A stretch of 48,712 bases of DNA from Bacteroidales bacterium (lineage in GTDB: Bacteria > Bacteroidota > Bacteroidia > Bacteroidales > VadinHA17). The translations under genes were made by a program, and so were the position numbers. Location: assembly GCA_021157415.1 (NCBI GenBank), contig JAGGWN010000094.1, positions 97,892 to 146,603 on the forward strand, written 5' to 3'. How positions within the stretch are numbered: the first letter of the stretch is position 1; each line of letters starts with the position of its first letter. Below are positions 1 to 48,712 of this stretch, in pieces. Under the pieces are notes generated by a model that saw only the letters and a list, made by a program, of their open reading frames with translations, was not told where the DNA came from and did no database searches.

Positions 1-2
1 TA

Positions 3-1268
3 TTGCACAGTAAACAAGTGAAAAAACTGGTGGAAGAAAAAGGATGGAATGATTTCATGGAGATCGTCAGGGAAGATGCAAGAGAAAACGGCTCTCCGCT
101 GAAACATGTTGTTAGCATGATGAACCACAGTATAAAAATGCCCGAAAAAGTAAAATATCGTTTCATCAGCGGTGTTTACCAGGACGGATATCCCTGGTCG
201 GGAGCTTTTGCCAATACCGAAATGCCTGATAACGGCAGGAAATGGCAGTTTGAAACGGTTTACAATAACGGAAAAACAAAAAAAGTAACCACTTTTGTGG
301 ATGAGTTTCAGCAAAAAACAGGGAAAAAAGTATTAATTGCCTGGAATGGAGGATATATTCTGAACCCCGAGCTGGTCGGAAAACTTGGTTTACCTGAATC
401 CTATATAGGTTCTCCTTTGGGATTTCTTGTTTCCCATGGTAAAGTGGTTTGCCCCCCACTTTTTAATAAACCGGCATTGGTGATATATAAAGATGGCCGG
501 TTGGATATAAAAAGAGTGAATCTGAACAGAGGGTTTGTAATTAAAACAGCTGAATCGGAAATCCTTTTTTCTTCTGAAAATCGAAATCAATGTTCGGGAA
601 ATACCCAGCCCTGCTACTATGATCTGATGAATGAAGAAGAATATCTGGATGCAAACGGAAGAATCTTTGTCAGACTGGCCGGGAGTGTTATTAAGGAAGT
701 TATCAGAACACGCCCAGGGGACAAGGTGCGCATCATTCCGGTGGGTCTTACTCTCTCTTTTCATCCGGATCATTTTCCGGAAGAGTTGGACTGTAAAGAA
801 AAGACAATAGCCATAGAGATACCCCAATATGAAGATGTTTTTCATGCTGTAGAGGCGGGTCCTATGCTTGTGAATGACGGGGAAGTGTGTATAGATATGG
901 AAAAAGAGGGATGGAAAAAACAAAATTCCATTCGTACACAAGCCGCAAGACTGGATTTCACCGATATGAGGGGTCCTAAAATAGCTGCCGGGATTGATGG
1001 ACAAGGCAGGTTGAGTGTTCTGACCATTAACGGCAGGATCCGGGAGTCGGTGGGTGCTACCCATTTTGATATGGCAGAAATAATGAAAACACGGGGCATC
1101 ATAAAAGCCATGGGCTTTGATCCGGGGGGTAGCAGTACCTTGGTCGTTGACGGTGAAGTGTTGAATATTTCGCCGTATAACAGCCGTTATGAAGAAAACA
1201 TCTATTCATTACCCCCGGAACCCAGAGCTGTTGCCAATGCTGTTTTGGGATATCTGGAAAAGGCCTGA
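3..1268 (+). CDS. Phosphodiester glycosidase (NAGPA/DUF2233) family protein, 5' end cut by window
   Basis: The visible 421 residues carry the hallmarks of the phosphodiester glycosidase (N-acetylglucosamine-1-phosphodiester alpha-N-acetylglucosaminidase-like) domain: AWNGGY near residue 113, AVEAGPMLVNDG near 285, and the C-terminal FDPGGSST near 372 followed by PPEPRAVANAVLGYLE. Family members cleave sugar-phosphodiester links and are often envelope proteins. The reading frame is open to the left edge and its first possible start is a TTG at base 3, so the true start, and any signal peptide, probably lies outside the window. The stop is only 4 bases before the hemW start, so the two genes are probably cotranscribed. 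The substrate cannot be told from the sequence. Confidence 0.85.
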   Translation: MHSKQVKKLVEEKGWNDFMEIVREDARENGSPLKHVVSMMNHSIKMPEKVKYRFISGVYQDGYPWSGAFANTEMPDNGRKWQFETVYNNGKTKKVTTFVDEFQQKTGKKVLIAWNGGYILNPELVGKLGLPESYIGSPLGFLVSHGKVVCPPLFNKPALVIYKDGRLDIKRVNLNRGFVIKTAESEILFSSENRNQCSGNTQPCYYDLMNEEEYLDANGRIFVRLAGSVIKEVIRTRPGDKVRIIPVGLTLSFHPDHFPEELDCKEKTIAIEIPQYEDVFHAVEAGPMLVNDGEVCIDMEKEGWKKQNSIRTQAARLDFTDMRGPKIAAGIDGQGRLSVLTINGRIRESVGATHFDMAEIMKTRGIIKAMGFDPGGSSTLVVDGEVLNISPYNSRYEENIYSLPPEPRAVANAVLGYLEKA

Positions 1269-1272
1269 TGCT

Positions 1273-2400
1273 GTGGCTGGCATATATATTCATATTCCTT
1301 TCTGCAGAAAGATTTGCTATTATTGTGATTTTTACAAAAGCAGAAGCTTGTCACGAAAAAGGGATTTTTTAAAAGCATTGCTGAAAGAAATCACCCTTCG
1401 CAAGAATTATCTTTTGGATGAGCAGATAGAAACCGTATATTTTGGAGGCGGAACTCCCTCTGTACTGTCTGCCGTAGAAGCAGGAATTCTTCTGGATACA
1501 CTGGCGGGGAAGTTTTCGTTTTCCGCTGCTACGGAAATTACCTTTGAGTGCAATCCCGAGGATTTGACAGAAAGTTATCTGACAGATCTCGGAAAAGCAG
1601 GCATTAACCGGCTAAGTATCGGTTGTCAGTCTTTTTACGATAAACATCTACAGATGATGAACCGGCGCCATGATGCGAAAAAAGCAAAAGAATCGGTTTT
1701 GTTGGCTGAAAAAACGGGTTTTGAAAACATTTCTATGGATCTCATCTACGGGCTGCCGGAAATGACACCGGGAGAATGGGAAAACAACCTTTCGGTGGCC
1801 CTGTCACTTCCTGTACAACATTTGTCGGCTTATATTCTTACCATAGAAGAAAAAACGGTATTTTACAAGTGGCAGCAGAAGGGAAAGATAAATCTGCCGA
1901 AAGACGGGGACGTAATCAATCAATACAACTTGTTGGTTGAAAAAACAAAAGCGGAAGGGATGGTTCATTATGAGATCTCTAATTTCGGAAGGGAAAATTA
2001 TTTTTCAAGGCATAATTTATTATACTGGCAGGGAAAAAAGTATCTGGGGCTTGGTCCTGCCGCCCATTCCTATGATCGTGTTTCCAGGCAATGGAATGTT
2101 GCAGATCTTGACAAATATATAGACGGAATACGCAACGGGGAACCCTGTTTTGAAAAGGAAATGCCGGATAAGAAAATGCAGTTTGACGAATATATCCTGA
2201 CAACCATGAGAACAATGTGGGGGGCAGATATTTATTGGTTAAAAACACATTTCCCTTCCGGAATAACGCAATCCTTTGAAGAAACCATGAAAAAATGGAT
2301 ACAATCCGGTCATGTGCGGGAACAGGATGGGCATTTTATCCTGACGGATGAGGGAATTTTGTTATCGGACAGAATTTTGTCTGAATGTATGGCGGACTAA
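1273..2400 (+). CDS. hemW: Radical SAM heme chaperone HemW (coproporphyrinogen oxidase-like)
   Basis: A 375-residue radical SAM protein. With a GTG start at 1273 it begins MAGIYIHIPFC and has the cluster ligands C11, C15 and C18 (CRKICYYCDF), then GGGTPS (SAM-binding glycines) and the conserved LGLGPAAHSY stretch. HemW proteins bind heme and a 4Fe-4S cluster and deliver heme to membrane cytochromes; they lack the extra cysteine after CxxxCxxC found in true HemN, as here. The frame is open further upstream (ATGs at 1189 and 1237), but those starts lie inside the preceding gene and add residues the family does not have. GTG at 1273 sits just after the upstream TGA with a GGAAAAGG purine run about 10 bases before it. 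Confidence 0.9.
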   Translation: MAGIYIHIPFCRKICYYCDFYKSRSLSRKRDFLKALLKEITLRKNYLLDEQIETVYFGGGTPSVLSAVEAGILLDTLAGKFSFSAATEITFECNPEDLTESYLTDLGKAGINRLSIGCQSFYDKHLQMMNRRHDAKKAKESVLLAEKTGFENISMDLIYGLPEMTPGEWENNLSVALSLPVQHLSAYILTIEEKTVFYKWQQKGKINLPKDGDVINQYNLLVEKTKAEGMVHYEISNFGRENYFSRHNLLYWQGKKYLGLGPAAHSYDRVSRQWNVADLDKYIDGIRNGEPCFEKEMPDKKMQFDEYILTTMRTMWGADIYWLKTHFPSGITQSFEETMKKWIQSGHVREQDGHFILTDEGILLSDRILSECMAD

Positions 2401-2402
2401 TC

Positions 2403-3701
2403 TTATACAGAACGTCCCAGCCTGGTGACTATATCCAGGAGTTGCCTGAGTTTTTCTTCCAGTACTTCGTAGGAGAAATATTTTTTTCCAAGTCGGAAGT
2501 TATATTCTGCCATTTCCCGGTTTAGTTTTTCATTATAAATCACTTCACGCATTTGTTCCACCTTGTCGTCGGTCAGATTATTGTCTTCCAGCATAACTGT
2601 TTTAAAGCCTTTACTTCCGATATCCGGCCAATAAACAGGTTTGTAGTTATTCACAAAAACAGGTCGTTTAGCCAATACTGCTTCGACGAAAGCATTTCCA
2701 AAACCCTCGTAGGTGCTGAAATAAGTACATGCTGTAGCGTTAGCATATGCATCTGACAAAGAGTATTTTCCTTCCCCATTGCGGCCCGTGAGACCTTTAT
2801 TGTGAATAAGGTGAGAGGCAAAAAAAACCTGGTCACTTACTTTCAGTTGATGGATCAGGTTGATCAGTTCATTGTAGTATATATTACCGGCGTCATCCTT
2901 ATAATTTCCGGTAATCACCAGTTTTATATTCTTATCCTTCAGGCGGTCCACCAATTGTATGGCAACTTCTATCCCTTTCCGGCGGACAATACGTGTAACC
3001 TGAAAGAGTAACCTGTTTTCGGGATTTAAACCCAGATCGCGGGGAAGGTTTTTATTATGTTCATCCGGAATGCCAAACTTCATATTGAAATCCATCACAT
3101 TGGGAACCACAATAGAGTCCCGGTTGTATTTCCTCTTAAGAGTCTCTTGCGCAGGAGTGTTGATCACGGCATGAAAGGAGTTGGGTAATCTGAGAGGAAA
3201 TGTCTCTTCGACGATTTTATTGATAGGCTCATGGGGAGAAAGGTAGCGGTTTCCTCTTTCCCAGGCAAAGTCATGATCATGTGTGATGGCAGGAATGCCA
3301 AGCTTTTCAAGGGCAATGGCAATACCACGGCCCATTTCCAGATGAGCGGGCAGTGCCGAAGCATTCTCTGAAATAACAACATCTATTTTTTTCTCATGGA
3401 CCCAATCGCTAATTTTATCGGCGATGATATTGGAATACAGATTGATATGTTCCAACAACTCATCGACATTGGCATCGGGATGGAAAAAAGCTTTTTTCTG
3501 TCCCCAGTAACTTTCGGGAGAGAAGAAAGACATCTCTACCACCAATGTATCATGTTCCGGATCGAAATCCCAGTTTTGAAACTGGCCCGAGATAATAAAA
3601 ATCTCGTGTCCCATCCTTTTCAGTACCTCAATCCATTTTTCCGTTTCCAGTGCTACGCCGTCTACTCCTCCGATACGACCTATAATGATACCAATACGCA
3701 T
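2403..3701 (-). CDS. GT4-type glycosyltransferase (group 1)
   Basis: A 432-residue GT-B fold glycosyltransferase. The N-terminus MRIGIIIGRIGGVDGVALET resembles the acceptor-side Rossmann domain with a glycine-rich loop. A second Rossmann domain starts near residue 200 (LLFQVTRIVRRKGIEVAIQL), and the donor-binding EX7E motif is E332 to E340 in YEGFGNAFVEAVLAKR. No signal peptide or membrane segment is seen, so it should be cytoplasmic. It ends 2 bases from the convergent hemW stop. It is the last gene of a minus-strand run that starts with dnaG and sits 13 bases after the coiled-coil gene, suggesting one transcript. Acceptor and sugar donor are unknown. Confidence 0.87.
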   Translation of the reverse strand: MRIGIIIGRIGGVDGVALETEKWIEVLKRMGHEIFIISGQFQNWDFDPEHDTLVVEMSFFSPESYWGQKKAFFHPDANVDELLEHINLYSNIIADKISDWVHEKKIDVVISENASALPAHLEMGRGIAIALEKLGIPAITHDHDFAWERGNRYLSPHEPINKIVEETFPLRLPNSFHAVINTPAQETLKRKYNRDSIVVPNVMDFNMKFGIPDEHNKNLPRDLGLNPENRLLFQVTRIVRRKGIEVAIQLVDRLKDKNIKLVITGNYKDDAGNIYYNELINLIHQLKVSDQVFFASHLIHNKGLTGRNGEGKYSLSDAYANATACTYFSTYEGFGNAFVEAVLAKRPVFVNNYKPVYWPDIGSKGFKTVMLEDNNLTDDKVEQMREVIYNEKLNREMAEYNFRLGKKYFSYEVLEEKLRQLLDIVTRLGRSV

Positions 3702-3714
3702 GGGTTAACAGGTA

Positions 3715-4626
3715 TTATTTTAAGCTAAAGTTGGATTCTCCGATTTTTTGACCCTCAAGATATAATGTTACGGAATATTTCCCGGAAATAAGGGAGCCGT
3801 CGTTGTTCCAGTAGATACACATGTCTATGTCTTTATTCAGATATTCCACGTCGCGTTTGGCAGAATAGGCCAATGCCTGTCCATCTATTTTAATTACATC
3901 CGTATCAGAACCTGCCAACACAATACTGTCGGGTCGTTGTATTCTCAGGTAAACCGTTTTTTGGCCGGCTTCGGCGATGGGATTTTCACGTAAGGTAAAA
4001 CAGGTCTTTAACTTAAAGATTTTACCGATTTTATTTTTTTCTTTTCCCCGTTTATTCAGGGGCGTTATAACGATGTTCTTGGCCATTATCACCGAGGCCA
4101 CATTAACTTTTCCTGCCAGTTCTTGCTTTTCTTTTTCCAATTCTTGTTTCGATTTTTCAACGGTCTGTAAACGGGTACTTATCTGTAGATTCTCTTCCGT
4201 AAGCATTTTGTTTCGCGTATTTAGCGAATCAATCTGACGGATATAACTTTTCATGATTTCCCGCAAGGTGTGAATTTCTCTTTTGTAGAGCTTGATTTTC
4301 TGTGCATTGGAAGCCTGCAGCCGCAACAAATACTTAATACGTTTTTTTTCCAGCTGGATTTCCTGGTTCAGGGTGTCATTGGTTGTTTTCAATGTATCAT
4401 ATTGATACATAATATTTTCAAGTTGATGTGTCAGAGAGTCTTTCTCGGCAGTCAGCACCTCTTCCATTTCAACCATGGCCGCTTTTTGACTGTAATATTT
4501 ATAAGTAAGGCCTCCCAATGCAATAGCCAGAAGAACAATGAAGAGGATGAGCCAGATAGCTCCTTTCTTGTCAGGATTTTCTTTTTTTACCGCTGGTATG
4601 TTTGTCTTATCAGGTTCCATAATCAT
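3715..4626 (-). CDS. Membrane-anchored coiled-coil protein of unknown function
   Basis: I do not recognise a named family. The 303 residues divide into a short lysine-rich N-terminus, one hydrophobic segment at about 24-43 (AIWLILFIVLLAIALGGLTY), a long heptad-rich coiled coil at about 55-170, and a C-terminal globular part from about 175 that ends in a beta-rich stretch (SGKYSVTLYLEGQKIGESNF). This predicts an inner-membrane protein whose coil and C-terminal domain face the periplasm. ATG codons at 4626 and 4620 are both possible starts. It lies 15 bases downstream of one of two lipoprotein paralogs and 13 bases upstream of the glycosyltransferase, so it probably acts with them in the envelope. 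Confidence 0.7.
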   Translation of the reverse strand: MIMEPDKTNIPAVKKENPDKKGAIWLILFIVLLAIALGGLTYKYYSQKAAMVEMEEVLTAEKDSLTHQLENIMYQYDTLKTTNDTLNQEIQLEKKRIKYLLRLQASNAQKIKLYKREIHTLREIMKSYIRQIDSLNTRNKMLTEENLQISTRLQTVEKSKQELEKEKQELAGKVNVASVIMAKNIVITPLNKRGKEKNKIGKIFKLKTCFTLRENPIAEAGQKTVYLRIQRPDSIVLAGSDTDVIKIDGQALAYSAKRDVEYLNKDIDMCIYWNNDGSLISGKYSVTLYLEGQKIGESNFSLK

Positions 4627-4641
4627 TTGTTTTATATTATG

Positions 4642-5469
4642 TTATTCTATCAGTTTTTTTCGGACCTTTTCCACTTCGGTGGAAATTTCCTGCAGTTGCT
4701 TTTCGGTCATACTTCCCTGAATTGCATTGTATTTCTGCTGCAGGGGGGTGAGAATGTTTATGAGATCACCTATGTCCTGATTATCTTTATATTCTTCCAG
4801 AACATTCATCAGTTTGGTGAGAGATTCTTTTTGATCAAAGATGATCTTAACCAGTTTATAATTGTTATATGCATTGCCGGATACGTGGGTAGTGAGATAA
4901 AGCGCTTCTATCCAACTACCGGCAACCATAAGCAATGCAAGATTTCCATTATCACTCTTATTCAGCTGGTTATAGCTATCAAACAAGGCGTTGGTCATGA
5001 TGTTTACCAGCGTATCCTTATTGTCGATATTGTCATTGATTCTCTTGAAGATATTTTCATTATATACCGATTTCAGGTCAAGATCATCACCGAGCTTTTT
5101 AATGACATCCAGGTAATTTAAAATATCTTGTCGCATATTGTAGATGCTTGCATAACTGAGATCGGCTCCGTAAATACCCAATGCAAGAGCCTTGCTTTTC
5201 AGGGAAAGATATTGATTAACCCTGTCAGGAGGGTTGCTGATACCGATGATATAGCTGATACCGATATCCTTAAGCATCTGTATTACCTGGTAAGAGGTGG
5301 GAAGAGGGTAAATAAAAGATTGGACCTCTTTTTTAATGCGTGTTTTGTAAGCTTGTTTTATTGTGTTGGACGTCTTGTTGTTTTGATTTCGGTTTTTGCA
5401 TCCGGATAATGAAATAACAACAGCAATCAAAGCCAATGAAAGTAAAGTAAATAGTCTTTTTGTCTTCAT
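4642..5469 (-). CDS. Lipoprotein of unknown function, paralog A
   Basis: A 275-residue protein with a textbook lipoprotein signal: basic n-region MKTKR, hydrophobic core and lipobox SLSGC with Cys24 followed by KNR. The rest is helical with no recognised domain. It is clearly homologous to the gene just upstream (5507-6445). Shared blocks include LGIYGADLSYA (here) versus LGIYGADFSYA, and VAGSWIEALYLTTH versus VAGAWIEAMYIAAH. Residues following the lipobox give no strong retention signal, so inner versus outer membrane placement is open. The context is the dnaG-led minus-strand run; the coiled-coil membrane protein follows after 15 bases. Confidence 0.75.
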   Translation of the reverse strand: MKTKRLFTLLSLALIAVVISLSGCKNRNQNNKTSNTIKQAYKTRIKKEVQSFIYPLPTSYQVIQMLKDIGISYIIGISNPPDRVNQYLSLKSKALALGIYGADLSYASIYNMRQDILNYLDVIKKLGDDLDLKSVYNENIFKRINDNIDNKDTLVNIMTNALFDSYNQLNKSDNGNLALLMVAGSWIEALYLTTHVSGNAYNNYKLVKIIFDQKESLTKLMNVLEEYKDNQDIGDLINILTPLQQKYNAIQGSMTEKQLQEISTEVEKVRKKLIE

Positions 5470-5506
5470 GGTTCAGGCAGTGTAAATGTTTGTAATAATA
5501 TAATAA

Positions 5507-6445
5507 CTATTTATTTAATGCAAGCTTACGCAAAGAAAAAATAATTTCTTTGATTTTCTCAATATTTTCTTTTGAATAAAAAATTTCATTTCCGGAAGAA
5601 ACAATTGTTTTCTTTTTCCGGTTGAAAGCAAAGTTATTTTTGTTGAATATTATTTGTGTTTTACCGAAGTATTTATCAAGTACGAATAACCGGCGGTAGA
5701 TATAAGCCACACTGGTGTCAGTATAGAAATTCTTCATGGTGGATAACAAATATTCAAGAGAGTATTTTTGCTCGACAATTTTTTTTATGATTATCGGATC
5801 ATTGTCTTGTAAAAGATCGTGTGCGGCAATGTACATTGCCTCAATCCATGCTCCGGCAACGATAAGATATGCCAGATTTTGCTGATCCTGTTCGATAAGA
5901 AAACGGTTGATATGATTAAAAGCTTCGAGGGTAATCTGAGTCAGTGAATCCGGACTGGAAATGTTAAAATGAAGGCGCCTGGTAAGTGTACGTATGTATT
6001 CCGGCGGGATGCCCAGTTTTTCAGATAATTTCAATACCACTTCAAGATATTTGGCAGCATCCGCATTCTGAAATAAATGGGCGTAACTAAAATCAGCACC
6101 ATAAATGCCAAGGTTTATAGCTATCTGGCTTGTTGTATTAAGCTCCGGCAAATGATCCAGAGGGGCTAAGATATCGGGGTTATAGGAGATATTCTTGCGG
6201 TTAAATATTTTAGAAACTTCGGCCGGCGAATAAATTCCGTAATATATTGTGTTATTGGGTGGCTCTTGTGAGGTTGGCTCCTGTAAGAATGCCGTGTCGG
6301 AACACCCGAAACTTAGTGTATCGGTGAATAAAAGATTGCCTTGGTCTTTATGCTTGCATGACCAGGTGGAAAAAAGGATGATAAGCAACGATGCTCGCAA
6401 AAAAAAGAACGTTTTTTTAAGATTTTTTTTGTCCAGAGTATCCAT
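5507..6445 (-). CDS. Lipoprotein of unknown function, paralog B
   Basis: About 312 residues starting at the ATG at 6445; the frame opens at a TTG at 6457, which is less likely. The N-terminus has a basic stretch (KKNLKK), a hydrophobic run (FFFLRASLLIILF) and Cys at the end of STWSC, consistent with lipoprotein export, although the lipobox is atypical. It is a tandem paralog of the next gene, sharing LGIYGADFSYA and VAGAWIEAMYIAAH, but has an extra N-terminal region and a basic C-terminal tail (FNRKKKTIV). It begins 25 bases after the dnaG stop. No catalytic motif is visible. Confidence 0.72.
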   Translation of the reverse strand: MDTLDKKNLKKTFFFLRASLLIILFSTWSCKHKDQGNLLFTDTLSFGCSDTAFLQEPTSQEPPNNTIYYGIYSPAEVSKIFNRKNISYNPDILAPLDHLPELNTTSQIAINLGIYGADFSYAHLFQNADAAKYLEVVLKLSEKLGIPPEYIRTLTRRLHFNISSPDSLTQITLEAFNHINRFLIEQDQQNLAYLIVAGAWIEAMYIAAHDLLQDNDPIIIKKIVEQKYSLEYLLSTMKNFYTDTSVAYIYRRLFVLDKYFGKTQIIFNKNNFAFNRKKKTIVSSGNEIFYSKENIEKIKEIIFSLRKLALNK

Positions 6446-6470
6446 AATACAGATCAAAGATAAGAAACTT

Positions 6471-8411
6471 TTATGGTTGGATGGTACGGGGGCCTATGGC
6501 CAATGAAATTTTCATTTTCAGATCATTCAGGGCCATAAATTTTTCCATCAGAAAATCTTCCTGGTTTTTATCTCCTTTTTCCTGGGCATTTTTCAGGGCC
6601 TCCGAGGTTTCACGAAGTATCTGTTCGATTATTGATTTTTTAAATGAAAGGACGGTTTTGGGGATGATCTGGGAGAGTTTCATTTCTTCGGTTTCCGTAT
6701 AATTTTCGTAGCGGCTCCAGATCTTACTGATCTGATAATGATTGGATATCAGATCAGCTGCAGCAGAACTGATCTTTTCATCCGGATGATTAACGAAACG
6801 TTTTATATCAACAACAGGGTTTTTCTGAAACAGGTGAATATATTCTTCATATATTTTTTTATACAGGGGATCCTTGAGTTGCAGGTCGTCTTTTTTCAGA
6901 TCTTCAATGATAAATTCTGCCACCATCCTGGTTTTTTTATAGGGTTTGGTCCCTGTTATGATTTCTTTTGGGCCATACAACAGAAGCAGACGAACCAGTT
7001 GTTTTTCGTATTCCACTTCAGGATCGATTTTTCCGACAGGTTGTGGTTTGGCAGACGCAGTTTTTTCAAAGTTTTCCCGTTGATAATAAATTCTTGATTT
7101 TTTTTCCGCTTTTTTCCTTCGGATTTTATTGATCTCAAAATACAGGGTGTCTTCGTTTACATCCAGCAAGGTGCTGCTTTCTTTCAAATAGACCGACCGG
7201 GTAATGCTATCGGGGATAACAGCAATTGAACTGACAATGTTCTGGATCATCCTGGCCCGGGCAACAGGATCTTTCTGTGCTTCCTGTGCCAGCAGCCTGG
7301 TTTTGAAATGAATGAAATCTTCTTCATTTTTATCCAAATAATCCTTCAATTCGGCAGCCGTGTGTTTTTTGGAAAAAGAATCCGGATCTTCTCCTTCGGG
7401 AAGGAGTAGTACCTTCACATTCAAACCCTCTTCCAGAATCAGATCTATCCCCCTCAGTGAGGCATTGATACCGGCGGGGTCTCCGTCATACAGGATGGTG
7501 ATATTTTTTGTAAAACGCCTGATCAGTCTGATCTGGTCCTGTGTCAGCGAGGTTCCTGAGGAAGCCACTACATTTTCTACACCGTTCTGATGCAGAGATA
7601 ATACGTCGGTGTAACCTTCTACAAGATAACACTTGTCCGAAGACATGATGGCTTTACGGGCCTGATAAATCCCGTAAACGATCTTGCTTTTATGGTAAAC
7701 CGGTGATTCCGGAGAATTGACATACTTGGCGGTTTTTTCGTCTTTTTTAAGTACCCGGCCGCCAAAACCCTGCACCCTTCCGGATAGGCTGTGAATAGGA
7801 AAGATCACCCGGCCGGCGAAACGATCCCGCAATCGCGTACCCGATTCCATGGAAAGCCCGGTCTTGACAAGATATTCTTTCTTGTAACCGGATTTCAGGG
7901 CAGCCTGCGAGAAATCATCGGATTTTCCGGGACAATATCCGATATCAAAGGTTTTCAGGGTCTCCTGAATAAACCCCCTTTCCTTGAAATAAGTAAGTCC
8001 GATGGATATCCCTTCAAGGTTATTGTAAAGGTTGTCAATGAAAAAGTTTTTCGCAAATTCGGTAACCGTAAACAGGCTTTCCGTTTCATGTTGTTCCCGT
8101 CGCTCTTCTTCCGTCAACTCTCTTTCTTCAATCTCGATGTTGTATTTTTTTGCCAGATAACGTAAAGCCTCCGGATAGCCGAGGTGCTCGTACTCCATAA
8201 TAAAATTAACAACGTTACCCCCCCTGCCGCATCCAAAACATTTATAAATGCCTTTAGAGGGTGAAACCGTGAAGGAGGGTGTCTTTTCATTGTGAAAAGG
8301 ACACAGACCGATGTAGTTCACACCCCGCTTTTTCAGGGATACAAAGTCTCCGATCACATCCACAATGTCTGCAGTATCAAAGATTCTCGATATGGTGGCC
8401 GGATCAATCAT
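6471..8411 (-). CDS. dnaG: DNA primase DnaG
   Basis: A 646-residue primase that makes RNA primers at the replication fork. The CHC2 zinc site is C37, H40, C58 and C61 (CPFH and CFGC). The catalytic core has the RNA-polymerase-like segment followed by the TOPRIM motifs VEGYTDVLSL and ILYDGDPAG with its acidic metal ligands. The C-terminal quarter is the less conserved helicase-binding domain, ending in helical repeats. Length is normal for the family. It heads a minus-strand run with the two lipoproteins, the coiled-coil protein and the glycosyltransferase. No clear TAnnTTTG promoter was found in the 201-base spacer upstream. Confidence 0.97.
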   Translation of the reverse strand: MIDPATISRIFDTADIVDVIGDFVSLKKRGVNYIGLCPFHNEKTPSFTVSPSKGIYKCFGCGRGGNVVNFIMEYEHLGYPEALRYLAKKYNIEIEERELTEEERREQHETESLFTVTEFAKNFFIDNLYNNLEGISIGLTYFKERGFIQETLKTFDIGYCPGKSDDFSQAALKSGYKKEYLVKTGLSMESGTRLRDRFAGRVIFPIHSLSGRVQGFGGRVLKKDEKTAKYVNSPESPVYHKSKIVYGIYQARKAIMSSDKCYLVEGYTDVLSLHQNGVENVVASSGTSLTQDQIRLIRRFTKNITILYDGDPAGINASLRGIDLILEEGLNVKVLLLPEGEDPDSFSKKHTAAELKDYLDKNEEDFIHFKTRLLAQEAQKDPVARARMIQNIVSSIAVIPDSITRSVYLKESSTLLDVNEDTLYFEINKIRRKKAEKKSRIYYQRENFEKTASAKPQPVGKIDPEVEYEKQLVRLLLLYGPKEIITGTKPYKKTRMVAEFIIEDLKKDDLQLKDPLYKKIYEEYIHLFQKNPVVDIKRFVNHPDEKISSAAADLISNHYQISKIWSRYENYTETEEMKLSQIIPKTVLSFKKSIIEQILRETSEALKNAQEKGDKNQEDFLMEKFMALNDLKMKISLAIGPRTIQP

Positions 8412-8564
8412 TTACTGTTAAAAAGTTCCTACGAAATTACGTAAATTTTACCGGATAATGAGGGAATGAAAAAAACAATTGGTATATTGTTGAAAGAATA
8501 AACGATCCGGGTCAGAGACATAACAAGGGGGAAAACCGCCGGAAGGAAAACAGTAATAAAAGAA

Positions 8565-8597
8565 TATTAATGTAAAAAGAAGTATTAACGTAAAAAG
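8565..8597 (+). repeat. Two tandem 15-base direct repeats upstream of the sirtuin gene
   Basis: TATTAATGTAAAAAG at 8565-8579 and TATTAACGTAAAAAG at 8583-8597 differ at one base and are 18 bases apart, close to two helical turns. They lie 15-50 bases upstream of the cobB ATG and could be a regulator binding site. No TAnnTTTG element was found beside them. Confidence 0.45.
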
Positions 8598-8612
8598 GGG
8601 TTTAAAAAACGT

Positions 8613-9317
8613 ATGATGAAGCACATGGTTGTTTTAACAGGTGCAGGTATGAGTGCCGAGAGCGGAATAAAAACATTTCGGGAGATGGGAGGACTGTGGG
8701 AAGAATATGATGTGACGGAAGTGGCATCCCCTGAAGCATGGGAGAAAAACCCGGGACAGGTGTTGCGTTTTTACAATGAAAGAAGAAAACAGTTATTGCA
8801 GGCTTCTCCCAACGAAGGACATAAAGGTTTGGTGGATCTTGAGAAATATTTCGAGGTGGATATTATCACGCAAAATGTGGATGATTTGCATGAAAGAGCC
8901 GGGAGCAGCAAGGTTTTACACCTGCACGGCGAGCTGCGGAAAGCCAGAAGCACGGCGAATCCGACGTTGATTTATGACATAGTGGGAGACGAATTGAAAC
9001 TGGGAGATCTGTGCGAAGAAGGGTCGCAGCTAAGACCACATGTTGTGTGGTTCGGAGAACCTGTTCCGGCAATGGAAACGGCCGTGGAAATCATACAGAG
9101 CGCAGAGGTTTTTGTTATAATCGGAACCTCTTTGAATGTTTACCCGGCAGCCGGATTGATTTGGTATGCTCCGCCAACAGCTCCCGTTTATCTGATCGAT
9201 CCCGGCGAGGTTTCTGTGACAGGAAAACGTAGTGTTACCATTCTGAAAGAAAAAGCTTCGGAAGGAGTAAGGAAACTAAAAAGCCTCTTATTGAAACCCG
9301 AAAAAGAAACAGAATAA
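8613..9317 (+). CDS. cobB: NAD-dependent protein deacylase, sirtuin (CobB/SIRT5 class)
   Basis: A 234-residue sirtuin that removes acyl groups from protein lysines using NAD. It has the NAD-binding GAGMSAESGI at 10-19, the QNVD motif at 87-90, the catalytic His105 in HLHGEL, and VVWFGEPVP. Tyr54 and Arg57 (YNERR) match the YxxR acyl pocket that gives class III sirtuins a preference for succinyl/malonyl lysines. The zinc lobe is eroded: in place of the two CxxC pairs there is RSTANP around 112 and a single Cys134, so no four-cysteine zinc site is possible. It ends 11 bases from the convergent comF gene. Start is ATG at 8613 (ATG at 8616 also possible). Confidence 0.92.
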   Translation: MMKHMVVLTGAGMSAESGIKTFREMGGLWEEYDVTEVASPEAWEKNPGQVLRFYNERRKQLLQASPNEGHKGLVDLEKYFEVDIITQNVDDLHERAGSSKVLHLHGELRKARSTANPTLIYDIVGDELKLGDLCEEGSQLRPHVVWFGEPVPAMETAVEIIQSAEVFVIIGTSLNVYPAAGLIWYAPPTAPVYLIDPGEVSVTGKRSVTILKEKASEGVRKLKSLLLKPEKETE

Positions 9318-9328
9318 AAGATTTGATA

Positions 9329-10000
9329 TTAATAGGCAAAAGCCAGGGAAACAATACTGATTCTTGTACCTGGAGCTTTGCGTAGTGCAAGACTGCAAGC
9401 TTCTATGGTGGAGCCGGTGGTGATGACGTCATCTATGAGGAGCAAATGTTTCCCTGCAAATTTGTCCGGATCCCGCAGATCAAATATCCCTTCAACATTT
9501 TTCCATCGGCTATACCTGTTCTTTCTGGTTTGTGAAGGATTGAAAACCTTACGATACAGATTATCACAATCTACGGGTTTTGCCAATACCTCGGAAACCC
9601 CTTTTCCAATCCATTCGCTTTGATTATATCCCCTGATCTTGTATTTGCGCTTGTGTAACGGAACCGGAACAATGAAGTCAATATCAGTAAAAATTTCCAT
9701 ACCCCGTAAATAATAGCCCGTTAACAATCCCGATTCGTATCCCAGCTCTTTGTTGTCATGGTATTTGATTTCATGAATCAGTTTGCGGGCCTTGTTTCCT
9801 TTCTCAAAAAAAAGATAAGAAGTTGCAGCTGCAAAAGGAACCCTCCCCCAAAACATTCTGGCTACCGGATTGTCCTGCATATTTTTGAAATGTGTCTGCG
9901 GCAAATCAGTCAGACAACGGCTGCAAATCATTTTTTCGCTTTCTACCAAAACATTTCCACACAAAGGACATACCCTGGGAAATACCAAATCGGTCAGCAT
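9329..10000 (-). CDS. comF: ComF family phosphoribosyltransferase-like protein
   Basis: A protein of about 223 residues of the ComF/GntX family, associated with DNA uptake or use of external DNA. It has an N-terminal zinc ribbon (CPLCG and CSRC) and a C-terminal type I phosphoribosyltransferase domain with the PRPP loop LLIDDVITTGST. The first ATG is at 10000, giving MLTDLVFPRVCPLCG, the usual distance between start and first cysteine pair. The frame extends to a TTG at 10027, an alternative start. It is divergent from the DUF134 regulator gene, with the palindromic promoter between them. No competence operon is visible nearby. Confidence 0.9.
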   Translation of the reverse strand: MLTDLVFPRVCPLCGNVLVESEKMICSRCLTDLPQTHFKNMQDNPVARMFWGRVPFAAATSYLFFEKGNKARKLIHEIKYHDNKELGYESGLLTGYYLRGMEIFTDIDFIVPVPLHKRKYKIRGYNQSEWIGKGVSEVLAKPVDCDNLYRKVFNPSQTRKNRYSRWKNVEGIFDLRDPDKFAGKHLLLIDDVITTGSTIEACSLALRKAPGTRISIVSLAFAY

Positions 10001-10083
10001 CCTTAGATATAAAACCAGGCGATTCAAATGAAAAGATTTTTGTTTTCAAATTATTACACTAAATTTAAATTAAATTTTTCTTT

Positions 10084-10111
10084 TATAATGAACATAAGTT
10101 CATTATATTTG
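10084..10111 (+). promoter_or_regulatory. Palindromic operator overlapping a Bacteroidetes promoter
   Basis: A perfect 10-base inverted repeat, TATAATGAAC (10084-10093) and GTTCATTATA (10098-10107), is separated by 4 bases. Its right arm runs into TATATTTG (10104-10111), a full match to the phylum -7 element TAnnTTTG, 16 bases before the DUF134 ATG. The -33 position has only TTTT, as expected of a regulated promoter. A repressor on this site would block the -7 element; the DUF134 HTH protein encoded directly downstream is the obvious candidate. Confidence 0.7.
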
Positions 10112-10127
10112 TGAAAAATAAAATTGC

Positions 10128-10697
10128 ATGTCACCAAGGCCAAGAAAAAACAGGAACATAGGTAAACCACCAACAATATTAGGATTTTATCCGGTAGGAA
10201 AGACCGGCGATGGTAAATCAGAGCCGGTAATAATTCTATTTGAGGAATGGGAGGCTTTGAAGTTGGTGGATTATGATAATTTGTCACAACTTGAGGCTGC
10301 GAGGGAAATGAATGTATCACGACCGACCCTGACACGTATTTATGATAAGGTCAGAAAAAAGCTTGCGTTGGCATTTGTTGAAGGGAAGGAAATAAAAATT
10401 GAAGGGGGCTTTGTAGGTTTTGAGAATGAATGGTACAGGTGCAGGAATTGTCATGCGGTTTTTTCGCTTGATCCCGGTGATGAGAAAAAATGTCCGGAAT
10501 GTGGTTCAAATGATATATACAACCTCAATGAATCGGTTAAAGACTGGCAGATTATGCGCAGAAGAGGCCGGTGGAAAGGAAAGGCGATAGAGTATTGTGT
10601 ATGTCCTTCATGTGGGACAAAAGTAAAACACGAATTCGGAAGGCCCTGTAATTCATACCTTTGCCCGAATTGTGGTAATCGGATGATCAGGGAATAA
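10128..10697 (+). CDS. DUF134 family HTH regulator with two zinc ribbons
   Basis: A 189-residue protein. It opens with the DUF134 signature MSPRPRKNR and has a helix-turn-helix at about 54-75 (SQLEAAREMNVSRPTLTRIY). Most DUF134 proteins end soon after the HTH. This one carries a C-terminal half with two probable zinc ribbons: C105, C108, C122, C125 and C159, C162, C179, C182, plus C157 and C174. Known family members are predicted DNA-binding proteins found beside NifX/NafY-like cofactor carriers, as here (next gene, 59 bases downstream). I infer autoregulation through the palindrome in its own promoter. The ligand sensed is unknown; the cysteines make a metal or redox signal plausible. Confidence 0.88.
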   Translation: MSPRPRKNRNIGKPPTILGFYPVGKTGDGKSEPVIILFEEWEALKLVDYDNLSQLEAAREMNVSRPTLTRIYDKVRKKLALAFVEGKEIKIEGGFVGFENEWYRCRNCHAVFSLDPGDEKKCPECGSNDIYNLNESVKDWQIMRRRGRWKGKAIEYCVCPSCGTKVKHEFGRPCNSYLCPNCGNRMIRE

Positions 10698-10756
10698 ACC
10701 CCAAGTGTTTTGAAAAATCAAAGCGTACTGATAGTTATGACGAAATTCTTAAACAC

Positions 10757-11107
10757 ATGAAACAAAAAATGACCAGAAAAGTAGCGGTTCCGGTTGTAAA
10801 CGGCAGGCTTTGTGAACACTTTGGCAAAAGCGATCTTTTTTATATTTTTGAGATAAAAGAAAACAGAATTGTAGGAAAGGAAACGCTGAAACCTCCGCCT
10901 CATGACAATGGGATTTATCCCAGATGGTTGACGGAACGAGGTGTAACAGATGTGATTACGGGAGGGATAGGACAAAAAGCGATTGATATTTTTCTCGAGG
11001 CTGGTATTAATGTATTTGACGGAGCTCCTGTGGATAAGCCGGAAAATCTTGTGCGCGATTTTCTGGATGGAAAACTGGAATCATACGGAAATTTTTGTGA
11101 TCACTGA
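10757..11107 (+). CDS. Dinitrogenase iron-molybdenum cofactor biosynthesis (NifX/NafY-like) domain protein
   Basis: A stand-alone NifX/NafY-type domain of 116 residues: KVAVPVVNGRLCEHFGKSDLFYIFEI at its start (characteristic CEHFG), then VTDVITGGIGQKAIDIFLEAGINVF in the second half. In nitrogen fixers this domain carries FeMo-cofactor precursors; stand-alone copies occur in many organisms without nitrogenase and presumably bind other metal clusters. No nif genes are in the window. ATG at 10757 is used; ATG at 10769 is also possible. It lies between the DUF134 regulator and a secreted rhodanese, which suggests a small metal/sulfur unit. Confidence 0.9.
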   Translation: MKQKMTRKVAVPVVNGRLCEHFGKSDLFYIFEIKENRIVGKETLKPPPHDNGIYPRWLTERGVTDVITGGIGQKAIDIFLEAGINVFDGAPVDKPENLVRDFLDGKLESYGNFCDH

Positions 11108-11140
11108 ATCTTTTCCGGTCAACGCTATTAATGCAAAGCC

Positions 11141-11656
11141 ATGGATCGCAGAAAAGGAATGTTTATCGCATTGTTTTTGATTTGTTCGTCGTTACATGCT
11201 CAGGATTCTTTACAGAAAATACAAAGGCTCAGTCCGGAGGATTTTTACATTAAACTGCATCAAAGTATAAGTCCGGTATTGATTGATGTAAGAACTCCAA
11301 AGGAATACCGGAAATATCGGATTCCGGGAGCACACCTGGCTGAAAACAGGGCCGCCCTGATTTCATTTACGGATACCCTGGACAGGTACCAACCTCTTTT
11401 CCTTTATTGTGAGTTTGAAAACCGCAGTATTCAGGCTGCAGAAATTCTGAAAAAAGCCGGATTTCAAAGGATCCTGATTTTGGAGGACGGTTTGTCTGGG
11501 TGGATCGCCCGGGGATATGAAATAGACCGTAAGAGAATTAAACCAAAATTCCGTAATAGAAAATCCAAAACAGATAAGGTCCCTGGTCGGCATCGCTTTC
11601 GCGTATCTTCAGCGGAGCAAAGGATTTCTCCAGTACAGACTACGGTTTGTGAGTAA
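11141..11656 (+). CDS. Exported rhodanese-like sulfurtransferase
   Basis: A 171-residue single-domain rhodanese. An N-terminal hydrophobic segment (MFIALFLICSSLHAQ, about 7-21) looks like a signal peptide cleaved after SLHA. The domain includes LIDVRTPKEYRKYRIPGAHL at about 47-66, and the active-site loop is C90-EFENRS, so the catalytic cysteine is present. Rhodaneses transfer sulfane sulfur between thiosulfate, thiols and proteins. The C-terminal 35 residues are very basic (RKRIKPKFRNRKSKT) and may bind an acidic partner or the membrane surface. It follows the NifX-like gene by 33 bases and is probably in the same transcript. Confidence 0.85.
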   Translation: MDRRKGMFIALFLICSSLHAQDSLQKIQRLSPEDFYIKLHQSISPVLIDVRTPKEYRKYRIPGAHLAENRAALISFTDTLDRYQPLFLYCEFENRSIQAAEILKKAGFQRILILEDGLSGWIARGYEIDRKRIKPKFRNRKSKTDKVPGRHRFRVSSAEQRISPVQTTVCE

Positions 11657-11740
11657 CAGAAATTTTTTCGAAATCTCTATTGTACAAACCGGGTTAAAAT
11701 AAAAAAGAAAAGAGAGTAATGGGGCATTTTTCGGTTTCAT

Positions 11741-12829
11741 CTAAGCGAATGAAAATTTAATCAGAATAAATTTTTCACTTTGAGAAACTTCCCGGATGAT
11801 AATGCGTGGGGGAGAAGAGAGCAGGGATGGCAATTCCTGTAGAAGTTTCCCTTCGTTGCCTTCGCGTCCGGTATTTCCGACAAAGGATTCGGGGACTGTT
11901 TTGTGCATGAAGTAATTGCTAAAAAAATTCAAATCAAAAGGGGATGAAACAGGCAGCACTGATCCGGTGTAAACAGAGAGAGTTGATTCTTCCAGAACAA
12001 AGAAGATCAAACATGGCATTCTCATTTGTCCGGATGAGAGATTGGTGGATGAAAGGCATAATTCCGGAATGCGACTCAGAAGGGACAGAAACTTTTGAAA
12101 TTTTTCGGTTTGAAACTTTTTTTCGGCAAGTTTATGAAGAGATAAGTGCTGTTTGGGAGAAAGACGGGTATAGTATTCTTCATGCAGGATAAGCCAGTTC
12201 CCGGAATTTTGTAAAAGCCTGTGCAATTGTTTTGTAAGGCTTATCCCGTTTTCAGGCAAAGATCTCTGTTGGTCTGTAACCAGCATATTCAGGTAAAAAT
12301 AGGAATACTTTTCATCAACTTCCCGGAAATCATACTGAAGAAGGTTTTCCGATTTCCGGGCGATTTCAATTAAGCCAAGACCGGCTCCGCCTTTTTCGGA
12401 AAGGACGTCGTTTTTAAGGATTTTTTTGTAGTGTTTATTAAGTTCTTCCCGGGACATGCGGTTCAAGGTATCAATTTTTTCCTTCAGTGCTTTAATATGT
12501 GTGGTTTCGATTAGGTTTTTCAGTGTGAACAAGAACTGCCCGTCCATATACTGAAAAGTTAAAGTTCCTTTGGAACGAATCTGAGAAGACTCCGGCTTTG
12601 CCTGATGTCTGATCACATTCTGTAAAGCCTCTACAAGAATATAAAAAGCTCTTTTCTGAATTTTTAGCCTGGCCTCGTTCTGACTTAACAGGTGTTCAAA
12701 AATATTTATGAGCGCGTCAGCTTTCTCCGATGTAAGTTTGCCGTGATAGACCAGTTGGATATAGTGATCCGTAAATAAACGGAATACCTGGTAAAATATA
12801 TCATTATTTGATTTATGATTTGTAGTCAT
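11741..12829 (-). CDS. SiaB family (DUF6272) ATPase/kinase-like protein with a degenerate second copy
   Basis: About 362 residues from the ATG at 12829; the frame opens at a TTG at 12841. Residues 1-190 match the SiaB/DUF6272 GHKL-type ATPase: LVEALQNVIRHQAK (N-box region) and EKGGAGLGLIEIARKS (G-box). SiaB proteins act with SiaA/SiaC-like phosphatases and anti-anti-sigma switches in Gammaproteobacteria. The second half has the same order of secondary structure (a hydrophobic strand pair, a KLLQ helix, a final IIREVSQSEKFILIKFSF strand) but no GxGxG box, so it looks like a decayed duplicate. No signal peptide. No siaA or siaC partner is adjacent; the RND operon is 98 bases upstream on the same strand. 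Confidence 0.75.
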   Translation of the reverse strand: MTTNHKSNNDIFYQVFRLFTDHYIQLVYHGKLTSEKADALINIFEHLLSQNEARLKIQKRAFYILVEALQNVIRHQAKPESSQIRSKGTLTFQYMDGQFLFTLKNLIETTHIKALKEKIDTLNRMSREELNKHYKKILKNDVLSEKGGAGLGLIEIARKSENLLQYDFREVDEKYSYFYLNMLVTDQQRSLPENGISLTKQLHRLLQNSGNWLILHEEYYTRLSPKQHLSLHKLAEKKFQTEKFQKFLSLLSRIPELCLSSTNLSSGQMRMPCLIFFVLEESTLSVYTGSVLPVSSPFDLNFFSNYFMHKTVPESFVGNTGREGNEGKLLQELPSLLSSPPRIIIREVSQSEKFILIKFSFA

Positions 12830-12926
12830 GTAGTTTACCAACAGCTATTCCTGGTAAATTTAATAATTATTTTTTAATAGGCAGGAAAAGCAAGTATTTT
12901 ACTCAGATAATGTCATCAGCCGGACA

Positions 12927-15900
12927 TCAGGGTTCCGGGAGGTAATCATCTTTTATTTTCATGATATCCCTGATCCATTTTTGTATCAGAATGGTAAGCC
13001 GATACATGACAGGGACGACCACGAGGGTTAGAAAAGTGGAAAAAGTCAATCCAAAGATTACGGTCCACGACATCGGACCCCAGAACATGACATTATCTCC
13101 TCCAAAATAGAGTTGAGGATTCATCTTACTCAACAATGTGCCGAAATTCATGTTTAGACCCACTGCCAGAGAGATCAGTCCCAGGACCGTCGTAATTGCT
13201 GTAAGAAGCACGGGTCGCAGACGGGTTTTCCCGGCCTGAATAATACAAGCGGTGGCTTCATCCACAGGAAGATATGCGTTTTCTTCCAGACCCAGTTCTT
13301 TTCTTTTGCGTGTTTTCAGTAACTCAATATAATCGATGAGTACAATAGCATTGTTAACCACTATTCCGGCTAATGAGATAATTCCGATACCGGTCATGAT
13401 CACAACAAAATCCATCTTAAATGTTGCCAGTCCGCCAAAGACGCCAATCGTGCTGAAAACCACACTGGCCATGATGATCAGAGGTCTGATGATGGAGTTG
13501 AACTGGGTGACCAGAATAATCAGAATCAACGACAGGGCGATCAGCAGGGCTCTTGAAAGAAAATCCATGGATTCTTTCTGGTCCTGTTGTTCCCCGGTGA
13601 AGGAATAATCATAATTGGGCGGCATATTGAAACCGGCCAGAGCCAATTTTAACTGCTTGTTGATTTGGTTGGCATTGAATCCGGGCAAAACATTGGAATA
13701 CAAGGTTATCACTCTTTTTCGGTCTTTTCGGTTGATCGCACCGTATGTATTGCTGTATGAGATCGTAGTGACGGCAGAGATCGGAATATTGGTTATTTTT
13801 CCCATCTCATTTAAGGAAACAGTTTGGTTTAACAGGGTAGAAACATCATTGCGGTAACGGTCGGCCAGATGCAGGGTAATAGGGTATTCATCTTCGCCGA
13901 CTTTGAAATCCGACACTTTCCGGCCGTATAACGAAGTACGTATGGTCCCTGCGATAAGCTGGGTGGACAATCCGTAACGACGGGCCTTTTCCCGGTTAAT
14001 ATGTACAATCAGCTCCGGTTTGCCAACATCCAGATCCATTTTCAAACCCTCGATGCCTTCAATACCTGTACGAGAAATATAGCTTTTCAAGGAGTCTGCC
14101 AAATCAATAAGCGTATTGAAGTCTTCCCCGGAGATTTCCAGGTTGATCGGTTTCCCGGTAGGGGGCCCCATGGCATTTTTTTCAACGGTGACCCTGACGC
14201 CGGGAAATTGTTTTATTAATGCATTGCTTAAGCGGGCCATAATATTGGAAGTACTGATCCCTTGACGGTCTTTGTAGTCCACAAAGTTGATCGTGATCAA
14301 TCCCTTATTGGGTTCATCCTTTCCGCCGGTAAATCTGTTTTCGGTATTTCCTTTTCCCACCGTAGTAAGTAAGTTTTTGATGATTCGGCGATCGGGTTTT
14401 AGTAACGTGTCTAGCCTGTATTCGAGAACTTTCATCATTGAATCGGTGCGTGTAATATCTGTGCCGATAGGCATCTCTGCTCCAACATTGATATACCGGG
14501 GTTCATTGATAGGGAAAAAATCAACATTGGGTTTTCGTACCTGATAAAACCAGATGGTAAATACCAGTAAAAAAGTGGTTCCGGTGAAAAACAACCAGGG
14601 GTTTTTCTTACGAAGGGCGAAACGAAGGGATTTGGAATAGATTTCTTCAAGCCATATCAGAAAACTTTTTTGAAACCAACGTTCTGCCTTATAAAAAAAG
14701 ATCACGTGGAGAAATATGATGATAGCTGTAAATGCCAGAAGGTTGGCAACGACATAACTCTTTGTTACATATCCTACGACAGCCAGAGCGGTCATAACAC
14801 CGACAATACGGAAAATCTTTTTACGATTGGGAGTAAAATCCCGGAGGGATTTTTTCCGGATAAAAGAAGCGGAAAATACCGGAACAATAACCAACGCTAC
14901 AAAAAGGGAGGAGGTAAGCACAATAATCAGCATGATAGGCAACATCTTCATGAACTCTCCGATGCGACCGCCCCAGAATGCCATTGGAAAAAAAGCTGCC
15001 AGGGTCGTTGCCGTAGAAGCGATAATAGGTACGGCAATTTCTCCGGTGGCCTGTTTGGCTGCATCCCAGGGTTTGTATCCCTTGTCGATAAACCGGTAAA
15101 TATTCTCGACCACTACAATGGCATTGTCAACAAGCATACCCAGTGCGAGGATCAAACTGAACAAAGTAATCATATTAAGCCGGATGCCCATGATACTCAT
15201 GACCAAAAAACTGATGAACATAGACATGGGAATAGCCAATCCCACAATGAGGGCATTACGTATGCCCATAAAATAAAACAATGTCAACACCACCAGTATC
15301 ACTCCCATGATCATATTGTTTTCCAGATTGCTCAGTTGTTTCCGGATTAGATCCGACTGGTCGTTGGTGTAATCAATAATAAGATTGGCAGGAAGCACCC
15401 CGGATTTTTTGGCTTTGTCAACAATGGAGAATATCTGATCGGTGGCTTCCAGCAGATTTTCACCTCCTTTTTTTACTACCTGAAGAGACACTACGGGATG
15501 ATGATCAAGCCGGGCATAATTGGTGGGATCTTCAAAACCGTCAACAACTTTGGCGACATCTTTTAGATATTTTATCTCTCCCTTTTCCTGTTTTACGATG
15601 ATGTTTTCTAAATCACTGATCCTGGTGAATTCTCCGATAATCCGGATAGAACGGGTTGTTCCGTTGGTTTTTACTTCACCACCCGACATGGAAATATTTT
15701 CTGATGATACCGCATTTTCAATGTCGCGGAAACTCAGATTCATGGTTTTAAGCTTATAGGGATCCACGATGATCTTTATCTCCCGGTCATTCATTCCTTT
15801 TACATCAACACGGGATATCTGCGGAACCGTTTCTATTTCATCCTGCAGATATTCTGCGTATTTCCGAAGTTCTTCAATACTGTAATCGCCCGAAAGATTA

Positions 15901-16370
15901 ACGGTTATAATAGGGAACTCTGAAAAATCGATATCCTTGACAACAGGATCTGTTAACAGATCATCCGGTAAATTACTTTTGGCCCGGTCAACGGCATCTT
16001 TTACATCCTTAAGCGCTTTGTCCAGATCTACACCGGTATTAAATTCCACCGTGATAAATGAAAGATCCTGCAAAGACTGAGATGTCAAATTTTTTATCCC
16101 TTTGATGCCATCAATTTCCTTTTCAATAGGTCGTGTAATCAGGTTTTCAATATCGGCGGGTGAGTTGCCGGGATATGCCGTTTGTACCAGTATGGTCGGG
16201 ACAACAACATCCGGGAAGAGTTCTTTGGGCAACCGGACATAGGCAACCATCCCGAATAGAATCAGGACAAATGTGAGCAGAAAAACAGTATTTTTATTTT
16301 TCAGTGACAGGGTGGTAAGTCCGAAATTTCTTATCACCTTATCCTGCTTTGGTTCATTTTCCATATTCAT
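12927..16370 (-). CDS. RND-family efflux transporter, inner-membrane permease
   Basis: A 1147-residue AcrB-like proton-driven pump. It shows the RND plan: TM1 near residue 30 (NTVFLLTFVLILFGMVAY), a large periplasmic loop, a central membrane block with LGMLVDNAIVVVENIYRF (the proton-relay region, with Asp-Asn where AcrB has Asp-Asp), a second periplasmic loop, and a last membrane block with LAGIVVNNAIVLIDYIE. It is about 100 residues longer than AcrB, with extra sequence in the central linker and the last membrane block, as in other Bacteroidetes pumps. It is the last gene of the tetR-tolC-adaptor-permease operon. Substrate class is not evident. Confidence 0.95.
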   Translation of the reverse strand: MNMENEPKQDKVIRNFGLTTLSLKNKNTVFLLTFVLILFGMVAYVRLPKELFPDVVVPTILVQTAYPGNSPADIENLITRPIEKEIDGIKGIKNLTSQSLQDLSFITVEFNTGVDLDKALKDVKDAVDRAKSNLPDDLLTDPVVKDIDFSEFPIITVNLSGDYSIEELRKYAEYLQDEIETVPQISRVDVKGMNDREIKIIVDPYKLKTMNLSFRDIENAVSSENISMSGGEVKTNGTTRSIRIIGEFTRISDLENIIVKQEKGEIKYLKDVAKVVDGFEDPTNYARLDHHPVVSLQVVKKGGENLLEATDQIFSIVDKAKKSGVLPANLIIDYTNDQSDLIRKQLSNLENNMIMGVILVVLTLFYFMGIRNALIVGLAIPMSMFISFLVMSIMGIRLNMITLFSLILALGMLVDNAIVVVENIYRFIDKGYKPWDAAKQATGEIAVPIIASTATTLAAFFPMAFWGGRIGEFMKMLPIMLIIVLTSSLFVALVIVPVFSASFIRKKSLRDFTPNRKKIFRIVGVMTALAVVGYVTKSYVVANLLAFTAIIIFLHVIFFYKAERWFQKSFLIWLEEIYSKSLRFALRKKNPWLFFTGTTFLLVFTIWFYQVRKPNVDFFPINEPRYINVGAEMPIGTDITRTDSMMKVLEYRLDTLLKPDRRIIKNLLTTVGKGNTENRFTGGKDEPNKGLITINFVDYKDRQGISTSNIMARLSNALIKQFPGVRVTVEKNAMGPPTGKPINLEISGEDFNTLIDLADSLKSYISRTGIEGIEGLKMDLDVGKPELIVHINREKARRYGLSTQLIAGTIRTSLYGRKVSDFKVGEDEYPITLHLADRYRNDVSTLLNQTVSLNEMGKITNIPISAVTTISYSNTYGAINRKDRKRVITLYSNVLPGFNANQINKQLKLALAGFNMPPNYDYSFTGEQQDQKESMDFLSRALLIALSLILIILVTQFNSIIRPLIIMASVVFSTIGVFGGLATFKMDFVVIMTGIGIISLAGIVVNNAIVLIDYIELLKTRKRKELGLEENAYLPVDEATACIIQAGKTRLRPVLLTAITTVLGLISLAVGLNMNFGTLLSKMNPQLYFGGDNVMFWGPMSWTVIFGLTFSTFLTLVVVPVMYRLTILIQKWIRDIMKIKDDYLPEP

Positions 16371-16385
16371 AAGTTTTTCTGTGTC

Positions 16386-17534
16386 TTACATGATTTTTAC
16401 ATGCTCTCCGTTCGAGACTTCATTATATCCTTTTACCATGACCTGATCGCCCGGATTTAATCCTTTTTTCACCTCTGTTAGGTTTTTGTAAAAAATTCCC
16501 GGAGTGATGTAAACCTTTCTGGCTATATTCTGATTTTTCTCTTTTGATAAAATGTAGAGAAAATATCCCTGGATATCTTTTTTGATGACCTCGGAAGGGA
16601 CAACCAGTGCATTGTCAGCATGATAATCTTCAAATCGTACCAGTACAAACTGATTGGGTTTTATCTCCCAGGATGGATTATTCAGTTTAATCTCTATCTT
16701 AAAAGTGCGGGTTTTATCATTGATTACATTTTCTTTTCTGTAAACAGGGAGCCTCAGGGTGTTTGTGTTCAGGTCCGGAAATCTGACAAAAACCATATCC
16801 CCCTTTTGAATGTTGTTGAGATAAACCTCCGAAACATCTGCGTAAATTTTCATCTTTGATAGATTGATCAATTGTACTAATTGTCTGCCCGGTACAGCCA
16901 GTTCTCCTTCTTTGGCAAATATTTCATCAATAACTCCGTCAAAAGGGGCCTTTATAAAAGCCATTTCCAACTGTGCCTGCAATGTTTTCAGATGTTCCTG
17001 CGCAGATTCCATATTAGTTTTAGCCTGCAGATACTGTATTTCACTGCCTATTTTCTGATCCCATAGTTTCTTTTGCTTCTTATAAAGTTTTTGGGTTAGT
17101 TCCAGCCTGGTCATTGCCTCGGCAATAGAGCTTTCTGTTATGCTGGTGTTAAGTTTCAGAAGCAAATCTCCCTGATTCACCTTTTGGCCTTCTGTGATAA
17201 AGATTTTTTTTATCTGACCATTAATTTCTGCACTTACGAAGGCTTCTTTTTCGGGAATAACCGTGCCCGATATTTCTACAAAATGAGAAAAAGAATGTGG
17301 CTCAACAGGCTTTACTGCAACAGGGATAGCAGAAAGGTTTAGTGTGTCTTCCTGTGTTGTCAGTTCTTTTTCCAGTTGCTTAATCTTAAGATTTATTTCT
17401 ACCACTTTGTTTTTATACTTTATCAGTTGTTGTTTCTTTTTTGCAACCGGGGTTTCTGTCTGGCAGGCTGCCATAAGTGCCATGGCCAGAAATATTGCTG
17501 TTTTCTTCACGGGTAGTTTGCTTGTTTTAAACAT
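16386..17534 (-). CDS. RND efflux periplasmic adaptor (membrane fusion protein), lipoprotein
   Basis: A 382-residue HlyD/AcrA-type adaptor that links the RND pump to the TolC channel. The signal has a lipobox MAAC at about residue 24. A short N-terminal coil is followed by the barrel-sandwich half (FVEISGTVIPEKEAFVSAEI), the alpha-hairpin at about 130-185, the second lipoyl half IKAPFDGVIDEIFAKEGELA, a beta-barrel domain and a membrane-proximal domain ending LNPGDQVMVKGY. The start is 3 bases from the end of tolC and the stop is 15 bases before the permease start, so the genes are tightly coupled. Confidence 0.95.
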   Translation of the reverse strand: MFKTSKLPVKKTAIFLAMALMAACQTETPVAKKKQQLIKYKNKVVEINLKIKQLEKELTTQEDTLNLSAIPVAVKPVEPHSFSHFVEISGTVIPEKEAFVSAEINGQIKKIFITEGQKVNQGDLLLKLNTSITESSIAEAMTRLELTQKLYKKQKKLWDQKIGSEIQYLQAKTNMESAQEHLKTLQAQLEMAFIKAPFDGVIDEIFAKEGELAVPGRQLVQLINLSKMKIYADVSEVYLNNIQKGDMVFVRFPDLNTNTLRLPVYRKENVINDKTRTFKIEIKLNNPSWEIKPNQFVLVRFEDYHADNALVVPSEVIKKDIQGYFLYILSKEKNQNIARKVYITPGIFYKNLTEVKKGLNPGDQVMVKGYNEVSNGEHVKIM

Positions 17535-17537
17535 GGC

Positions 17538-18908
17538 TTATATCTGATTTAATAAACGATCTAAATGAATTTTGGCTTTCAGTAAATTGATCAGGGAAGA
17601 AAAATACCGGGTTTGTGTTTGAAGATACTGGTTGTTTACCTGTGTAAGATCCAGGCTGGATGCTGTTCCAAGTTGTACCTTTATGGTGGTTTTGTTAACT
17701 ACCTTTTTAGCCAGTTCGACATTCTTTTTTTCATTCAGAAAATTCTCATACGCCGTAACCAGGTCATCGCGGGCCTGCTGGTATTGCATTTTAAGATTTT
17801 CAGAAAGGAGTTTTTTCGTGACTGTGGCTTTTTCCAACTCAATACGACGCATGTCCACTGTAGATTTGCGCAATCCGCTACTGAAAATGGGAACGCTTAA
17901 CGAAAAGCCCAGAAAAGAGGAATAATACCATTTTTCTTCGGAGTTGAAAAAATTGAATTGATTTCTCATAGCAGACCATTGGTTGCTGTAATTTAGATTT
18001 AGGGAAGGCAAATAGGTGAACTTTTCCTTTTTCAGGTTGACGGATGCCAGCTTTTCCCGGGTATCTGCCACTTGAAACTCAATCTGGTCCACCAAACGAA
18101 AAGGTTGTACAACCAGCGTGGTGACATGGACTTGCCGGATAAGCTTATCCAGGGAATCGGTTAAACAAATGGGTGTGTCAAGATCAAGACCCATTTGAAA
18201 TTTCAACAAACGCATGGAAGCCTCTGTCTGACGTTGAGATGATTTTACAGCATTTCCCAGGGAAGTGACGGAAACCTGCAGTTGATCTACCGCAATGTCA
18301 TCCGTAAAGCCTGCTTCGTACATTTTTTGGGTCTCGCCCAGGGATTTTTTCATATTCCGGTAATTCTCTTCGATAACCTGTTTGGTTTTTTCCCCGATCA
18401 GTACAAGATAATACGTTTGGGCAACCATTTCCCGGATGTCGGTTTCCGTTTTTTTAAGGTTTTGGGCATTCAGTTGTTGAAGGATCTTTGTGGCTTCCAG
18501 ACCGACGATAAAAGGTCCGTTAAAAACCATCTGTGATACTATAATTCCAAAATCAGCCGTGTGCTGATTTCCAAATTGTACGGGAATTTTATTATCCGGA
18601 TCCCCGTGAAAAAAGTCGGGCAGGAGAGTGGTCCTTAGCTGAAGGTTGTTCTGGTAATTCAGACTCGAATTAACCTGTGGCAAGCCGGTAGCCAGGTATT
18701 GTTTTATTTGTGCATTGGCATGGTCCAGATCCTTACGGCTATTTTCCACCGTGAGATTATAATGTATGGCATACTCCTGTGCCTCCTTTAGCGAAAAGGC
18801 ATGTTTGACTGTATCCTGTTGTGCCGGGGACGATATTCCCCCGAAAAAAAGAAATACGATAACTGAAATAAATAGCAAACTATATTTCATAAGCCTTGTT
18901 TTTATCAT
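17538..18908 (-). CDS. TolC family outer-membrane efflux protein
   Basis: A 456-residue outer-membrane factor with a signal peptide (hydrophobic run LLFISVIVFLFFGGI, cleavage near SPAQQ) and two TolC repeats of long helices, the second containing YQQARDDLVTAYENFLNEKKN. It forms the exit duct of the tripartite pump. ATGs at 18908 and 18890 both overlap the end of the tetR gene (by 29 or 11 bases), implying translational coupling between repressor and pump; 18890 gives the more compact signal peptide. Conserved gene order supports the role. Confidence 0.93.
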   Translation of the reverse strand: MIKTRLMKYSLLFISVIVFLFFGGISSPAQQDTVKHAFSLKEAQEYAIHYNLTVENSRKDLDHANAQIKQYLATGLPQVNSSLNYQNNLQLRTTLLPDFFHGDPDNKIPVQFGNQHTADFGIIVSQMVFNGPFIVGLEATKILQQLNAQNLKKTETDIREMVAQTYYLVLIGEKTKQVIEENYRNMKKSLGETQKMYEAGFTDDIAVDQLQVSVTSLGNAVKSSQRQTEASMRLLKFQMGLDLDTPICLTDSLDKLIRQVHVTTLVVQPFRLVDQIEFQVADTREKLASVNLKKEKFTYLPSLNLNYSNQWSAMRNQFNFFNSEEKWYYSSFLGFSLSVPIFSSGLRKSTVDMRRIELEKATVTKKLLSENLKMQYQQARDDLVTAYENFLNEKKNVELAKKVVNKTTIKVQLGTASSLDLTQVNNQYLQTQTRYFSSLINLLKAKIHLDRLLNQI

Positions 18909-19521
18909 TTTGACTTATTTGACGATAATATTTATCAATGAATTTCAACCCTTTTGCGTTGGCAATACCATGAATATGATAAAGAAATGATTGCGTGATG
19001 AAACGGGGAGATGTAAATTCCTGAGGGGTAAGCAGGTCGCTTTCCAAAGGATATTCCATACGGGAAACATAAAGTTTGGCAATAACCTCTTCGTCCACAT
19101 TTTCCCGGTAAAGACCCTCTTCTTTTCCCTTCCGGATATTTCTAATCATAGACCGAAACATTCTCTCCCGCTGTACATGCTTGATATGTTCATAGATTTC
19201 AGGGTAATATTTTTTTAAATCGCGGTATTTGGCCGGATTGTATTCCTGAATAACTTGCAGGATGAGCCGGTTAACTTCAAACGTTTCTTCAACGGCGTTA
19301 AGATTTCTGTTCGATATTTCCTGAAAATACTTTTCCTTTTCGCGAAGTTCAAAGTCTGTCACTTTTGTAATCAGATCTTTTTTATCTTTAATATGTTCAT
19401 AAAGTGTCTTTTTGGAAATACCCATTTCACGGGACAGGTCGTCCATAGTAATGCTTTTGATTCCGAACTTGTTGAAAAGACTACCGGCTTTCCTGATAAT
19501 TTGTTCCCTTAAATGATTCAC
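18880..19521 (-). CDS. TetR/AcrR family transcriptional regulator
   Basis: A 213-residue regulator with the N-terminal TetR helix-turn-helix: AGSLFNKFGIKSITMDDLSREMGISKKTLYEHIKDK at about 12-47, followed by a helical ligand-binding domain. The only plausible start in frame is a GTG at 19521. It is the first gene of the efflux operon and its stop lies inside the tolC start region. I infer that it represses its own operon and is released by a pump substrate. The start codon overlaps a small imperfect palindrome that may be the operator. Confidence 0.92.
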   Translation of the reverse strand: MNHLREQIIRKAGSLFNKFGIKSITMDDLSREMGISKKTLYEHIKDKKDLITKVTDFELREKEKYFQEISNRNLNAVEETFEVNRLILQVIQEYNPAKYRDLKKYYPEIYEHIKHVQRERMFRSMIRNIRKGKEEGLYRENVDEEVIAKLYVSRMEYPLESDLLTPQEFTSPRFITQSFLYHIHGIANAKGLKFIDKYYRQISQNDKNKAYEI

Positions 19522-19530
19522 AAAATTGTG
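19519..19530. promoter_or_regulatory. Candidate operator over the tetR start codon
   Basis: CACAAAATTGTG has 5-base arms (CACAA and TTGTG) around AA and covers the GTG start of the tetR gene, just downstream of the predicted transcription start. A related half-site sequence (AAATTTGTG) lies at 19538-19546. Short and unproven. Confidence 0.3.
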
Positions 19531-19549
19531 TTTTTTAAAATTTGTGGGG

Positions 19550-19581
19550 CAAATGTAAAATAAAAAAACAAAGGAAACAAA
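19550..19581 (-). promoter_or_regulatory. Promoter of the tetR-tolC-RND operon
   Basis: On the minus strand TTTG (19578-19581), a 20-base spacer and TACATTTG (19550-19557) match the Bacteroidetes TTTG-N19/20-TAnnTTTG promoter exactly. The predicted transcription start is about 20 bases before the GTG start of tetR. Confidence 0.75.
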
Positions 19582-19843
19582 AAGTGTTACAAAAGTTTTT
19601 TCCGTTTCTTTTGAATAAAAGATTTCAACCGGGTTACCACTCCTGACCGGATATCGTTTTTCCTACCGGCGAACCGGGTTTTCCCGGTGTGCTACCACAC
19701 TTTGAGAAGAGTTCCAATATTTCCGGGAACGTTGCGGATGAGGTGTAATCATTCATTTGCTTAAAGCAAATTTGGGGTGATTACAGACTTTCCATGAGGT
19801 TTCTGTAAAGGGGATGAATACGGGATAAAGAGAGATGAACCGA
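19582..19843. other. Intergenic spacer with nested inverted repeats
   Basis: The space between the tetR operon promoter and the end of the HAD gene holds no ORF I would support. It contains ACCGGG/CCCGGT (19673-19678 and 19683-19688, TTTT loop) and a nested structure at 19745-19784: outer arms GTAATCA and TGATTAC enclose a perfect palindrome-like hairpin ATTTGCTT-A-AAGCAAAT (19755-19771). This could be the 3' hairpin of the HAD transcript, but no T-tract follows on that strand, so terminator function is unproven. The inner hairpin plus the following TTTGGGG resembles the repeat copies at 24.4 and 33.6 kb. Confidence 0.5.
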
Positions 19844-20497
19844 TCAGGAAATTTTTTCCGTGAAGAAATTTTTCAAATCATTAAAATTTTCCATTACGGG
19901 AACATTCTGATTGTACAAACGTTTTCCGGAATAGTGCCCCCCGGAAAACAGGATGCAATGAGTTCCCAGATGTTTTGCCACCTCCAGGTCATGCAGGGTG
20001 TCACCAACCATCCAGGAGGAAGGGGAGGCTATATTATATTTTTCGATCATTTTTTTTCCGGCGCCGGTTTTTCCTTCTGCAAACAGATCATCAAGACCTT
20101 GAACGCCTTCGAAAAAAGAATAAATTCCGTAATTTTTGAGAGACTTTACGAGTCTGGTTTGTTCCATGGCAGACAAGACAAATTGTCTGATGCCGGAATC
20201 CCGGAGAAATTGCAGGGTTTCCTTTACTCCTTTATGCAATTTGGCTTTTGTAAGATTATCAAAATAATATTGGATAAAGCGATTTGACATTTCACTGAAA
20301 TCGTTTCCGGCAGGGGAAAAATCAATCCCGATATTTTCGTAGAAATCCCTGACGGGAAAAGTGAAATGATCTCTGTAATAAGAGGCGGAAATGGGTTTCA
20401 GGCCGTTGGATGTAAGAAAGCCGTTTACCGTTTGAACACTTACCTGTACATCATCCAGTAATGTGCCGTTCCAGTCCCAGATAACAGAAGTAATCAT
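19844..20497 (-). CDS. HAD family hydrolase (Gph-like phosphatase)
   Basis: A 217-residue haloacid dehalogenase-superfamily protein with a helical cap of the phosphoglycolate phosphatase type. Motif I is D8-W-N-G-T (VIWDWNGTLLDD), so the nucleophile Asp8 is present but the usual second Asp is Asn10. Motif II is FVLSAM near 122 and motif IV is WMVGDTLHDLEVAKHLG. The Asn variant of motif I recurs in a Bacteroidetes clade; its effect on acid-base catalysis is not known to me. It follows the GNAT-like gene by 10 bases on the same strand. The substrate is unknown. Confidence 0.88.
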   Translation of the reverse strand: MITSVIWDWNGTLLDDVQVSVQTVNGFLTSNGLKPISASYYRDHFTFPVRDFYENIGIDFSPAGNDFSEMSNRFIQYYFDNLTKAKLHKGVKETLQFLRDSGIRQFVLSAMEQTRLVKSLKNYGIYSFFEGVQGLDDLFAEGKTGAGKKMIEKYNIASPSSWMVGDTLHDLEVAKHLGTHCILFSGGHYSGKRLYNQNVPVMENFNDLKNFFTEKIS

Positions 20498-20507
20498 AAA
20501 ATAATCA

Positions 20508-21692
20508 TTAACGGTTTACAGGTGCAGCGCGTTCAAATTTTATTTCCGGGTCAAAGATATAACGATAGGTAATATGGGTTTTCCGGATTGTGGCGCCGAT
20601 TTGTTCCAGCACTTTCATCATCGTAGGGTTAAAATCTCCGATCCAGTTCATTTCCAGTTGTTTATAGCGAAAGTATCCGGAACAGGCCAGATTGGCAAAA
20701 GACAGAATCATGGCTGCTTCCACCCCTTTTCCCTGATGTTCTGGGACGACTCCGAAAAGAATTCCCACGGCCCGTGTGATAACTTTTCGTATATCTTTGT
20801 AATATAAGAAACGGAGCTTATTCACAAAGTTCAATTTTCCATTCAGGTGTTTGATAACCTGATTGATCTCGGGAATCATCAAAAAAAAGGAAATGGGTTT
20901 TCCGTTATAATATCCAAACCACAGTAGTTTTTCATCCAGGATTGGTTTCATGCTTTTGTATAAGGCGGTGGCATGGGCTTTGGAGAAAGGATTAACTCCG
21001 GGAAATCCGGCCCAGGCTTTGTTAAAAACGGTCCGAAGCATTTCAGGCAACTCTCGGAACCTGTTTTTAGGGACATAGTCAAAAGAATACCGGGGATTCG
21101 CCAACAAGCGCTGTCCCCTTTGCTTAAGCTGAGGTTTAAGTCCTCTGCACTCAACCTTACTGTAATAAGTATACTGGTTGAAAAAATTCCGGAAGCCGTA
21201 AGCTTTAAAAAAGTCTTTGTAGTAAGGAGGATTATAAGGAATACAATAGACCGGTTCGAAAAATCCTTCTGCCAGAAGCCCCCACCAGCGGTCACGTTTA
21301 CCGAAATTGATCGGACCGTCCATGGCTTTTACTCCCTTGTTTTCAAGCCAGTTTTTGCATTGATCAAAAAGCATGAAAGCAGCTTCCCGGTCTTCAATAC
21401 ATTCAAAGAAACCCATTCCGCCGACAGGGTACTTATATTGTTTGGCCAGTGCCTTGCTCGTGAAGGCAGCAACCCGTCCTGCCGTCTTGTTGTTTTTGTC
21501 TAATAAAATCCAGCGCACGGCTTCACCGTGACGGTACTCCTTGTTTTTTCCAGGATTGAAAACATCTTCAATGTCCCGGTCCAGCGGTCTGATCCAGTTC
21601 TTGTCATTTTTGTAGATTCTCAGGGGTAAATGAAGAAACTCTTTTATTGTTTTTTTATCATTTACCTCAAGGATTCGATAAGGATGGTCCAT
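20508..21692 (-). CDS. GNAT-like acyltransferase fold protein, conserved in Bacteroidetes
   Basis: A 394-residue soluble protein. The N-terminal half resembles an N-acetyltransferase fold (VGGMGFFECIEDREAAFMLF, like the GNAT beta4-alpha3 region) and the C-terminal half a second one (ILFGVVPEHQGKGVEAAMIL, which fits the acetyl-CoA pyrophosphate loop pattern Q/RxxGxG/A). The sequence GPINFGKRDRWWGLL near residue 123 is strongly conserved in proteins of this type as I recall them. Specific reaction unknown. It lies 31 bases downstream of metK on the same strand, and the HAD gene follows. Confidence 0.65.
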   Translation of the reverse strand: MDHPYRILEVNDKKTIKEFLHLPLRIYKNDKNWIRPLDRDIEDVFNPGKNKEYRHGEAVRWILLDKNNKTAGRVAAFTSKALAKQYKYPVGGMGFFECIEDREAAFMLFDQCKNWLENKGVKAMDGPINFGKRDRWWGLLAEGFFEPVYCIPYNPPYYKDFFKAYGFRNFFNQYTYYSKVECRGLKPQLKQRGQRLLANPRYSFDYVPKNRFRELPEMLRTVFNKAWAGFPGVNPFSKAHATALYKSMKPILDEKLLWFGYYNGKPISFFLMIPEINQVIKHLNGKLNFVNKLRFLYYKDIRKVITRAVGILFGVVPEHQGKGVEAAMILSFANLACSGYFRYKQLEMNWIGDFNPTMMKVLEQIGATIRKTHITYRYIFDPEIKFERAAPVNR

Positions 21693-21723
21693 AATACACC
21701 GATGACATTATTCCCGGGAAAGT

Positions 21724-23064
21724 TTAAAGATCGAAAGCTTTTTTAAGGATATCAACATAGTCCAGCTTTTCCCATGCAAAAAACTCCACTTTCTTGAATC
21801 TTTTTTCTTTTCCGTCCACTGTTTTGGTAACAATATCCGGATGGTCGTTGTAATAAACCTCTACTTCTTCGGTAAAAGGTTCCCGTCCGAAATGGCCGTA
21901 GGAAGAAGTGCTTTGGAAAACAGGATTTTTCAGTCCGAAACGTTTTACAATGGCATAAGGTCGCAGATCAAAGATATTTTTGATTTTTTCTGCGATCTGA
22001 CCATCGGTGAGCAGGTTTCCGTTTTCATCTTTTACTTTAGCGGTTTCATACGTGTTAACAAAAATACCGACAGGCTGTGCGATGCCGATAGCATAAGCCA
22101 CCTGAACCAACACTTCATCGGCAATGCCTGCAGCCACCATGTTTTTGGCAATATGACGTGCTGCATAAGCTGCAGAACGATCTACTTTGGAAGAATCCTT
22201 TCCGGAGAAAGCTCCGCCACCGTGCGCTCCTTTGCCGCCGTATGTGTCAACAATGATCTTGCGGCCGGTAAGCCCGGTGTCTCCATGAGGTCCTCCTATC
22301 ACAAATTTGCCGGTGGGGTTTACAATAAGTTTATATCCGTTTTCAAAAAGATGCTTGATTCGTTCGGGACATTTTTTTCTCACCCTTGGGATCAGGTATT
22401 CTTCTATGTCTTCCCGGATCTTATCCTGCATGGCTTTTTGTGCAATCCGCTCCGCTTCTTTTGATCCGTCTTTAGGAACAATGAATTCGTCATGCTGGGT
22501 TGAAATCAACAGGGTGTCTATGCGGGCCGGAGTTCCGTCGTCATCATATTCGATGGTAACCTGTGATTTGGAATCGGGACGCAGGTAAGTCATATGTTTA
22601 CCCTCTTTACGGATGGCTGCCAGCTCGCGCAACAACAAATGAGCCAATTCAAGGGCCAGAGGCATATAATTGTCCATGTCCCGGTTGGCATATCCGAACA
22701 TCATCCCCTGGTCGCCGGCACCCTGGTCTTCCTCGTGCTCCCTTACAACACCCTGGTTGATATCGGGACTTTGCTCATGGATCGCCGAAATGATCCCACA
22801 CGAATCGGCATCGAAACGATATTCGGCATGGATATATCCGACATTCCGGATTACCTGACGGACAATATCCTGGATATTTACCCATCCGTTTGTTTTTACT
22901 TCTCCCCCACAAACAACAAGGCCCGTAGTGACCATGGTCTCGCAGGCAACCTTTGAATCCGGATCATATCGGAGAAACTCATCCAGCAATGCGTCTGAGA
23001 TCTGATCGGCCAGTTTATCCGGATGTCCTTCTGATACGGACTCTGATGTGAATAAATATGACAT
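21724..23064 (-). CDS. metK: S-adenosylmethionine synthetase MetK
   Basis: Makes SAM from methionine and ATP. The 446-residue protein carries the start signature [19 protein letters not shown] (His14 in GHPDK), the methionine-loop/ATP motif [12 protein letters not shown], and the glycine-rich [19 protein letters not shown]. It is longer than the roughly 384-residue enterobacterial enzyme; the extra length lies mostly in inserted loops and the C-terminus, as in other Bacteroidetes. Its leader carries a SAM-II-type aptamer, and the promoter holds a 16-base palindrome. Feedback by SAM is therefore expected at the RNA level. Confidence 0.97.
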
Positions 23065-23144
23065 AATACGTATGTTTTTAGTTTATATAAGCAGAAAATC
23101 ATCCGGGAAAAGTGCGGCTGAAAAATATCGGGCAAAGAATACTG

Positions 23145-23194
23145 TTTTAGCATTTTTTTTCCGTGGTTGCAATCAGCCAAATCTTTCCACGGGC
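23145..23194 (-). ncRNA. SAM-II-type S-adenosylmethionine riboswitch in the metK leader
   Basis: Read on the minus strand the segment forms an H-type pseudoknot. P1 is CCGTGG (plus-strand 23187-23192) with CCACGG (23161-23166). The P1 loop contains GATTTGGC...TTGCAA, and P2 forms between loop TTTGGC (23176-23181) and the 3' tail GCTAAA (23146-23151) with one G-U pair. The order GATTT - TTGCAA - P1 3' strand - A-rich linker - GCTAAAA is the SAM-II consensus as I know it. SAM-V shares this binding core and is the alternative. The aptamer ends 80 bases before metK, and no T-tract terminator lies between, so translational control or control further downstream is more likely. Confidence 0.8.
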
Positions 23195-23197
23195 CTA

Positions 23198-23228
23198 CAA
23201 AGGAAATATAAAATCATGATTTTACAAA
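23198..23228 (-). promoter_or_regulatory. metK promoter with a 16-base palindrome in its spacer
   Basis: On the minus strand TTTG (23225-23228), a 19-base spacer and TTCCTTTG (23198-23205; one mismatch to TAnnTTTG) put the transcription start just before the riboswitch P1 stem. The spacer contains the perfect palindrome TAAAATCATGATTTTA (23209-23224), a likely operator. Confidence 0.65.
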
Positions 23229-23236
23229 AAAATCCT

Positions 23237-24151
23237 TCAATCTTCTCTTGTCAGTTCCCTGAACACTTCTTCAAGATTCTGGCTTATGAGTGAAAGACTT
23301 AGCAAGGTCAGGGATTGCTCCCGGGCAAAAGTAAAGATCTGCTCCCGGATGTCTTTTTCACAACGAAGGGTGAAAATACTGTTACCCTGGGGAACAATTT
23401 CCGTAACATGGGAAAGAGCTGATAATTGTTCCGGGGTGACTGTTTCCTTAAATTCTGCGTAAATGGTAAACCAGGTCTGTTTCGGTTGAAGGTTTACCAA
23501 ATTTTTCTCCGCGCCGTCGGCAATGATCTTTCCTTTGTGGATGATGATCACCCGGTCGCAGATCGCTTCCACTTCCTGCATGATATGGGTGGACAACAGT
23601 ACGGTTTTTTCCATTCCCAGGTGTTTGATCAGCTCGCGGATCTCAACAATCTGGTTGGGGTCCAGGCCCGAAGTGGGTTCGTCCAGAATCAACACCTCCG
23701 GATTGTGTAAAAGAGCCTGAGCCAACCCAACCCGCTGACGGTATCCTTTCGAAAGGGCTCCGATTTTCTTATGTTGTTCCGGTTCCAGGCCTGTCATCCG
23801 GATGATCTCCTGTACCCGTGATTTTTTATGTGATCCCAGAGCATAAAGTCCCGCGACGTAATTAAGGTATTCCCGGATATACATCTCAGGGTACAGAGGG
23901 TTATGTTCCGGCAGGTACCCGATCCGTTTTTTTACTTCCAGCAGGTTGTTCCTTACATCCAACCCGTCAACAAAAACATCTCCCGAAGACGGAGGGAGAA
24001 ATCCCGTAATAATTTTCATCATGGTGGATTTCCCGGCTCCGTTGGGTCCGAGAAATCCGGTCACTTCTCCTCTGGAAACCGTGAATGAGACATGATCCAA
24101 CGCTTTTTGTCCACCATACCATTTCGTGACATCTTGTACCGTTACCGACAT
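23237..24151 (-). CDS. gldA: ABC transporter ATP-binding protein, GldA type
   Basis: A 304-residue ABC ATPase: Walker A GPNGAGKST at 35-43, Q-loop near 85, signature LSKGYRQRVGLAQ, Walker B VLILDEPTSGLDPNQ, and switch histidine in LLSTHIMQEVE. The C-terminus ends in NLEEVFRELT, typical of GldA, the ATPase of the gliding-motility-associated GldAFG exporter that is conserved in Bacteroidetes, including non-gliders. GldF and GldG are not adjacent here, so the permease partner must be elsewhere. The gene is 172 bases upstream of metK on the same strand. GldA assignment is by similarity; a generic ABC-2 ATPase is the alternative. Confidence 0.82.
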   Translation of the reverse strand: MSVTVQDVTKWYGGQKALDHVSFTVSRGEVTGFLGPNGAGKSTMMKIITGFLPPSSGDVFVDGLDVRNNLLEVKKRIGYLPEHNPLYPEMYIREYLNYVAGLYALGSHKKSRVQEIIRMTGLEPEQHKKIGALSKGYRQRVGLAQALLHNPEVLILDEPTSGLDPNQIVEIRELIKHLGMEKTVLLSTHIMQEVEAICDRVIIIHKGKIIADGAEKNLVNLQPKQTWFTIYAEFKETVTPEQLSALSHVTEIVPQGNSIFTLRCEKDIREQIFTFAREQSLTLLSLSLISQNLEEVFRELTRED

Positions 24152-24230
24152 GATTTAATATCATAAAATTAAAGTGCCTAAAGTTAAGAATTAATATATT
24201 GACATATTGCAACATTTCTGTTTTTCAAAC

Positions 24231-24320
24231 GTCTTTATAGAAGACAAAGGTTATAGGTTTATAACTAAGATTAGAAAAAGCAGGAGGAAAAGGGATTGTT
24301 CACGATCCCTTTTTCTTTTT
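24231..24320 (+). ncRNA. Candidate small structured RNA ending in an intrinsic terminator
   Basis: Two small hairpins, GTCTT/AAGAC (24231-24245) and GTTATA-GGTT-TATAAC (24250-24265), are followed by a strong terminator. The segment lies between two genes transcribed away from each other, so no annotated transcript needs the terminator. No good TAnnTTTG promoter is visible; TATATTGA near 24195 is the closest. The 5' end is undefined. Low confidence. Confidence 0.35.
24288..24320 (+). terminator. Intrinsic terminator in a divergent intergenic region
   Basis: AAAAGGGATTG (24288-24298) pairs with CGATCCCTTTT (24303-24313) across a TTCA loop, with one G-U pair, and is followed by a T-rich run to 24320. 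Orientation favours the plus strand; the minus-strand tail is weaker. No known gene ends here. Confidence 0.7.
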
Positions 24321-24327
24321 ATCCCAA

Positions 24328-24366
24328 ATGCGCAATAGAGTTATTGTAAATGGCTCTATTGCGCAT
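24328..24366. repeat. Perfect 13-base hairpin
   Basis: ATGCGCAATAGAG (24328-24340) and its exact reverse complement (24354-24366) flank a 13-base loop. The core GCAATAGA...TCTATTGC is shared in form with the hairpin at 24448-24480 and with the copy at 33656-33686. A perfect 10-base palindrome GGGTTAACCC follows at 24384-24393. Confidence 0.75.
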
Positions 24367-24397
24367 AAGCCGAAGGTTGCATTGGGTTAACCCTGAC

Positions 24398-24443
24398 AAG
24401 AAAATCATGGCATTCCATCAACATGGAATGCCATGATTTTCTT
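24398..24443. repeat. Perfect 21-base inverted repeat with 4-base loop
   Basis: Bases 24398-24418 are the exact reverse complement of 24423-24443, with loop CAAC. The left arm starts AAGAAAA and the right arm ends TTTTCTT, so on either strand the hairpin is followed by a T-rich end and could act as a bidirectional terminator. I found no second copy in the window. Confidence 0.85.
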
Positions 24444-24489
24444 CGTCAATTAAGCAATGGAATTTTTCTATTGCTTAATTTGGGTTTAT
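24438..24489. repeat. Hairpin repeat, copy 1 of a 52-base dispersed repeat
   Basis: Matches 33645-33696 over 52 bases with three differences. It contains the inverted repeat AATTAAGCAAT (24448-24458) and ATTGCTTAATT (24470-24480), followed by TGGGTTTAT. It lies directly upstream of the putP-like gene, whose start (24517) is 28 bases further on. REP/MITE-like in form; no transposase is nearby. Confidence 0.8.
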
Positions 24490-24516
24490 CTTTACCTTTC
24501 CAAAAAGATAAATATC

Positions 24517-25971
24517 ATGAACTATACGCTGATTGGTTTTATCGTTTACCTTGTATTGGTGTTACTCGTGGGTTTCCTGACCTACCATTCCAACAAATCC
24601 CACAAAGATTTTTTTCTTGCCGGACGAAAGCTGAATCCCTGGGTGGTAGCTTTTTCAGAAAGAGCTTCCGGCGAGTCGGCCTGGCTGTTAGTGGGCCTGC
24701 CGGGAGCCGCGCTGGCAGCGGGTTTCCTTCATGTATGGACGGCTATGGGTTGCGTACTGGGTATCATCTTTTATTGGTTTGTGATTGCCAAAGACCTGCG
24801 GGTTCAGTCGGAGAAATTTGATGCAATTACCCTGCCGAACTTTTTCTCCGAGAAACTGGGTGAAGGAGGGAATATTATCCGCATCGTGTCCTCTCTGATT
24901 ATTGTATTTTTCTTTACTTTCTACCTGGCAGCCCAGTTTAACGGTGCAGGGAAGGTATTGTTTGTGACTTTTCACATACCCACTTTCTGGGGCATTGTTA
25001 TTGGCGCTATCGTGATTATCTTTTATACGATGATGGGTGGATTTTTTGCAGTGGCGTGGACCGATTTTATTCAGGGGATCATCATGATCGGTACCCTTGT
25101 GATTCTTCCCGTAATCGGGCTGATCGAATTATCCGAAACAGGACATTCTCTGCGTCCGGCCGTACATATGGCCGGGCCCCATTATGCCAGTCTCACCGGT
25201 GGAGCAACAGGTCTTGCCGCCGTGAGTGTGGTACTGGGTGGGTTAAGCTGGTTCTTCGGTTATATGGGACAACCCCATCTGCTGACGAGGTTTATGGCCA
25301 TAAAGGACAGTGAGAAGATCAAGGTAAGCCGCCGCATTGCCATTGCCTGGGCTATCCCTGCCTTTACCGGCGCTTTTCTGATCGGTGTGATTGGCCTGGC
25401 TATGTTCGGCGAGGGACATTTTCAGGATGTGGAACAGGTTATGCCTGCCCTGGCCAATAACTTTCTTCCTGCCTGGCTCGCCGGAATATTTATCTCCGGA
25501 GCCATTGCCGCGATGATGTCTACCGCTGACAGTCAACTGTTGGTGATAACTTCCTCCGTAATAGAAGATTTCTATCATAAAACCCTGAAAAAAGAACTCT
25601 CTAACCGCGCTATGCTGACCTTTAGCCGGGGAATCACTGTATTGGTTGGGGTGTTTGCTTTCGTAATCGCCGTAACTTCTACAAAACTGGTTTTTGGTCT
25701 GGTGTCCTATGCCTGGTCCGGACTGGGTGCTTCCTTCGGACCTGCCCTGTTGTTGTTGCTGAAATGGAAGAAAACAAACTGGCAGGGCGTCTTGGCAGGC
25801 ATGATTACCGGTTCGGTCATTACAGTGGTCTGGTCAGAGATCAGTGTACTTGACCGGGCCCTGTCCGTCCGCTTTGCCTCTTTTGTCCTGGCTTTTGCCG
25901 CAGTCATGATTGTCTCTCTCATGACCGCAAATAAAAGAGAACCGGACAGGGTTACGGGAAAAGTTTTGTGA
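24517..25971 (+). CDS. putP: Sodium/proline symporter (SSS family, PutP type)
   Basis: A 484-residue sodium:solute symporter. The start at 24517 (MNYTLIGFIVYLVLVLLVGF) puts TM1 at the N-terminus as in PutP; the frame is open further upstream through the hairpin repeat, but those codons are not membrane-protein-like. Recognisable are FFLAGRKLNPWVVAFSERASGESAWLL (TM2, Na-site region, S/G rich), GGFFAVAWTDFIQG (TM5), and GAIAAMMSTADSQLLVITSSVIEDFY (TM8, second Na-site Ser/Thr cluster), with about 13 membrane spans. Family knowledge suggests proline as substrate. No putA is nearby. Confidence 0.88.
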   Translation: MNYTLIGFIVYLVLVLLVGFLTYHSNKSHKDFFLAGRKLNPWVVAFSERASGESAWLLVGLPGAALAAGFLHVWTAMGCVLGIIFYWFVIAKDLRVQSEKFDAITLPNFFSEKLGEGGNIIRIVSSLIIVFFFTFYLAAQFNGAGKVLFVTFHIPTFWGIVIGAIVIIFYTMMGGFFAVAWTDFIQGIIMIGTLVILPVIGLIELSETGHSLRPAVHMAGPHYASLTGGATGLAAVSVVLGGLSWFFGYMGQPHLLTRFMAIKDSEKIKVSRRIAIAWAIPAFTGAFLIGVIGLAMFGEGHFQDVEQVMPALANNFLPAWLAGIFISGAIAAMMSTADSQLLVITSSVIEDFYHKTLKKELSNRAMLTFSRGITVLVGVFAFVIAVTSTKLVFGLVSYAWSGLGASFGPALLLLLKWKKTNWQGVLAGMITGSVITVVWSEISVLDRALSVRFASFVLAFAAVMIVSLMTANKREPDRVTGKVL

Positions 25972-26117
25972 TTTTGAAGGCTTAAAGGCTTATAAGAAAA
26001 TACGATCATTTATGTCCCGGATCCTTTGCCACTGCCTTCATCAGTCTTTCGGCTTCAAAAAGTGGAAAAGGGCAGGACGGAAGAACGGTTGACCCGGGAA
26101 ATTAAAAAAAGTACGTC

Positions 26118-29030
26118 ATGCGACGAAAATATTTTTTAATTGTTTTTTTCTGTTTTATAATCATCGTTGTTCCTTCGGGACATGCCCAGAATTGGAAAAA
26201 CCTGTTAAAAGACCTCAAAAAGGAGGCAAAGAAGGATGCCCTCCAACTGGTCAGACAAGTTGCAGAAACAGCGGTGGATTCTTTGCAACAGCGGATCATT
26301 CAATGGAGTGAATCCTATGATCCTGCCGAGCTGAACTATGCCGTATCTTTCAGTGACAATTCAGGTATGTACGAAGCGGAAGACCAGTTTGAAACGTATA
26401 AACGTTCGATCATTGGCTTTGCTGTGAAACCCGGGACTTTTGAAGATAAGCTTGAAGTGCAGGTTAAAGAGATTGATGAAGATAATTACAACCGGAGCGG
26501 ACAATTGTTTTATGCCACGGGGCATTATCATTCGGCAGAGAATGCTTTTAAAATAGCCTTGCTGATCATGCAGGACAAAAAAAGGACCCGGACTGAAAAA
26601 TATGCCCTGGTGGAGAGCAATCTGGGTCTGTTATACCAGACCACCGGCCGTTATAACCAGGCACAGGAATTTTCGGAAAAAGCGCTGACCCTGCGGAAGA
26701 TTTTTAAGAACCCTGCACCACTGGGAGCTTCTTATAATAATTTAGGAGTGTTGTTTAAGGAAACCGGAAACTACGCAGAGGCCGACCGTTGTCTTGATAA
26801 AGCGCTGGAGTTGGTTGCCCGCGCCCCCGGCAAAGAAAGTGTTGCTTATGCCATTATTCTCAACAATAAGGCGGCACTGGACCAGCAATTGGGAAAGTAT
26901 GAAAGGGCTGAGCAAGAGATGGTCCGGGCCATTTCCATCGCAAAGGATCAGTTGGGGAACAAGTCGCCCAATTTTGTACGGATGAAGGTAAACCTGGCCA
27001 TGCTCTATCAACTGGAAGGAAAAAAGAATCAGGCGGAGAAAATATTCCTGGAGGCGATAGCCCTGAAAAAGAGACGTTTGGGAACCCACCATCCGGACTA
27101 TGCCGTGATGCTGCAAAACCTGGCCGGCTTGTACCTGGAAAACGGGAAATATGACAAAGTTGAAAAACCGCTCAAAGAAGCGTTGGGGATATACAAAAAA
27201 AAATTCGGCCTAAATCATCCGTCCTATGCCGGGACCCTGGCCGATCTGGCACGGTATCATCTGTGGATGAAACAACCGCAAAAAGCGCGGCCTGAAATCA
27301 AAGAAGCGATTGACGTGTTGGAGAAAACTCTTCCTGAAAATCACCCAACCCTGGCCGATTGCAGGGAGACAGCAGCGATCCTTGAATGGGAAGAAAACAA
27401 TTATAACAAAGCTTTTGAAGACTACCGGAAAGTACTGGATGAATATATCCTTCAGATCGACAGGTATTTCCCGGCCCTGAGTGAATACGGTCAGGCTAGC
27501 TTCTGGAAAACCATACATCCCAGATTTCTGCGTTTTTACAACCTGATAACAGAAGCCGGAGAGAAAATTCCGGAAGCTTCACAGTCCTTGTACAATTACC
27601 AGATAGCTACCAAAGCCTTGCTGCTGAATACTACCAACCACATCCGGAAGAATATTCTGAACAGCAAAGATCCGACTCTGCGTGATCTCTACAAACAATG
27701 GCTGGATATAAAACAATATCTGGGGAAGGTCTATTCTATGACGCGTGAGGAGATCCAATCGGAAAAGATCAATGTAGATTCCCTGGAAAACGCCGCTGAC
27801 AAAATTGAAAAGGAATTATCCGGAAAATCCGGATTGTTCGGCAAAGGAATGATTAACAGCAGAGTAACTTACCGGGATATTATGAAAGTACTCGCTCCGG
27901 ATGAAGCCTGTGTTGAATTTGTCCGATTTCCGGTTTATCATTTTTTACGGCCGGATACTCTGGTACGATATGTGGCCATGGTTGTGACCCGCGATCATAA
28001 AGACCCACTTCTCGTAAAAATAGACGGTGGCAATGATCTGGAACGAAAGTATATTGCCAAATACCGTGAAACCATGCAGCAGGCCCTGGAAAAAGTGCCA
28101 TATTCCGGTGTGTTCTGGGGGCCACTGGATCAAACCTTACAGGGGAAACACATTTTGTATGTATCCCCTGACGGAATTTATAATTTTATCAACCTGAATA
28201 CTTTGCAGGATCAGGAAGGAAACAGTCTTCTGGATACATACGAAATCAATTACATGACCAACACGCGGGATGTGCTGGGACTAAAATCAGCACAAAAAGG
28301 TTTTGGGAATAAAAAGGCAGTGCTGGCAGGAAACCCGAAGTATGACTTGGGGTTTAACTGGGATAAGATGAAGGAGATGCCCCTGCCCGAGTTGCCCGGA
28401 ACCGAGACAGAGGTGAAACAGGTGCGGGAGGTGCTTTCTGCTCATCAATGGAAGGTTACTGTTTATTTGCAGGAAGGGGCCACGGAAGAACGTATCAAAA
28501 CAGTATCCAGGCCGGCGGTACTGCACCTGTCCACTCATGGTTATTTTTTACCGGATGTGCCTCCGGCCGAAGAACGAATCTTTGGGATAGAACCCCGGAA
28601 AGCGATGGCCAGTCCGTTGCTGCGCTCCGGATTATTATTTACCGGAGCGGATAAAACAATCCAGAATCTTGATTCTCTGGCAAACAATGGGGATGACGGC
28701 ATTCTGAATGCCTATGAAGCTTCCATGCTGGATCTCTCCGGCACGGGCCTGGTGGTTCTCAGTGCCTGCGAGACCGGTTTGGGTGAGATACAAAACGGCG
28801 AAGGGGTTTACGGATTGCAGCGTTCTTTCCAACTGGCGGGAGTTTCCTCGGTCATGATCTCGCTGTGGCAGGTGAGCGATGAGGTGACCCGGAAACTAAT
28901 GTCTCTTTTCTATACCTATTGGCTGCAGACCGGGGATAAACAAAAAGCCCTCATCCTGGCTCAGCGCGATGTTAAAAAACAATATCCCGCCCCTTTTTAT
29001 TGGGGTGCCTTTATCCTGATAAATAAATAG
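26118..29030 (+). CDS. Exported TPR-CHAT domain protein (caspase-like protease fold)
   Basis: A 970-residue protein. Residues 1-24 form a signal peptide (basic MRRK, a hydrophobic core, cleavage after GHAQ). Tetratricopeptide repeats run from about 120 to 440, several containing the tandem pattern of GxYxxAExxxxxALxI seen in kinesin-light-chain-like TPRs. A C-terminal CHAT domain covers roughly 600-970 with the catalytic pair His807 (HLSTHG) and Cys884 (LSACETG), followed by FQLAGVSSVMISLWQV and APFYWGAFILI. CHAT proteins are clan CD cysteine peptidases related to caspases and separase. Here both catalytic residues are intact and the protein is exported, so its target should be in the envelope. 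It appears monocistronic. Function unknown. Confidence 0.88.
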   Translation: MRRKYFLIVFFCFIIIVVPSGHAQNWKNLLKDLKKEAKKDALQLVRQVAETAVDSLQQRIIQWSESYDPAELNYAVSFSDNSGMYEAEDQFETYKRSIIGFAVKPGTFEDKLEVQVKEIDEDNYNRSGQLFYATGHYHSAENAFKIALLIMQDKKRTRTEKYALVESNLGLLYQTTGRYNQAQEFSEKALTLRKIFKNPAPLGASYNNLGVLFKETGNYAEADRCLDKALELVARAPGKESVAYAIILNNKAALDQQLGKYERAEQEMVRAISIAKDQLGNKSPNFVRMKVNLAMLYQLEGKKNQAEKIFLEAIALKKRRLGTHHPDYAVMLQNLAGLYLENGKYDKVEKPLKEALGIYKKKFGLNHPSYAGTLADLARYHLWMKQPQKARPEIKEAIDVLEKTLPENHPTLADCRETAAILEWEENNYNKAFEDYRKVLDEYILQIDRYFPALSEYGQASFWKTIHPRFLRFYNLITEAGEKIPEASQSLYNYQIATKALLLNTTNHIRKNILNSKDPTLRDLYKQWLDIKQYLGKVYSMTREEIQSEKINVDSLENAADKIEKELSGKSGLFGKGMINSRVTYRDIMKVLAPDEACVEFVRFPVYHFLRPDTLVRYVAMVVTRDHKDPLLVKIDGGNDLERKYIAKYRETMQQALEKVPYSGVFWGPLDQTLQGKHILYVSPDGIYNFINLNTLQDQEGNSLLDTYEINYMTNTRDVLGLKSAQKGFGNKKAVLAGNPKYDLGFNWDKMKEMPLPELPGTETEVKQVREVLSAHQWKVTVYLQEGATEERIKTVSRPAVLHLSTHGYFLPDVPPAEERIFGIEPRKAMASPLLRSGLLFTGADKTIQNLDSLANNGDDGILNAYEASMLDLSGTGLVVLSACETGLGEIQNGEGVYGLQRSFQLAGVSSVMISLWQVSDEVTRKLMSLFYTYWLQTGDKQKALILAQRDVKKQYPAPFYWGAFILINK

Positions 29031-29178
29031 GCTGGTGTGCAGCTGTCATAAAGCCCTTGATGATGCGACATTTGATTGTTGTGCAAATAGTTTTTGTCCG
29101 GTTGTCATTGGAGGCTCGTAAATTACCCTTACGAAGCAGGCAAATAGCTGCGAACGCAATGAGCAAACATCGCTCGTG

Positions 29179-30741
29179 TCAGTGAGCTTCTTTCAGCCCT
29201 TCCTGTGTCATCACCCAACACTTCCCTGCCAGATTATAACTTCGGTATCTTTCCTGGTTAGGAACGTCATCCAGCATGAACCGCAGGTTTTTGTTCAGGC
29301 AGATAATGGTTCCCTCGGGCAGGCGTAAACGGACATCTACTTCCGGTGCATACCAGGTTGTTTCAGACCTGAACCACGGATCAATGAACAAATGATTGTT
29401 CCTGATTTTATAGGAGAATTGTATCTTTTCACATCTTTCCAGGGCAAGCTGCCGGCTATTGGCTCGTACTTTTCGGAGAATCTCCACTTCCGGTTTCTGA
29501 ATATTGTCGGAAAAAAAGATATCAATCTCCGGCTTACCCATAATATACCCTGTTTCTTTATCCAGATAGATCCCGTCATTTTCGGTCGTGAATACTTTTT
29601 CTATGCCACGGTTTGAATACTCAGAGGTTGAAAAATACAAAGTGTCGGAAAGAGGAATGTTTATTTTTTCAGTGGTGAAGATCCGGGCTCCCTCAGAGTA
29701 GTTGGAAGCAATATCCCCGATAAACAAACCCAGGCTGACAAAGCTGATCAGCCATATAACAAAAAGAGTGACGCCTACTGCCTTGTATTGGGTCCGGATA
29801 TGAAAAATGATCTTGATCCCGGCATATATCAGAGCAACCAGTGGAATGCCAAGAGTTAAAATGAACGTTCCGATTATATAAGGAACATTTTCCGGTTTGG
29901 TGAATAGTGCCAGCAGGTCTGTCAGATAATAGGCAGGATTAAGATTTAGTTCCGGGAAAAACTGACTGTAATGGAAAAAGAGGATGCTGAGCAGGGAGAT
30001 AAGAATGATTATCCCGGCCAGGATCAGGATTACACCGATAATGACAGCGACGATTTTGAGCGTGGTCAGCAGGATCTGACCAATAACATGGAAAAACTCC
30101 TGAAGGGCATTACGTGAACTGCGAAATCCCTTACTGTTCGGGATATTTTTGATACTTTCCCTGATCCGTTTAAGTTCTTCATTCACATTTTTACTGATAT
30201 TATTGATGTTCACCTGCTCACCATGCATCTCCAGACGCTGGGAGACGGTTTGTGCCCTGGGAATCACCAGCCAGAGAATCAGATAAACAAGAAGAGAGGA
30301 TCCATAGGCAAGGGTCAGCAAAACAAAAAGTACCCTGAACCATACCGGATCTGTATTGAAGTAAGCCCCCAAACCTCCGCAGACACCCCCGAGAACGGAA
30401 TTTTCCGGATCCCTGTACAGGCGTTTTCTTCCACCGGATACATGTTGATACTCATTGGTTTTTTCTTCCTGTTCCTGACCTTCAAAAATATCTTCCGGCC
30501 GGCCGAGGACAGAGACCATGTATTCCACATCCGGCAATGAAACGACTTCCCGTTTTCCCTCCAATCGTTCGGTAAAGATTTCGGCAATACGTATCTCGAT
30601 ATCCTGAATAATATCTTCGGCCCCTTCCTGTGTTTTGAAATGGTTGTTTATATCAGCCAGATATTGCTGGAGCAGGGTAAAGGCATCTTCATCAATATGG
30701 AAAACAGCTCCCTGCAGACTTATTTTTATTGTTCGTTTCAT
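29179..30741 (-). CDS. PspC domain membrane protein, long form
   Basis: About 520 residues from the ATG at 30741; the frame opens earlier at 30819, but that stretch overlaps the padR gene. An N-terminal soluble module (MKRTIKISLQGAVFHIDEDAF) precedes the PspC domain RLYRDPENSVLGGVCGGLGAYFNTDPVWFRVLFVLLTLAYG at about 105-145, then further membrane spans (around 225, 290 and 325) and a C-terminal beta-rich domain from about 360 facing the periplasm. PspC proteins respond to membrane stress; their exact action in Bacteroidetes is not settled. The N-terminal module and PspC are shared with 31111-31722. It starts 7 bases after padR. Confidence 0.88.
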   Translation of the reverse strand: MKRTIKISLQGAVFHIDEDAFTLLQQYLADINNHFKTQEGAEDIIQDIEIRIAEIFTERLEGKREVVSLPDVEYMVSVLGRPEDIFEGQEQEEKTNEYQHVSGGRKRLYRDPENSVLGGVCGGLGAYFNTDPVWFRVLFVLLTLAYGSSLLVYLILWLVIPRAQTVSQRLEMHGEQVNINNISKNVNEELKRIRESIKNIPNSKGFRSSRNALQEFFHVIGQILLTTLKIVAVIIGVILILAGIIILISLLSILFFHYSQFFPELNLNPAYYLTDLLALFTKPENVPYIIGTFILTLGIPLVALIYAGIKIIFHIRTQYKAVGVTLFVIWLISFVSLGLFIGDIASNYSEGARIFTTEKINIPLSDTLYFSTSEYSNRGIEKVFTTENDGIYLDKETGYIMGKPEIDIFFSDNIQKPEVEILRKVRANSRQLALERCEKIQFSYKIRNNHLFIDPWFRSETTWYAPEVDVRLRLPEGTIICLNKNLRFMLDDVPNQERYRSYNLAGKCWVMTQEGLKEAH

Positions 30742-30748
30742 GATCCTG

Positions 30749-31090
30749 TTAATTGATTTTTGGATGTCTGATTTTTTCCACGGCCAGGATAAGTTCTTTC
30801 CAGGCCTGGTCCAGTGCATTAAGATATGCTTTGCCTTCTTCTGTCAGTTCGTAGTATTTACGCGGAGGTCCCTGCGTAGATTCTTCCCAGCGATAACTTA
30901 AAAGTCCGGCGTTTTTCTGACGCGTGAGAATGGGATAGAGGGTTCCTTCTACCACGATAATCTTCGCCTCCTTCAACTCTTTCAGAATGTCGGAAGCATA
31001 ACAACTGTTTCGGGAGATTACCGATAAAATACAGTACTCCAAAACCCCTTTTCGCATCTGTGCCTGTGCGTTCTCTATCTTCATGACCAT
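30749..31090 (-). CDS. PadR family transcriptional regulator
   Basis: A 113-residue winged-helix regulator: MRKGVLEYCILSVISRNSCYASDILKEL, VVEGTLYPILTRQKNAGLLSYRW and the wing GPPRKYYELTEEGKAYL, then a short C-terminal dimerisation helix. It sits between two PspC genes (20 bases after one, 7 before the other). PadR repressors often sense small molecules; in this neighbourhood control of the pspC genes is the natural inference, with the inverted repeat upstream of 31722 as possible target. ATG at 31090 or 31084. Confidence 0.93.
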   Translation of the reverse strand: MVMKIENAQAQMRKGVLEYCILSVISRNSCYASDILKELKEAKIIVVEGTLYPILTRQKNAGLLSYRWEESTQGPPRKYYELTEEGKAYLNALDQAWKELILAVEKIRHPKIN

Positions 31091-31110
31091 GATTACAGCG
31101 TTTTTACAGA

Positions 31111-31722
31111 TTATATATTCATTTTATTTTTGACATTTTTCATATTTTCTTTTACCTGATCAAATTCTTCTTTCACCTTTTTACCAATATTTGAAACATT
31201 GACGGCTTCGCCACGCATCTCCAGTTTCTGTGCGATGGTGCGGGCTTCCGGGACCACAATCCACAGAATCAGATAAATCAACACTCCGGCACCCCCTACC
31301 AAAGTTATGGCAATGAAAAGAATACGGAACACCAACGGATCCATATTGAAATAAGCTCCCAGGCCACCGCATACCCCTCCCAGGATTCTATTATCAGGAT
31401 CACGATAGATCCGGCGGTACCGGGTGCGATGTATGCGGTGCGTCTCTTTGGGAGACGGCTCTTCCATAAAATCTTCCGGATATCCCATGATCCTGATAAT
31501 TTCTTCGGTAAGTGTCAGGGTAATAACCTGTCCGCTGTTTGTGATACGCTCTCTGAACAGCTCGGCCATGCGTGCTTCAATATCCTCCAGGATTTCCGAT
31601 GCGGCACCGTCTTCAGCATAGTGATTTCCCACCGCTTGTAAATACCCGTGTAACATCTGATAGGCGTCTTCATCAATATGAAACACCATGCCCCCAAGAT
31701 TAATGGTGATTGTTTTTTTCAT
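31111..31722 (-). CDS. PspC domain membrane protein, short form
   Basis: A 203-residue paralog of the long form. It has the same N-terminal module (MKKTITINLGGMVFHIDEDAYQML), the PspC core RIYRDPDNRILGGVCGGLGAYFNMDPLVFRILFIAITLVGG at about 103-143, a second membrane span (GVLIYLILWIVVPEA), and a C-terminal amphipathic, lysine-rich tail ending KNVKNKMNI. It lacks the extra spans and beta domain of the long form. First gene of the pspC-padR-pspC operon. Confidence 0.9.
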   Translation of the reverse strand: MKKTITINLGGMVFHIDEDAYQMLHGYLQAVGNHYAEDGAASEILEDIEARMAELFRERITNSGQVITLTLTEEIIRIMGYPEDFMEEPSPKETHRIHRTRYRRIYRDPDNRILGGVCGGLGAYFNMDPLVFRILFIAITLVGGAGVLIYLILWIVVPEARTIAQKLEMRGEAVNVSNIGKKVKEEFDQVKENMKNVKNKMNI

Positions 31723-31766
31723 AAGCTCATTTTATTTTAAAAACCATATTATTTACTTTATACTTT

Positions 31767-31818
31767 ATTGGATAATCTATAATGCAACAACAATATGTTA
31801 TGCCTTATAATATCCAAT
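31767..31818. promoter_or_regulatory. Spaced inverted repeat upstream of the pspC operon
   Basis: ATTGGATA (31767-31774) and TATCCAAT (31811-31818) are exact reverse complements 36 bases apart, lying in the predicted 5' leader of the pspC operon directly downstream of its -7 element. This is a candidate PadR operator pair. Confidence 0.4.
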
Positions 31819-31819
31819 G

Positions 31820-31852
31820 CAAAGATATAATATTTTATTAATACTATGCAAT
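31820..31852 (-). promoter_or_regulatory. Promoter of the pspC-padR-pspC operon
   Basis: On the minus strand TATCTTTG (31820-31827) is a perfect TAnnTTTG element, preceded after a 21-base spacer by ATTG (31849-31852), a partial -33. It predicts a leader of about 90 bases. Confidence 0.6.
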
Positions 31853-32152
31853 ACAAAGTACTAAAAAATATAAATTTTCTTAAAATAGCTGACAAGGCGA
31901 TGAATTACCGTCCCCTGACGGGGCGTTTTGTGCCGTGCACCATGTTTGTCTCGTTAGGGATTTATAGACCTTATAGACCATAGTCAGCCAGTGCAGTGGC
32001 TGTTTATGGCGGGGAACAAACAAAACAATCGTCCCGCAGAAACTAAATGAATAGTGTTAAATATTTTTTATCAAAATCAATTCCATAAAATTTAAGGTAT
32101 TCTAGAATCTCATCCCTGAATGTTTTCCGACAATAAAAAATCGGGGAACCAA

Positions 32153-32185
32153 CGAATCAACGATTCGCGAAGGATCGTTGATTCG
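32153..32185. repeat. Perfect 12-base inverted repeat upstream of the metallophosphoesterase
   Basis: CGAATCAACGAT (32153-32164) and ATCGTTGATTCG (32174-32185) flank a 9-base loop that can add two more pairs. It lies about 20 bases upstream of a weak promoter-like TTTG-N18-TATTTTG (32206-32234), so it could be an operator or a hairpin left by a repeat. Confidence 0.65.
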
Positions 32186-32262
32186 GAATTTATAAAGGGC
32201 CGTTATTTGACTTTCACGAAATATTTGTATTTTGCAATATAATAACATCAAGACGTTCAATT

Positions 32263-33168
32263 ATGCCTTATTTATACCAAACCAACGGTCGCAGACAATT
32301 TATCAGAACTTTGGCGGGTGGTGTAGGCGCAATCGCCACCATGGGGGTGTTTTCTTCTTTTATGAATATGAAAGAGAAGGGGAAATCCCTGCGTTTTGCT
32401 TTCTTTTCAGACACCCATATACCGGCAGATAAAGACAATCATTACAGGGGTTTTTATATGGTCAGGAACCTTAATAAAATTGTCCCGCAGATTGTAAAAT
32501 CTGAGGTTCATTCGGCTATTATCACCGGTGATCTGGCCAGACTCGAAGGGAAACAGGAAGATTATAAAAAATTGAAAAAACTGCTGAATCCTCTGGCCGG
32601 GCAAATGCCCGTTGCCATGGCCCTGGGGAATCATGACCGGCGGGATCATTTTCTGGAAATTTTCCCGGATTCGCCTGGGGAAAGGCAGGATGTAAAGAAT
32701 AAATATGTATTGGTCCTGGAATATCCTGGCATCCGTTTCATAATCCTGGATTCTCTGATTTACACAAACCTCTCCCCTGCACTCGGCTTGCTGGGGATTC
32801 GCCAAAGGGAATGGCTGGAGAAATACCTGAAAGATCATACCGGCAAACCGGTACTGCTTTTTGTCCATCACACCCTGGGCGAGAGAGATGGCGACCTGCA
32901 GGATGCCGACCGGATGTTCAACATTTTGCGGCCTCTCCGTCATGTGAAAGCCATTGTTTACGGCCATTCGCATGTGTATGGGTATTCGGTACGGGAAGGG
33001 ATCCATCTGATCAACCTGCCTGCCACCGGATACAATTTCAGGGATCAGGATCCTGTCGGTTGGGTGGAGGCGACGATCACGGCAGAAAAAGGAATATTTA
33101 CCCTGCATGCAACGGAAGGCAATACACAAAATGACGGTGCCGTTAAGGAACTGACATGGAGAATCTGA
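32263..33168 (+). CDS. TAT-exported metallophosphoesterase
   Basis: A 301-residue calcineurin-like phosphoesterase. The N-terminus has a twin-arginine motif (GRRQFIRTLAGG) and a hydrophobic stretch, suggesting folded export by Tat. Metal ligands are D50 and H52 (DTH), D90 (TGD), N123-H124-D125 (GNHD), the His in LLFVHHTLG, and the pair in YGHSHVYG. The set is complete for a dinuclear metal site like that of CpdA-type cyclic nucleotide phosphodiesterases, but the substrate is unknown. A small membrane protein gene follows after 49 bases. Confidence 0.9.
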   Translation: MPYLYQTNGRRQFIRTLAGGVGAIATMGVFSSFMNMKEKGKSLRFAFFSDTHIPADKDNHYRGFYMVRNLNKIVPQIVKSEVHSAIITGDLARLEGKQEDYKKLKKLLNPLAGQMPVAMALGNHDRRDHFLEIFPDSPGERQDVKNKYVLVLEYPGIRFIILDSLIYTNLSPALGLLGIRQREWLEKYLKDHTGKPVLLFVHHTLGERDGDLQDADRMFNILRPLRHVKAIVYGHSHVYGYSVREGIHLINLPATGYNFRDQDPVGWVEATITAEKGIFTLHATEGNTQNDGAVKELTWRI

Positions 33169-33217
33169 GAGAAGGGCAGGTTTAGGTGACAAGCAAGGCA
33201 AAAATTAATGCATCCAT

Positions 33218-33667
33218 ATGGACGAAACCATTGAAGTGATCATCAAGAGACCCTGGCAGGGGACCGTACTGCCGGTTTTGCAGATATTAAAAGCCCTGGC
33301 TGTGGCAGGCATTTTGGCTGTTATGATGGCTGCAGGATTTGAAGGGTTTAAAGGGGGAGAGATGGGGTTTATGGTTGGTTTGGCCGGCGTGGGTGGCCTG
33401 GTCTTCCTGCTTCCGTTACTGATTGTAATGATCCTCATGATCATTGCTCTTTTTAAAGGTAGAAAATGGGCGGTGGTGGTTGCCTTAATCCTTTCTATAC
33501 TGGCGTTCTTTCCGGTTATATTTACTCTCGGGATAGGACCGGAAGCTTTTTTTCCCGTATGTATTATCTGGGGATTTACCCTGTGGCTGGTGATTGCCTG
33601 CCTGAAAAATCCTTTTTATGCAAAAAAATATACACCCAAGGAAATTTCTTCGTCCATTAAGCAATAA
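33218..33667 (+). CDS. Small integral membrane protein, unknown; 3' end lies in a repeat
   Basis: A 149-residue hydrophobic protein with about four membrane spans (around 20-40, 52-75, 82-100, 108-130) and a short basic C-terminal tail (KNPFYAKKYTPKEIS). No family recognised. The last residues (SSIKQ) and the stop codon are encoded by the left part of the hairpin repeat whose other copy is at 24438-24489. The repeat may have landed at the gene end and supplied the present stop. It probably shares a transcript with the metallophosphoesterase. Confidence 0.65.
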   Translation: MDETIEVIIKRPWQGTVLPVLQILKALAVAGILAVMMAAGFEGFKGGEMGFMVGLAGVGGLVFLLPLLIVMILMIIALFKGRKWAVVVALILSILAFFPVIFTLGIGPEAFFPVCIIWGFTLWLVIACLKNPFYAKKYTPKEISSSIKQ

Positions 33668-33696
33668 AATTTTTCTATTGCTTAATTTGGGTTTAT
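33645..33696. repeat. Hairpin repeat, copy 2
   Basis: Matches 24438-24489 over 52 bases with three differences. Inverted arms ATTAAGCAATA (33656-33666) and TATTGCTTAAT (33676-33686) enclose a 9-base loop. The left arm contains the stop codon of the preceding gene. As the hairpin is followed by ATTTGGG rather than a T-run it is a weak terminator at most. Confidence 0.8.
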
Positions 33697-33897
33697 GCTT
33701 CCTAACCCCAAACTTGCAGCGAAAATAATGACCTCTTCCCAGGGAGAGGTACAGGTGGCACCCGGAAGAGTTCTTTTGAACAAATGATGTCAGTAACGTA
33801 CACTATATAAGTCTAATATAGAATATCTACGTAGGGAGCTACGTAGGAGAATATTTCTTGTTCCGTTAAGAGCAAAATGGTATTTACGCCGGATTTT
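33697..33897. other. Spacer with short palindromes upstream of the ABC exporter operon
   Basis: No ORF is supported. It contains ACCTCT/AGAGGT near 33730-33751, CTATAT/ATATAG (33803-33808, 33816-33821), and two copies of the self-complementary octamer CTACGTAG (33827-33834, 33839-33846) separated by GGAG. The octamer pair lies about 50 bases upstream of the -33 element and could be an activator site. Confidence 0.45.
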
Positions 33898-33928
33898 TTT
33901 GTGAATTTCAAAAAAACATTTAAATTTG
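33898..33928 (+). promoter_or_regulatory. Promoter of the tetR-tolC-hlyD-ABC operon
   Basis: TTTG (33898-33901), a 19-base spacer and TAAATTTG (33921-33928) match the Bacteroidetes consensus exactly. The predicted transcription start near 33935 gives a leader of about 25 bases before the ATG at 33960. Confidence 0.8.
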
Positions 33929-33943
33929 ACCATCCGATTAAAG

Positions 33944-33967
33944 CAAATGGTTAAACCAAATGGTTAA
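33944..33967. promoter_or_regulatory. Candidate TetR operator: two 11-base direct repeats over the start codon
   Basis: CAAATGGTTAA occurs at 33944-33954 and 33957-33967, 13 bases apart; the second copy contains the tetR ATG. The junction GGTTAAACC is nearly palindromic. Position just downstream of the transcription start fits an autorepressor. Confidence 0.55.
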
Positions 33968-34580
33968 TTCCCTACAAACCGAAGACAAAATTCTTATTAC
34001 GGCCAGGGAAGTGTTTATCAGGGAGGGGTACGACGGGGCAAGAATGCAGCACATCGCCGATGAGGCAGGCATAAATAAAGCTTTGTTGCATTATTATTAC
34101 GGAACGAAAGAAAAACTTTTCACAGCGGTATTTGAACACGTTTTTACCGAACTGTTAAACCGGATTTTTTCCTTAATGGAGGAGCAGCAATCTCTGGAGG
34201 TTTTTTTGAATGTTTTTTTTCGCGAGCATATCACTTTTTTATTATCGGATCCCAGACTGCCGGCTTTTATTATCAATGAAGTATCCCTTCATCCTGAATT
34301 GTTATTGAACATTTTTGGAAAATTCAGTTCCTATGGGATCGGGAAATTCGGAATGCTTGTTGAAAAAGAAAAAGAAAAGGGACTGATTGCCCCGGGAACA
34401 GATCCTTTACAGTTGTTTATCAATATTCTTTCTTTAAGTATTTTTCCGGTTGTGATTGAACCGATTATCAGTAATGTTTTGCAGATGGATGCAAGAGAAA
34501 CGGAAACATTCTTACGACAACGTATTGAAATATTACCGGAAATGGTATTGGCATCTGTCAGAAAAGATCATAGTAAATAG
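33960..34580 (+). CDS. TetR family transcriptional regulator
   Basis: A 206-residue regulator with an N-terminal TetR helix-turn-helix (AREVFIREGYDGARMQHIADEAGINKALLHYYYGTKEKLF, about 13-52) and a helical effector domain. The TetR signature KALLHYYYGTKEKL is strong. It is 5 bases from the next gene and heads a seven-gene exporter operon whose expression it presumably represses. The ligand is unknown. Confidence 0.95.
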   Translation: MVNSLQTEDKILITAREVFIREGYDGARMQHIADEAGINKALLHYYYGTKEKLFTAVFEHVFTELLNRIFSLMEEQQSLEVFLNVFFREHITFLLSDPRLPAFIINEVSLHPELLLNIFGKFSSYGIGKFGMLVEKEKEKGLIAPGTDPLQLFINILSLSIFPVVIEPIISNVLQMDARETETFLRQRIEILPEMVLASVRKDHSK

Positions 34581-34585
34581 TAAAA

Positions 34586-35902
34586 ATGTCAGCGATGGTT
34601 AAAACGGTTTATGTTTATCTTTTTTTTCTGCTGCCGGGATTTTTTATATCCCCGGAAGTCCGGGGACAAGCGTATGATACACTGACCCTTCCGGAGTGTT
34701 TCAGACTGGCTACGGAGCGGTTTCCACTGATTGCCGGGAAACAGATCTTGAAAAAACAAATCAGCCTGGAAGATAAAAACCTGAAGAGTGCTTTTTATCC
34801 GGAAATGAACCTGAATGCCGGAGCTACCTATTATTCAGATGTGGTAACGATCAGTGTTGAACCGGCCGTTCCGGGAGTGACTTTTCCGCAGCCTCATCAC
34901 GATCAGTATGCCGTGACCATGGATATCCGGCAAATGATCTATGACGGAGGAGAAATAAGAAACAGGCAAAAGGTACAGGAGCGTTCCAATGCTGTCAAAC
35001 AACAAGATCTGGAGGTTAAATTATATGCTTATAAACAGAAACTGGCCAAGGTATTTTTTTCTGCTTTGTACCTGGATGATAATTATAAAATACTTGAACG
35101 AAACCTGCTACAGCTCCGCAAAGCAACAAAAGAAGCTGAGGTGGCAAAGGAAAAAGGAAGTATATTGCAGGGAGATGTGAATATTCTGAAAGCCTCGCAA
35201 TTGGATATCCGGCAAAAAATGATTGCCAATCGTCACGACAGGATCGCTGTGGTGAAAATCCTGGAAATATACCTGGATACGATTTTTTCAGAGGAGATGG
35301 TGTTGTGTGTTCCTGCTCCGGTAATGACCTCCGGTCCTCCCACCAGGCCTGAATTCCGCCTTTTTTCATTGCAACAGTCCTGGCTGGATGCGGGGATGCA
35401 GTTGCAGAATGTGCAGAGACACCCGAAGCTTTTCGGGTTTGGACAGGCAGGTTATGGCCGGCCCGGGCTGAATCCTTTGAATGAGAATTTTAACACCTTC
35501 TATTTGGTAGGGGTCAACCTCACCTGGAACATATGGGATTGGAACCGGACTAAGCGACAGAAAAAAATCCTCTCCTTCGAACAGGAACTGGTGAAAAACA
35601 GGAAAAAATGGTTTGATCAGCAAGTGAATGCCGATCTTGTAAAAATCAACGAAGAAATTGAAAAGCTGGAAAAAATCATTGAGCTGGATAAACAACGGGT
35701 GCTGTTAAGAAAAGAAATCACGGAAGAATATGCGGGCAAACTCTCCGGAGGGACCATCACTCCGGCTGAATATGAACAACAGCTCACGGCTTGGCAGGAT
35801 TCACAGGTCCAGCTTAACCTTCATCAGAAGCAATTAATGGAAAAGCATATTGATTACCTGGTAACGAACGGAAATCTTAAAGATTATGAAACACAAAAAT
35901 AG
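34586..35902 (+). CDS. TolC family outer-membrane protein
   Basis: A 438-residue outer-membrane factor. The signal peptide covers the hydrophobic run VYVYLFFLLPGFFI with cleavage near VRGQA, followed by the TolC-type opening LTLPECFRLATERFPL and two long-helix repeats (AYKQKLAKVFFSALYLDDNY and LVKINEEIEKLEKIIELDKQ). It pairs with the HlyD and ABC genes downstream rather than with an RND pump. Its end overlaps the hlyD start by 17 bases. Confidence 0.92.
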   Translation: MSAMVKTVYVYLFFLLPGFFISPEVRGQAYDTLTLPECFRLATERFPLIAGKQILKKQISLEDKNLKSAFYPEMNLNAGATYYSDVVTISVEPAVPGVTFPQPHHDQYAVTMDIRQMIYDGGEIRNRQKVQERSNAVKQQDLEVKLYAYKQKLAKVFFSALYLDDNYKILERNLLQLRKATKEAEVAKEKGSILQGDVNILKASQLDIRQKMIANRHDRIAVVKILEIYLDTIFSEEMVLCVPAPVMTSGPPTRPEFRLFSLQQSWLDAGMQLQNVQRHPKLFGFGQAGYGRPGLNPLNENFNTFYLVGVNLTWNIWDWNRTKRQKKILSFEQELVKNRKKWFDQQVNADLVKINEEIEKLEKIIELDKQRVLLRKEITEEYAGKLSGGTITPAEYEQQLTAWQDSQVQLNLHQKQLMEKHIDYLVTNGNLKDYETQK

Positions 35903-36794
35903 AACCCGGCTGGCAGTCATTGCTCTGATCGCTGTATTGGCGGGTTGTTCGCATCAAAAAAATGTCTCGGATGCCTATGGCAATTTTGAAACGGTCACCC
36001 TGTTGGTTTCGGTACAGGGCAGCGGACAACTGGAATGGTTTCATGTGGCAGAAGGGAAGACTTTGTCCCGGAACGATACGGTAGGATTGATTGATACTAC
36101 GGCTCTTTCGTTGCAGAAAAAAATCCTATTGGCCCGGATGTCTGTTATACGTGCAAAGGGGTCCGGACTGGCAGCTAAAAAGGAAGTGATAAAACGGCAA
36201 CTGATGAATGCACGGGTGGAGCAAAAGAGAATACAGGGTCTTTTTGAAGGTCATGCTGCCACACAACAACAATTGGATAATGTGAACGGGAAAATGGATG
36301 TACTGAAATATCAGATCCGGGAACTGGATGTTCAACGTCAGTCGGTGCTGAGAGAAATGGACGTGGTCCGTTCACAGATTGCTGCCGTAGAAGACCGGAT
36401 AGACAAATGTTTTATCCTCTCTCCGGCCGACGGAGTGATTTTGGAAAAATATGCAGAAGCCGGAGAACTGGTACAACCCGGGAAAACATTGTTCAAAATG
36501 GGGGATATGACACATATGTACCTGCGTGTTTATGTAGATGAAACCCTCTTGCCGGAAATAAGAACGGACGGGGAAGCGGAAATTCTGATCGACAAGCCCG
36601 GAGGCTTAATGGATACCCTCAGCGGTACGGTAAGCTGGATCTCGGATGAGGCTGAGTTTACACCCAAAATCATTCAGACGAGAAAAGAACGGGTAAACCT
36701 GGTGTATGCAGTGAAAATAAGGGTTAAGAATGACGGCAGTCTGAAAATCGGGATGCCCGGAGAAGCAAACTTTCGAAAAAGACAGCAACAATGA
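35886..36794 (+). CDS. HlyD/YbhG-type periplasmic adaptor, lipoprotein
   Basis: A 302-residue adaptor with lipobox LAGC (Cys near residue 20), first lipoyl half around 35-65 (VQGSGQLEWFHVAEGKTLSR), a coiled hairpin at about 75-160, the second lipoyl half FILSPADGVILEKYAEAGELVQPG, and a terminal beta-barrel. It resembles YbhG/YhiI adaptors that serve ABC-2 exporters. It overlaps tolC by 17 bases and the first ATPase gene by 4 (ATGA), so translation is probably coupled. Confidence 0.92.
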   Translation: MKHKNRTRLAVIALIAVLAGCSHQKNVSDAYGNFETVTLLVSVQGSGQLEWFHVAEGKTLSRNDTVGLIDTTALSLQKKILLARMSVIRAKGSGLAAKKEVIKRQLMNARVEQKRIQGLFEGHAATQQQLDNVNGKMDVLKYQIRELDVQRQSVLREMDVVRSQIAAVEDRIDKCFILSPADGVILEKYAEAGELVQPGKTLFKMGDMTHMYLRVYVDETLLPEIRTDGEAEILIDKPGGLMDTLSGTVSWISDEAEFTPKIIQTRKERVNLVYAVKIRVKNDGSLKIGMPGEANFRKRQQQ

Positions 36795-37696
36795 TCCGGA
36801 TTGCCGATGTCACAAAGTCTTTTGGTGAAAACAAAGCATTATCCGAAGTGTCCCTGGATATCTTGGATGAAGAGTTGTTTGTGCTGATAGGTCCGGATGG
36901 TGCAGGGAAATCCACCTTGTTCAGAATACTGGTTACATTATTATTGCCTGACAAAGGGCATGTTCTGATAAAAGGGCTGGATGTGGTGAAGGATTTTTGG
37001 AAGATACGCAAGATAATGGGATATATGCCCGGCACTTTTTCCCTGTACCCCGATCTTACCGTAGAGGAAAATCTGGCCTTTTATGCCCGTATTTTCGGGA
37101 TGTCTCTGGGGGAAAATTACCCTCTGATCCGGGAAGTATATGAGCAAATAGAACCCTTCAAAAACAGGCCTGCCGGCAAACTTTCGGGAGGGATGAAACA
37201 AAAACTGGCCTTGTCGTGTGCTCTGATACACCGGCCGGAGGTCCTGGTGCTGGATGAACCTACCACCGGTGTAGATGCGGCTTCCCGGAAAGAGTTCTGG
37301 CAAATGTTGAAAAAAATACAACGGGAAGGGATCACCGTCATTGTGTCCACCGCATATATGGACGAAGCTTCCAGGGGTGACCGTACCTGCTTCCTGCACA
37401 AAGGAAAATTGCTGAAGGCAGGAACACCTGAAGAAATCAGGGAAAGTTATCCTTTCCCATTATATGCCTGCCGTTCGAAGGATAATTTTGCGCTCCTGAA
37501 AGCTCTTCGCAACGAGCCTTCCACAGCTTCGGCCATGCTTTATGGAAAAACCATTCATTACAGTCCCGCCCGGAATGACTTTTCCGTAGGGACCTTCCTG
37601 TCTGACCTGGAAGGAACAGGGAATTACGGACCTATAGAATACCGGAAAACCACTCCCTCAATGGAAGACAGTTTTGCATTTTTAAGTAAACAATAA
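36791..37696 (+). CDS. ABC transporter ATP-binding protein (YbhF N-terminal-half type)
   Basis: A 301-residue ATPase: Walker A GPDGAGKST at 34-42 (the D variant is usual for YbhF/YhiH first halves), signature LSGGMKQKLALSCALIHR, Walker B VLVLDEPTTGVDAAS. The usual switch histidine is absent: the segment reads IVSTAYMDEASR, so Ala-Tyr replaces Thr-His. In E. coli YbhF both ATPase halves are fused; here they are separate genes. One site of the heterodimer is thus probably catalytically weak, as in other asymmetric ABC exporters. Confidence 0.92.
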   Translation: MIRIADVTKSFGENKALSEVSLDILDEELFVLIGPDGAGKSTLFRILVTLLLPDKGHVLIKGLDVVKDFWKIRKIMGYMPGTFSLYPDLTVEENLAFYARIFGMSLGENYPLIREVYEQIEPFKNRPAGKLSGGMKQKLALSCALIHRPEVLVLDEPTTGVDAASRKEFWQMLKKIQREGITVIVSTAYMDEASRGDRTCFLHKGKLLKAGTPEEIRESYPFPLYACRSKDNFALLKALRNEPSTASAMLYGKTIHYSPARNDFSVGTFLSDLEGTGNYGPIEYRKTTPSMEDSFAFLSKQ

Positions 37697-37711
37697 TTGT
37701 TTTATACTATA

Positions 37712-38500
37712 ATGGATGAACAAGACCAGAGCATAAGTGGCGGGAATACAGAACATGTCGTGGAAGCCCATGATCTGACCAAACGATTTGGCAAATTCAC
37801 AGCGGTAAACCGTATCTCTTTTGAGGTATGTAAAGGGGAAGTGTTCGGACTGCTTGGGGCCAACGGCGCCGGAAAAACAACATTGATCAGAATGCTTTGC
37901 GGTTTGCTGCGGCCCACAGAGGGGATGGCCCGGGTGGTAGGATACGATGTGGTACATCATCCGGAAAGGGTGAAGTTTAGCATCGGGTATATGAGCCAGC
38001 AATTTTCCCTGTATGAAGATCTTACCGTAGCCGAGAATATTCGTTTTTTCGGAGGCATTTATGGTATGAAAAAAAAAGACCTGGCACAAGCCGGTGAAGA
38101 GATGATCCGTAAACTGAGACTGGAAGGGATTGAAAACCGGTTAATCAGCACTTTGCCACTGGGGTGGAAACAGAGGATTGCTTTTTCAATAGCTGTCCTT
38201 CACCGGCCCGGACTGGTTTTTCTGGATGAGCCCACCAGTGGGGTTGACCCTGTCACCCGGCGACAGTTCTGGGAAATGATCCTTGAGACCGCCCGTGAAG
38301 GGTTTACCATTATCGTTACCACCCATTATATGGATGAAGCGGAATATTGTGACCGGATTGCAATCATGACCCATGGTAACATTGCCGGTCTTGACAGCCC
38401 GGAAAACCTGCAGAGCCAATTCAATGTGTCATCCATGGAAGACCTTTTCTGGAAAATTACACGTGAGCGGGAAACCGCTGACTCTATTACCGGAATATGA
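37712..38500 (+). CDS. ABC transporter ATP-binding protein (YbhF C-terminal-half type)
   Basis: A 262-residue ATPase from the ATG at 37712 (a TTG at 37697 is less likely). Walker A is GANGAGKTT, Walker B LVFLDEPTSGVDP, and the switch His is present (VTTHYMDEAE). The signature is PLGWKQRIAFSIAVLH rather than LSGGQ, the known variant of YbhF-like second halves. Together with the preceding ATPase, which has LSGG but no switch His, it would form an asymmetric pair. It overlaps the first permease gene by 4 bases. Confidence 0.93.
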   Translation: MDEQDQSISGGNTEHVVEAHDLTKRFGKFTAVNRISFEVCKGEVFGLLGANGAGKTTLIRMLCGLLRPTEGMARVVGYDVVHHPERVKFSIGYMSQQFSLYEDLTVAENIRFFGGIYGMKKKDLAQAGEEMIRKLRLEGIENRLISTLPLGWKQRIAFSIAVLHRPGLVFLDEPTSGVDPVTRRQFWEMILETAREGFTIIVTTHYMDEAEYCDRIAIMTHGNIAGLDSPENLQSQFNVSSMEDLFWKITRERETADSITGI

Positions 38501-39603
38501 AAAGATTTCTGGCATTTACCATAAAGGAATTCAGGCATATCCTCAGGGATACCAGGACCCTTTTGATTCTTTTCGGGATACCCGTGGTTGAAATCGTTAT
38601 TTTCGGATACGTGGTAACCAATGAAATACGTCATGTGCCGGTAGTGATTCTGGATAAATCAAAGGATGTGACCACCCAAAAGATTACGGACAGAATACTG
38701 GCTTCCCCCTGGTTTCTGGAAGAAACAAAAGTGAAAAGTGAAAAGGAAATACATGGTCTTTTCAAAAAGGGAAATGTACGGCTGGCTGTAATTTTCGGAC
38801 CGGATTTTGAAAAGAGGCTGATGACCAGGGGAAATGTGCCGGTGCAGGTCATTGCCGACGGCTCGGATCCCAATGCGGCCCGCCTGATGGTGGGATATCT
38901 CAACGCTATTGTCCTGCAGGCACAAAAAGACCTTAACAAAGGAATGAATACAACAGGCCGCTTATTTATAAAAACCAGAATGGAATTTAACCCGGAGCTG
39001 AAAGGAGCTTTTATGTTTGTTCCGGGAACCATTGCCATGATCCTGATGCTGATCTCGGCCATGATGACCTCCATTTCCATTGCCCGGGAAAAAGAAACCG
39101 GGACCATGGAAGCTATGCTCGTATCCCCTTTGCATCCCCTGCAGATTATTATTGGCAAAGTGGTTCCGTATGTGGTCATTGCTTTTATGGATGCTGTGAT
39201 TATCATAGCGCTGGGAGGGGCGATCTTCGGGGTGCCTCTGAAAGGAAGCCTGTTCCTGCTGATGGGAGAAGTGACCCTTTTTATTTTTCTCTCCCTTTCG
39301 CTGGGAATTATGTTTTCAACCATGAGCAGCACACAGATGGAAGCCATGTTTCTCAGTTTCTTTGCCCTGTTGTTACCTACGGTTCTTCTTTCGGGCTTTA
39401 TTTTTCCGATTGAGGACATGCCTGTGGCACTACAATGGTTCAGTGCACTCATGCCGGCACGGTGGTTCATAGTGATCCTGAAAAGTATCATGCTGAAAGG
39501 AGCCGGTTTTCTGTATGTATGGAAAGAGACCCTTATTTTGGCAGGAATGACTATGGTATTTCTGCTGGTCAGTATAAAAAAGTTCACCATTCGCCTGGAA
39601 TAA
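38497..39603 (+). CDS. ABC-2 type permease (YbhS-like)
   Basis: A 368-residue ABC-2 membrane subunit: one N-terminal span (TRTLLILFGIPVVEIVIFGY), a large extracytoplasmic domain at about 45-170, then five spans from about 175. Conserved REKETGTMEAMLVSPLHPLQIIIGKVVPY and a late QWFSALMPARWFIVILKSIMLKG mark the family. It probably pairs with the following gene as a heterodimeric channel. ATG at 38497 overlaps the previous stop. Confidence 0.93.
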   Translation: MKRFLAFTIKEFRHILRDTRTLLILFGIPVVEIVIFGYVVTNEIRHVPVVILDKSKDVTTQKITDRILASPWFLEETKVKSEKEIHGLFKKGNVRLAVIFGPDFEKRLMTRGNVPVQVIADGSDPNAARLMVGYLNAIVLQAQKDLNKGMNTTGRLFIKTRMEFNPELKGAFMFVPGTIAMILMLISAMMTSISIAREKETGTMEAMLVSPLHPLQIIIGKVVPYVVIAFMDAVIIIALGGAIFGVPLKGSLFLLMGEVTLFIFLSLSLGIMFSTMSSTQMEAMFLSFFALLLPTVLLSGFIFPIEDMPVALQWFSALMPARWFIVILKSIMLKGAGFLYVWKETLILAGMTMVFLLVSIKKFTIRLE

Positions 39604-39615
39604 AAATATTCATTT

Positions 39616-40734
39616 GTGAGAACGATATTGATCATAATTAAGAAAGAATTTTTGCAGATTTTCCGCAACCACATGATGTTGCCGATGATCTTCATCATCC
39701 CTCTTGTGCAGATGCTGATACTGGTATATGCAGCTACCATGGAGATAAAACGTATAGACCTGCTGGTAATCGACCGGGACAACAGCCAATACTCCAGAGG
39801 TTTGATTAGTAAGTTGTCAGGCATGAAAATATATCGTGTAGCCGTAATACCTACAGCCGGAAAAGAAGCGGAAGCCAGGTTGCTGGACAACAGTGCAGAT
39901 GCGGTACTGGAGATTCCGCCCGATTGTGAACGCTTGCTTATGCAAAGACAAAACAGTTCCGTGCAACTCAGGATGGATGCTGTGAACGGGATGGCAGCAG
40001 GCATCATCAATCAATACACATCTCTGACAATAAACAATTACCATAAAAAATGGTTAGCCTCGCTGATGCCGGGGAATGCCGGGGATGGCCTGAGACAGAT
40101 CAGGGTTATACCACGCTACTGGTATAATCCGGGGTTGAACTATAAGCATTACATGTTGCCCGGGATCCTGGTGATTCTGGTGACCATTATGGGAATGTTT
40201 CTCTCGGCTATCAATCTGGTGAGGGAAAAGGAAATGGGGACCATCGAACAGATCAATGTGACCCCTATCCGGCGCATTCATTTTATTCCGGGGAAACTGA
40301 TTCCTTTCTGGATCATTGCATTGGCAGAGCTTTCTTTCGGATTGACTATCGGCTGGTTGTTTTTTCGTGTGCCGGTGAGGGGCAGTCTGCTGCTGTTGTT
40401 CGGGTTCACTTCGGTTTACTTGCTGGCCGTGATGGGCATAGGTCTCTTTCTGGCAGCTTTGTCCCGTACTCAACAACAATTGATGTTTATGTACTTCTTT
40501 TTTATGCTCACCTTTCTGCTCATGAGTGGTCTGTTTACTCCCGTGGAGAGTATGCCGCAATGGGCACAGACGATTAACCACATCAATCCCTTTGCTTACT
40601 TCATGCGGGTGATCAGGATGATTCTGCTGAAAGGATCCGGTTTCCGTGATATCCTGCCGGAATTTGTGTCCATGACTATCTATGCTGTGGCCGCTTTAAC
40701 CCTGGCCGTATGGAGATACCGGAAAACGATCTGA
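39616..40734 (+). CDS. ABC-2 type permease (YbhR-like)
   Basis: A 372-residue permease with the same plan as its neighbour: N-terminal span (MMLPMIFIIPLVQMLILVYA), an extracytoplasmic domain, then spans from about 175, with REKEMGTIEQINVTPIRRIHFIPGKLIPF and QTINHINPFAYFMRVIRMILLKG. The start is a GTG at 39616, 12 bases after the previous stop; no ATG lies nearby in frame. Last gene of the operon. Confidence 0.93.
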   Translation: MRTILIIIKKEFLQIFRNHMMLPMIFIIPLVQMLILVYAATMEIKRIDLLVIDRDNSQYSRGLISKLSGMKIYRVAVIPTAGKEAEARLLDNSADAVLEIPPDCERLLMQRQNSSVQLRMDAVNGMAAGIINQYTSLTINNYHKKWLASLMPGNAGDGLRQIRVIPRYWYNPGLNYKHYMLPGILVILVTIMGMFLSAINLVREKEMGTIEQINVTPIRRIHFIPGKLIPFWIIALAELSFGLTIGWLFFRVPVRGSLLLLFGFTSVYLLAVMGIGLFLAALSRTQQQLMFMYFFFMLTFLLMSGLFTPVESMPQWAQTINHINPFAYFMRVIRMILLKGSGFRDILPEFVSMTIYAVAALTLAVWRYRKTI

Positions 40735-40834
40735 TAAAATGTAGGAAAAACGGTATGCTTATTTATTTGGTTTTAGAACAGTCCGCAAGAATGTTTTTTG
40801 TAAATTGGTCAGGAATTTCTTAATAAACCATAAA

Positions 40835-42055
40835 ATGAATGCCAGATACCTTACGTTAGTGGTCCTGACCCTGATTGTGAGCCTGGGGCCGGGATGTACC
40901 TCCAAAAAAGAAAAAGAGCCTTCTTCCGGGTCACAGTTGTGTGTCGGAGCCTGCCAGACACCTGAGCAGGGAAAGGCACAGTTGCAGCGGTTTGCTTCCT
41001 CTTATCATAATGTAAAGGAATGGGAAGCCCGGGTGGCCCGTATCAGAAAAGGTTTTATTCATGGAGCGGGACTGGATAGTATTCCGGAAAGATACTGGGA
41101 AAGACCTTTTAACGCTGTGATAAATCACAAGCATGTGATGGACGGATATACGGTTGAAAACATTGCCATTGAGGGCCTGCCCGGTCATTATATTACCGGT
41201 AATCTTTATAAACCCACAAAGTTTCAGGGACAAATCCCGGCGATCCTTTGCCCGCACGGACACTGGTATTCTCCCGGCGAGTACGGGCGTTTCCGTCCCG
41301 ATATGCAAAAGAGATGTGCTGCTTTTGCCCGGATGGGCGCTGTGGTTTTTGCCTATGATATGATCGGATATGGGGAGTGTACCACCTACCGTCATGATGA
41401 TCCGGAAGCACTTAAAATACAGACTTTCAACAGTAAACGTATCACAGACTATCTCTGTTCACTGGATTGTGTGGATACTTCACGCATTGGGGTAACCGGT
41501 GCTTCGGGAGGAGGAACACAGACCATCTATCTAACGGTGGTGGACCCCAGGATAAAAGTGTCGGTGCCGGTGGTGATGGTCTCAGCATACTTTTACGGAG
41601 GATGCATCTGTGAGAGCGGCATGCCGGTAGCCCGGAGTGCTACCCATGAAACCAATCTGGCCGATATGGCAGCGCTCTTTGCTCCTAAACCCCTGTTGAT
41701 AGTTTCCGACGGAAAAGACTGGACCCGTTTTGTACCGAAAACAGAATATCCTTATATCCGGAATGTATATACCCTGTATCATGCAGAAGAGAATGTCGGG
41801 AATGCTCATTTCCCAAAAGAAGGCCATGATTACGGGTATTCCAAACGGAAAGCAGTGTATCCTTTCATGGCCAGACACCTGGGATTGGATTTAAACCGGA
41901 TTTTGAACGATTCGGGAAAAATAGATGAGAGCTTTGTGACCCCGCTGGCGATCCAGGAACTGAAAGTCTTCCCCGACAAACCGGTGGCCTTCTTGTGCGG
42001 CAACGTGCAATACAGTCCCTCCTCCCCCCTGTATGATAAAAAACGGGGGAAATAA
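40835..42055 (+). CDS. Lipoprotein alpha/beta hydrolase (acetyl xylan esterase-like)
   Basis: About 406 residues from the ATG at 40835; the frame opens at a TTG at 40805. The signal ends in a lipobox-like LGPGC near residue 20. The hydrolase fold shows PAILCPHGHW (oxyanion region), the nucleophile elbow GVTGASGGGTQ, a likely acid in LLIVSDGKDW, and the catalytic His in EGHDYGYSKR. It resembles the acetyl xylan esterase/dienelactone hydrolase families often found among polysaccharide-use genes; the substrate is not evident. The next gene, a TAT-exported oxidoreductase, follows after 172 bases. Confidence 0.82.
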   Translation: MNARYLTLVVLTLIVSLGPGCTSKKEKEPSSGSQLCVGACQTPEQGKAQLQRFASSYHNVKEWEARVARIRKGFIHGAGLDSIPERYWERPFNAVINHKHVMDGYTVENIAIEGLPGHYITGNLYKPTKFQGQIPAILCPHGHWYSPGEYGRFRPDMQKRCAAFARMGAVVFAYDMIGYGECTTYRHDDPEALKIQTFNSKRITDYLCSLDCVDTSRIGVTGASGGGTQTIYLTVVDPRIKVSVPVVMVSAYFYGGCICESGMPVARSATHETNLADMAALFAPKPLLIVSDGKDWTRFVPKTEYPYIRNVYTLYHAEENVGNAHFPKEGHDYGYSKRKAVYPFMARHLGLDLNRILNDSGKIDESFVTPLAIQELKVFPDKPVAFLCGNVQYSPSSPLYDKKRGK

Positions 42056-42091
42056 AGGATTGTTAAACAAGCGATGGGAATCCCCACGCTC

Positions 42092-42111
42092 CCTCCCCCC
42101 ACCGGGGGAGG
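42092..42111. repeat. GC-rich hairpin CCTCCCCC/GGGGGAGG
   Basis: Perfect 8-base arms (42092-42099, 42104-42111) with loop CACC, 37 bases after the esterase stop. A related self-complementary CTCCCC-GGGGAG lies at 47625-47636 between metX and hom. Neither is followed by a T-run; a short dispersed GC-rich repeat or 3'-end stabiliser are both possible. Confidence 0.6.
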
Positions 42112-42227
42112 AATGATACAAAGGGGTCTTACGGGGGAAAAATTAATTATGGTCTGAATGTGACAACATTATTCAGGCTTTGTCAGGAATAATTTTTTAA
42201 CTTACAACTTTTAATGTCCATTTTATC

Positions 42228-43232
42228 ATGTCAACACGCAGAAAATTTCTACAAACCACTACCGCCGGAGCTTTGGCTACTGCCGTCTGGCCAGGGGTCT
42301 CTGCCCTGGGAAAACAAACTTTTCCCGACCCGGAACAAAAAGAGAACAAGCATATTCGCATTGGGATCATCGGGGCGGAAAATTCGCACACCATTGGCTA
42401 CGGAAAACTTTTTAATATTGATAAGCGTTTTCCAGGTGTTGAAGTGAAATATGTGTGGGGTGAGACGGAGGAGTTTGCCCGGCGGGCTGTGAAAAAGGGG
42501 AAAATCCCAAACATGGTTAAAGACCCGCGGGAGATGTTGGGGAAAATAGATGCCCTGATTGTGGATCATCGCCATCCCAAATATCATCTTCCGGCTGCAT
42601 GGCCTTTCCTGGAAAAAGCCATTCCCATATTTATCGATAAACCGTTTTGTTACCGAGTTGAAGAAGGAAAGGCGTTTCTGGAAAAAGCGAAAGAGAAAGG
42701 AGCGCCGGTCACTTCTTACAGTAGTATTGCCCAGAGTAATGCCACCTTTGATATCCGCGATCAGGTGAAGGAAATGCAGGGTATTGAGCAGGTGGTGCGC
42801 TATGGCGTGAACCGGCCCGGCATGTACAATCAATATGGCGGAATCTTTTTTTACGGCGTACATACCATCCAGCCGCTGATGTATATTTTCGGGGAAGATA
42901 TCCGCGAGGTACGTATAACGAAGAACGGCGATAACTGGACCGCCAGTGTTGCTTATGATAACGGTCTGCTGGCAACCCTTGTTTTTATGAAAGGATACTA
43001 CGGATGGAAGACTTATGTGACTATGAAGGAAGGAGTGAAAGAGTTGGTTTCAAAGGTTTCCGAAAACGATCCACCCCGAAACTATACCGATATGGTAAAT
43101 ATGTTCCGTACCGGTGAACGACCCCGCACCTACCAGAGTATCCTGAATGGTGTATCGGTGCTGGAAGCTATGGAGAGATCCGTGGAAAGCAGGAAATGGG
43201 AAGAGGTAAAGTATGTGAGAATAGAAGATTGA
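42228..43232 (+). CDS. TAT-exported Gfo/Idh/MocA family oxidoreductase
   Basis: A 334-residue NAD(P)-dependent oxidoreductase-like protein. The Tat signal is MSTRRKFLQTTTAGALATAV, with cleavage around WPGVSALG. The Rossmann start IRIGIIGAENSH at about 45 has a loosened GxGxxG, and the usual EKP motif is IDKPF. The C-terminal half is the GFO/IDH/MocA C domain (GGIFFYGVHTIQPLMYIFGED). Exported members of this family in Bacteroidetes act on sugars or glycosides and bring their cofactor folded inside. Pairing with the esterase suggests a role in periplasmic carbohydrate processing. Confidence 0.88.
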   Translation: MSTRRKFLQTTTAGALATAVWPGVSALGKQTFPDPEQKENKHIRIGIIGAENSHTIGYGKLFNIDKRFPGVEVKYVWGETEEFARRAVKKGKIPNMVKDPREMLGKIDALIVDHRHPKYHLPAAWPFLEKAIPIFIDKPFCYRVEEGKAFLEKAKEKGAPVTSYSSIAQSNATFDIRDQVKEMQGIEQVVRYGVNRPGMYNQYGGIFFYGVHTIQPLMYIFGEDIREVRITKNGDNWTASVAYDNGLLATLVFMKGYYGWKTYVTMKEGVKELVSKVSENDPPRNYTDMVNMFRTGERPRTYQSILNGVSVLEAMERSVESRKWEEVKYVRIED

Positions 43233-43296
43233 TACGTTGAAAGTAGTAGGGGATCAATCTTCAAACACCGGATATAAGACGTTTTTTGTTAGCCGG

Positions 43297-44457
43297 TCAT
43301 CCATCACCGGTCAACGTGCCGAACAGTTTCAGGTATTGGCCGGCCACTTGCTCCCAGGAATAATACTGCCGGATTCTGTCCTGGTTTTGCCGGACTAAGA
43401 CCTCTTTTTGCTTTATATAAATATCCCATTCCTTCAGCAACCGGGATACGTCCCCTGTGGAGGAAAAATAAAGGGCTTCATTCCCCAGGACATACCGATT
43501 AAAAGGATTGTCATGGGCGGCAATCAAACCTCCGGCAGCCATCGCTTCCAGAAGAGCCGGGTTGGTACCTCCCGCCGAATGACCGTGCAGATATCCCCGG
43601 GAATAATAAATGAATAAAAAGAGCAGATCCTTATTGTACACAGGGCCCGTAAAATGAACCTCCGGCATTCCGGCGTATTTTTTCAGCATTTTCTTCCCGT
43701 AACGGTTGTCCGGATCACCGATCAGTAAAAGAGGATATAGGATACCGGCATTTGCATATCCTTCCAGAATGATGTGCAGATTGTTTTCAGGAACAAAACG
43801 GGTTACCATCATAAAATACCTGCCGGGCAAAAGGTTTTCTGTCAGGGTAATGCCGGAAGGCCTCTCTGATTTTTCCCTGAGATATTGTTCAAGCTTCTCC
43901 CGCGGAGAAAAAGGTTCTATAAAAAACGTCTTGGGAGGAATTTCAGCCCCATAGGAAATTATTTCGGGAGAGATCCCGTATTTTTTCTTAAGCCAGCGGG
44001 CAATTTCAGGATGGTCGGCTACCACCGCTCTGCTTCTTTTCACAGCTGTTTTTTCGGTATGCCGGAAAAAACGGCGAACCAAAGGATGCCATCCTGCCCG
44101 TTTCCATTCCAGTCCGTCGGTAAGGGTGACTACCGGCACGGGATATGCTTTCCGGATGAAAAAAGCATTTCCGTGTCCACAGTTGAGGATCACGTCCGGC
44201 CGGCGACGGTATGCATCCCGCAAGCAAAGCCGGTCGTAGGTAAGAACGGCAAATTTCCCCAGGATATGATCAGGGAAGGGTTTGCGCAGGATTTTTACTC
44301 CTTGCCAGAAATCTCCGGGAAAAGGATGACCGGCGGGATTATACACTTCCACCCTGTGGCCCTGTGCAGCCCAGCGCCGGGCCACCTCTTCGGCAAACCG
44401 TTCAAACCCGCCGTGATGGTTGGGGATTCCTCGTGTTCCGGTAATGATAATATGCAT
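43297..44457 (-). CDS. DUF1972-GT4 glycosyltransferase
   Basis: A 386-residue GT-B glycosyltransferase that begins with the DUF1972 signature ITGTRGIPNHHGGFERFAEE (residues 5-24). The C-terminal GT4 half has VTRFVPENNLHIILEGYANA and the substrate loop region HGHSAGGTNPALLEAMAAGGLIAAHDNPFN with the glutamate of the EX7E-type motif. Members are often rhamnosyltransferases or cell-wall/EPS transferases. No signal peptide. It is a single gene between plus-strand units; the next gene in its direction is the end of the oxidoreductase, convergent. Confidence 0.9.
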   Translation of the reverse strand: MHIIITGTRGIPNHHGGFERFAEEVARRWAAQGHRVEVYNPAGHPFPGDFWQGVKILRKPFPDHILGKFAVLTYDRLCLRDAYRRRPDVILNCGHGNAFFIRKAYPVPVVTLTDGLEWKRAGWHPLVRRFFRHTEKTAVKRSRAVVADHPEIARWLKKKYGISPEIISYGAEIPPKTFFIEPFSPREKLEQYLREKSERPSGITLTENLLPGRYFMMVTRFVPENNLHIILEGYANAGILYPLLLIGDPDNRYGKKMLKKYAGMPEVHFTGPVYNKDLLFLFIYYSRGYLHGHSAGGTNPALLEAMAAGGLIAAHDNPFNRYVLGNEALYFSSTGDVSRLLKEWDIYIKQKEVLVRQNQDRIRQYYSWEQVAGQYLKLFGTLTGDG

Positions 44458-44887
44458 AAAACAGTCTGGTTCTGGCTTGTTTATTTCGTGTAAATATCTG
44501 AAAAAATGATTTATTTACCCAAGGTTGGTATGAGATAGTAATAATATATTCCATTAAATGCCAGGATATTATTATAACTCACACAAAACTTTCGAATCAA
44601 ACCGATTTTTCTCGTCCGCACGCTGTCGCTGAGACCCCTGCCAAAAGCTACGGCAGCCGGAGGAAGCTTTACCGCCTTTCTTCGCCTGGGAGGCTGCGAA
44701 AAGCACTGCAGGCAACCACATCGGAATGCTAAGGCGGATTAAAACCCGGTGTTTTCCGGGCTTCTTAAGACTCCGGGGCATTTTGACAGTTACACCCAGT
44801 CAACGGATCATCAAAGCGCAAAGCATTTACCGGAGATCGTTCGTTTTAAGAAACGTTTCTCTTCTTTTAACGAATTACAGCTTATTT
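44458..44887. other. Spacer with a GC-rich pocket of unknown nature
   Basis: No protein gene is supported. Bases about 44600-44790 are GC-richer and more structured than their flanks: TTCGC/GCGAA arms near 44679-44696 and CCCGG/CCGGG (44746-44761 area, TGTTTT loop). A 69-codon minus-strand ORF there (44572-44781) has a basic, low-complexity composition like spurious ORFs over structured RNA or decayed repeats. I cannot assign it to a known RNA. Confidence 0.4.
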
Positions 44888-44919
44888 TTTGGAAATATCA
44901 AAATCAGGGGTTAGATTTG
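44888..44919 (+). promoter_or_regulatory. Promoter of the methionine operon
   Basis: TTTG (44888-44891), a 20-base spacer and TAGATTTG (44912-44919) match the Bacteroidetes promoter exactly. The transcription start would be near 44926, about 30 bases before the SAM-I aptamer. Confidence 0.8.
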
Positions 44920-44958
44920 TATCCTATTTCAAATATTCTTTCTTGCAAAGGGTGTTTG

Positions 44959-45066
44959 ATTTATTGAGAAGAGGGGAGAGATTAGGCTCTGAGAACCTCT
45001 AGCAACCCCCCCGGCAACGGAGGAAGGTGCTAAAACCTAATCCCGGTAATTCGGGAGATGATAAAT
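44959..45066 (+). ncRNA. SAM-I (S-box) riboswitch upstream of metY-metX-hom
   Basis: All parts of the S-box aptamer can be paired by eye. P1 is ATTTAT (44959-44964) with ATAAAT (45061-45066). P2 is AGAGG (44970-44974) with CCTCT (44996-45000), enclosing the kink-turn. The P2 loop ATTAGG (44981-44986) forms the pseudoknot with CCTAAT (45036-45041). The conserved AGCAACC is at 45001-45007, P3 is CCG-GCAA-CGG, the joining segment is AAGGTGCTAA, and P4 is CCCG/CGGG (45042-45045, 45052-45055). S-box RNAs shut down methionine genes when SAM is bound. A terminator lies 52 bases downstream. Confidence 0.93.
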
Positions 45067-45076
45067 TTAACGCTAG

Positions 45077-46600
<1,524 letters not shown>

Positions 46601-46604
46601 TCCT

Positions 46605-47621
46605 ATGGCCGCGGGGAAAATAAAAATAACGGAACCTTTTCCGCTCGAAGCGGGGGGTGTACTATCCGGAGTGGAGATGGCCTGGCATTCTTTCGGCACC
46701 CTGAACCGTGCCGGAGACAATGTGATCTGGGTATGTCATGCCCTGACAGCCAATTCCGATGTGAGTGAATGGTGGCCGGGCATGGTGGGACCGGGGCTGT
46801 TGCTGGATACGGATAAATATTTTATTATATGTGTCAACATTCTGGGCTCCTGCTACGGTTCTACCGGGCCTATGTCTGTCAATCCCAAAACGGGAAAACC
46901 ATGGTACCGCTCTTTTCCGCTGATTACTTTCCGGGATGTGGTGAGAGGACATGAACTAGTGCGAAAACACTTGGGTATAAAAAAGATACAGATGATTATC
47001 GGCGGATCTATCGGCGGACAACAGGCCCTGGAATATGCGATTATGTATCCGGATCTTATTGAACGGCTGGCTTTTCTGGCCTCCAGTGTCCGGTATGCCC
47101 CCTGGGGAATTGCATTCAGCCAGGCTATGCGTCTGGCCATAGAGGCAGATCCTACCTTTGAACAGGATATCCGGGGCGGGGGAAGCAAAGGCCTGAGGGC
47201 CGCCCGTTCCGTTGCTTTGCTGAGCTATCGAAATGATGCCATCTATAATAAATCGCAGAGGGAAGATGATGAAAACAAACTGACGGAATTCCGGGCTTCT
47301 TCTTATCAGAATTACCAGGGGGATAAACTGGTCCGGCGTTTTGATGCTTATACTTACTATCTGCTTACCCTTTTGTCAGATACGCACAATGTGGGACGCG
47401 GCCGGGGAGGTGCGGAAAAAGCCCTGCAAAAGGTCAAAGCCCGCGTGCTGTCACTGGGGATCTCAAGTGACCTGCTGTTCCCGGTATATGAACAAAAATA
47501 CCTTGCGGAACATGTAAAAAACGGGAAATATGTTGAAATTGACTCCCTGTACGGCCACGACGGATTCCTGGTCGAAACGGAAAAGCTGACGAAAATAATC
47601 AAACCGTTTTTGGAGGCATGA
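46605..47621 (+). CDS. metX: Homoserine O-acetyltransferase MetX
   Basis: A 338-residue alpha/beta-hydrolase-fold acyltransferase that forms the O-acetylhomoserine used by MetY. It has CHALTANSDVSEWWPGM (oxyanion region), NILGSCYGSTGP, the nucleophile Ser135 in GGSIGGQQALEYA, Asp289 in GISSDLLFPVYEQ, and His318 in YGHDGFL, giving a complete catalytic triad. Length is normal. It starts 4 bases after metY. Acetyl rather than succinyl specificity is by family similarity. Confidence 0.96.
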   Translation: MAAGKIKITEPFPLEAGGVLSGVEMAWHSFGTLNRAGDNVIWVCHALTANSDVSEWWPGMVGPGLLLDTDKYFIICVNILGSCYGSTGPMSVNPKTGKPWYRSFPLITFRDVVRGHELVRKHLGIKKIQMIIGGSIGGQQALEYAIMYPDLIERLAFLASSVRYAPWGIAFSQAMRLAIEADPTFEQDIRGGGSKGLRAARSVALLSYRNDAIYNKSQREDDENKLTEFRASSYQNYQGDKLVRRFDAYTYYLLTLLSDTHNVGRGRGGAEKALQKVKARVLSLGISSDLLFPVYEQKYLAEHVKNGKYVEIDSLYGHDGFLVETEKLTKIIKPFLEA

Positions 47622-47661
47622 CCGCTCCCCGGGGGAGGGGGATAAAAAACAAACGATAACC

Positions 47662-48712
47662 ATGAACAGACAAAACGTAAAAATAGGATTATTCGGTTAT
47701 GGCGTGGTGGGTCAGGGACTACATGATGTACTGAACGAAAGCAGTGGCTTTCATGCCGATATCAAACGCATCTGCGTGAAACACCGTAACAAGAAACGCC
47801 GCCTTCCCATGCATTATTTTACCTGGGACAAAAAGGATATTCTCAATGATCCGGAAATCAATCTTGTGGTAGAGCTGATAGATGATGCGGAAGAAGCTTT
47901 TGATATCGTTTCCACCGCTCTCTCACAGGGGAAGAACGTGGTAACTGCCAACAAGAAGATGGTCGCAGAACACCTGGACGAATTGATCCGTATCCAGGAG
48001 AAAAACAACGTTTCTCTGTTGTATGAAGGAGCAGTATGCGGAGCCATTCCGGTTATCAGAAACCTGGAAGAATATTACGACAACGAATTGCTTTTCTCCC
48101 TGCGCGGGATATTTAACGGTTCAACCAACTATATTTTGTCAAAAATGTTCAACGAAAACCTGGACTACGAAGAGGCGTTACGTGAAGCTCAAAAACTGGG
48201 CTTCGTCGAAAGTGATTCCTGGCTTGACGTCTCCGGTACCGATGCCAATTATAAGCTGAGTATTATCGTGGAACATGCCTATGGGCTTTATATAAGGCCT
48301 GAAAATATCTTTCATCTGGGGATCACCAATATCAATTCGCAGGATATGCAGTTTGCCCGGGAGAAAGGTTATCGCATTAAACTGGTCCCTTATGCCGGAA
48401 GGGTGGGAAAGAATGAACTGACCGGTTTTGTTTTGCCCCGGTTTCTGACTTCTGATAAGAAACTTTTTGCGGTTGAGAATGAATACAACGGGGTGGTGGT
48501 CGAAGCCGCTTTTGCTGAAAAGCAGTTTTTCTATGGCAAAGGGGCCGGGGGACACCCTACCGGTTCGGCAGTCTTGTCGGATATTTCGGCCAATTCATTC
48601 TTTTATGCCTATGAATACAAAAAAAGAAAACAAAATCTGGGATTATCTTTCACAACGGATGTAACTTTGGAAGTTTATTTCAGATACCAGGATAAGAAAG
48701 ACATGGATTTGC
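47662..48712 (+). CDS. hom: Homoserine dehydrogenase, 3' end cut by window
   Basis: The first 350 codons of a homoserine dehydrogenase that reduces aspartate semialdehyde to homoserine, the MetX substrate. The start ATG at 47662 gives MNRQNVKIGLFGYGVVGQGL with the NAD(P) motif GxGxxG. Then come VTANKKMVAEH, YEGAVCGAIPVIRNLEEYY, the catalytic GIFNGSTNYILSKM, and SDSWLDVSGTDANYKLSI. The reading frame stays open to the last base, so the remainder (roughly 50-60 residues and possibly an ACT domain) is outside. It is 41 bases after metX, with a GC-rich palindrome between; this completes an aspartate-to-homocysteine branch under SAM-I control. Confidence 0.93.
   Translation, partial: MNRQNVKIGLFGYGVVGQGLHDVLNESSGFHADIKRICVKHRNKKRRLPMHYFTWDKKDILNDPEINLVVELIDDAEEAFDIVSTALSQGKNVVTANKKMVAEHLDELIRIQEKNNVSLLYEGAVCGAIPVIRNLEEYYDNELLFSLRGIFNGSTNYILSKMFNENLDYEEALREAQKLGFVESDSWLDVSGTDANYKLSIIVEHAYGLYIRPENIFHLGITNINSQDMQFAREKGYRIKLVPYAGRVGKNELTGFVLPRFLTSDKKLFAVENEYNGVVVEAAFAEKQFFYGKGAGGHPTGSAVLSDISANSFFYAYEYKKRKQNLGLSFTTDVTLEVYFRYQDKKDMDL

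Follow-up and report, generated by a model that had tools for sequence, protein, structure and literature searches.

A hairpin cluster in front of putP in a marine Bacteroidales bacterium: a probable IS1380-type MITE with a middle hairpin probably perfected by template switching

In front of the transporter gene putP, a marine Bacteroidales bacterium carries three strong hairpins, placed end to end in a spacer of about 160 bases. The locus lies in a stretch of 48,712 nucleotides of contig JAGGWN010000094.1 (GenBank assembly GCA_021157415.1) which was analysed as a whole and is called the window below. Do these hairpins serve putP, or did they arrive from elsewhere? The first-pass annotation had considered the insulation of divergent transcription, a mobile REP/MITE hot spot and a structured leader of putP. 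The evidence assembled here makes it highly probable that the three hairpins together form one 162-bp MITE, belonging to an IS1380-type family, and that a template switch after insertion made its middle hairpin perfect. A puzzling group of hairpins thus becomes a readable insertion.

Architecture of the hairpin cluster

Direct sequence reading and a repeat search established the perfect hairpins of 13, 21 (with a 4-base loop) and 11 bases and the palindrome GGGTTAACCC, all as first described. With the distance limited to 30, the search lists 13 inverted repeats of 14 nt or more in the whole window, among them these three and a fourth, separate one, the native hairpin at 24285-24316. The hairpins are real, but not separate: they are parts of one 162-bp element plus its TTTAT duplication (Table 1). 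Two features had been overlooked, the outer ends CCCAAAT/ATTTGGG, which match each other, and the TTTAT that flanks both of them, and the end given to the cluster at 24489 is the exact end of the right-hand TTTAT. The arms of hairpin 1 (24328-24340 / 24354-24366) enclose a 13-nt loop and extend inward to 18-nt arms at 89%; those of hairpin 3 (24448-24458 / 24470-24480) extend to 15 nt at 93%. The left module of the element also occurs alone, at L013, with a TTAAT duplication.

Table 1. Features of the putP spacer and related features in the window.
Feature	Position	Strand	Remarks
Native terminator-like hairpin with T-run	24285..24320	+	Just before the insertion; outside the element
Target-site duplication TTTAT, left copy (5 bp)	24318..24322	.	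Single TTTAT in the empty site of G003
Probable MITE, 162 bp	24323..24484	+	Ends CCCAAAT...ATTTGGG; no transposase gene inside
Left terminal inverted repeat CCCAAATGCGCAATAGAG	24323..24340	+	Majority form over 12 copies: CCCAAATTGCGCAATAGAG
Hairpin 1	24328..24366	.	Left terminal repeat plus its own inverted copy; 13-bp perfect arms
Small 4-bp hairpin AGCC-GAA-GGTT	24368..24378	.	Overlooked in the first-pass annotation
Palindrome GGGTTAACCC	24384..24393	.	Joins the left module to the remainder of the element
Hairpin 2	24398..24443	.	21-bp perfect arms 24398-24418 / 24423-24443; 4-nt loop
Hairpin 3	24448..24480	.	Right terminal repeat plus its own inverted copy; 11-bp perfect arms
ATG in frame with putP	24457..24459	+	Inside the element; from the ORF list
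Right terminal inverted repeat CCCAAATTAAGCAATAGA	24467..24484	-	Minus-strand reading
Target-site duplication TTTAT, right copy	24485..24489	.	
Second copy, truncated	33645..33696	+	Right-end hairpin only, then TTTAT

The 21-bp perfect stem exceeds the maximum of 12 bp (3-8 nt loops) in 12 resampled windows of equal dinucleotide statistics. Folded as RNA, a stretch of 174 nt reaches −87.9 kcal/mol, where 200 shuffles give −36.6 (sd 3.9), so that z = −13.1. In an alignment of 12 copies 96.8% of the cells are paired (shuffled 95.7%) and five pairs are changed on both sides (shuffled mean 1.3), the pairing structure having come from the consensus of the very alignment that was scored. Such retained pairing would also be expected from terminal repeats and template switching.

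The native hairpin that precedes the element (arms within 24285-24316) is kept, as judged by eye, in several relatives with or without the element. Also by eye, its arms co-vary (window 24240-24320), reading GGGATTATTCACAATCCC in the related genome G006 and GGGATTGTTCACGATCCC in the window. Rfam returned no family at gathering score, sub-threshold matches only; with 18 bits, BTncRNA_FopS, at 24250-24321, fell short of its gathering score of 56, and this match was set aside.

Insertion at putP and at other sites

Two genus-mates of the host genome (G000) bear on the locus. The 98% complete genome G003, whose putP-site contig corresponds to JANTHB010000105.1, presents an empty site (L078): it reads CTTTTTATCTTTACC, where the window reads CTTTTTAT-[162 bp]-TTTATCTTTACC, and its putP spacer, ...CCCTTTTCTTTTTATCTTTACC..., holds one TTTAT and no insert. 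G006, on a contig judged to correspond to DRPN01000078.1, carries the element at the same putP site. This was the single full element among 79 loci with a putP relative, some of which stop short of the region upstream of putP. At L138 and L080 a 25-nt match to the right-end region lies elsewhere in the putP spacer (E 4e-4 and 0.018). Two more host sites (L003, L005) are without the element in G003, with flanks too diverged for a clean single target.

A short A+T-rich target is duplicated upon insertion, as a comparison of the flanks of the copies shows. Among 35 hand-curated elements of G000, G006 and G010, 22 are flanked by exact 5-bp duplications, whereas 20,000 permutations of the right flanks gave a mean of 4.09 and a maximum of 12. 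By length, the exact matches number none at 3 bp, one at 4, 22 at 5 and none at 6-8. Position 2 is T and position 4 is A in all 22 exact duplications, whose targets (TTTAT, ATAAA, ATTAT, ATAAT, ATTAA, TTAAA, TTAAT and TTCAT) follow WTWAW with one C as the exception. The 13 remaining curated elements lack an exact duplication; five of these are off by one base, and since the resulting total of 27/35 with at most one mismatch equals the permutation maximum of 27, the argument rests on the exact matches alone.

The curated set took the outermost reading per insertion, 32 being chosen by hand out of 62 candidate pairs; L054 was taken with its start shifted by one base, and a direct pattern search added L226 and L223. 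Where an element had further readings, inner or off by one, these were dropped, as were readings judged spurious (L004:827, L053:1470, L038:2340, L019:2369, L043:1473). L018 was left out for its 3 mismatches in the reading used, L008, L009, L011 and L069 because they offer nothing but inner or damaged ends, and L062 because it is the other haplotype of L066. The curated rows are partly dependent, as L001 and L052 represent the same site in two genomes. Because the elements had been chosen by hand, the test was repeated with a mechanical rule that took, for each cluster, the longest reading starting with CCC and ending with GGG, and that retained several wrong readings. Exact duplications were then found in 14/34 and missing from 20/34, against a permutation mean of 2.68 and maximum of 10; matches by length were one at 3 bp, two at 4, 14 at 5 and none at 6-8.

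As the first-pass annotation had proposed, BLAST was used to look for copies in the host and relatives, and dispersed copies were found. The host genome gave 79 matches to the element, in fewer places than that since the hairpin arms match both strands, and G006 gave 33. Besides the window copy, the host has five nearly full-length copies (87-90% identity) and two of about three quarters; its remaining matches cover the left part only or the right part only. At E <= 0.001 the element was matched in 3 of 40 genomes, the third, G010, belonging to a different genus (77% identical); at the same threshold G003 gave no match to the 164-base element. Short relatives made from the same ends also occur: single-hairpin forms span 38-54 bp and include 41-bp elements with (L026, L046) and without (L031) exact duplications and the 38-bp L226, which bears a second repeat type. 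The host has, in addition, a second, diverged MITE subfamily (L036, L039, L044, L049, L178) with terminal hairpins, a different middle part and ends such as CCCAAATTCCGCCATAGA / CCCGGTTTGCGCAATAGA.

By ORF setting, 32 insertions fall into convergent (10), tandem (9) and divergent (6) spacers, with no neighbour in the locus for 4 and overlap of an ORF edge for 3. No ORF of at least 120 aa (longest-first filter) is overlapped by more than 15 bp in 29/32, and the overlap at the window copy is due to an in-frame start inside the element. As judged by eye, the insertions at L188, L056, L049 and L223 lie right behind intrinsic-terminator-like hairpins with T-runs, as in the window; a preference for such targets is possible.

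Being too short, with 162 bp between the duplications, to hold a transposase gene, bounded by terminal inverted repeats, flanked by a target duplication with an empty site in a relative, and dispersed in copies, the element has the properties of a MITE. The mobile REP/MITE of the first-pass annotation thus holds as a MITE, and fails as a strict RAYT-mobilised REP.

Terminal repeats, the likely mover and the perfect stem

A candidate source of the ends was met in the same genus. G002 encodes an intact 442-aa transposase (NF033539, IS1380, 238.8 bits against a cut-off of 180; also PF13701) in a 1560-bp element with ends CCCAGATTACGCATTAGA, whose flanks agree in 4/5 bases. In G130 an intact transposase (NF033539, 256.6 bits, above the cut-off) lies in a 1402-bp element starting CCCAAATTACGCATTAGA. 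PF13701 occurs in 12 relatives and not in the host's own genome, which at first seemed to speak against IS1380; the matching G002 ends overturned this.

Of 198 genomes of the order, 7 contain the repeat CCCRRNTTNCGCAATAGA, that of the host included, and a reversed control pattern gave no match. It yielded 29 rows (5 from the host, 24 from outside), and in nine of these an IS1380-like N-terminus begins 54-77 bp inside the repeat (G174 six, G088 two, G127 one). The G174 N-terminus matches NF033539 at 1.3e-5 over 53 residues. NF033539 was not matched in G088, where 11-12 residues are visible before the contig end, or in G127, in whose copy no ORF reaches 120 aa. No transposase start is seen in 15 of the 24 non-host rows, some of which end too early to show one; six G130 rows (108-162 bp), L173, L175, L177, L184 and L186 are long enough, yet show none, and one G130 row, L187, is too short. 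Facing repeats 2666 bp apart in G145:C1 were tried as a candidate autonomous element; they enclose a 422-aa ORF and a response regulator, with no recognised transposase between, and the pair was therefore set aside.

A MITE does not strictly need a matching transposase in the same genome. A search for the IS1380 family at E <= 0.001 found no transposase in the draft assemblies G000 and G006 or in G010, and with none seen in these copy-bearing genomes we infer mobilisation in trans from the similarity of the ends. Of the marks of an IS1380-derived element, matching ends and a 5-bp duplication were found, and a transposase in the same genome was not. The MITE was probably moved by an IS1380 transposase supplied in trans. 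Within this family ISEcp1 makes 5-bp duplications, called A+T-rich, and can use a right end that merely resembles its own (PMC2887853); ISPme1 and ISEcp1 mobilise adjoining DNA through end misrecognition (PMC9330008).

The first-pass annotation had taken the perfection of the arms for recent origin or selection. A comparison of the middle hairpin, which can be recognised in 18 copies (13 distinct sequences), points elsewhere: its longest perfect stem measures 21 bp in the window copy and 4-9 bp in each of the 17 others, so the perfect arms are private to the window copy. In the G006 copy at the same site the left arm reads ...AATCTTACATTCCAT, the loop GTTG and the right arm ATGGAATGCCATGATT..., while the window copy has left arm ...AATCATGGCATTCCAT, loop CAAC and the same right arm. 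If the left arm and loop of G006 are rewritten as the reverse complement of its loop and right arm, the window sequence results letter for letter, and all seven edits between the two copies are replaced by one predicted template switch. Because the predicted product equals the window exactly, a template switch is preferred, and would account for the perfect 21-bp stem more readily than recent origin or selection would. Intermolecular template switching has been described, in yeast REG2 (PMC8604942), as leaving homogenised arms and an inverted spacer. There, as is proposed here, the arms were made identical and the spacer inverted in one event; unlike in yeast, the present case comes from an uncultured bacterium, concerns a mobile element and is read from the same-site copies in two genomes. 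A perfect hairpin is usually taken as a mark of selection, and that one replication error fits better here is a caution for structured-RNA and terminator predictions. The G006 haplotypes C27 and C163 differ in an inverted 3-base loop in hairpin 3 (AAA vs TTT), which is very short.

In the sequence, two terminal repeats of the CCCAAATTNNGCAATAGA type are each followed by their own inverted copy, giving a hairpin at each end, with a separate long middle hairpin between. The following history is proposed. An IS1380-family transposase would have recognised these repeats and mobilised the MITE in trans, duplicating an A+T-rich 5-bp target upon insertion. The MITE would lie upstream of putP solely because the T-rich tail of the native terminator-like hairpin offered TTTAT. 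After insertion, in this lineage, a polymerase template switch would have copied the right arm and loop over the left arm and loop.

For putP itself the element poses a risk of misannotation. Its in-frame ATG makes the predicted putP ORF 20 residues longer; the native start is probably at 24517, 32 bp beyond the end of the element, since in both G003 and G006 the ATG of MNYTL occupies this position. Any effect on putP, whether through a hybrid promoter, a longer N-terminus or RNA structure, would be incidental. A search with a Bacteroidetes promoter consensus gave one weak match (TTG, 19 nt, TACCTTTC, 24471-24500), for which no promoter is claimed.

The ends of the G006 elements vary further. 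A module of some 60 bp, CCCAAGTNTTATGAATTG...TTTTTAGAGG, whose end is the second repeat type (CCCAAGTNTTATGAATTG), replaces the terminal CCC of several type-1 elements at either end and can also cap the left module at its inner GCATTGGG end. The module is matched 19 times in G006 and once, partially, in G000; G003 and G010 gave no match. At one G006 locus two haplotypes (C163 L245:1-404; C27 L246:4732-5196) show the same insertion, one with the cap and one lacking it, and the same ATTAA duplication; at the putP site it is present in G006 and absent in the window. Six capped elements elsewhere have exact duplications (L054, L060, L066, L072, L074, L223), and the capped element at the putP site, L052, has a duplication with one mismatch. 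That the elements form a set of interchangeable hairpin end caps and not a fixed MITE is a speculative reading which we consider rather unlikely. If true, template switching or conversion would swap ends in situ, the same transposase would go on to use them, and new transposon ends would arise without new transposition. Solo cap copies in G006 show no evident duplication by eye; several (L211, L216, L218, L220, L222, L225) have a clean CCC end and a variable other side, and at the junction of L218 about 290 bp present in G000 are missing.

Alternative readings and known systems

Elements of REP/BIME type, moved by a RAYT (Y1) transposase and strewn as hairpins between genes, resemble the family in being short, hairpin-rich and intergenic (29/32 insertions), and the family includes single-hairpin versions of 38-54 bp. 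A target duplication, however, would not be expected of a Y1 element. The exact 5-bp duplications here differ among copies and match within a copy, so a strict REP does not fit, and the terminal repeats match the DDE-type IS1380; this origin is very improbable. Least probable of all, to a degree that leaves it hardly any weight, is a structured leader, attenuator or insulator for putP and the divergent ABC gene, kept by selection. The very stable fold, the paired cells and two-sided changes over 12 copies, and the location between divergent genes would fit such a role, but the element is cleanly missing from the G003 ortholog, occurs at 1 of 79 putP-relative loci (some not reaching upstream) and belongs to a family that also sits in convergent and tandem spacers. 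Neither the structured leader first suggested for putP nor the insulation of divergent transcription finds support in this distribution. Absence of the hairpins from the same locus in other strains had been named as a sign of neutral junk; G003 is without them and G006 has them, a pattern that speaks against a conserved regulatory role at putP.

More weight, though still little, goes to the idea that the element is a MITE as described and that G003 had the insertion and lost it precisely, by seamless excision or TTTAT slippage. The insertion is common to G000 and G006 and absent from G003, while identities at the loci are mixed: on the metK side G000 is closer to G003 (89.5%) than to G006 (85.4%), which favours a loss, and on the putP side (91.9 vs 88.3%) and at a second locus (95.2 vs 88.4%) it is closer to G006, which does not. 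Seamless excision is described for piggyBac (PMC7351741), to which IS1380 has been used as an outgroup (PMC10813416). As G003 has no match to the element at E <= 0.001, such a loss would need to be genome-wide, and we consider it improbable. An insertion into a site still empty in G003 remains the preferred reading.

Among known systems, the BOX elements of Streptococcus pneumoniae consist of modular hairpin blocks in varying combinations. The likeness lies in the modular plan; the modules of the present family share IS1380-type ends and duplications. Porphyromonas gingivalis, which belongs to the same bacterial order as the host, also has a MITE (PMC4596501). MITEPye1 of Paracoccus yeei, linked to IS1182, is likewise small, with terminal and direct repeats and no transposase, preferentially intergenic and able to form stem-loops (PMC11578231). 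The transposase family and the ends set the present family apart from both these MITEs, and so do its unusually small forms of 38-54 bp, which consist of scarcely anything beyond two terminal repeats facing each other and occur alongside full ones. In the passages of open-licence literature covered, we recognised no description of an IS1380-derived MITE.

Also among the closest known systems are the IS1380 insertion sequences themselves (NF033539; ISEcp1, ISPme1). In members of this order they share with the MITE terminal repeats of the CCC(A/G)(A/G)ATTNCGCAATAGA type, and also 5-bp duplications, A+T-rich for ISEcp1 (PMC2887853). Unlike them, the MITE has no transposase and measures 162 bp, against 1402 and 1560 bp, and each of its terminal repeats is doubled into a hairpin, with a middle hairpin added. 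It is a new IS1380-type MITE family from uncultured Bacteroidales, of an already familiar kind.
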